Part shown: in pieces, positions 1 through 34,474 of the stretch
Position numbering within the stretch: the stretch's first letter is position 1
Layout of the letters: every line of letters begins with the position of its first letter
DNA from: Phycisphaerales bacterium
GTDB taxonomy: Bacteria > Planctomycetota > Phycisphaerae > Phycisphaerales > SM1A02
Assembly: GCA_012965315.1 (NCBI GenBank)
Contig: DTSO01000042.1
Location: forward strand, 1 to 34,474
Length of the DNA stretch: 34,474 nt
Direction of reading: 5' to 3'
Notes under the pieces: model-generated
Seen by the model: only the letters and a program-made list of their open reading frames with translations
The model's database searches: none
Told to the model about the DNA's origin: nothing
Made by a program: the position numbers and the translations under genes

Positions 1-1
1 C

Positions 2-766
2 AAAGGGACTATTAAGCGCGCTGATAATTTGCGTGTAGTTACAGCAAGTCAACATCGACTTGACCTTAACCCAAACATTACTTTGCAAGATACACTTTGC
101 CCTATTGGTGAAATGGTTTTATATCGTGGCAAAGAAATGCATGTTTCTGGCTGGGCAGATAGATTTTTATTTACGAGAGAACAGTTAGGCACGCTTGTAG
201 GATCGTTATCTGGTGGCGAACAAGCACGTATACAAATTGCATCTTTAATGTTGCAGCCTGCTGACATATTGTTGCTTGATGAGCCTACAAATGATTTAGA
301 TATCCCAACACTAGAGGTACTTGAGGAAGCTTTATTAGATTTTCCTGGTGCTATTTTGTTGATTACGCATGACCGGTTTATGCTTGATCGAATTGCAACT
401 GAATACTTAGCATTAGATGGCAAAGGCACTGCCAAAGAGTTTGCTGGTTTTGAACAGTGGCAGGAGTGGTTGAAACAAAAGCCCACTGTCAAATCGTCTC
501 TTTCAAAGTCTGAATCAGCAAAGGTGCGGCAAAAGAGTGTTCCCGTGAAATTAAGTTATAAATTGCAACGGGAGTTTGATGGAATGGAGAGTGCAATTGC
601 AAGAGCTGAAAGTGAAGTTGAACGGGCAGAATTAATTGTAAATGATGTTGCTGTTATTTCAGACCATTCAAAACATGCTGAAGCCTGTGCAGCTGCTGCG
701 AAAGCGCACGAAGCAGTCCGAATTTTGTACAATCGTTGGGCTGCATTAGAAGCACTTCAAAATTAA
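2..766 (+). CDS. ABC-F type ATPase, C-terminal part (5' end outside window)
   Basis: This is the 3' portion of a soluble duplicated-ATPase (ABC-F/Uup-like) gene. The reading frame is open to the left edge from base 2, so the gene begins outside the window and the TTG at 29 is not its start. It shows the signature motif LSGGEQARIQIA (about 206-241), Walker B ILLLDEPTNDLD (about 266-301) and the H-loop THDRF (about 365). After it comes a charged helical tail of some 70-80 residues, as in the C-terminal coiled-coil of Uup-like members. ABC-F proteins lack membrane domains and generally act on ribosomes (antibiotic target protection, rescue of stalled elongation) or, for Uup, also on DNA structures. 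Which subfamily this belongs to cannot be told from the C-terminal half. The gene ends before a bidirectional hairpin terminator. Confidence 0.9.
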   Translation, partial: KGTIKRADNLRVVTASQHRLDLNPNITLQDTLCPIGEMVLYRGKEMHVSGWADRFLFTREQLGTLVGSLSGGEQARIQIASLMLQPADILLLDEPTNDLDIPTLEVLEEALLDFPGAILLITHDRFMLDRIATEYLALDGKGTAKEFAGFEQWQEWLKQKPTVKSSLSKSESAKVRQKSVPVKLSYKLQREFDGMESAIARAESEVERAELIVNDVAVISDHSKHAEACAAAAKAHEAVRILYNRWAALEALQN

Positions 767-791
767 TTAACCCTCGGCTAAAAATTTCTAT

Positions 792-823
792 AAAAAAACA
801 ACACCGTAAGGGGTTGTTTTTTT
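792..823. terminator. Bidirectional intrinsic terminator
   Basis: The arms AAAAAAACAAC (792-802) and GTTGTTTTTTT (813-823) are perfect complements, with one mismatch and two further C-G pairs inside. The A-tract/T-tract flanks let the hairpin terminate on both strands: the ABC-F gene from the left and the initiator tRNA transcript from the right. Confidence 0.8.
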
Positions 824-825
824 AA

Positions 826-899
<74 letters not shown>

Positions 900-911
900 T
901 CGGGGTTAGGC

Positions 912-917
912 AGTATA
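912..917 (-). promoter_or_regulatory. -10 element of the tRNA-fMet promoter
   Basis: TATACT on the minus strand is a near-consensus -10 box. Transcription would begin around 905, a few bases before the mature 5' end at 899. No convincing -35 box is seen at 17-18 bp. Confidence 0.5.
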
Positions 918-942
918 CGCTAATTGGCTTGATTACGCCTAA

Positions 943-1440
943 TTGGTCGATGATTATTGTGTGAGTTTAGTATCTAAATTGAATTTTGGATGGCTGTACA
1001 TACTATGTGGATTAGTACTAACAGTTGCTGCAATTATCCTTCCTGCACACCAAGAGCTTCAGGAGTTAAAGTCAAAGCAGGAAGTTATTGCTGATGATTT
1101 AGAATATCTTGAATACCAAGTGACTATATATGAAACATTTCTACAAGATATTGTTAACCGAGAACCTGACTTCATACAACGGCTAACTGAAATGCAATTC
1201 AATAGAGCACCGCAAGGTGAACAGGTTGTTTTTGACCCCTCAGCTCCAAGGACTCCGCTTGAATGGGTTGCGCAACGGGCTATCAAATCGCGCACAATTC
1301 AATCGGATGTACAGCAAGCTTCGTTACTTTCAAAATTCACTGAAGATGAGGGGCGCCTATGGGTGCTCGCCGTGGGCATTATCATTTTATTTGTTGGGTT
1401 GACTTCTCAAGCAAGTCCAACAGACAAAACAATTGAATAA
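943..1440 (+). CDS. Small membrane protein with coiled coil, function unknown
   Basis: This protein of up to 165 residues is not recognised. It has a hydrophobic helix at about residues 15-35 (GWLYILCGLVLTVAAIILP), then a charged heptad-like helix (about 38-70, QELQELKSKQEVIADDLEYLE) suggesting a coiled coil, a polar middle, and a second hydrophobic helix near the C terminus (about 140-157, LWVLAVGIIILFVGLTSQA). The short N-terminal membrane helix followed at once by a coiled coil recalls FtsB/DivIC-like topology, but the second helix and the length do not fit and I do not assign it. The start is uncertain: TTG at 943 or GTG at 961, neither with a clear Shine-Dalgarno. It lies 60 bp upstream of dprA on the same strand. 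Confidence 0.7.
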   Translation: MVDDYCVSLVSKLNFGWLYILCGLVLTVAAIILPAHQELQELKSKQEVIADDLEYLEYQVTIYETFLQDIVNREPDFIQRLTEMQFNRAPQGEQVVFDPSAPRTPLEWVAQRAIKSRTIQSDVQQASLLSKFTEDEGRLWVLAVGIIILFVGLTSQASPTDKTIE

Positions 1441-1499
1441 TCGCATTCTTTTCCTCTGGGTAAAGAAATAGCGCAGTACTTTTCGGTTTCGATTCTTGG

Positions 1500-2447
1500 G
1501 TGGTTACGCTTCTAGTTATGTCATGGAATGTAGATGAGATTAACGATAATGCACTTCGGCTTCTTTGTATTGATGGGCTTGGTGGTGCAACGTTATCAAA
1601 ACTTGTTGTAGCTGCAGGTGGAATCAATGAGGCTGGAGATGCTTTGGAATCTGGCCAGGCAACGGAGTGGTTGCCTAGGGGGGCGAGCGAAATGTTGCGT
1701 GATCGAATGCAACGGATGGAAGTCGATCCAGCACGGTGGTCTGCGGAAGCGGTTGCAGCAAAAATTGTACTTGTCACGGATGATGACTTCCCGCAATTCT
1801 TGTCGCCGCTCCCCGCTTGCCCAGCAGCATTGTGGTATCGGGGCTCACTCGAGGGTCTTTCCCTTGCATCAGTTGGAATTGTTGGATCTCGTAGATGTAC
1901 TAAATATGGGATAGAACAGGCTACCTTGTTCTCAAAAGAAATTGTTCAATCTGATTTAACTGTAATTTCGGGTGGAGCACGTGGTATTGATGCAGCCGCA
2001 CATCGAACAGCAATTCAGTATGGGGGTTCTACCGCAGTTGTTCTTGGTTCAGGTTTAAGCGTCGTATATCCTCCCGAACATGCGACACTATTTGATTCAA
2101 TTGTTCGTGAGAACGGTGTAATTGTGAGTGAATTTCCGTGTCATCGTTCTCCGCGTCCGGCGTATTTTCCTCGTCGAAATAGAATTGTCTCGGGTTTGTC
2201 ATCGGTGGTCCTTGTTGTTGAAGCAGCCCGTAGAAGCGGTGCGCTCATTACAGCAAGGATCGCCGTTGAAGAGCATGGTCGGCAGGTCTTTGCTATTCCA
2301 GGTCGATTAGGTGATAGCACGTCTGCAGGATGCTTGCAATGCATGAGAGATGGCTGGGCTGGAGTGGCAATTCAGCCAGCTGATATTATCGAAGAGGCGG
2401 TAAGTGCTTGGGCGCGTTTATCTAGTAACTTCGCAATACACCAGTAA
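1500..2447 (+). CDS. dprA: DNA processing protein DprA/Smf
   Basis: DprA loads RecA on incoming single-stranded DNA during natural transformation. The Rossmann-like core is clear: VGIVGSRRC (about 125-133), SGGARGIDAAAH (157-168), then FPRRNRIVSGLS (223-234) and EAARRSGALITA (241-252), all diagnostic of the family. The N-terminal 90 residues are helical (LCIDGLGGATLSKLV, helix-hairpin-helix/SAM-like). At 315 residues or fewer it ends soon after the core, so the C-terminal winged-helix domain present in many DprA proteins is absent. The start is uncertain: GTG 1500 or ATG 1518, neither with a Shine-Dalgarno. The last 26 bases overlap the 3' end of lexA on the other strand. No other competence gene is in the window. 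Confidence 0.92.
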   Translation: MVTLLVMSWNVDEINDNALRLLCIDGLGGATLSKLVVAAGGINEAGDALESGQATEWLPRGASEMLRDRMQRMEVDPARWSAEAVAAKIVLVTDDDFPQFLSPLPACPAALWYRGSLEGLSLASVGIVGSRRCTKYGIEQATLFSKEIVQSDLTVISGGARGIDAAAHRTAIQYGGSTAVVLGSGLSVVYPPEHATLFDSIVRENGVIVSEFPCHRSPRPAYFPRRNRIVSGLSSVVLVVEAARRSGALITARIAVEEHGRQVFAIPGRLGDSTSAGCLQCMRDGWAGVAIQPADIIEEAVSAWARLSSNFAIHQ

Positions 2448-3048
2448 CAATTCCCTGCACAACACAATGTTTAACAATGATTGGATCGAACTCAGTATTG
2501 GCTGGTTGAAGTCGAATGGTACCATTCGTTTCTTTATAAAAAGTTTTCAAAGTAGTTTCGCCGTCAGGGAGTAAAGCCACAACACGATCGCCGTTTTTTG
2601 CTGTCGATTGTTTTTGTACTAAAACGAAATCGCCGTCGAGAATGCCCTCGTCTTTCATAGATTCGCCTTCTACTCGGAGAGCGAATGTATCGCCTCGTTG
2701 GCCGACCCTTGGTCCGAACATACTCGTTAAATCTAAAGTTTCGCTGTCTTCACATCGTTCAATCGGCATGCCAGCAGCAATGCGCCCCACCAAAGGAAAC
2801 CGCATCGCTGCATTTTCTTTCTTTTCATACCGTTCTGTTATTGATTCAGCAATCGATAAAGAGCGTGCTCTGTTCGCTTCTCTTGTTAATGCTCCTTTGC
2901 GTATCAACGCTTCTATTCGTTCGAATACCGTTACTTTGCTGACGCCGATTTGTTCGGCTAGTTCTTGCATCGTTGGGGAGTATCCATGATCGTTTTGGCA
3001 TTGTCGAATGAGCTCGATTACTTCGAGTTGTTTGGGCGTGAGGTTCAT
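2422..3048 (-). CDS. lexA: LexA, SOS response repressor and self-cleaving protease
   Basis: This 208-residue protein has an N-terminal winged helix (LTPKQLEVIELIRQ... YSPTMQELAEQIGVSKVTVFERIEAL) and a C-terminal S24 peptidase/LexA dimerisation domain. The autocleavage Ala-Gly bond is at A92-G93 (GRIAAGMP), the nucleophile is S130 (EGESM) and the general base is K168 (TTLKTF). The MNLTPKQ start at 3048 is chosen because AAAGGA sits 8 bases upstream; an in-frame ATG at 3054 is only 2 bases from it. LexA represses DNA-damage genes until RecA filaments trigger cleavage. The operator in planctomycetes is not something I can assert. The 3' end overlaps dprA by 26 bp, tail to tail. Confidence 0.95.
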   Translation of the reverse strand: MNLTPKQLEVIELIRQCQNDHGYSPTMQELAEQIGVSKVTVFERIEALIRKGALTREANRARSLSIAESITERYEKKENAAMRFPLVGRIAAGMPIERCEDSETLDLTSMFGPRVGQRGDTFALRVEGESMKDEGILDGDFVLVQKQSTAKNGDRVVALLPDGETTLKTFYKETNGTIRLQPANTEFDPIIVKHCVVQGIVTGVLRSY

Positions 3049-3439
3049 CGTCATGATCCTTTTGTAAAAGAGGGGTGCGTCCAAAGAGGGTGAGTTGGTT
3101 CACTTTGCAGAATACATTTTCTGCTTCGTGACAAATGTTCTTATATAAGGATGTAATAAGTTTCGCTAATTTATTTTTGCGAGGTTTTCTGCTTGGAGTT
3201 TCGTGCACAGTGATAGTCTCAAGTACTTCAATTGCTGCTGCAGCAGGGGAGAAAAACACTCTGTCGATTTTAAGGATGCGGTCAAGAAATGTTTTTGGTC
3301 GTGCACTTCTGTGTTTTGGCGGTGAAGTGAGTAGTGCTGATGGGGCACCACCTTCTACCGCAACGATGCGATTGCCTTCACCAAAATATTTGGTTCCGTA
3401 TGTTTGACTTGGTCCAAGTTGTAGTAGTGGTACTTCCAT
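2846..3439 (-). CDS. Doubtful open frame upstream of and overlapping lexA
   Basis: The 477 bp between lexA and the aminotransferase hold no recognisable gene. The best candidate is this minus-strand frame, because its ATG (3439) has an AGGAG ribosome binding site about 9 bases upstream. The first 130 or so residues are hydrophilic and basic (for example KTFLDRILKIDRVFF, RKPRKNKLAKLITSLYK) and match no family I know. The remainder runs about 200 bp into lexA in another frame, which is unlikely to be coding. Either the true product ends by a frameshift before lexA, or the frame is accidental. A competing plus-strand frame at 3135-3407 is also possible but has no Shine-Dalgarno. Confidence 0.28.
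   Translation of the reverse strand: MEVPLLQLGPSQTYGTKYFGEGNRIVAVEGGAPSALLTSPPKHRSARPKTFLDRILKIDRVFFSPAAAAIEVLETITVHETPSRKPRKNKLAKLITSLYKNICHEAENVFCKVNQLTLFGRTPLLQKDHDDEPHAQTTRSNRAHSTMPKRSWILPNDARTSRTNRRQQSNGIRTNRSVDTQRSINKRSEQSTLFIDC
3129..3140. promoter_or_regulatory. Possible LexA operator upstream of lexA
   Basis: TGACAAATGTTC lies about 80 bp upstream of the lexA start. Read on the minus strand it is GAACATTTGTCA, an imperfect match to the GAAC-N4-GTTC dyad used by Gram-positive type LexA proteins, with the second half-site degenerate. A TATATAAG stretch beside it could be part of a promoter. It is a single imperfect match, so the call is tentative. Confidence 0.22.
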
Positions 3440-3485
3440 AATGCAATGCTCCTGCCTTCTAAAATTACTATCGGCAAGGTTGTAC

Positions 3486-3509
3486 GGTATATGTTAGGCA
3501 AACATAACC
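3486..3509. promoter_or_regulatory. Inverted repeat, operator-like, upstream of the aminotransferase
   Basis: TATGTT (3490-3495) and AACATA (3501-3506) are perfect complements around AGGCA. The repeat extends outward as GGT...ACC with one unpaired base. It lies between the divergent doubtful minus-strand frame and the aminotransferase gene. It could be an operator or a small hairpin, and no T-tract follows. Confidence 0.35.
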
Positions 3510-3525
3510 ATAATGTCAAATTATA

Positions 3526-4707
3526 TTGAAAAGCGTTATTATTTGCGTTGTGTGTAAGATTCCAGACAAAATAATTTCCAATTCTTGGATGTTGGACCCT
3601 AACATTACTTATTTGAACCACGGAAGTTTTGGCGCGAGGGTGTCTGAGGTTTTTGAATATCAGCAATCCCTCAAAAGAGAACTTGAGCTCTCACCTATTA
3701 ATTTTTTAGATAGACAGCGGTATCGAATCGATGAAGCAAGGAACTGTATTTCCTCTTTCCTTGGTGCTGAAGTAGAGGGGTTTGGCTTTGTTGATAATGC
3801 AACAACTGGAGTTGGTTGTGTGGTGCAGTCCATTCAAATTGAGCCTGAGGATGAAATTTTAACTACGAACCTAGTGTATAACGGAATTAGGCAATTATTA
3901 ACCCGAATTGCTTCTGATGCTTGTTGTTCCTATAGAGAATTGCAGGTTCAGTTTCCATTACAAAGCCAAAATGAATTACTACAATTAATTACCGATGCAA
4001 TTTCAAATAAAACTAAATTACTTGTTGTTGATCACGTAGCTTCTGCTTCGGCTATTGTATTCCCAGTAAAAGAAATAGCTAAAATTTGTAAGGAAAGAGG
4101 CATTTTACTCTTAGTAGATGGGGCGCATGCACCGGGAATGCTTGATCTACATATCGATTCGATTGGAGCAGATTGGTATGTTGGTAATTTGCATAAATGG
4201 ATTTGTGCGCCACTTAGTGCTGGTTTTGTGTACACGTCCGAGCCACACAGGGACACAACACATCCCATGACCATTAGCCATTGGTATAAACAAGGGATAA
4301 CCAATGAATTTAATTGGCAAGGGACTAAAGATATTACTCCTTGGCTTGCTGCAGCAAAAGCAGTCGAATGGGGAAGTAAAATTGGATGGAGCCGAATTCA
4401 ACAACACAACCATGCATTTGCAGTCTGGATGCAAAAGACCTTAGTTGCTACTTGGAATGTTGAGCCTCTTTCGCCTTTAGATGGATCGATGCTTGGATCT
4501 ATGGTGACTGTGCCGCTTCCTGCTACTTTGCCGAATGAAATGGAAGCTTGTTTGGCCTATCGAGATTATTTGTATGAAAATTACCAAATAGAAGTACCAA
4601 TCTTCGAACTTCAAGGTCGTGGAGTCGTACGATTGAGTGGGCAACTCTATTCTCGGGAAGAGCATCTAAAGCGTTTAATATCGGCAGTTTGCGATTATTC
4701 CGCTTGA
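3526..4707 (+). CDS. Class V aminotransferase, isopenicillin-N epimerase (CefD)-like
   Basis: This is a PLP-dependent fold-type I enzyme of about 370-393 residues. It has the family opening WMLDPNITYLNHGSFGA, the PLP-phosphate/ring contacts VDGAHAPG (about 198-205), and the Schiff-base lysine in GNLHKWICAPLSAGF (about 219-233). CefD-like proteins act as epimerases or cysteine desulfurase/lyase-like enzymes, and in most bacteria the substrate is unknown, so none is assigned. No sulfur-assembly or beta-lactam genes are nearby. The start is uncertain: TTG 3526, GTG 3550 or ATG 3589. The W-x-LDP residues found in homologues precede ATG 3589, which favours an upstream start. No clear Shine-Dalgarno is present. 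The gene is monocistronic and is followed by the structured RNA. Confidence 0.88.
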   Translation: MKSVIICVVCKIPDKIISNSWMLDPNITYLNHGSFGARVSEVFEYQQSLKRELELSPINFLDRQRYRIDEARNCISSFLGAEVEGFGFVDNATTGVGCVVQSIQIEPEDEILTTNLVYNGIRQLLTRIASDACCSYRELQVQFPLQSQNELLQLITDAISNKTKLLVVDHVASASAIVFPVKEIAKICKERGILLLVDGAHAPGMLDLHIDSIGADWYVGNLHKWICAPLSAGFVYTSEPHRDTTHPMTISHWYKQGITNEFNWQGTKDITPWLAAAKAVEWGSKIGWSRIQQHNHAFAVWMQKTLVATWNVEPLSPLDGSMLGSMVTVPLPATLPNEMEACLAYRDYLYENYQIEVPIFELQGRGVVRLSGQLYSREEHLKRLISAVCDYSA

Positions 4708-4753
4708 AATGCAAATTATTTTTCGTATTTTAAAGAAATATGACAAATATAAC

Positions 4754-4782
4754 TTGACATATATCCATATTTAGTGCAAATT
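4754..4782 (+). promoter_or_regulatory. Promoter-like element for the structured RNA
   Basis: A perfect -35 box TTGACA (4754-4759) is followed after 17 bp by the weak -10 candidate CAAATT (4777-4782). This would start transcription at about 4788-4790, exactly where the run of hairpins begins. It lies 46 bp after the aminotransferase stop. Confidence 0.5.
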
Positions 4783-4787
4783 AACGA

Positions 4788-5091
4788 TGTCCGTTAGTCG
4801 GATAGTGACAACACTGATTGTTTGCCCTTAGGAGGGTGAGGGATCTATCATCTTTTTGCGAGAGCAAAAAACATGATTTTGCCGAATTCAAAAGGTGTGT
4901 CAAGGGACGGACAAGCCGTATGAATTCGGCATGTTAAGGATCAATACCTTGTTGGTGTTGATAAATGTAAGGGAACATAACCTGACCTGAGAAAGAGGTT
5001 GTGCAACAGACAAACGCTTCCACGTCCTGTTGCTTGGTTAAACTTCAATTTCCCAAAAGATTAGGGCTCTTGGCCGGCAAGAGCCCTTTTT
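4788..5091 (+). ncRNA. Unrecognised structured RNA, about 300 nt, with its own terminator
   Basis: The region has no protein-coding potential and is built of successive hairpins. H1 is TCCG/CGGA (4790-4802), extended by two pairs. H2 is AGTG-ACAA-CACT (4804-4815). H3 is CCCT/AGGG (4825-4836). H4 is TTTTTGC-GAGA-GCAAAAA with a GNRA loop, extended by ATCAT/ATGAT (4847-4877). H5 has a perfect 10-bp stem GCCGAATTCA/TGAATTCGGC (4881-4890/4921-4930) enclosing 30 nt with an inner ACGG/CCGT hairpin. H6 is ATCAATACC/GGTGTTGAT (4940-4962). H7 is AACCT/AGGTT (4979-5000). H8 is GCAACAG/CTGTTGC (5003-5033). The terminator closes it. CAAGG in the H5 loop (4901-4905) can pair with CCTTG (4947-4951), a possible pseudoknot. 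I see none of the hallmarks of RNase P, tmRNA, SRP or cobalamin riboswitch RNA. The next gene lies on the other strand, so this is not a leader. Confidence 0.72.
5064..5091 (+). terminator. Intrinsic terminator of the structured RNA
   Basis: GGGCTCTTG (5064-5072) pairs perfectly with CAAGAGCCC (5078-5086) across a 5-nt loop, followed by TTTTT (5087-5091). No plus-strand protein gene ends within 350 bp upstream, which supports a dedicated RNA transcript. Confidence 0.92.
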
Positions 5092-5149
5092 CATGCTCGT
5101 TACTAATTTGCGCTCGAAATGTTTAGTGATTTTGTAATTTGATAATTGA

Positions 5150-6007
5150 TTAACCGCAATGCGCCAGAGTTGCTGCACCAAGTAGCCCAGCATCAGGTCC
5201 AAGGATGGTGATGCAAATTTCACATTGCTGGCAATGCGGGGGAAAAACGTCTTTGAGGAATTGTTCACGAATCGTCTGTATATAAGATTCGCCGAGAGCT
5301 TCGACAAGACCACCACCGAGAACAACTTTGTTAAGCGAGAGTAGGGTAATTACATTTGCAAGCGAAGTACCAATCCGTTTTGCGCCAGCATTGATAACGG
5401 TGGTTAGTGCTTCGTCTTTACCGTAGCCGTTTTGGATCGTTTTGGTATCTAGTTCGGGGTTTTGAAGAATTCTTTGCATTCCGCTTCTGCTTGCAAATGC
5501 CTCGAGTACTCTGTGAGAATGGTCATCGCTATGCTCGCAGATGCCCATGCCAAATTCACCACCAGTGCCAAGAGGTCCTCGCCAGATTGTGTTATTTAAG
5601 ATTAAGCCTCCGCCGATTCCAGTACCAATCCATACCGCGAAGAGCGATTCAGAACCTCTACCAGCGCCAAACTTAAATTCCCCCCAAGCTGCGGCGGTGA
5701 CATCATTTTCAATAATAACGTTGCAATGCAATTTTTCGCTAATAAACTGAGCTAGGGGCACATTGTCCCAATCTAAATTCTCAGCACGAAGGACAATGCC
5801 ATTTGTAGCATCAACACTTCCTGCAACGGAGATTCCGACACCATCGCGTACATCTGCGCCGAGTTCAGTAACAGCATCGCAAACTTGATTTGCTACAGTT
5901 TCAAAATCGCCTCGAGCAACTATTGGTTGATGTAATCGTTGAACTACTTTGTTCTGCTCAATGCAACCAACAAGTAAATTGGTGCCACCGATATCAATGC
6001 CAATCAC
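5150..6007 (-). CDS. ROK-family sugar kinase lacking the usual zinc motif
   Basis: This is a glucokinase-like ROK protein of 285 residues when started at GTG 6007, where GTGA overlaps the gatA stop by 4 nt and the protein begins directly with the ATP-binding IGIDIGGTN. Other motifs are ENDVTAAAWGE (catalytic Asp region), GTGIGGGLI, and VLGGGLVEA near the C terminus. ROK proteins normally carry GH...CxCGxxGC, which builds a zinc site and helps bind the sugar. Here the equivalent stretch reads GTGGEFGMGICEHSDDHSHRVLEAFAS, so both the His of ExGH and the cysteine cluster are missing. Substrate is therefore uncertain (glucose or an amino sugar are family possibilities). No DNA-binding domain is present, so it is a kinase type and not a NagC/XylR repressor. 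Confidence 0.85.
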   Translation of the reverse strand: MIGIDIGGTNLLVGCIEQNKVVQRLHQPIVARGDFETVANQVCDAVTELGADVRDGVGISVAGSVDATNGIVLRAENLDWDNVPLAQFISEKLHCNVIIENDVTAAAWGEFKFGAGRGSESLFAVWIGTGIGGGLILNNTIWRGPLGTGGEFGMGICEHSDDHSHRVLEAFASRSGMQRILQNPELDTKTIQNGYGKDEALTTVINAGAKRIGTSLANVITLLSLNKVVLGGGLVEALGESYIQTIREQFLKDVFPPHCQQCEICITILGPDAGLLGAATLAHCG

Positions 6008-7350
6008 GTTATTGACTCGGGCGTTTTTGTATGAAAGGTTGTGTTCTTCTGAAAAAGTTGGGCAACGCGAAGTAAGTTTGCATCGTCGTACCATGCCGCT
6101 TGTAAATGTAATCCGATTGGAAGCGGATTGCCGGTTGTTTCTGAAAAACCACAAGGAATAGAAATGCCACAAATGCCTGCGATGTTAGTGTTCGCTGTAT
6201 AGACATCGCAAAGATACATTGCTAATGGGTCTGCTTTTTCACCGATTTTGAATGCTGTTGTGGGCGTTGTTGGCCCAAGGATCACATCACACACTTCGAA
6301 AGCACGTTTGTACTCTTCGCTAATGAGTCGTCTTGTTTTTAATGCATTGTTGTAATACGCATCGTAATACCCGCTACTAAGAACATACGTACCGAGCATG
6401 ATTCTGCGTTTTACTTCGTCGCCAAAACCTTCTGCGCGGCTCTCTGAATACAGTTCGAATAAATCTTTGCATGGTTTAGCCGTTCGGTGTCCGTATCGAA
6501 TTCCATCGTATCTTGCTAAGTTGCTCGAACATTCCGCTGGAGCAAGAACGTAATACGTTGAAATCCCAACTTCGGTGAGCGGTAAATCAATGTCTACTAT
6601 TGTTGCTCCAAGTTCTCTGTATGTTTCTATAGCAGCAGAGATTGCAGAGTCAACATCAGGACTATTTTGCCCACCGATATATTGTGCTGCTACTCCAATG
6701 CGTAACGTATCGAAGGGGGAATCGAGGTTTGTTGTTAAATCTGGTGAAGGTTCGTTTCGGCAAGTTGAATCAAATTCATCAAAACCTGCCATCACTTCAG
6801 TTACTTTTGCGACATCTTCGACTGTTGTGGCAAAGGCACCAATTTGATCTAAACTCGATGCGAATGCTACAAGTCCGTAACGGCTGACCAATCCGTAGGT
6901 TGGTTTGTACCCGACGATGCCGCATAGTGCTGCAGGTTGTCGGATTGAACCACCGGTGTCAGACCCGAGAGCTACATCGCAAAGCCGAGCTGCAACAGCA
7001 GCAGCGCTACCTCCCGACGAACCGCCAGGCACTCTCGTTGTATCCCAGGGATTTAGCACGGGTCCCCAAGCGCAGTGCTCTGTGGAAGAACCCATAGCAA
7101 ATTCGTCACAATTTGTTTTGCCAACAAGTGTAGCGCCAGCGCAAAGCAATCGGTCAATTACAGTTGCATTGAATGGGGATTCATATCCATCAAGCATTTT
7201 TGAACCACACGTTGTTGTGCCCGTTGTTGTAACAATGTTGTCTTTGACTGCGACAGTCAATCCATCCAGTACACCGTTTTGTGCTGTGTTTGGTTGTTCC
7301 CAGACTTCACGGAAAGCATTGTATGTATCACCTTTTTGAATAGTGTTCAT
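6004..7350 (-). CDS. gatA: Glutamyl-tRNA(Gln)/aspartyl-tRNA(Asn) amidotransferase subunit A
   Basis: GatA is the glutaminase subunit of GatCAB, which converts Glu-tRNA(Gln) and/or Asp-tRNA(Asn) to the amidated form, supplying NH3 to GatB. The amidase-signature triad is intact: K36 (VAVKDN), cis-Ser S111 (PGGSSGGSAAAVAA) and nucleophile S135 (GSDTGGSIRQPAA). Spacings of 75 and 24 residues match characterised GatA proteins. Its 448 residues are somewhat shorter than the usual 480 or so. The ATG at 7350 overlaps the gatC stop (ATGA), and its own TGA overlaps the GTG of the ROK kinase, so all three are probably translated as a coupled unit. gatB is not in the window. Confidence 0.97.
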   Translation of the reverse strand: MNTIQKGDTYNAFREVWEQPNTAQNGVLDGLTVAVKDNIVTTTGTTTCGSKMLDGYESPFNATVIDRLLCAGATLVGKTNCDEFAMGSSTEHCAWGPVLNPWDTTRVPGGSSGGSAAAVAARLCDVALGSDTGGSIRQPAALCGIVGYKPTYGLVSRYGLVAFASSLDQIGAFATTVEDVAKVTEVMAGFDEFDSTCRNEPSPDLTTNLDSPFDTLRIGVAAQYIGGQNSPDVDSAISAAIETYRELGATIVDIDLPLTEVGISTYYVLAPAECSSNLARYDGIRYGHRTAKPCKDLFELYSESRAEGFGDEVKRRIMLGTYVLSSGYYDAYYNNALKTRRLISEEYKRAFEVCDVILGPTTPTTAFKIGEKADPLAMYLCDVYTANTNIAGICGISIPCGFSETTGNPLPIGLHLQAAWYDDANLLRVAQLFQKNTTFHTKTPESIT

Positions 7351-7649
7351 GCTTCGCCACCAAGCACTTTTGGTACATCAAAGAAAACGTCTTTTACAGC
7401 AGGAGCATTTGCTAACACTTGCTCTTGCGTAAGCGTTGAAGTGGTAGTGTCGTCTCTGCTTGCGTTTTGTAATTCAGTTGGGTGATCAAGAGGGTCAACG
7501 CCTGTTGTGTCGATCTCATTTAATCTGCTGATATGTTCAAAAATTGTACTTAGGTCTTCTTTTGCCTTCTCAATCTCCATGTCTGAGAGTGCAAGCCGGG
7601 CCAGTGTAGCAACATGGCGGACTTCATCGGTTGTCAATGATGTATTCAT
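7347..7649 (-). CDS. gatC: Glutamyl-tRNA(Gln) amidotransferase subunit C
   Basis: This 100-residue protein has the GatC pattern: LTTDEVRHVATLARLALSD at the N terminus, an acidic helix with LSTIFEHISRLNEIDTTGVDPLDHP, and the C-terminal LANAPAVKDVFFDVPKVLG. GatC wraps around GatA and stabilises the GatAB complex. It is the first gene of the gatC-gatA-ROK operon and is divergent from the RND adaptor gene, with 43 bp between the two start codons that must hold both promoters. Confidence 0.96.
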   Translation of the reverse strand: MNTSLTTDEVRHVATLARLALSDMEIEKAKEDLSTIFEHISRLNEIDTTGVDPLDHPTELQNASRDDTTTSTLTQEQVLANAPAVKDVFFDVPKVLGGEA

Positions 7650-7692
7650 AGTGCGAAGCGTATCAGAATCTCATGAGGTATCATATTGTTCT

Positions 7693-8991
7693 ATGGCAAC
7701 AAATAAACTCATATCATTTGTTACACGAAGTGTAGTGTCGATTGTCCTGCTGGCTATATCGATAGGCATCGTAATGATACTCATTAACACGAAGCCACAA
7801 CTTGCAGTAGTTACTGGAAAACGAATGTTGCCCGCTGTTGTTGTAATTGAAGCAATGCCTCTGAAAATGAAGCGAAGATCCATCGGATACGGCGTTGCGG
7901 ATGCTATGCAACATGCTGATATTCCAGCAGAAATTGCTTCGACTGTGGTTACTTTGCCTGCAACTACTCGAGCAGGTAGGCAACTTAGAAAAGGTGAACT
8001 TATTCTAGAATTGGATGATTCTGATTTTCAGCAACAATTCATTCGTGCGCAGCAAGCGCTTTCATCTGCAAAATCTGCACTCTCATTATTAGAAGTGGAA
8101 AGAAATGCTGCGGAAGAACGAGCGGTTTTAGCGAACGAAGATAAACAGTTGGCAGAAGTTGAATTTAGCCGTGTGCAGGAAGCCTTTGATAGAGGTGGTG
8201 CAAAACAACGTGAAGTTGATGCAGCAAAGCAAAAATTCATATCAGTTTCTTCTGTTGCCATAAATGCAAATGAAACAGCTAGTCGATTCCCCTTAAGAGA
8301 AGAGCAGGCATCTTCAATGGTTCTTACACGAGAAGCTGAAGTAGTTATGGCAAAAGACAATCTATTGCGGTGCCATATCCTGAGCCCAATTGATGGCGTT
8401 CTACAAACCATTGATGTTCGGGTAGGAGAGTTGGTAAATCAAGGGCAAAGAGTCGCTCGCATAGTTAACAGCAGTATTTTGGAAATTCCACTTCGGCTTC
8501 CTTCCCACGCTCGTTCTTATGTCTCAGTTGGCGACGAAGTGGCACTACGGTCTGCAGGATTTGGAAAACGCTATTGGGATGCAAGAGTTTCAAGGATTGC
8601 ACCAGAAGATGACACCACATCAAGAACGATGATTGTCTATGTTGATATCAATCAAGACCCTACTGATGCAAGCAGCGTGCCTCCTGGTTTATTTGTTCGC
8701 GGTGAAATTAAAAGCATGAAAGACGATCGACTTCGTTGGGTAGTTCCAAGGCGGTCGATTCGTGAGGATAGAGTCATGGTCATCCGCGATTCAATTTTGC
8801 GAAGCATTCCAGTTTCAATTGATTATTCTGTAACTGGTGAACTCCCACAATTTGGAATCCCCGATCAAGATTGGGCAGTGCTCGAGACGCCATTAGCAGA
8901 TGGCGATTTTATTGTTGTTGACCCTGGTGGTTCACTTCGAGATGGAATGGATGTGCGAAAGATACTCGCTAAAGAGGTTTCTCTGGGATGA
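7693..8991 (+). CDS. RND efflux periplasmic adaptor (HlyD/AcrA-like)
   Basis: This membrane fusion protein of 432 residues bridges the inner-membrane RND pump and an outer-membrane channel. The ATG at 7693 is chosen because it starts directly before the single membrane anchor (TRSVVSIVLLAISIGIVMILI, about 11-31). An earlier in-frame start would read back through gatC on the other strand. The order is: N-terminal lipoyl half, long alpha-hairpin (about 115-200, FIRAQQALSSAKSALSLLEVE... LAEVEFSRVQEAFDRGGA), second lipoyl half (LSPIDGVLQTIDVRVGELVNQGQRVARI), beta-barrel and membrane-proximal domains. Its TGA overlaps the ATG of the pump gene by 4 nt (ATGA). No lipobox is seen, so anchoring is by the N-terminal helix. 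Confidence 0.93.
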   Translation: MATNKLISFVTRSVVSIVLLAISIGIVMILINTKPQLAVVTGKRMLPAVVVIEAMPLKMKRRSIGYGVADAMQHADIPAEIASTVVTLPATTRAGRQLRKGELILELDDSDFQQQFIRAQQALSSAKSALSLLEVERNAAEERAVLANEDKQLAEVEFSRVQEAFDRGGAKQREVDAAKQKFISVSSVAINANETASRFPLREEQASSMVLTREAEVVMAKDNLLRCHILSPIDGVLQTIDVRVGELVNQGQRVARIVNSSILEIPLRLPSHARSYVSVGDEVALRSAGFGKRYWDARVSRIAPEDDTTSRTMIVYVDINQDPTDASSVPPGLFVRGEIKSMKDDRLRWVVPRRSIREDRVMVIRDSILRSIPVSIDYSVTGELPQFGIPDQDWAVLETPLADGDFIVVDPGGSLRDGMDVRKILAKEVSLG

Positions 8992-11900
8992 ATCTTCCTA
9001 AGTTTGGCGTTAAAAATCCTGTACCAATAAACCTTCTAATGGCGGGGTTTATTCTCGCTGGAATTTTTGCATCATTTAATTTGCGCCGTCAATTTTTTCC
9101 TGATATGAAATTTGACAATGTGCTTATCTCAATGGCATATCCAGGCGCATCGCCTGAGGATGTGCAGTCAGCCATTGCCAAACGTATTGAAAATGCACTC
9201 ATTACTATTGATGAAGTCGATGAACTCTCAACAACATGCGTTGAAGGGTCCGTTTCTATTGTTGTTTCCTTTAAAGAAGGTACAACAAATTTAGATGAAG
9301 CGATTGATGAAGTTCGTCGTACTGTTGAGTCTTTGCAAAACTTGCCTGTGGATGTAGAGCGTCCTGTGGTCACCAGAATTGAACCAAAGATGCCAGTTAT
9401 CATGGTGCAACTATGGGGCGACATTGACAAGCAGGTAATGAAAAAAGCAATCAGAGATATTCGCGACGACTTGCGAACTTTTTCTGAAATGGGTGCAATA
9501 TCTATCGGTGGAGCTGTTAACAATGAGTTAACGGTCGAACTTGACCAAGATAGTCTCATAGAACATGGCATTAGTATTTCAACTGTCTCGGACAGGATTT
9601 CTTCATGGATGCGTCAAATACCCGGCGGAACATTGCGAAGTGCTGGTGGGGATATCGTCATACGCACCGACACTCCTGATGAATCGTCTCTAGATTTAGA
9701 AGAGATTGTAATTCGTTCGTCACACAATGGTGAAACACTACATCTTGGCGATATTGCAAGAATTCAAACTACGCTCGTTGATATCCCAATTAATGTTCGT
9801 TTTAATGAAGAGCCGGCAATGAATATGTTTGTCTCAAAGTCAGGCGATCAGGATATTGTTCTGATGGCTGAAATTGTGCGAGCGTACGTTGCTGGCCGAA
9901 TGGGTGAAGATTTTATTTCATCTTGGAAAGACACAATATCAGCAGGTAGAACCAAAAGGAAAGAGGCATGGCAGTTAGGCATAGACTCTGATCCATTGCC
10001 ATCAAAAACATCACTTTCAACATTTACCGACTTGGCTCGGTTCGTAGAAGGTCGGATGCAGTTGTTGACAGAGAATGCTCTTTTAGGTGGTGCGCTAGTT
10101 TTCATATTGTTGTTGCTTGCACTGAACTGGAGAGTTGCCTTGTGGGTTGGCATCGGCTTAATCACAGCACTCAGTGGCACGTTGTTCGTAATGTTTTTGT
10201 TTGGCGTGACTTTAAATATGCTGACAATGTTTGCGCTCATTTTAGTCCTTGGTTTATTAGTTGACGATGCAATCGTTGTGGCTGAAAATATAAAGGCGCA
10301 ACATGAGCAAGGTGTGCCTGCAATGCAAGCAGCTGTTGAAGGAACGAAGCAAGTCCTTTGGCCAGTGTTTGCAACGGTTATGACATCAATTGTTGCTTTT
10401 TTGCCATTGACATTTGTCAAAGGAAACATGGGAGATTTACTTGGCGCTTTACCAGTAGTAGTCGCTTGTGCTCTTGGAATGAGTCTGTTCGAAGCATTAC
10501 TCATTCTTCCAGGACACCTTGGGCATAGTCTTGAAAAAACCGAGAAGCCAACGACATCTAAAATTTCAGCATTCATTAAGCGGTATGAAAAATGGCGAGA
10601 TACGATTGTTTTTGAAAAAATAGTTCCAGGATATCTGTGGCTACTCTCTCGTGTTATTCAATTTAGGTATGTCTCGTTGGCATTTGCATTCTCAGTCTTG
10701 ATTGTTTCTGTAGGTTTTGTAATCGGTGGCCGTGTCGGATACGAATTTATGACAATTCCTGATGCTGAAACAATTGCGATTAACGTACGGATGCCAGAAG
10801 GTACTCCCTTCTCTCAAACTATGGTGATGCTTGAGAATATTGAAAAGTCGTCGCGCAATCAAGCTCAAGTGCACCACATAAGCACGATCGCTGGTGCGCA
10901 GATGGCAACCGAAAGTTCTGCTGCTGGTTTTTCGTCAAACCTTGGGCAGCTGTTTATTGAATTAACCCATGCAGAGACACGAAATTTAAATGCAAACGAA
11001 GTTATTGGTTTAATTAGAGCTGACTTGGGCGATAAAGCAAAACTTGCCAACAGTATTGCTTATGAGATGATGTCAGGCGCACCAAGTGGTACCGGAATTA
11101 CAATTAAGTTACAGGGCGAAAATGAAACTTCCTTATTCGCTGCATCGGAAAGAATTCAAAATGACTTGCGGAAATTTTCAGCGGTACATGATATTGTTGA
11201 TAATGCTTCAGCTGGGCAACGTGAATTGAGAATTGAATTACGCGAAGGTGGCGCTAGTACTGGTTTGACTTTGGCAGACCTCGCTCAGCAAGTTCGGGGA
11301 GCTGTGTACGGAATTGACGCGCATGTATTCGCGCAAGGCGATGAGGAAGTGGACATCCGAGTCAAGATGGGTGACGATCTTCGAAAGAACGTAGGTGATT
11401 TGGAACAACTTTGGGTTATTACACCTAGTGGAATTGCAGTTCCCTTAATTGAAGTGGCGAACATTACAGAACATCGTGGCTACACAGCAATTCGAAGAAT
11501 AAATAGACAACGAACGGTGACGGTCACTGCTGAAACAATTGACGGCGTAAGTCCAGAAACAGTAGCAGCACAATTGCCATTTGAAGCATGGGAGATAGAA
11601 TTTCCAGATGTCGTATTTAAGGAGGGTGGTCGCCAAGAACAACAATCGGAGGCGTTTGCTTCACTTCCAGTTGGTTTTCTCGCTGCTTGCCTTATGATTT
11701 ACGTCATACTTGCTTGGTTGTTTGGAAGTTATTTTCAGCCCCTCATCGTGATGCTTGGTATTCCGTTTGCAATCATTGGTGTTATTTGGGGTCATTATAT
11801 TGCTGGCGTATCTATTTCATTTTTGAGCATGATTGGTTTCGTCGCGTTGAGCGGCGTTGTAGTCAATGATTCTTTGATTTTTGTAGAGTTCTACAATGCT

Positions 11901-12191
11901 AAAATTAAGGAAGGTATTAGCATGCGAGATTCTCTTTTAAGTGCTGGTGCAGCCCGACTTAGGCCAATTTTCTTGACTACAATTACAACCGTTCTTGGCT
12001 TGACTCCGCTTATGCTCGAGCAATCAATGCAAGCTAAATTCTTGATACCGATGGCACTAGCAATTTCGTTCGGCTTAATGAGTGCTACATTCTTGATTTT
12101 ATTACTATTGCCAGCGTTACTCGTTATTGGTGAAGACTTTAAGTCGATCGGCTCATTCCTTTGGTATGGGAATGAAGAGAGCGAAACATAA
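8988..12191 (+). CDS. RND efflux transporter permease (AcrB/HAE1-like)
   Basis: This 1067-residue proton-driven inner-membrane pump has the duplicated RND topology: TM1 near residues 14-31, a large periplasmic loop, a TM2-6 cluster from about 365, then the second half with TM7 near 560 and TM8-12 from about 895. The proton-relay acidic pair is D426-D427 in GLLVDDAIVVAENI, typical of HAE1-type drug exporters rather than metal-exporting CusA types. The second half has the matching LSGVVVNDSLIFVEFYN. It follows the adaptor with a 4-nt overlap. No TolC-like gene is present, so the outer-membrane partner must be encoded elsewhere. Substrate cannot be predicted from sequence. Confidence 0.95.
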   Translation: MNLPKFGVKNPVPINLLMAGFILAGIFASFNLRRQFFPDMKFDNVLISMAYPGASPEDVQSAIAKRIENALITIDEVDELSTTCVEGSVSIVVSFKEGTTNLDEAIDEVRRTVESLQNLPVDVERPVVTRIEPKMPVIMVQLWGDIDKQVMKKAIRDIRDDLRTFSEMGAISIGGAVNNELTVELDQDSLIEHGISISTVSDRISSWMRQIPGGTLRSAGGDIVIRTDTPDESSLDLEEIVIRSSHNGETLHLGDIARIQTTLVDIPINVRFNEEPAMNMFVSKSGDQDIVLMAEIVRAYVAGRMGEDFISSWKDTISAGRTKRKEAWQLGIDSDPLPSKTSLSTFTDLARFVEGRMQLLTENALLGGALVFILLLLALNWRVALWVGIGLITALSGTLFVMFLFGVTLNMLTMFALILVLGLLVDDAIVVAENIKAQHEQGVPAMQAAVEGTKQVLWPVFATVMTSIVAFLPLTFVKGNMGDLLGALPVVVACALGMSLFEALLILPGHLGHSLEKTEKPTTSKISAFIKRYEKWRDTIVFEKIVPGYLWLLSRVIQFRYVSLAFAFSVLIVSVGFVIGGRVGYEFMTIPDAETIAINVRMPEGTPFSQTMVMLENIEKSSRNQAQVHHISTIAGAQMATESSAAGFSSNLGQLFIELTHAETRNLNANEVIGLIRADLGDKAKLANSIAYEMMSGAPSGTGITIKLQGENETSLFAASERIQNDLRKFSAVHDIVDNASAGQRELRIELREGGASTGLTLADLAQQVRGAVYGIDAHVFAQGDEEVDIRVKMGDDLRKNVGDLEQLWVITPSGIAVPLIEVANITEHRGYTAIRRINRQRTVTVTAETIDGVSPETVAAQLPFEAWEIEFPDVVFKEGGRQEQQSEAFASLPVGFLAACLMIYVILAWLFGSYFQPLIVMLGIPFAIIGVIWGHYIAGVSISFLSMIGFVALSGVVVNDSLIFVEFYNAKIKEGISMRDSLLSAGAARLRPIFLTTITTVLGLTPLMLEQSMQAKFLIPMALAISFGLMSATFLILLLLPALLVIGEDFKSIGSFLWYGNEESET

Positions 12192-12197
12192 CTGCAG

Positions 12198-12203
12198 TAT
12201 AAT
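12198..12203 (+). promoter_or_regulatory. -10 box upstream of ptsI
   Basis: This is a perfect TATAAT, 50 bp before the ptsI ATG and just after the RND gene stop. No good -35 is visible at 17 bp. The leader then holds CTCAG...CTGAG, which could form a weak hairpin, and two copies of AGAACTT. Confidence 0.45.
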
Positions 12204-12253
12204 ACCACTTACCCTCAGAACTTCTCTTAGAACTTGCCTGAGCGTAGAACAGC

Positions 12254-14008
12254 ATGAAGCAACTACAAGGCATCCCAGTTAGTCCCGGCGTCGTCATCGG
12301 TAGAGCATTGGTTTTAGAAAAATCGCTGCACCGTGTGCCTTTTTTAATTCTAGGCGCAGACGAAATACCCAAAGAATTAGCAAAGTTTAATACAGCAATT
12401 GTTGGAGCAATTGATCAAGTCACACAAGACAGAAATCAAGTTGCAGCAACTCTTGGCGAAGAGCCAGCGAAAATTTTTGAATTTCACTTGGGCTTACTCA
12501 ACGATAAAACCTTGGTTGAACCAATCCGTGAGCGAATTGAATCTGAAGGCGTGAACGCTGCGTTTGCGGTTGTGGAAGCATTCGGAGAACTTGCTGATAA
12601 ATTTCGATCTATGGATAGTGCTGTCTTTAAGGACAAAGCAAATGATGTTTTTGACTTAGAACGAAGACTGCTAACGCAATTGACTGGTGGTTCTAAAGAT
12701 AGATTGGCTTCTGTTGATGAACCAGTTATTGTCATTTGTCACCAAGTGACACCGGCAGATGTTGCTGGATTAAATCACGATAAGGTTTTAGGGATTGCCA
12801 CAGACATAGGTGGTAGAACGGACCATAGTTCAATTGTTGCAGCAGCAATTGGTGTACCAGTCGTTGTTGGCTGTAAGTCCGTTGCTGAAGAAATATCCGA
12901 TGGGGACTTGTTGATTCTGGATGGAAAGTCTGGCACAGTAATTATTTCGCCTGACGAAGCGACGTTAGCGCAGATGCGTCGAAACATTGAATTGCTTGAA
13001 ACATTTAAATTAAAAACACAAGAAGTTACGCAACAGACATCTGTTACTGCAGACGGTGTTGAAATACATTTATACGGTAACATTGAATTTGCACATGAAA
13101 TTAAACAAGTCCTCGCCAAAGGTGGCGAAGGCGTAGGTTTGTATCGAACAGAGTTTCAATATTTAACAAGCAAGAGTTTGCCAACTGAAGACGAGTTATT
13201 TGAAGAGTATGCATCCGCCATTCGTCAACTTGATGGGAGAATGTTAACGTTGCGTACTTTAGATTTAGGTGCTGACAAGTACACACAAGCTCAAGAGATG
13301 GAGCCGGAGAGAAACCCATTCCTTGGTTTGCGTTCGATTCGATACTGTTTACAAAATCAAGACTTATTCAGAACGCAACTCAGGGCCATTGTTCGATCCT
13401 CAGGCGTTGGGCCAATTCGAGTTATGTTCCCGTTGATAACGTGTATGAATGAACTCCGTCAAGCAAAACTGATTTTCGCTGATGTCATTGAAGAGTGTGC
13501 AGAGGATGGAATTGAATACGATAAAAATATTCCAGTAGGAATGATGGTTGAAGTACCAAGTGCTGCGCTGATGGCGGCGACATTTACACGTGAAGTGGAC
13601 TTCTTTTCCATTGGTACAAATGACCTAATTCAATACACCGTTGCCGTTGACAGGGGTAACGAGCGAGTTGCTAGTTTGTACACAGCGTCCAATCCAGCGG
13701 TCATAAAGCTCATGAAGTCCGTTATTAGGGCTGCAAGGCGGGGAAAAATTGAAACTTCTCTCTGTGGTGAGATAGCCGGTGATCCGATATATACTATGTT
13801 ACTCATCGGGCTTGGCCTGAGGAACCTATCTTTGGTTCCTTCCCAGATACCTGCAATTAAACAGGTGATTAGGCAGGTTAAGATTGAGGAATGTGAGCGA
13901 CTGGCTCGAAAAATTGGGTCGCTCGATTCGGATCGTCGTATTCTCTCGGCGCTTCGAAGTGAATTGCAGAAAACTGTGCCTGAAGCACTAGGTGGTTGGT
14001 CCACTTAA
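12254..14008 (+). CDS. ptsI: PTS enzyme I (phosphoenolpyruvate-protein phosphotransferase)
   Basis: This 584-residue enzyme I transfers phosphate from PEP to HPr. It begins MKQLQGIPVSPGVVIGRA. The phospho-acceptor is H191 in GGRTDHSSIVA, where the classical sequence is GGRTSHTAI. The PEP-binding TIM barrel follows with GEGVGLYRTEFQYL, FSIGTNDLIQYTVAVDR and the active-site C504 in SLCGEIAGDP. All catalytic positions agree with the enterobacterial enzyme within two residues. No HPr or EIIA gene is adjacent, and no sugar permease is in the window. It may feed a regulatory phosphorelay or a distant PTS, but this is inference. It lies 62 bp after the RND gene, with its own -10 box. Confidence 0.95.
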   Translation: MKQLQGIPVSPGVVIGRALVLEKSLHRVPFLILGADEIPKELAKFNTAIVGAIDQVTQDRNQVAATLGEEPAKIFEFHLGLLNDKTLVEPIRERIESEGVNAAFAVVEAFGELADKFRSMDSAVFKDKANDVFDLERRLLTQLTGGSKDRLASVDEPVIVICHQVTPADVAGLNHDKVLGIATDIGGRTDHSSIVAAAIGVPVVVGCKSVAEEISDGDLLILDGKSGTVIISPDEATLAQMRRNIELLETFKLKTQEVTQQTSVTADGVEIHLYGNIEFAHEIKQVLAKGGEGVGLYRTEFQYLTSKSLPTEDELFEEYASAIRQLDGRMLTLRTLDLGADKYTQAQEMEPERNPFLGLRSIRYCLQNQDLFRTQLRAIVRSSGVGPIRVMFPLITCMNELRQAKLIFADVIEECAEDGIEYDKNIPVGMMVEVPSAALMAATFTREVDFFSIGTNDLIQYTVAVDRGNERVASLYTASNPAVIKLMKSVIRAARRGKIETSLCGEIAGDPIYTMLLIGLGLRNLSLVPSQIPAIKQVIRQVKIEECERLARKIGSLDSDRRILSALRSELQKTVPEALGGWST

Positions 14009-14096
14009 CAAATCGTCAACTGACGCAGGCATTTACGAATATTGATTAGCAGGGATCGCACATTAGCGGCCTGCAAAGTCAGACGAACACGAATGA

Positions 14097-14169
14097 GTAG
14101 CAATGCGAGGCATTGTTACTAAGGCCAATTTAAGATGCGGTACTCCGCAGGTGAAATAGTATTATTTCA
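14097..14169 (+). promoter_or_regulatory. Structured leader of the RNase E gene (three hairpins)
   Basis: The 211 bp between ptsI and rne hold three consecutive hairpins. The first is GTAGCAATGC/GCATTGTTAC (14097-14106/14110-14119, one G-T pair, loop GAG). The second is TGCGG-TACT-CCGCA (14136-14149). The third is TGAAATA-GTAT-TATTTCA (14152-14169). None is followed by a T-tract, so they do not look like a ptsI terminator. A structured 5' leader with several hairpins is the feature by which enterobacterial rne autoregulates, so the same logic is plausible here. That is inference. Confidence 0.5.
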
Positions 14170-14219
14170 AATTGGTATGTGTTCTTTTATTAGCCAATGA
14201 TGGCAAGTAAGGAACTATT

Positions 14220-16538
14220 GTGACAGATATACAAAATAACACCAAGGAAATTATGATTGTTCATGATGACCCGGGTATAGAAACAAGAATTGCCATTCTC
14301 GAAAATGGTCGGCTTGAAGAGTTGTACACAGAGCGTACAAGATCAGCGACTGGAGTTGGAAATATTTATAAGGGGCGGGTCACCAATGTTGAGTCAGCGA
14401 TTCAAGCTGCATTCATTGAATACGGCGGAGCGCAAAGAGGCTTTTTGCACGTAACAGATTTGCACCCAAGATATTTCCCAGGAAAAGAAACAAGCGAACG
14501 AGTTGGTAAAAAAATTCCCAAACATAATCGTCCTCCTATTCAAAAGTGTTTGAAGAGGGGTGATGAAGTTCTTGTTCAAGTGCTTAAAGAAGGAATCGGA
14601 ACTAAAGGTCCAACTTTAACAAGTTACCTTTCAATTCCTGGTCGCCTTTCAGTAATGATGCCTTTTATGGATAAGGTTGGGGTATCGAGGAAAATTGAAG
14701 ATGAATCAGACCGCAAAAAGATGCGCAAAATTCTCGATACTTTAAATCTCCCAGACGGGTTTGGTTTTATTCTTAGAACTGCTGGGTTAGGCAAAACAAA
14801 AATTGATGTTAAACGTGATATCGCTTATTTAATTCGTCTTTGGAAATTAATCGAAAAGCGAATAGATAATGTTGGAGCGCCGTGTCAGTTGTACAACGAG
14901 TCTGATCTTCTTGTACGTACAATTAGAGATATTTTACGGCCATCCATTGATGTCATAGTTGTTGATTCGGAATCTTCGTATGAGCGCATCACTTCATTCT
15001 TGAAAATTGCTGCTCCAAGATCATCTAGAAAGATTATTCAGTACAGAGATGCATCTCCTATTTTTCACGCGTTTGATATCGAAAAGCAAATTGACGAAAT
15101 TCACTGCCGAGAAGTCGATCTTCCCAGTGGCGGACGTTTAGTAATTGACCAAACTGAAGCACTCGTTGCTATCGATGTAAACTCAGGAAAAAGCAGAGGC
15201 GCAAAAAATAGTGAAGCCAATGCAGTGAATACGAACTTAGAAGCGGCGGATGCAATCTGTCGACATCTTCGATTACGTGACCTTGGCGGAATTGTTATCA
15301 ATGACTTAATTGATATGGGGCAATCGTCAAACAGGCGGAAAGTTGAAAAACGATTCCAAGAAAACTTAGAGAGAGATCGCGCACGTTCAACTGTTTTGCC
15401 AATTAGCAGATTTGGGTTGATGGAAATGACTCGACAGCGAATTCGTCCAAGTGTTCTTGACAGCCATTATGCTGCTTGTTCCCAATGTGATGGGAGAGGT
15501 AACGTTAAAACTACCGAAGAAGTTGCAGCAGATGCAACACGGCATTGCGGTTGGTTATTGCATCATGAGAATGTACGCAGGGTCGAATTGACATGTTCCG
15601 CATCTGTTGGAACGTTTCTGCTTTCGAACAAGCGGGGCGAATTAGACGCGTATGAACAGCGTTCTAAGAAGCGAATTGTTGTACGAATTAGCGAGGAACT
15701 AGCAAAAGACCGCCTCATTTATTATGCCTACGACGCACGCGGCGCGGACATTGAATTGGAAACGCTCGTTGCATCTAAGCCGCTTTCAATTGCAGCACTA
15801 ATAAAAGCTGATAATTCCTATGTTGCTGACGAGGAAAATTCTGAAGAGAAAACTGGCAGGCGAAGGTCCCGCCGTAGAGGCAAAAAGAATCTTCCTCTCG
15901 CAGAGGCGGCATCTATTTCTGCTGGTGCTGATCTTCAAGAAGAGTTGGATTCACTTGATAAGGTTAAGCCAGAAGTCAAACAAGGCAAGAAACAGCAACT
16001 AAGAAAAGGCGTGAAAAAAGAAGAAACGCCAGCAGATTCTGCGATGCGAGTTTTTCAATTCGCGAGGAGTATCGGCAAATCAAGCAAGGAAGTTCTTGAG
16101 CAGTGTAAGCAAGAAGGATTCGCCGTTCGTAATCACATGTCTACGATGACTTCTGAAATCATTACTAAACTTAAAGAAGGTTTCGAAGAACTCGTTGAAA
16201 AGAAAAAGCCACGGCGAAGAAGACGTCGAAAAAACAATAGAACGAAAAAATCAAGTGACGCAGTGGCAACAACCACAACTACTGAAACGGCTCCAGTTGA
16301 TACTAATAAGACTGCAACTGAGAATAAGGAAGTTAAGAAAAAATCAAAGAAGAGTAGGTCGCGGTACACTTCAAATCGCTCGAGAAAAAAAGCCAATGCA
16401 GCAGATGCAAAAGAAACTGTAGAGACAAAAGTTGAAGTTGTTGAGCCCAAAAAGAAGGCGCGCAAAACGCTCTATGGAGGCCGAAGGCGATCTGTAACAA
16501 CTGATGAAGTTCAAGCAAGTAGAGACAGTAGAGCATGA
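14220..16538 (+). CDS. rne: Ribonuclease E/G with IF2_N-like domain and basic tail
   Basis: This 772-residue endoribonuclease takes part in mRNA decay and rRNA/tRNA processing. It starts at GTG 14220, preceded by AAGGA at 7 nt. The S1 domain is at about 40-130 (NIYKGRVTNVESAIQAAFIEYG...GFLHVTDL). The catalytic Mg-binding aspartates are D319 (IDVNSGKS) and D362 (INDLIDM), and the Zn-link cysteines are C420 and C423 (CSQCDGRG). These four keep exactly the spacing of E. coli RNase E. After residue 560 comes a lysine/arginine-rich linker, then at about 609-655 an MRVFQFARSIGKSSKEVLEQ... segment that resembles the N-terminal domain of initiation factor IF2, followed by a second basic, low-complexity tail. 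The final ATGA overlaps dxr, suggesting coupled translation. Confidence 0.95.
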   Translation: MTDIQNNTKEIMIVHDDPGIETRIAILENGRLEELYTERTRSATGVGNIYKGRVTNVESAIQAAFIEYGGAQRGFLHVTDLHPRYFPGKETSERVGKKIPKHNRPPIQKCLKRGDEVLVQVLKEGIGTKGPTLTSYLSIPGRLSVMMPFMDKVGVSRKIEDESDRKKMRKILDTLNLPDGFGFILRTAGLGKTKIDVKRDIAYLIRLWKLIEKRIDNVGAPCQLYNESDLLVRTIRDILRPSIDVIVVDSESSYERITSFLKIAAPRSSRKIIQYRDASPIFHAFDIEKQIDEIHCREVDLPSGGRLVIDQTEALVAIDVNSGKSRGAKNSEANAVNTNLEAADAICRHLRLRDLGGIVINDLIDMGQSSNRRKVEKRFQENLERDRARSTVLPISRFGLMEMTRQRIRPSVLDSHYAACSQCDGRGNVKTTEEVAADATRHCGWLLHHENVRRVELTCSASVGTFLLSNKRGELDAYEQRSKKRIVVRISEELAKDRLIYYAYDARGADIELETLVASKPLSIAALIKADNSYVADEENSEEKTGRRRSRRRGKKNLPLAEAASISAGADLQEELDSLDKVKPEVKQGKKQQLRKGVKKEETPADSAMRVFQFARSIGKSSKEVLEQCKQEGFAVRNHMSTMTSEIITKLKEGFEELVEKKKPRRRRRRKNNRTKKSSDAVATTTTTETAPVDTNKTATENKEVKKKSKKSRSRYTSNRSRKKANAADAKETVETKVEVVEPKKKARKTLYGGRRRSVTTDEVQASRDSRA

Positions 16539-17689
16539 GTCAGCGGATTTTTATTCTTGGTTCAACTGGCTCTATTGGATGTAGTACTGTTGAAACTATA
16601 TTGCATTTAAGAGCCAAAGATGGTGAAGGAAGTTGGCCGGTTGTTGGTTTAGCAGCGGGCAAAAACCACGCTTTGTTGCATGAACAAGCACTAACTCTTG
16701 GAGTCAATTCTGTATCACACTGTTCAAACACATCGCTAGGTATTGCGAATGAGTATGACTCTGCAGTACAGTTGATTCAAGAACAAGCTCAATCAGGTGA
16801 TTTGGTTGTTGCAGCAATTGTAGGTTTTGCTGGAATTGCTCCAGTCCTTGCAGCGATTGAATGTGGTTGTTCTATTGCACTTGCTAATAAAGAGTCACTG
16901 GTTTCTGGCGGTCAGGTTGTACTAGACGCTGTTGCAAAAGCAGGTGTTTCATTATTACCAGTTGACAGTGAGCACTCCGCAATTTTCCAAGTGTTGGCTG
17001 GAAACTCTGCCAAAGAAATTAAAAAAATAGTTCTCACCGCAAGCGGTGGGTCACTTCGCGGGTTTACTAAGGATGAAGTTGCAATTGCTACTGTCTCCCA
17101 AGTGTTGAACCATCCGACTTGGAATATGGGAGCAAAGGTTACAGTAGACTCTGCTTCTCTGATGAACAAAGCGTTAGAGCTAATCGAAGCGCATTGGCTG
17201 TTTGGAGTTGACGCAAGCAAACTTGAGGCAATAATTCACCCACAATCGATTGTCCACGGCATGGTTGAATTTTGTGATGGGTCTGTTATTGCGCAACTTT
17301 CACCTCCGGATATGCGCTTGCCTATACAATTTGCACTGACGTGGCCAGAACGAGTTTCTGGATGTAGTAACGTCCTAAATTGGAGTACGTTGAGCTCATT
17401 GGAATTTGAGCCAATTGATAGTTCGATTTTTCCAGCCATTGCGATTGCCTACGATGTGATTAATCGGGGAGGCACATCGGGAGCGGTCCTGAATGCAGCG
17501 AATGAAATTGTTGTTGGAGCTTTTCTTGAACAAGGATTGCCATTTGGGTCGATGATTGGTATCGTTTCTGAGACTTTAGATAAAATAGAAATAGTAGATG
17601 ATGCTGTAATGGATGCAGTTATCGAAGCAGACACCGAAGCAAGGTCATTAACTAGACAAATCATTGCTTCACGCAAGGTACACTCGTAA
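16535..17689 (+). CDS. dxr: 1-deoxy-D-xylulose 5-phosphate reductoisomerase
   Basis: This is the second step of the MEP isoprenoid pathway: DXP plus NADPH gives 2-C-methylerythritol 4-phosphate. Its 384 residues have the NADPH-binding GSTGSIGCSTVE at the N terminus, ANKESLVSGG, the metal/substrate motifs LLPVDSEHSAIFQ (Asp-Ser-Glu-His) and ASGGSLR, and TVDSASLMNKALELIEAHWLFG. The usual family length is 380-400 residues. The ATG overlaps the rne stop by 4 nt, and rseP starts 9 nt after the stop. dxr next to rseP is a common bacterial arrangement (often with cdsA and uppS, absent here). Confidence 0.97.
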   Translation: MSQRIFILGSTGSIGCSTVETILHLRAKDGEGSWPVVGLAAGKNHALLHEQALTLGVNSVSHCSNTSLGIANEYDSAVQLIQEQAQSGDLVVAAIVGFAGIAPVLAAIECGCSIALANKESLVSGGQVVLDAVAKAGVSLLPVDSEHSAIFQVLAGNSAKEIKKIVLTASGGSLRGFTKDEVAIATVSQVLNHPTWNMGAKVTVDSASLMNKALELIEAHWLFGVDASKLEAIIHPQSIVHGMVEFCDGSVIAQLSPPDMRLPIQFALTWPERVSGCSNVLNWSTLSSLEFEPIDSSIFPAIAIAYDVINRGGTSGAVLNAANEIVVGAFLEQGLPFGSMIGIVSETLDKIEIVDDAVMDAVIEADTEARSLTRQIIASRKVHS

Positions 17690-17698
17690 AGGATTAGA

Positions 17699-19744
17699 AT
17701 GAGTTTTGATTCAATATTTAATATGCTCTTGATTGTTTTGGGTTTTGGATTGCTAATTGGAATTCATGAATGGGGACATTTTATTGCTGCTAAGTGGTCT
17801 GGAATTAGAACAAACGCTTTTGCAATAGGAATGGGACCACAGGTCTTTTCATATCGAAAAGGAATCGGGCTCTGTTATAAATCGACAACACCAAAAGTAG
17901 TTGCTAAGTTCGGCAAAGACGCGTCTGAAATGACTGACAGCGAACTAAAAGAGCACGGTCTCTCAGAAACGGAATATTCGTTGCGATTACTTCCAATTGG
18001 TGGCTTTGTAAGCATGCTTGGTCAAGAAGATGGTAAGCCGGATTCAGTTTCTGTCGATCCAAGAAGTTACAACAAATGCCCAATCGGTAAACGGATGGTT
18101 GTTGTTTCAGCAGGGGTAGTCATGAATTTGCTTTTCGCTGGGTTTCTCTTTTTAATTTGCTTTCAGATTGGAGTTAATTTTGAAGCACCGATTCTTGGTT
18201 TAATAGTTCCTGGTTCACCTGCGAGTGAAGCGATTGCGCTAGATGAAGGATCTCATTTGCAACCAGGTGATACGGTAATATCTGTTGACGGTAAACCAGC
18301 TAGAACATTTACGGATGTTCAAATTGCAAGCGCAATGGCTAAGCCCGGAGTACCAGTCGAGCTTGTCATTAAAAGAGATGGACTTGAAGAACTTCTTTCC
18401 TATTCAATTTCTCCAACTAGTGTGACGCAGGAAGGCTTGCTCGAATTAGGTTTGTATCCTGCCTCCTCCTTGAAACTTCGCACTGGAGAATCGGGCGAAA
18501 GTGTACTAGCAGCAATTCACTCTACTGAAACGCTAACTGGTATTCGTGCAGGTATGCGATTGACAACGGCTAATGGCGAACCAGTTGACGTGTGGTCGCA
18601 ATTTAATACACTTGTTCAGGAATGCGACGGAAAGCCAGTGCAAACTGAATGGGCTGGTTTAACTGGTACGCTGAACGTTGAAATTCCAGTAAAGCCAAAT
18701 TTATCTGTACTTAGAATGGTTGATGTTCCTGCGTCTGCACCTCAAAATTATGACCAAGGATTGCTTGGTCTGAGCCCGTTATCAGAAATTGGTTTGATAC
18801 TTTCAGATAGCCCTAATAATTCTATTTTTCAAATTGGCGATATTGTCTTAAAAGTTGCTTCACTTGAAGCTCCAAGAATGGGGCAACTGCGCAATTTGCT
18901 GGCTCGCACGCCAGATGGAAAAGTATCTTTTACTGTTTTGCGAGATTCCAAAGAAGTAGAACTGCAAGCATTAATTCGAAATGGGTTGCTTGGTGTACTT
19001 TTGGAGAACGCTCTTGATGTGCCGAGAATTGCTCAGCCAATTTCACATGCCATAGTCAACAATAAAGAAGTGACAACACCTATTGCAAATGTGCAACTAG
19101 TTGCTGGCTCAGAAATAATTTCCATTCAGGGAAGACCTGTCTCAAATTGGGAAGAAATTAGAAATGCTTTTATCGCAAGTGGTAATTCTGTAGAAGTGGA
19201 ATTGCGAAGTTCTCTTTATGGAAATGCAACGACTAAAATTGCTATTGCCATTTCCGACAAAGAACACGATGCTTTGTCGGCGTTAGGTTGGTATTCACCT
19301 CTACCGATGCAGATGTTTGACCCAATTTATGTGACCCGAAGCAGCGATGGTAACCCCATCAAAGCGTTAACCATGGGATTTGATGAAACGATAAATATGG
19401 TGACGATGACGTACCTCACCATTGACCGTCTCTTACGCAGAACAGTCGGTGTCGATCAGTTGCGAGGTCCAATTGGTATTGTGCATGTTGGCGCGAAAAT
19501 TGCAAATAGAGGACTTAGTTATCTATTATTTTTCCTTGCAATTATCAGTGTAAATTTAGCGGTATTGAATTTCTTGCCACTGCCAATTGTCGATGGCGGT
19601 TTATTTTTGTATCTCATATACGAGAAATTATTTAAAAAGCCACCATCAATAGGATTTCAAAATGCCGCAGCAGTCTTTGGACTAGGTTTGATTGCAATGC
19701 TCTTCGTAGTAACGTTTTACAACGATATTATGCGCCTTGTTTGA
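17699..19744 (+). CDS. rseP: Site-2 protease RseP, long form with several PDZ-like modules
   Basis: This is an intramembrane zinc metalloprotease (M50) of 681 residues that cleaves membrane-embedded regulators such as anti-sigma factors or signal-peptide remnants. The active site is HEWGH (H23, E24, H27) in the first membrane helix. The third zinc ligand is D632 in NFLPLPIVDGG, near the last helices. TM helices lie at about 8-30, 136-158, 605-628 and 655-675. E. coli RseP has about 450 residues and two PDZ domains. Here the periplasmic part spans some 440 residues with four PDZ-like segments, at about 165-230, 268-330, 365-425 and 450-505 (each with an L/I-x-x-GD-x-I-x-x-V-like strand). The boundaries are by eye, and a profile search should settle the count. 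Confidence 0.93.
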   Translation: MSFDSIFNMLLIVLGFGLLIGIHEWGHFIAAKWSGIRTNAFAIGMGPQVFSYRKGIGLCYKSTTPKVVAKFGKDASEMTDSELKEHGLSETEYSLRLLPIGGFVSMLGQEDGKPDSVSVDPRSYNKCPIGKRMVVVSAGVVMNLLFAGFLFLICFQIGVNFEAPILGLIVPGSPASEAIALDEGSHLQPGDTVISVDGKPARTFTDVQIASAMAKPGVPVELVIKRDGLEELLSYSISPTSVTQEGLLELGLYPASSLKLRTGESGESVLAAIHSTETLTGIRAGMRLTTANGEPVDVWSQFNTLVQECDGKPVQTEWAGLTGTLNVEIPVKPNLSVLRMVDVPASAPQNYDQGLLGLSPLSEIGLILSDSPNNSIFQIGDIVLKVASLEAPRMGQLRNLLARTPDGKVSFTVLRDSKEVELQALIRNGLLGVLLENALDVPRIAQPISHAIVNNKEVTTPIANVQLVAGSEIISIQGRPVSNWEEIRNAFIASGNSVEVELRSSLYGNATTKIAIAISDKEHDALSALGWYSPLPMQMFDPIYVTRSSDGNPIKALTMGFDETINMVTMTYLTIDRLLRRTVGVDQLRGPIGIVHVGAKIANRGLSYLLFFLAIISVNLAVLNFLPLPIVDGGLFLYLIYEKLFKKPPSIGFQNAAAVFGLGLIAMLFVVTFYNDIMRLV

Positions 19745-19780
19745 TATAACTCCGATTTCGATGTGACGTTCATTTCTCGG

Positions 19781-19800
19781 AAAAGCCAATTATGGCTTTT
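19781..19800 (+). terminator. Possible terminator after rseP
   Basis: AAAAGCCA-ATTA-TGGCTTTT is a perfect 8-bp hairpin, 37 bp after the rseP stop. The U-run is inside the stem, with another ATTTTTA a few bases on, so terminator strength is uncertain. Confidence 0.5.
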
Positions 19801-19849
19801 GCAGTCATTTTTAAATCTATTTGTAAATGCCTGTTGCTTACCGTCTTAT

Positions 19850-19947
19850 TTGACTTGTAGTGAAATCTAGGGAACTAATTCCGGTTATGCGGGTTACGAA
19901 ACCGCTAAAACCGATTATTGATGTCATGCGGTAGGTTTATGCTGCCG
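19850..19947 (+). promoter_or_regulatory. Promoter and hairpin-rich leader of the GGDEF gene
   Basis: TTGACT (19850-19855) and ACTAAT (19874-19879) are separated by 18 bp and form a plausible promoter starting near 19886. The leader of about 95 nt can form a two-part hairpin CGGTT...GCGG...CCGC...AACCG (19882-19913) and a second hairpin CGGTAG/CTGCCG (19929-19947). It does not fit the conserved c-di-GMP riboswitch patterns as I know them. Confidence 0.4.
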
Positions 19948-19975
19948 AAATTGCTTTTAGGCACTAAAGGCAAGG

Positions 19976-21043
19976 ATGCATATGAATTTATACCAATCTC
20001 TGAAAACCAAGACAAGACGAACCATAATGATAGTTGAAAGTGACAACGCGCTTGCACAGCGTCTCGTTGCATCGTTAGTAACAATCGCAGACTCAAGTGA
20101 TGGCGAACCGAATCGATTTCAAAGTGCAAATTTGGAATGTCAGGTTTTCGCTTCCCAGCGAGAATTCTTTGAATCTGATCCCGCGATTTGGGATGTAGTT
20201 GTTTGCGCTTCGCAACTTGGAGATTCATCTGGTTTTGATATTCTTTCCTTTGTGCAAGGTTTAAGGCCCGATGTGCCTGTAATTTTAACTGGATTGCCAG
20301 ATGAAGCAGGCGCAGCAGTCGAAGCTATCAAGGCAGGAGCTGCAGATTATTTAATGCTTACAGGGCATGAGATGATTACACTTCCAGTCACAGTGCAAAA
20401 ATGTTTAGCGTTACAAGTTATCCGTTCTGAGAACGATGATTTGCATGCGGATTTAAGCCAATCGCTTTCGGAGTTAGCCGTTGCTAATCGTGAATTGCAA
20501 CAAATGATTCAGAGACTTGAAGTTGCTGCGCGAACCGATGACTTAACAAAGTTGAGTAATCGACGTTGGCTGAACTTAATGTTAGAAAGTAAGTGGGAAG
20601 AGGCATCACGAAATGGAATCCCTCTAGCGTTTTTAATGATTGACCTTGACGGGTTTAAACCATTCAACGACAGTTTTGGACATCAAAAAGGTGACGAAGT
20701 GTTACGTCTTGCAGCAAGAGTTCTCGAAGCGAATTGCCGCTCAATAGATGTATCGGCGCGTTTTGGCGGTGATGAATTTTGCGTATTGATGCCGCATGCA
20801 GAGCCAGATTCAGCGATACGTGTTGCACATAGAATTGCTGCTGCATTTGATGAAGCAATGTCAGCAATAGTTGAAAGCGATTCTTTTGTATCAATGTCGA
20901 TTGGCGTTTCGCATTTACAAATTAACCAACCAGTAAGTGCTGACGAATTGGTATTGTTTGCAGATGAAGCAATGTATAAAGCAAAAAGTATATCGAGCAA
21001 ACGTGTTGTGATGTCCGAAGCATCCCGACGAAAAATTGCGTAA
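19976..21043 (+). CDS. Diguanylate cyclase with degenerate receiver domain
   Basis: This 355-residue cytoplasmic protein has a REC-like N-terminal domain (about 16-145), a short coiled coil (about 152-184) and a C-terminal GGDEF domain (185-355). The cyclase half looks active: the GGDEF signature is at 264-268 (RFGGDEF), preceded by metal-binding D223/D225 (MIDLDGFKPFNDSFGH), and an RxxD inhibitory site (R255-D258) sits five residues before the signature, so product inhibition by c-di-GMP is expected. The receiver half lacks the phospho-acceptor: in DVVVCASQLGDSSGFDIL the expected Asp is A78. The conserved C-terminal Lys is also absent (YLMLTG), while T105 remains. The start is ATG 19976 or 19982; AAGG is well spaced only for the second. 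The 3' end abuts smpB with no gap. Confidence 0.92.
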   Translation: MHMNLYQSLKTKTRRTIMIVESDNALAQRLVASLVTIADSSDGEPNRFQSANLECQVFASQREFFESDPAIWDVVVCASQLGDSSGFDILSFVQGLRPDVPVILTGLPDEAGAAVEAIKAGAADYLMLTGHEMITLPVTVQKCLALQVIRSENDDLHADLSQSLSELAVANRELQQMIQRLEVAARTDDLTKLSNRRWLNLMLESKWEEASRNGIPLAFLMIDLDGFKPFNDSFGHQKGDEVLRLAARVLEANCRSIDVSARFGGDEFCVLMPHAEPDSAIRVAHRIAAAFDEAMSAIVESDSFVSMSIGVSHLQINQPVSADELVLFADEAMYKAKSISSKRVVMSEASRRKIA

Positions 21044-21520
21044 CTATATTCGTCGTTTCATCGCTCGGTCCATATCGCGTTTTGCAACTTTCTTTGCGAG
21101 GTCTTGTCGCTTATCCGCTTTGCGCTTGCCTGAAGCTAAACCGATCAAAACTTTCGCTTTATTATTTGAAAAATAAATCTTTAATGGGACGAGGGTATTG
21201 CCCTGTGAATTGGTGAATGTAGCTAGTTTGACAATTTCTCTTTTGTGTGCGAGTAATACTCTAGTTCTCGTCGGTTCATGTTGTTGCGTTGGGCCTGCAT
21301 CGGAATATTCTGCAATATGTACACCGTGCATGGACAGGCCCACAGGGCGCACCGAAGAACGAATCCAGCCCTCAGCTAGACTCGCTTGCCCTTTACGGAG
21401 AGACTTAACCTCCGTCCCTCTCAGGACGATGCCAACTTCAAGCGTGTCTTCAATGTGATAATCATGCCGCACTTTGCGGTTTTCAATGACTGGCGAGTGG
21501 TTGGTTTTCTTCTTTCCCAT
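21044..21520 (-). CDS. smpB: SsrA-binding protein SmpB
   Basis: This 158-residue partner of tmRNA acts in trans-translation. It has the conserved N-terminal barrel ENRKVRHDYHIEDTLEVGIVLRGTEVKSLRKGQASL, the HEPTRTRVLLAHKREI motif, TLVPLKIYFSNNKAKVLIGLASGKRKADKR, and the basic C-terminal tail (KKVAKRDMDRAMKRRI) that enters the mRNA channel. The stop codon is immediately next to the stop of the convergent GGDEF gene. No tmRNA gene is recognisable nearby. Confidence 0.97.
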   Translation of the reverse strand: MGKKKTNHSPVIENRKVRHDYHIEDTLEVGIVLRGTEVKSLRKGQASLAEGWIRSSVRPVGLSMHGVHIAEYSDAGPTQQHEPTRTRVLLAHKREIVKLATFTNSQGNTLVPLKIYFSNNKAKVLIGLASGKRKADKRQDLAKKVAKRDMDRAMKRRI

Positions 21521-21630
21521 GGTAAAAATAGGATTCTAGAGTATTAAATAGGTGTTTGTTGCGTAACTTCACTTGTTTTGAGTAGCATTTAGATTAAAAA
21601 CTTGTAAAGTATGAGTTAGGAGACTGAACA

Positions 21631-22314
21631 ATGGAAATTATGTCAATTGCGCTTTTAAGTAGTTGCGCGTTAATGGGGCCACCCGATACGGCAAACTGGA
21701 CTTTCGATATTACTTCGAGCGGGGAAAACCAATCATGGGTTGCGCCTACACCAATTAGAGCAGATGGGGTGCACTATGAACTTCTGTACACAGTCACAGG
21801 CGCAACGGTGATGGTAAGTTATATTGGAATTGATTTCGGTCCAATTGACGTTTTAGATATGATTCCACCGTATGCATTAGAAACATGGCGTACACAAAAT
21901 GGGCCATGCCCACTAGACTTTGGCTGGACAACGGTCAGCGCACCTGAAGGGCAAATACCACCATCCTTGTCCTATGACTGGATGGTAGAACTGAATGCAA
22001 AAGGTCGCGCGACTTTTCGGATGGAGAATTTATATCTTGGCGAAGCAGATTATGATTTAGGTTGGCCATGGGGAAGTGTTACTGTCCAAATTCAATCCGG
22101 TACTGTTACTGCAAATGTAAAATTAGATATTGTTCAAAATCCCTGCTATGCGGATATCGACAACAGCGGGATTGTGGACGTTGTGGATCTTCTTAAACTC
22201 ATTGGCGCTTGGGGCGAATGCGATGATTGTCCTATTGATCCAAATGGCGACGGCTTCGTCGATGTGACAGATTTATTGATGATTGTAGGTTCGTGGGGTA
22301 CTTGCCCAATTTGA
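21631..22314 (+). CDS. Exported protein with C-terminal dockerin-type repeats
   Basis: This 227-residue protein is preceded by a good ribosome binding site (AGGAG, 8 nt before ATG 21631). The N terminus is short and hydrophobic (MEIMSIALLSSCALM) and includes LSSC, a weak lipobox with C12, but it lacks a positively charged n-region, so export is probable rather than certain. Residues 20-170 form a beta-rich domain of unknown family. Residues 174-223 are two dockerin/EF-hand-like Ca-binding repeats, DIDNSGIVDVVDLLKLIGAWG and DPNGDGFVDVTDLLMIVGSWG, separated by a Cys-containing ECDDC. Such C-terminal doublets are frequent on secreted proteins of Phycisphaerae and other planctomycetes. Their partner there is unknown, since no cohesin is seen. 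It is flanked by smpB (divergent) and a terminator. Confidence 0.8.
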   Translation: MEIMSIALLSSCALMGPPDTANWTFDITSSGENQSWVAPTPIRADGVHYELLYTVTGATVMVSYIGIDFGPIDVLDMIPPYALETWRTQNGPCPLDFGWTTVSAPEGQIPPSLSYDWMVELNAKGRATFRMENLYLGEADYDLGWPWGSVTVQIQSGTVTANVKLDIVQNPCYADIDNSGIVDVVDLLKLIGAWGECDDCPIDPNGDGFVDVTDLLMIVGSWGTCPI

Positions 22315-22340
22315 GTACCAATTCAATTCAAATTATTGAT

Positions 22341-22370
22341 AAAAAACCATGGCAATTGCCGTGGTTTTTT
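22341..22370. terminator. Bidirectional intrinsic terminator
   Basis: AAAAAACCATGGC (22341-22353) and GCCGTGGTTTTTT (22358-22370) pair around AATT with one T-G pair. It ends the dockerin gene on the plus strand and the tRNA-Leu transcript on the minus strand. Confidence 0.85.
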
Positions 22371-22372
22371 AA

Positions 22373-22458
22373 TGCGCGGAAGAGGACTCGAACCTCCATG
22401 GGATTTTACTCCCACCAGCACCTCAAGCTGGCGCGTCTGCCAATTCCGCCACCCGCGC
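22373..22458 (-). tRNA. tRNA-Leu (anticodon GAG)
   Basis: This 86-nt class II tRNA on the minus strand has acceptor GCGCGGG/TCCGCGC, anticodon loop TTGAGGT between CCAGC and GCTGG, a long variable arm and T-arm GGAGG-TTCGAGT-CCTCT. Discriminator A73 is present and CCA is not encoded. The 3' end lies 2 bp from the terminator. Confidence 0.95.
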
Positions 22459-22470
22459 TTGGGGATTACG

Positions 22471-22508
22471 ATTCTACCACGACAAGAGTACTCCTGCTAG
22501 CGTAGAAT
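22471..22508. promoter_or_regulatory. Divergent promoters for tRNA-Leu and queE
   Basis: Minus strand: TAGAAT (22471-22476) is placed to start transcription about 6 bp before the tRNA 5' end. Plus strand: ACGACA (22479-22484), 18 bp, TAGAAT (22503-22508) would start transcription at about 22515-22517, on or next to the queE ATG, so the queE mRNA may be leaderless. Confidence 0.5.
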
Positions 22509-22516
22509 CCCTAAAG

Positions 22517-23203
22517 ATGAGCAAGAAGAGGTTAAACATAAATGAAATATTTCTCTCGATTCAAGGCGAATCGAGCAGGGTAGGTTTACGCTGTGTCTTT
22601 GTACGACTTCGTGGCTGTCCGTTGCGATGTAATTATTGCGATACCTCGTATGCCTTTTCAGAAGGCGGTGCGATGAGCATCGAGGATATTATTGAAGAAG
22701 TGAATTCGCACGATTGCCAACTTGTTGAAATCACCGGTGGTGAACCACTGATTCAGCAAAATGTTTACCCGTTGATGAAAATGTTGTGCGACCTTGGCTA
22801 TGAAGTGCTCGTTGAAACGAGCGGTCAACAGAAACTGGATGCATGCGATTCCCGTGTCAAGCGAATTGTTGATATTAAAACCCCAAACAGTGGTGCAGGT
22901 GGTTCCTTTTTAGAATGCAATTTTGATCTCCTTCGACAGGCAGACGAAGTGAAATTTGTACTAACGGACAAAGAAGATTTTGATTGGGCCTGTACTATTG
23001 TGAAAAAGTTCAATTTGCTGGAACGTGTAGGCGAAGTCCATTTTTCACCCGTCATGTTTCAAGAAGCAAACAATTGCATTCAAGGTTGTGAAGCGCTTTC
23101 TCCAGAGACATTAGCGAATTGGATTCTAGAATCAGGTCTTGGGGTGCGGTTACATTTGCAACTACATAGATACATTTGGGCTCCTGATGCCAGAGGCGTG
23201 TAA
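22517..23203 (+). CDS. queE: 7-carboxy-7-deazaguanine synthase QueE
   Basis: This radical SAM enzyme of queuosine biosynthesis rearranges 6-carboxy-tetrahydropterin to 7-carboxy-7-deazaguanine. Its 228 residues hold the CxxxCxxC cluster C34-C38-C41 (GCPLRCNYCDTSYAF), the substrate-facing FLSIQGE near the N terminus, ITGGEPL and VETSG. The C terminus LHRYIWAPDARGV matches the conserved K-x-I/W-x-P-x-x-RG end. It starts at ATG 22517 with no Shine-Dalgarno, which fits a leaderless transcript. queD follows after 10 nt. Confidence 0.95.
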   Translation: MSKKRLNINEIFLSIQGESSRVGLRCVFVRLRGCPLRCNYCDTSYAFSEGGAMSIEDIIEEVNSHDCQLVEITGGEPLIQQNVYPLMKMLCDLGYEVLVETSGQQKLDACDSRVKRIVDIKTPNSGAGGSFLECNFDLLRQADEVKFVLTDKEDFDWACTIVKKFNLLERVGEVHFSPVMFQEANNCIQGCEALSPETLANWILESGLGVRLHLQLHRYIWAPDARGV

Positions 23204-23213
23204 AATAGAATTT

Positions 23214-23567
23214 ATGCGATTAGAAAAAACATTTAGATTTGAAGCAGCGCACTGGTTACCAAATGTTCCTGAAGGGCATAAATGCGGGCGTATGCACGGC
23301 CATTCTTTTCGTGTGACAATTGTTGTTGAGGGCAAAGTGGATGCAGAATCGGGATGGGTGATGGACTATGGAATTATCAAAGATGCGTTTGCGCCTCTTG
23401 ACGCTCAATTAGATCATTATTGCTTGAACGAAATTGAAGGGTTGGAAAATCCAACAAGTGAAATGTTGTCTCAATGGATATGGAATCAGATGAAGCCGAA
23501 TCTCCCACAATTGGTTGAAATTGCAGTTGAAGAGACGTGTACTTGTCGGTGTGTGTATCGTGGGTGA
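23214..23567 (+). CDS. queD: 6-carboxy-5,6,7,8-tetrahydropterin synthase QueD
   Basis: This 117-residue PTPS-family enzyme makes the substrate of QueE from dihydroneopterin triphosphate. The zinc ligands are H13 (FEAAHWLP), H28 and H30 (MHGHSF), and the catalytic Cys is C24 (HKCGRMHGH). GWVMDYGIIKDAFAPLDAQLDHYCLNE and a C-terminal ETCTCR complete the family pattern. The start ATG 23214 gives the canonical MRLEKTFRFEAAH; the reading frame continues upstream into queE and was not used. The stop lies only 7 bp from the stop of the convergent nuoC. queC and queF are not in the window. Confidence 0.95.
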   Translation: MRLEKTFRFEAAHWLPNVPEGHKCGRMHGHSFRVTIVVEGKVDAESGWVMDYGIIKDAFAPLDAQLDHYCLNEIEGLENPTSEMLSQWIWNQMKPNLPQLVEIAVEETCTCRCVYRG

Positions 23568-23574
23568 GATTGAA

Positions 23575-24126
23575 TCAGGCGTCGTCGCGTTTGACAACAA
23601 CTAAATTCGTACGTTCGCCACGCCCTTGCAAAGGGTAATCTTTTCGAAGTGGAAATGCAGGAAAATCTTTCCACATCAATATGCGTCGTAAATCTGGGTG
23701 ATTTCGGAAGTGAATGCCGAACATGTCAAATACTTCACGCTCTCGCCATTCTGCGCCTTCCCAAATATCAGTCGATGAATCAACATACAGAGCGGGATCA
23801 TCTATGATTCCAGAAGTATCTAGCGATGGATTCAAGAATGTTTTTACTCTGATTCGGCATGCAGTTTCAGTGTTTACAAGAATCCAAACGACAGCAAATC
23901 TTCCAATAGTTGGGGCGGGGTAGCCGAGATAATCAACTGCGGTAACATCGCAAAGCAAATCGTAATTACAAGCTGGATCGTCTCGAAGAAACCGTAACAA
24001 GCGATGCGCATCACTAGGATCAGCAACAAGAGTGGTGTCGCCCCTGAATTCAGTTGCTCTTAATTTCATGTCGTCGAGTGCTTCTTTGACTCGTGAAATA
24101 GTTGGATGGTCAAGACGTGGTTTCAT
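23575..24126 (-). CDS. nuoC: NADH-quinone oxidoreductase subunit C
   Basis: This 183-residue 30-kDa subunit of complex I belongs to the peripheral arm. The signature EWREREVFDMFGIHFRNHPDLRRILMWKDFPAFPLRKDYPL (about 126-166) is unmistakable. It is not fused to NuoD. It is the last gene after the LPS genes (30 bp from the LptC/A-like stop) and not part of a nuo operon. Whether it is co-transcribed with them is inference from spacing. It ends tail-to-tail with queD. Confidence 0.96.
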   Translation of the reverse strand: MKPRLDHPTISRVKEALDDMKLRATEFRGDTTLVADPSDAHRLLRFLRDDPACNYDLLCDVTAVDYLGYPAPTIGRFAVVWILVNTETACRIRVKTFLNPSLDTSGIIDDPALYVDSSTDIWEGAEWREREVFDMFGIHFRNHPDLRRILMWKDFPAFPLRKDYPLQGRGERTNLVVVKRDDA

Positions 24127-24155
24127 AACGAAGTATTGTATCGAATAAAGAGGAA

Positions 24156-27092
24156 TTACTGTGGGCTTGAGCCCTGTAAGCCACGGATTGTAATGGTATC
24201 AATCGCAGGATCCATATTCCAGGTAACGCCTTCAGCCCGAACAGGGTACGGGCTGCCCTGTGTTAAAATCGCAACGGTCCTACCTTGGGTAGCGGATAAA
24301 TCAGCAATGCCTGTGCGTAAGTTATAGTCAAATAAATCACAGTCAACGGTTCGGGATTCTGTTGCAATGTAAACAGTTCCCTTTGCAACTAACTGCTGTA
24401 GATCCATGCCTCGCATGGTCAATTCAGAAGTGCCGTCTTTATTCGTGCGAACTCGGTTTGGGTCAACGGAAATCGCTTCAATTCTGTCCGATGTAAGCAT
24501 ACCTATTGAACCGTCGAGACCTTTGTGTAGCATTTGAACGTTGCCATTCATCTCGATTCGATATAAATCGTCAGATAATTTTGTGGTTTTGAGTTTTTTG
24601 TCCCAAGTAAATCGAGTAGTTCCTCTTCCTGCAAGGGATGATTGATGCAGTTCTTTGCTTGGAACTCTTGGATCTCGAAGAACAAGTTCGCCGTTACCAA
24701 CGGCGAGTGTTTCAAAAGTTATTGCATCGAATTCAATGTGGTTGCCACCTATGTAATACACAACTGGCGGCGCTGCCAAGTCTAGTGGTTCCCAAGAACG
24801 GTGTTCAATTTTCGCGTCGTTTTTTGCAATGACTTTCTTAAGTTGGCGCTCTTCATTTTCTGTATCAACGTGCATCTTTTCAAATTCAAGACGTAAGTCG
24901 TCACCTGTCATTTGGCTTCGTTCAATAGAAGTTCTCTGTGAACGAACATCGACACTCCCTTTTAAGTCAATTGCTCCAGCATTGTTATTGAATGTTCTGT
25001 CAAGCAACATATTCTTTTTCCAATTTGCTCGCATCGAAACATTGACGGGCTCTTTAACTCGCTGTTCTTTGTTATCTACGTCTGGTCGAGCAATACGATG
25101 GTTTGGAGAAACGTCAAGCGGGGCATCTAAAAAGAGTGCTTGTCCTGCGCCATTCCATTTTCCTTTTCCGCTTGCTCTATCGAGGGTTAATGTTGCGAAA
25201 TCCCCGCGGTTCATCAACATGCGTTTGTATGCGATTAATACATTTCCCTCGAGGATGGCAATGTCTTGCGATATATCGCCTTCGAGGGAATTACAGAAGG
25301 CGCGACCACCATCGTCGAGTAAGACCTGGACATCGCCAGTAGCATTCATTTTGTCAGCTTTCGTACCCTTTAACATTGAGCCATCATCGCTGACTTCTTT
25401 AGTATTTTGAACAAATGTAACTCGCGCTTCGTCAGACCACATTGTCTGTGTGTCGCTCATCGCCTTAACTTGGCCAGTTGCAATAGCAATGCTAGGGGAG
25501 GAGCCACCATCATCATCGGGCTCAAAATGAACAGTTAATGTACTGCAAGTAACAGTTGAGCCTTCGTCTGACAAAATGACATCGCCATTGCAAACTACTT
25601 TATCAAGGGCATCATCGCCATCAGCGCCAAAGTAAAAATCAACTCCATCTTTCCAGACAAGGGAAGTACTGGTCGAAGTAGGCGCTATAGATTTCATTTG
25701 CCCGCTACCAACCGCTCCGCCTTCCCCGTCTTCTCTTGCAACCCAAAGATGTTGGGAAAGAGTTTCAAAATCATTCATTATGAGTGAACTTGGCGAACCA
25801 TACAGATCAATTCGGTCGTGAGCGACTTCGTACCGAAGCATTGCTCCAGTTGCAGTCATTTCTTGAATATTGTCAATCAGTTTGACAGGTTCATTTGCTG
25901 ATGCAAACAATTCAATTCGTGTGTCTTCTGGTGTTGAAGGTCGTAGTGCTTCGTCGAGCAATGGAACCATTGTGAGTCCTCCGTCGCATGTAAGGCGAAC
26001 AGGGGGTTGGGTTGGTTCTTGCAATGTTGAAGCGAGTGCTGTTGCAACGATAGTAGAGTGAATTCCAAAAGGTAGCATGGCTATTGTCCTTGTCGGTTGA
26101 GTTCTTCTTACCATAGACGATGAATCGCTTTCATCAGAAAAAGCAACTGTAAGTCTATCCCCGAATGCAACTCGACCGGTTATTTGGTCGCCTTGCAAGA
26201 TAGATACGTTGTCTAAAAAAGTAAGAATGTAATATTCATTTGTTGGGCCAACTGCAGCAGCATGGATGCGGTGAGATACATTGTGCTTAGTCTTCTTAAT
26301 TGTCTTTTTAATCGAAGTTGATTTTGCTTCCGTTGAAATTCGAGGAGTCTGCGGCAAGGTATTTGGTTGTACTTTGTCTGGATAGAATTCTAGGAAATCT
26401 AATTCTTCAAGTCGTAAATATTCGATGCGACCAATTTTGTCATTGAATCGAACAGTAAGTTGTCTACCGGAGAGTTTTTGTGATGCGGAAACGATCCGCA
26501 CTTCGCTGTCGCACGTTATCTCGCCTAAGAAGTTATCAAAACTTGCTTGGGGTGTAGTTAGAACCATTGACGGAAGAGAACTGATTCTGATGCCTTGCTG
26601 ATCAAGGTCATACATTTCAACACGGACATGGCCTGCAATTTCGCCTGATTCTAAAATACGTTGAGGTGCATTTGCAATCCCTTTGTCGCCAGTAATGACA
26701 ATGAGTTGGCTATCGGAAAGAAAAATCTCAACTTCGGGTTTCTTCATTTCAATCCAGCCAGAAGGAAGATCAGGGGGGTTTGGATCGAGGGATTCACATC
26801 TGTATTGCTGGGAGAGTTTACCAAATTCGTCTGTTTGTTGAACCCAGCCACCTTGCGGTAAATCGATACCAACATTCGAAGTAGAGTTAGATGTATTCGC
26901 TGTTGTCGTTGGAATTGATGACTGTAGCAAGTCAATGACATCATCGCTTTTGACACGCTCTGGTTGTTCAGGTTCATTCCCGCCAATTGCAAACAGTAAT
27001 GCAATTAAAAGTAAGGAGAAAAGTGAACTTACGCCAACTACGATTAGCCCGAGTTGTTTATTTGCATTTTTTTGAGGTCGATGGTTGTTCAT
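24156..27092 (-). CDS. Giant LptC/LptA (OstA)-like envelope protein
   Basis: This 978-residue protein has one N-terminal membrane helix (about 14-37, LGLIVVGVSSLFSLLLIALLFA), a Ser/Thr-rich linker and a very long periplasmic region of short beta-strand repeats with alternating polar and hydrophobic residues. The repeats resemble the OstA/LptA beta-jellyroll (for example GNGELVLRDPRV, MNGNVQMLHKG, AKGTVYIATESR, CNGDVILSDEGS). Single-helix anchor plus jellyroll is the LptC plan, while the length suggests several LptA-like modules in one chain, possibly forming its own lipid bridge between membranes. Its ATG overlaps the kdsC stop (ATGA). The neighbours kdsD and kdsC make Kdo, the sugar of the LPS core, which supports an LPS export role. 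Homology is inferred from pattern and context, so moderate certainty. Confidence 0.65.
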   Translation of the reverse strand: MNNHRPQKNANKQLGLIVVGVSSLFSLLLIALLFAIGGNEPEQPERVKSDDVIDLLQSSIPTTTANTSNSTSNVGIDLPQGGWVQQTDEFGKLSQQYRCESLDPNPPDLPSGWIEMKKPEVEIFLSDSQLIVITGDKGIANAPQRILESGEIAGHVRVEMYDLDQQGIRISSLPSMVLTTPQASFDNFLGEITCDSEVRIVSASQKLSGRQLTVRFNDKIGRIEYLRLEELDFLEFYPDKVQPNTLPQTPRISTEAKSTSIKKTIKKTKHNVSHRIHAAAVGPTNEYYILTFLDNVSILQGDQITGRVAFGDRLTVAFSDESDSSSMVRRTQPTRTIAMLPFGIHSTIVATALASTLQEPTQPPVRLTCDGGLTMVPLLDEALRPSTPEDTRIELFASANEPVKLIDNIQEMTATGAMLRYEVAHDRIDLYGSPSSLIMNDFETLSQHLWVAREDGEGGAVGSGQMKSIAPTSTSTSLVWKDGVDFYFGADGDDALDKVVCNGDVILSDEGSTVTCSTLTVHFEPDDDGGSSPSIAIATGQVKAMSDTQTMWSDEARVTFVQNTKEVSDDGSMLKGTKADKMNATGDVQVLLDDGGRAFCNSLEGDISQDIAILEGNVLIAYKRMLMNRGDFATLTLDRASGKGKWNGAGQALFLDAPLDVSPNHRIARPDVDNKEQRVKEPVNVSMRANWKKNMLLDRTFNNNAGAIDLKGSVDVRSQRTSIERSQMTGDDLRLEFEKMHVDTENEERQLKKVIAKNDAKIEHRSWEPLDLAAPPVVYYIGGNHIEFDAITFETLAVGNGELVLRDPRVPSKELHQSSLAGRGTTRFTWDKKLKTTKLSDDLYRIEMNGNVQMLHKGLDGSIGMLTSDRIEAISVDPNRVRTNKDGTSELTMRGMDLQQLVAKGTVYIATESRTVDCDLFDYNLRTGIADLSATQGRTVAILTQGSPYPVRAEGVTWNMDPAIDTITIRGLQGSSPQ

Positions 27093-27622
27093 TGCGTAGC
27101 GGGTTCTGCTTTGCTCTTTTCAACAGTTACTTCCCAAGTACCAGAAGCTCGCATTAAATATTCAATTGCTTCCCTGACAGCGCCACGCCCACCAAGTTTA
27201 GTGGTTGTAAAGTCCGCAACATCTTGAATTTCAGGTGCTGCGTCGCCAACTGCGATTGCATGTCCTACAAATTGCATTATTGGCAAGTCGCCAAGATCGT
27301 CACCAACAAAACAAGTTTGTTCCATCGTTGCACCAATTTTTGAAAGGGCTTTATGCAAATCTGCAATTTTGTCTTTTGATCCTTGGTAAACATATTTGAC
27401 GCCAAGTTCTTTTGCTCGAATGGTAACGCACTCTGCGTTTCTTCCACTAATAAAAATGACGTGATTTCCTGCTTTTTGCCAAAGGGAAATTCCAAGCCCG
27501 TCGTGGACATGAAAGGTTTTTAATTCGTGCTGGAGACTTCCAGAGATAGTTATGGTTCCATCTGTCAGGACACCATCTACATCAAGCGCGAGGACTTTGA
27601 TTTCTTGTGGGATTGAAGTCAT
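27089..27622 (-). CDS. kdsC: 3-deoxy-D-manno-octulosonate 8-phosphate phosphatase (KdsC-like)
   Basis: This HAD-superfamily C0 phosphatase of 177 residues has nucleophile/acid D14 and D16 (LALDVDGVLTDG), motif II FISGRNAE, and the C-terminal FVGDDLGDLPIM with the metal-binding aspartates. KdsC makes free Kdo from Kdo-8-phosphate. The start ATG 27622 overlaps the stop of the upstream Ntn hydrolase (ATGA), and its own stop overlaps the lpt-like gene. The adjacent kdsD supports Kdo rather than another sugar phosphate. Confidence 0.9.
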   Translation of the reverse strand: MTSIPQEIKVLALDVDGVLTDGTITISGSLQHELKTFHVHDGLGISLWQKAGNHVIFISGRNAECVTIRAKELGVKYVYQGSKDKIADLHKALSKIGATMEQTCFVGDDLGDLPIMQFVGHAIAVGDAAPEIQDVADFTTTKLGGRGAVREAIEYLMRASGTWEVTVEKSKAEPATQ

Positions 27623-28188
27623 ACGGTTAGTTGAAGGACATCGACGGAACCGCCGCATTGGAGGTTCATGGCAATAGCTGCTTTAACGGCATCGCTTGCG
27701 AGTTCCGCAATGTCATCAGTCCTTTCATACAAAGTGTAGAGGACTCCGATAGCGTATTCGCCTCCGGAGCCAATTGCATAATATCTGTTGAGTGGGGTCA
27801 CTCCAAGGTCGGATGCTACGGTGAAAATACCACCTGAATTTGCAATTAAGAAAGTTGAATCAAGGTCGCCAAATGGCGAACATGCTTGTGAAGCTTGATC
27901 ATTCACAAAAGTGTAATGCTCATGGAGCGCTTTCCAAAACTCAAGAAAGAAGGTGAAAATTTTTCGTGAACTTGAAAGGTCTGGCGTTGGTCGCGTTGCT
28001 AAAAAATCATTCAAGATGTCGTCGTAAACTGCCCAGCCAGCGCCGCCGATGAGTGAGTCGCCGATTCTTCCGACTTTTGGGGTACGCGCGTTTTCTTGCG
28101 GCATGACTTCAGAGTCGCCAAAGGTCGTAAGTGTGTCCGCTGCCATTACAATTTTATTTTCTTTTCGGATTGCAACAATAACAGACAT
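27619..28188 (-). CDS. HslV/proteasome-like Ntn hydrolase with N-terminal Ser
   Basis: This 189-residue member of the peptidase T1 (proteasome beta/HslV) fold has VIVAIRKENKIVMAADTLTTFGD at the start, FLIANSGGIFTVASDLGV, and the conserved AIGSGGEYAIGVLYTLYE. Classical HslV and proteasome beta subunits expose an N-terminal Thr as nucleophile. Here the codon after ATG is TCT, so removal of Met would leave Ser. The sequence resembles a branch of HslV-related proteins with the AADTLTTFGD motif rather than enterobacterial HslV. No HslU ATPase gene is present. The ATG has GGAG 6 bases upstream, inside the kdsD 3' end, and starts 2 bp after that stop. The position between two Kdo genes is unexplained. 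Confidence 0.75.
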   Translation of the reverse strand: MSVIVAIRKENKIVMAADTLTTFGDSEVMPQENARTPKVGRIGDSLIGGAGWAVYDDILNDFLATRPTPDLSSSRKIFTFFLEFWKALHEHYTFVNDQASQACSPFGDLDSTFLIANSGGIFTVASDLGVTPLNRYYAIGSGGEYAIGVLYTLYERTDDIAELASDAVKAAIAMNLQCGGSVDVLQLTV

Positions 28189-28190
28189 AT

Positions 28191-29228
28191 TTACTCCGTG
28201 ACTACTTTCATAGCGATTAAATCTTGAACATCAATCAATCCAATCGGGAAATTGTCGTCATCAACAATTGGAATTTCATCTACGCGATATTCTGCGACGA
28301 GTTGTTTTGCATCTCGAACTAAAGAGCTGGCAAGAAGTCTTCTTGGATTAGAAGTTGCAACATCACCGATGGTTCTTACCATGGGTGTCTTGTCATCAAT
28401 TACAAGTCGTCGCAAATCACCGTCAGTAAAAATACCGGTGAGTTTTCCTGTTGTGTCGACAAGTAGAATAGCACCTGCTCTGCGTACGCCTTTTGCAGGC
28501 CGAGCCAACTGCAGTGCATCGCCAACTGTTGTGTTGTTTTGAATTACAGGGACGTTTTCGCCAACTTTGAAACGAATGATTTCAGTAATTGTCCGAAGTC
28601 CGATACCGAGCATGCCACCTGGGTGGTGTTTGTGAAATTCATCAGCCGTAAAATTTCTTCGTCGTGATAGTGCAAGGCCGAGTGCGTCACCAATTGCTAA
28701 TGTTGCTGTTGTTGATGCAGTTGGTGCCAAGTTCAATGGGCATGCTTCTGAAAGTGAACCGATAGCAAGGTGCACGGTGCATAATTTTGCAAGTGGTGAA
28801 TCGTCTGCTTTGGATATGCCAATGCAGGGGATGCCATCCGTTCGGAGTATAGCGGCGAGGTTTACAACCTCCTCTGTTGTTCCTGAGTAACTCATGAGAA
28901 TGACAACGTCAGCTCGTCGAATGGATCCAAGGTCGCCATGCACGGCTTCGGCTGGGTGAACTACGTGAGATGGTTGTCCGATACTTGAAAACGTCGAAGA
29001 AAGTTTTGCTCCAATTAGCCCAGATTTACCCATCCCGCTAAATACAGTATGACCATCGCACTTCTCGAGGATATCGAGCGCTTTAGTCCACGCTTCAGCA
29101 TGGGAATTGTCAGATGCAATCCGTTTTGAAACGGACTGCACGGCGTTTACTTCAGCAGTGAGAACATCGCAGATAAATGCATGTTCCGAAGATAAAGTTG
29201 CGTTTGAATGTGTTTGTTGTGTGCTCAT
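28191..29228 (-). CDS. kdsD: Arabinose-5-phosphate isomerase (KdsD/KpsF)
   Basis: This enzyme interconverts ribulose-5-phosphate and arabinose-5-phosphate, the Kdo precursor. Its 345 residues comprise an N-terminal SIS domain with GMGKSG (65-70), HPAEAVHGDLG (91-101), SYSGTTEE (113-120) and FHKHHPGGMLG, and two C-terminal CBS domains (about 225-345, ending VDEIPIVDDDNFPIGLIDVQDL). The total length is slightly above the E. coli enzyme (328). It is the first gene of the minus-strand run kdsD - Ntn hydrolase - kdsC - lptC/A-like - nuoC. It is divergent from scpA with 45 bp between start codons. Confidence 0.95.
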   Translation of the reverse strand: MSTQQTHSNATLSSEHAFICDVLTAEVNAVQSVSKRIASDNSHAEAWTKALDILEKCDGHTVFSGMGKSGLIGAKLSSTFSSIGQPSHVVHPAEAVHGDLGSIRRADVVILMSYSGTTEEVVNLAAILRTDGIPCIGISKADDSPLAKLCTVHLAIGSLSEACPLNLAPTASTTATLAIGDALGLALSRRRNFTADEFHKHHPGGMLGIGLRTITEIIRFKVGENVPVIQNNTTVGDALQLARPAKGVRRAGAILLVDTTGKLTGIFTDGDLRRLVIDDKTPMVRTIGDVATSNPRRLLASSLVRDAKQLVAEYRVDEIPIVDDDNFPIGLIDVQDLIAMKVVTE

Positions 29229-29273
29229 GAAACTATGATGTGTATTGTACCTAACGGTTAAAGATTACGCCCT

Positions 29274-30101
29274 ATGTCACTACCACAAGAACAGTTCAGA
29301 ATTGCAATAGATGCCTTTGATGGGCCTCTTGACCTTCTTTTGTACCTTGTGAGGCGTGCTGAAGTAGATATTCATGACATCCCCATAGCTCGAATCACTG
29401 ACGACTATCTTGAAGTGCTCAAAAGTGGCGCTGGAGTTGACGTTGAGATGGCTGGCGAATTCCTCGTGATGGCAGCAACTCTCATCGAAATTAAATCTCG
29501 ATCGCTTGTCCCGCCTGAGCAAGTTGCAGAAGACGACGAGGAACATGGCAAAGGTGACGATGAAGAAGACCCACGTGGTGATTTGATTCGGCAGCTACTT
29601 TCATATCAGCGATTTAGAACAGCATCTGAACTCCTAGAAAACCGCAGGATTACATTTGGCTTGAAGTACGAAATTCGAATTGCTACTCCGAAAATGCCAA
29701 TTGAAAATGAAGAACCCGCTCTAGAATTAGATGATGTTCATATTTTAGATTTGTCTGACGCGTATGAGCATATTGCAAGCGCAATCGATTTCACCCGTCT
29801 TGATGGTCACCATGTTGCATTTGATGATATTCCTATTGAATTATGTCAAGAAGATTTACTTAATCGGTTAGAAACTGCGAGTGATAGCAAACTTTCACTT
29901 CAATCAACATTTGCTGGGTTAACGCTTCCAGAACGTGTGGGAATGTTTTTAGCAACGCTAGAATTAGTTCGAATTCGAATCATCACCATCCAACAAGATG
30001 ATGATGGCGCAGGCGAAATTATCATTATGCTTCTCAAAGGAGAAACTGGATTTGATTTTGAAATTACTTCTCGCGACGAACCGAATTCTGAAGCGCATTA
30101 A
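29274..30101 (+). CDS. scpA: Segregation and condensation protein A
   Basis: ScpA is the kleisin subunit that links the two heads of SMC in the bacterial condensin. Its 275 residues show the N-terminal FDGPLDLLLYLVRRAEVDIHDIPIARITDDYL and AATLIEIKSRSLVPP, an acidic linker (about 85-97), and a C-terminal winged helix ending VRIRIITIQQDDDGAGEIIIML. scpB, usually next door, is absent. Instead the gene runs head-on into rluB, often an scp neighbour in other phyla, with a 38-bp overlap of the 3' ends. Confidence 0.95.
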   Translation: MSLPQEQFRIAIDAFDGPLDLLLYLVRRAEVDIHDIPIARITDDYLEVLKSGAGVDVEMAGEFLVMAATLIEIKSRSLVPPEQVAEDDEEHGKGDDEEDPRGDLIRQLLSYQRFRTASELLENRRITFGLKYEIRIATPKMPIENEEPALELDDVHILDLSDAYEHIASAIDFTRLDGHHVAFDDIPIELCQEDLLNRLETASDSKLSLQSTFAGLTLPERVGMFLATLELVRIRIITIQQDDDGAGEIIIMLLKGETGFDFEITSRDEPNSEAH

Positions 30102-30894
30102 ATTCTTGAAGGGTTAAGTCTCTCCATTGTCCAGGGCGAAGCCCTTTTAGTGCAACGGGACCGATATGTGTGCGACGTAATCGTTTAACGGGGTGTCCAA
30201 CGATGGCAAGCATCCGACGGATTTGTCTGTTACGACCTTCAGCGAGTGTAATTTTTAAGAGGGTTCGATCACGGTCGTGTTTGACGATTTCAACACCTTT
30301 GATAGTTGCTTTTTGCCCCTTGCGTTTCGCATCATGTTTTGTATACGCATCTGCAAGGTAAATCCCTTTTTGAAGTTTTTCAATGGTTTCGTCATTGACT
30401 TTGCCTCGGACTGAAACTTCGTAGGTTTTGCTCACTTTGTGGCGTGGGTGTGTTAATTCATTTGTCAAAACATTGTCATTTGTAAGAAGCAAGAGACCTT
30501 GGCTATCCATATCTAGGCGACCGATTGGGAAAATGCGAGTACCGGAGGGGTGCCTGACAATATCGCCAATGCAAGGACGACCTTCAGGATCTGCCATCGT
30601 GCAAACAATACCTCGTGGTTTGTAATACATCACATACACATTATCTGCATGAAGATTCAGTTTGCGGTCTGCAATGGTAATTCGGTCAATAGCAGGATCA
30701 ATCCATGCAGGGAGGAAGTTGATAACGACCCCATTTACCTTAACTTCGCCTGATTCAATCATTTCTTCGCATTTTCGTCTTGACGCAATTCCACCAGAAG
30801 CCATGACGCGTTGTAAGCGTTGGCCTCTGTTTGCATCTTTAAAAGGCAAAGTTGGATCATGTTCTGACGAATCGGTGTTGGTATTCCAGCCCAT
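30064..30894 (-). CDS. RluB/RsuA-family rRNA pseudouridine synthase
   Basis: This 276-residue protein has an S4 RNA-binding domain (about 26-70, RLQRVMASGGIASRRKCEEMIESGEVKVNG) and a RsuA-type catalytic domain. The catalytic Asp is D128 in the motif GRLDMDSQGLLLLTND, where the common form is GRLDxxTEGLL. The C-terminal EGRNRQIRRMLAIVGHPVKRLRR is diagnostic. RluB modifies 23S rRNA U2605 in E. coli; RsuA/RluE/RluF relatives act elsewhere, so the exact site is not certain. It is divergent from the YihY gene (22 bp between starts). Confidence 0.93.
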   Translation of the reverse strand: MGWNTNTDSSEHDPTLPFKDANRGQRLQRVMASGGIASRRKCEEMIESGEVKVNGVVINFLPAWIDPAIDRITIADRKLNLHADNVYVMYYKPRGIVCTMADPEGRPCIGDIVRHPSGTRIFPIGRLDMDSQGLLLLTNDNVLTNELTHPRHKVSKTYEVSVRGKVNDETIEKLQKGIYLADAYTKHDAKRKGQKATIKGVEIVKHDRDRTLLKITLAEGRNRQIRRMLAIVGHPVKRLRRTHIGPVALKGLRPGQWRDLTLQEFNALQNSVRREK

Positions 30895-30916
30895 TTTGGC
30901 TAGTCTACCACGTTAC

Positions 30917-31846
30917 ATGCCTTTCCATACGATAATCAAGCGACTTCAAGCAGCAATTCGAAATCCAATTGGAGAGTTATCTCGATGGGAGCGTGTGATT
31001 CACTACACCTGGCAACTCGTTCGGCAGGGTGCTTCGCAGTTATCGCACGACAGAGCAAGCATGATGGCTGCTTCATTGACGTACAGAACCTTATTCGGAT
31101 TGCTGCCAGTAACCGTCGTTGGAACCGCCGTTGCTCGTTCTGTTATTGGAAATGAACAATTTGAACAATATTTACACGAAGGTATTGCTGCGGTTGGGAT
31201 GAACAAGTTTTCGCTTGGCACAACTGACACCGGCGTTTTAATTACGCTTGGGAGTTGGCTTTCGGGTATTGTTTCAAGTGGAATGAATATTGATATTTCC
31301 GCTTTGACGTGGATTGGTCTGTTGGTTCTTGCTTATTCTGCGATCACACTCTTGGTTGATATCGAATCTTGCTTCAATTTTATATGCCGAAGTACAAAAG
31401 GGCGGGCATGGCTAAAGCGGATTCCGCTCTACCTCTTTTTGTTTTCATTCGGCCCAGTTTTAATCGCACTCGCTCTTTGGGTTGATGCGTTGATGTATTC
31501 TCTGATTCACGCCGTTATTCCTTGGAGTTGGATGAATTGGGCATTGGATAGTATTTGGGATTTTTTCTTAGGTTGGCTATTGCTCGTGCTCTTATACCGA
31601 CTTGTTCCAACGGTACGGCTACATCTGAAGGCAATTATGATTGGGGCATTTGTTGCTTCATTACTCCTACTCATTGGTAAAGAATCGCTTGGTCTTTATT
31701 TTGATCATGCAATTTCACTGAAGCAGATTTATGGTTCATTAGGACTTGTGCCAATTTTCATGTTTTGGCTCTATTTGATGTGGCTTATCATTCTTTTGGG
31801 TCTACAAGTTGCTGCAATTGTGCACAACGTAGCCGTTTCCACCTAA
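30917..31846 (+). CDS. YihY/BrkB-family inner membrane protein
   Basis: This 309-residue polytopic protein has about six membrane helices, with LSHDRASMMAASLTYRTLFGLLPVTVVGTAVA (first helix and the conserved polar A-x-L-x-Y/F motif), LTWIGLLVLAYSAITLLVDIE, IPLYLFLFSFGPVLIALALWVD and FFLGWLLLVLLYRLVPT. It ends in SLGLVPIFMFWLYLMWLIILLGLQVAAI, the usual family terminus. The family was once mislabelled RNase BN and its function is unsettled. ATG 30917 is the start; the upstream frame extension lies inside rluB. Confidence 0.92.
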   Translation: MPFHTIIKRLQAAIRNPIGELSRWERVIHYTWQLVRQGASQLSHDRASMMAASLTYRTLFGLLPVTVVGTAVARSVIGNEQFEQYLHEGIAAVGMNKFSLGTTDTGVLITLGSWLSGIVSSGMNIDISALTWIGLLVLAYSAITLLVDIESCFNFICRSTKGRAWLKRIPLYLFLFSFGPVLIALALWVDALMYSLIHAVIPWSWMNWALDSIWDFFLGWLLLVLLYRLVPTVRLHLKAIMIGAFVASLLLLIGKESLGLYFDHAISLKQIYGSLGLVPIFMFWLYLMWLIILLGLQVAAIVHNVAVST

Positions 31847-31903
31847 AAAGAGCATCAAGTTGTGTAAATACACTCATTTTTTCATCAATAACAGCCATTT
31901 CTA

Positions 31904-31920
31904 GATTCTTTGAAAGAATC
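31904..31920. promoter_or_regulatory. 17-bp palindrome upstream of the STAS gene
   Basis: GATTCTTT-G-AAAGAATC is a perfect palindrome with a single central base, 47 bp before the STAS start. With no loop it fits a dimeric regulator's operator better than a hairpin. Just upstream, GTGTA-AA-TACAC (31862-31873) followed by CATTTTTT may be a weak yihY terminator. Confidence 0.4.
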
Positions 31921-31967
31921 ACAGAAAATGCCGCTTTTCTACATGAACACAAAAGTGGAGCACAATT

Positions 31968-32375
31968 ATGACCGATGAAAAAAAAATGAATGGATTCAAC
32001 CAAAATAACAGCACTAACCATCGACGATCTTTGTTTGTCGATATTTCCTTTTCAAACGGAACCATGAAGGCATCCATCGTTGGTCCCCGCATTGGTGAAC
32101 GAGAAGCAAGTATCGTTGCAAATGCAGTGAACGGAAAACTAAAAGAATATGGCAAGAAAGTGAACAAACTCGTTCTAGATTTCAGCGATATTCAATTTAT
32201 CTCCAGCCTTGGTCTTGGAATGTGCATTGATGTTCGAAATACTGCTGAGAATTGCAACGCATCTACTTCGATTGTCGGCCTTACATGCCATTTGAAAGAA
32301 CTTTTTGAGTTGATGAGGTTGGATAGATTGTTCGAAATCGTCGCAGCATCAGCTACATTTGGTTCTGCAGCCTGA
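31968..32375 (+). CDS. STAS-domain protein, anti-sigma factor antagonist-like
   Basis: This 135-residue protein has a good Shine-Dalgarno (GGAG, 7 nt before ATG). After a polar Asn-rich N-terminal extension of about 20 residues comes a single STAS domain with the core KLVLDFSDIQFISSLGLGMCIDV (68-89). Ser80 aligns with the regulatory phosphoserine of SpoIIAA, while the preceding Asp of the classical DSSG is replaced by S79. Such proteins switch partner anti-sigma kinases or act in phosphatase relays. No kinase (RsbW/SpoIIAB type), PP2C or sigma gene is adjacent, so the partner is unknown. The 3' end leads into the inverted repeat before nuoB. Confidence 0.88.
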   Translation: MTDEKKMNGFNQNNSTNHRRSLFVDISFSNGTMKASIVGPRIGEREASIVANAVNGKLKEYGKKVNKLVLDFSDIQFISSLGLGMCIDVRNTAENCNASTSIVGLTCHLKELFELMRLDRLFEIVAASATFGSAA

Positions 32376-32411
32376 ACGAAATAGGCAATGAAATCAAAAC
32401 TACATGCAACT

Positions 32412-32444
32412 CTGTCGCATCAACTCCCCCAGTTAATGCGACAG
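32412..32444 (+). promoter_or_regulatory. Perfect 9-bp inverted repeat in the nuoB leader
   Basis: CTGTCGCAT (32412-32420) and ATGCGACAG (32436-32444) are exact complements around a 15-nt C-rich loop. The 3' arm ends 19 nt before the nuoB ATG. A weaker outer TACAT/ATGTA pairing (32401-32405/32453-32457) could lengthen it over the translation start region. No U-run follows, so it is not a standard terminator of the STAS gene. Confidence 0.55.
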
Positions 32445-32463
32445 TTTGTATTATGTACATCTT

Positions 32464-33024
32464 ATGGGCCTCGAACAAGCAATACCAGTAGACGGATACA
32501 TGACCACGCAACTCAGCCGAGTGATCAATTGGGCAAGGCGTTCAAGTGTCTGGCCAATGCCTTTCGCAACAGCATGTTGCGGAATCGAACTCATGGCAAC
32601 TGCTTCAAGCCGATACGACCTAGCTCGTTTTGGCGCAGAAGTATTTCGCTTCAGCCCCCGACAAGCCGACTTACTGATTGTTGCAGGACGAGTTACAACG
32701 AAAATGATGCCAGTGCTTCAACGAATTTATTTGCAAATGACAGAGCCCAAGTGGGTTGTCTCGATGGGAGCATGCGCTTCTACAGGCGGGATATTCGACA
32801 CATACGCAGTAGTGCAAGGAATCGATCAATTCCTTCCAGTCGATGTCTACGTTCCTGGTTGCCCACCGCGACCAGAAATGTTAATCGAAGGCGTGATGGC
32901 GATTCAGCAAATAATAGATCAAGACAACATACCGTACGACGGCGATGGTGTTCGCCAACCATTGCGACTCGATATTGTTACTCCATCTTCGCCAAGCGTC
33001 GATTTGACAATCAGCGGTTCGTAA
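32464..33024 (+). CDS. nuoB: NADH-quinone oxidoreductase subunit B
   Basis: This 186-residue complex I subunit carries iron-sulfur cluster N2, the last centre before quinone. The four ligands are C38 and C39 ([10 protein letters not shown]), C104 (MGACASTGG) and C133 (VPGCPPRPE). [26 protein letters not shown] matches the family. ATG 32464 is used, although TTG at 32446 is in frame. There is no clear Shine-Dalgarno. It stands alone between a STAS gene and an HNH gene, about 8.3 kb from nuoC and on the other strand. Confidence 0.95.
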
Positions 33025-33073
33025 CTGCACAAACGCCAACACAATCTGCTACAAATTACATCGGAGGTTTACG

Positions 33074-33706
33074 ATGTCTGTAGTTTTGTCAATCGATGAA
33101 AAAGTTTTAGTTCTAAATCGCGGCTATGCCGCGATTCGTGTCGTGCCTGCGAGAGATGCATTCACATTGCTCTGTCGTAAAGCCGCTGAAATTTTATCTA
33201 TCGAAGACGGCAACTACATGACGTACGGTTTGATGGATTGGATGGATGTTGCAAAACTACAAAAAGAGTTTGAGCCAGAACAACATAGATGGCTACGCTT
33301 GCCAGCGCTTGAAATAGCGGTGCCAAAAATTATTAGGTTATTGTCATATGACAAATTTGTGAAGCCAGAAGTTCGTTTAACGAGACGAAATTTATTTTCG
33401 CGTGATAAGAATAAATGCCAATATTGTGGCACTCGATTTAGCGCTTCTGATTTGACTCTTGATCATATTATCCCGCGTGTACAGGGCGGAGGCAACTCGT
33501 GGGTTAATCTTGTGTGTGCATGTATGAAATGCAATACTCGAAAGGGCGGGCGTACTCCCAAACAAGCAAAGATGCGTTTAATTCAAAAGCCGATTAAGCC
33601 AAAACATTGTGTAGCCCGCAAATTGCGAATTGGCCCTTCGCAGTATAAATCTTGGAAGACCTTTCTTAACAATGCCTACTGGTCGATTGAATTAGAAGAA
33701 GGGTAA
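33074..33706 (+). CDS. HNH endonuclease
   Basis: This 210-residue protein has a strong ribosome binding site (GGAGG, 6 nt before ATG). The N-terminal VLVLNRGYAAIRVVPARDAFTLLCRKAAEIL is typical of a widespread chromosomal HNH family. The nuclease motif spans about 115-157: CxxC (C115, C118), DH (D130, H131), N145, then C150 and C153 with N154 (structural zinc plus catalytic His and Asn). The C-terminal tail is basic. Family members are generally stand-alone with unproven function. There is no mobile element, methylase or intron context here. It is convergent with purH, 17 bp apart. Confidence 0.9.
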   Translation: MSVVLSIDEKVLVLNRGYAAIRVVPARDAFTLLCRKAAEILSIEDGNYMTYGLMDWMDVAKLQKEFEPEQHRWLRLPALEIAVPKIIRLLSYDKFVKPEVRLTRRNLFSRDKNKCQYCGTRFSASDLTLDHIIPRVQGGGNSWVNLVCACMKCNTRKGGRTPKQAKMRLIQKPIKPKHCVARKLRIGPSQYKSWKTFLNNAYWSIELEEG

Positions 33707-33723
33707 CCAGGTATACATTTAAT

Positions 33724-34474
33724 TTAATGGCGGAAACAACGAGTGCCTGTAAAGAGCATCGTTACATCGTTTGCGTTGCAAAGGTCAATCGTTTTTTGGT
33801 CCTTAACACTTCCGCCTGGTTGAATAATACATTTTACGCCAGCGTTAATAAGTAATTCTGGTCCATCTGGAAATGGGAAAAAAGCATCGGAACCTGCAAC
33901 TGCTGAATTTGCTGTTGAAAGTTTGTCGCCAGCTCGTTGGATTGCAAGTCTTGCCGCAGAAACGCGATCAACTTGTCCCATCCCTCCTCCTATGAGTGCG
34001 TTATCATCAACAATTGAAATTGAATTAGATTTTAAATGCGCACAGGAAATCCAAGCAATTGTTGCATCGTTTAATTGTGATTCCGTTGGTGTTGGCCCTG
34101 CAACATGTTCCCAGTTTGAGCTAGTAGCAGAAATCGGAGCATTTTCTTGAAGAAGAATTCCGCCCTCAATTGATTTTAGTTGGTACCAGGATGTGTTTCT
34201 TTTTGCACTTCCAACTGCAAGAAGGCGAATATTTTTCCATCGGTTACTCAGAGTACTAATGGCATCTTCTGAAAATCTAGGGGCAACTATTACTTCTAAA
34301 AACTTCTCGCCCTGTGCAATGGTAGTTGCAATATCGACTGTCACTTCGCCAGAAACAGCAACAATCCCACCGAAAGCGGCAAGAGGGTCGCACTTCCAAG
34401 CGGAATCAATCGCATCAATTAAATGTTTGGAGACCGCCGCTCCGCAAGGATTTGCATGTTTGATAATTGCAGCA
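33724..34474 (-). CDS. purH: PurH, C-terminal part (5' end outside window)
   Basis: This is the bifunctional AICAR transformylase/IMP cyclohydrolase of purine synthesis; the N-terminal cyclohydrolase half lies beyond the right edge. About 250 residues are visible. IIKHANPCGAA contains the transformylase catalytic Lys-His pair (about 34457-34462), DPLAAFGGIVAVSG follows, and GGGMGQVDRVSAARLAI, GSDAFFPFPDGPELLINAGVKCIIQPGGSVKD and TGTRCFRH end the protein exactly as in the family. The frame is open to the right edge (first full codon ends at 34473). Confidence 0.96.
   Translation of the reverse strand, partial: AAIIKHANPCGAAVSKHLIDAIDSAWKCDPLAAFGGIVAVSGEVTVDIATTIAQGEKFLEVIVAPRFSEDAISTLSNRWKNIRLLAVGSAKRNTSWYQLKSIEGGILLQENAPISATSSNWEHVAGPTPTESQLNDATIAWISCAHLKSNSISIVDDNALIGGGMGQVDRVSAARLAIQRAGDKLSTANSAVAGSDAFFPFPDGPELLINAGVKCIIQPGGSVKDQKTIDLCNANDVTMLFTGTRCFRH

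Follow-up and report, generated by a model that had tools for sequence, protein, structure and literature searches.

Compensatory base changes beyond those expected by chance mark the stretch from 4754 to 5091 on the + strand of the window (the whole 34,474-nt piece of DNA that was analysed) as a structured non-coding RNA, judged from the sequence of 11 related copies. The candidate gene, promoter box included, lies in the gap between the stop of an aminotransferase gene at 4707 and the stop of a convergent ROK kinase gene at 5150. By sequence it appears to be an uncatalogued, genus-restricted structured RNA gene that belongs to the known orphan structured RNAs. Catalogued RNA families are few in planctomycetes, and in a count given in PMC9029176 the annotated sRNAs number 8 for the PVC group as a whole, compared with 345 for Proteobacteria. 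An RNA gene that is present in all 11 examinable assemblies of the genus and that covaries is a clear experimental target: its loops, stems and junction have been delimited, so that specific mutants and binding partners can be named. The genome of the window comprises 1.91 Mb in 134 contigs, and the finding suggests that a genome of ~1.9 Mb is able to acquire a large RNA gene of its own and to retain it. The features of the locus are as follows.

3526–4707, + strand: class-V aminotransferase gene (Pfam Aminotran_5), the upstream flanking gene, assigned by Pfam match
4754–4782, + strand: candidate promoter, with TTGACA at 4754–4759, a 17-nt spacer and CAAATT as the −10 box at 4777–4782
4790–4802, + strand: P1, small hairpin of the consensus fold, located where the 5′ end is predicted
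4816–4845, + strand: P2, variable hairpin in which two helices were counted
4847–4877, + strand: P3, hairpin; in the window sequence its loop is GAGA
4880–4931, + strand: P4, 10-bp stem and inner hairpin, with the loop AAGGGACG at 4902–4909
4940–4962, + strand: P5, hairpin with 8 counted pairs
4971–5054, + strand: putative three-way-junction domain, P6a and P6b enclosing P7 and P8
4971–4975 with 5050–5054, + strand: P6a (GGGAA/UUCCC), outer junction helix
4978–4982 with 5036–5040, + strand: P6b (UAACC/GGUUA), from a best-helix search between the flanks
4985–4999, + strand: P7, hairpin with the loop GAGAAAG
5003–5033, + strand: P8, hairpin, its loop region carrying GCUUCCAC at 5016–5023
5063–5091, + strand: intrinsic terminator, with a 10-bp stem (5063–5087), the loop GCCGG and a U tract
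5150–6172, − strand: ROK-family kinase, convergent flanking ORF as listed, its true start probably further in

The window RNA folds with a minimum free energy of −109 kcal/mol, against −80.4 ± 4.9 for 100 shuffles (z −5.9), and over the 11 homologues, with 60 shuffles each, z ranges from −2.2 to −6.4. The consensus fold of the homologues has eight hairpins, terminator counted, in agreement with the eight consecutive hairpins of the original prediction; the perfect 10-bp stem named there was found as UGCCGAAUUC/GAAUUCGGCA, and the 7-bp stem with a GAGA loop is likewise present in the window sequence. The alignment comprises 11 related sequences of one genus, in two sub-clades. Over the full length, 94.4% of 844 cells are paired, 27 of 77 pairs have changed on both sides, and 71 cells carry a two-sided change compared with 23.3 in shuffles (0 of 500 as high), counts in which, the rows being related and divided between two sub-clades, the shuffles overstate independence and the cells overstate events. 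For the core, which spans 178 nt in the window and holds 44 pairs or 484 cells over the 11 sequences, pairing reaches 99.0%, 14 of the 44 pairs have changed on both sides, and two-sided changes fall in 44 cells, where shuffles give 12.8 (0 of 500 as high); sliding the partner as a control lowered pairing to 30–48%. Further pair types in the core, at 35 versus 34.7 in shuffles, are not above chance. The strongest helix is P5, in which 8 of 8 pairs have changed on both sides and 100% of cells are paired, and the outer and inner stems of P4 are paired in 100% and 98.7% of cells. Two-sided changes also affect 7 of 13 pairs in P3 (82.9% of cells paired), 5 of 8 in P2 (86.4 and 81.8%) and 3 of 7 in the P8 stem. 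P1, P6a and P7 are without any such change; the three counted pairs of P1 are kept in 10 of 11 sequences, and P6a is paired in 96.4% of cells. Homologues with compensatory changes, which had been proposed as a test of the RNA, are thus at hand in 11 copies from the genus.

The helix P6b, missed by the programs, was hinted at by the fold of one homologue (L010), which has a further helix around P7 and P8. At this position the best-helix search gave at least 5 bp in 11 of 11 sequences: UAACC/GGUUA in six, an extended version in L006, GAACU/AGUUC in L008 and GUAAC/GUUAC variants in L009–L011. The lengths sum to 65, a total that none of 2000 flank shuffles attained (44.7 ± 3.0); shuffled flanks reach at least 5 bp in 17–37% of trials per sequence, and in 0 of 2000 for all 11 together. 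When flanks were swapped between types, three of six combinations still formed at least 5 bp somewhere and three formed only 3–4 bp. That P6b is real and would make a three-way junction with P6a is supported by these comparisons, not proven, and is less firm than the other covariation. The possible CAAGG/CCTTG pseudoknot of the original prediction is not supported: CAAGG is fixed while its partner is not conserved (CCTTG, CTTAG, TCTTG, CTTTG, CATTG, GCATG, ATGTG and GTTTG occur), and full pairing is seen in only 4 of the 11 sequences. Of its cells 45 of 55 are still able to pair, and two-sided changes are impossible because CAAGG never varies. We also observed that AAGGGA occurs twice, in the P4 loop (4902–4907) and in the 5′ strand of P6a (4969–4974), as does UUCC, in the P8 loop (5016–5023) and in the 3′ strand of P6a (5050–5054). 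With these duplications the strands could exchange partners, and such an exchange is a possible switch, on which covariation is uninformative since the letters hardly vary.

The perfect TTGACA −35 box that had been predicted is present at 4754–4759, and none of the 11 homologues departs from it, although its surroundings are poorly conserved. Within the −10 box CAAATT, letters 2 and 6 are invariant in the 11 homologues and letters 1 and 3 nearly so. A promoter scan of 4600–5200 returned four sites (1.4 ± 1.3 in shuffles); the TTGACA at 4754 was not among them because of its poor −10, CAAATT, and the case for this putative promoter rests on conservation. From its spacing the start would be expected at ~4788–4790, and we infer that transcription from the 4754 box, ending at 5091, would yield a transcript of ~303 nt. 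The terminator stem is paired in 99.0% of cells over the 11 homologues, and one of its pairs shows a two-sided change, from UA to CG, in three homologues. It had been described as a strong terminator with a 9-bp stem; the U's do run to 5091, but the stem has 10 bp. The terminator scan lists the stem 5063–5087 as terminator-like on the − strand too, and it may therefore also end transcripts of the convergent ROK kinase.

A blastn search of 61 genomes identified clear homologues in 11 of 13 genomes of the genus, that of the window included, with one copy found per genome. No homologue was found in the other two: in one (G008) the locus ends inside the ROK gene, which is cut by a contig end, and in the other (G010) no ROK gene was found. 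The RNA is therefore present in 11 of the 11 assemblies with an examinable locus. An exact 22-mer search of genome contigs returned 10 records, which by blast scores are the loci of the ten relatives. Among 48 genomes of other genera the best blastn E value was 0.04, and of the 19 other-genus loci with short blastn matches, the nine inspected by eye (L012, L014, L015, L017, L019, L022 and L028–L030) had no similarity past the short match. A covariance model run on 181 genomes of the family, with only 15 candidates per genome scored, a setting that distant relatives can escape, gave 11 matches, all within the genus. With the other sub-clade as query, the same 181 genomes gave the same 11 and three genomes of other genera at E 0.027–0.043. 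Allowing up to 3 mismatches, the 22-mer matched 13 of 397 genomes of the class, four in the genus and nine outside it (2–3 mismatches), the latter number being at chance level since the reversed pattern matches 16 genomes. Scored by the model with filters off, these nine were rejected: the best reached 13.7 bits (E 0.015 for that search) and lies inside a 306-aa ORF, which we take to encode a PyrF-like decarboxylase, and the match with 2 mismatches, which scored 5.0 bits across 13 positions, extends into the end of a 481-aa ORF. Within the limits of these searches, the RNA appears to be restricted to one genus, with nothing convincing outside it.

Three segments are identical in 11 of 11 sequences: the P4 loop AAGGGACG; CCUGAGAAAGAGGUUGUG, which continues through P7 and includes the loop GAGAAAG; and GCUUCCAC in the P8 loop region. 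Compensated stems beside frozen loops suggest the pattern of a recognition surface. To the window copy, the core is 96.6, 91.1, 88.8, 90.5 and 70.0% identical in five comparisons, in which the RNase P RNA is 97.9, 88.3, 89.4, 83.4 (a copy cut at the contig end) and 84.5% identical; RNase P was searched in ten congeners, and two partial copies and three genomes without match were left out. In four of the five comparisons the core identity is therefore close to the RNase P RNA value, whereas in the deeper clade it is 70.0% versus 84.5%. The whole transcript, at 63.7–90.7%, lies below the core, and the first 90 nt are 43.6–73.9% identical.

Comparison with Rfam 15 (4227 models, SRP RNA covered, with the curated gathering score as threshold) returned only two tRNAs for the window, both elsewhere, and no family for 7 of the 10 other homologous loci (L003, L004 and L009 left out), so that the Rfam search suggested in the original prediction gave no significant match for the RNA in the window and these seven loci. 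With relaxed cut-offs, the window copy and the homologues L010 and L005 yielded sub-threshold matches only, which for 4700–5150 were suhB at 26.1 bits and weaker ones to mir-83 and gCoV-3UTR. The suhB/MmgR match (RF00519), the best of these, covers 5025–5101 with E 0.0024 for this stretch; however, it stays below the gathering score of 41 and is lower still in L010 (15.1 bits) and in L005 (20.6 bits; here the RNA is on the − strand of its locus), and because of this drop it is taken as following the terminator. The suhB/MmgR model is also only 77 nt long, without anything like P1–P8. The absence of hallmarks of RNase P, tmRNA, SRP or 6S RNA noted earlier agrees with the lack of an Rfam family here: the RNase P of the genome lies elsewhere, on contig C48 (274.6 bits), as does its tmRNA, on C134 (75.2 bits), and the lax scan of 4700–5150 contained no 6S (RF00013) match. 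A genome-wide search for 6S RNA at E 0.001 did not find it in this 92%-complete genome, the model having a limited reach, with matches in 5 of 14 control genomes; 6S RNA is possibly absent, divergent or unassembled. The present RNA is like 6S in being free-standing, in a genome without a 6S match to occupy that role, but it is a chain of hairpins with a junction, whereas 6S RNA is one long stem with a central bubble. With the orphan structured ncRNAs of Weinberg et al. 2010 (PMC2864571), such as Ocean-V, Whalefall-1 and Gut-1, it shares, as that paper characterises them, detection by covariation, a role that is not cis-regulatory, restriction to a lineage or habitat and an unknown function; it differs in fitting no Rfam family at threshold. 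Rhodopirellula-1, the sole motif in the table of PMC2864571 with Planctomycetes among its taxa, has no Rfam number there and is listed as probably cis-regulatory. A limited search of the open-access literature (titles and starts of abstracts) revealed no description of this RNA.

What the RNA does can be proposed from its conservation and position. We give an even chance to the reading that it is a free-standing, non-coding, trans-acting structured RNA of ~303 nt whose core of P4 and the junction most likely binds a protein, trans action being inferred from its position. P1–P3 would then be a variable 5′ scaffold, and P4 together with the 3′ three-way junction (P6a/P6b/P7/P8) the working core, presenting the three invariant segments AAGGGACG, GAGAAAG and GCUUCCAC; this core would bind a protein partner, either in an RNA–protein particle or as a protein-regulating RNA. 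Our preference is for a protein-binding core, because so much of the fold has been retained along with three separate segments. These invariant segments might just as well act as pairing seeds. Tentatively, and we think this unlikely, the RNA may be the first representative of a class of RNA–protein particles or protein-regulating RNAs not recognised before, its junction core having arisen in this genus of small-genome planctomycetes; equally tentative is the part of that reading by which the core would have been conserved nearly as well as RNase P RNA across the main clade.

The main rival to protein binding is a base-pairing role for GCUUCCAC. A trans-encoded sRNA, possible if on the unlikely side, would use this segment, with the UUUCCC tail, to pair with purine-rich ribosome-binding sites and block or stabilise mRNAs. 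It would account for a conserved −35 box and terminator of its own (the promoter by conservation only) in an RNA with no cis target, and for the pyrimidine-rich GCUUCCAC of the P8 loop region, which is unchanged in all 11 sequences. In such sRNAs, pyrimidine tracts commonly occur close to the 3′ end. However, the RNA is long, highly folded and conserved far beyond what a seed would require, and UUUCCC is occupied by P6a. Sequestration of CsrA by invariant AGGGA/AGGA motifs in loops and linkers, as in a CsrA/Rsm-type sponge, appears improbable. The CsrA motif has an ANGGA core, and the invariant apical loop of P4, CAAGGGACG, contains it, with the GGA unpaired at no less than 0.58 in every one of the 11 sequences and above 0.9 in 9 of them. 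Two genes matching CsrA, the second lower-scoring, are present in 13 of 13 genomes of the genus; in that of the window, the canonical CsrA gene and a FliW gene lie side by side (L108:981–1737, on contig C46 of G000). ANGGA occurs 32 times in the 11 sequences versus 14.7 ± 3.4 in shuffles and AGGGA 25 times versus 3.8 ± 1.9 (each 0 of 300 as high), an excess that comes from about three conserved sites in related, non-independent copies. GGA itself, however, is not enriched (62 versus 57.0 ± 5.7, 67 of 300 shuffles as high), one of these roughly three sites is paired in P6a, and CsrA was found in 31 of 31 genomes searched whereas the RNA was found in one genus. With the CsrB/RsmZ-type sRNAs the present RNA thus shares an encoded CsrA and an invariant ANGGA apical loop, but it differs in a GGA count not above shuffles and in a CsrA gene that adjoins that of FliW, which PMC4682653, in a passage on Planctomycetes among others, suggests to be a CsrA antagonist.

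Readings in which the stretch is not a free-standing RNA gene fare less well still. That it encodes a small protein, for example from a GTG frame after AAAGAGG at 5001, or is chance or mobile sequence, we consider extremely improbable. ORFs of at least 25 codons occur in every homologue (the longest has 75), AAAGAGG resembles a ribosome-binding site, and the GTG frame is open to the transcript end in 7 of 11. Yet it stops at codon 2 in L009–L011 and at codon 12 in L006, single-base shifts make its reading diverge in L004, L005 and L008, and in the window it continues through the terminator; a conserved reading frame was not found in the 11 homologues, the other ORFs varying in position and length. 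A mobile origin is at odds with the single copy, and neither blastn (E 0.01) against phages and plasmids nor the exact 22-mer in viral contigs gave a match. Very improbable, too, is that the RNA is part of the aminotransferase mRNA, whether as its 3′ untranslated region or as a processed tail, or that it is a cis element belonging to a neighbouring gene. At all 11 homologous loci (including L003, whose ROK copy is cut by the contig) it does lie directly behind the aminotransferase gene on the same strand, facing the convergent ROK kinase, with 46 nt in the window from the aminotransferase stop to the −35 box. But this invariant box separates the two, and the downstream gene, which was correctly placed on the opposite strand from the outset, is convergent. 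Moreover, the RNA model found no homologue (best 7.8 bits, E 1.6) at 19 aminotransferase loci of other genera, the best-scoring among 151 other-genus genomes with a match. The invariant −35 box, together with a conserved terminator and neighbours that stay the same, adds weight to the initial view of a stand-alone RNA. Within the 1.5-kb flanks of the 19 loci, in which a ROK gene farther away would be missed, ROK was found in 0 of 19 and LexA in 15 of 19, so that in this comparison the gene junction of the RNA occurs only in the one genus. The divergent LexA/aminotransferase pair (2422–4707 in the window), which is kept in those 15 of the 19 loci (L070–L088), represents a stable lexA neighbourhood.
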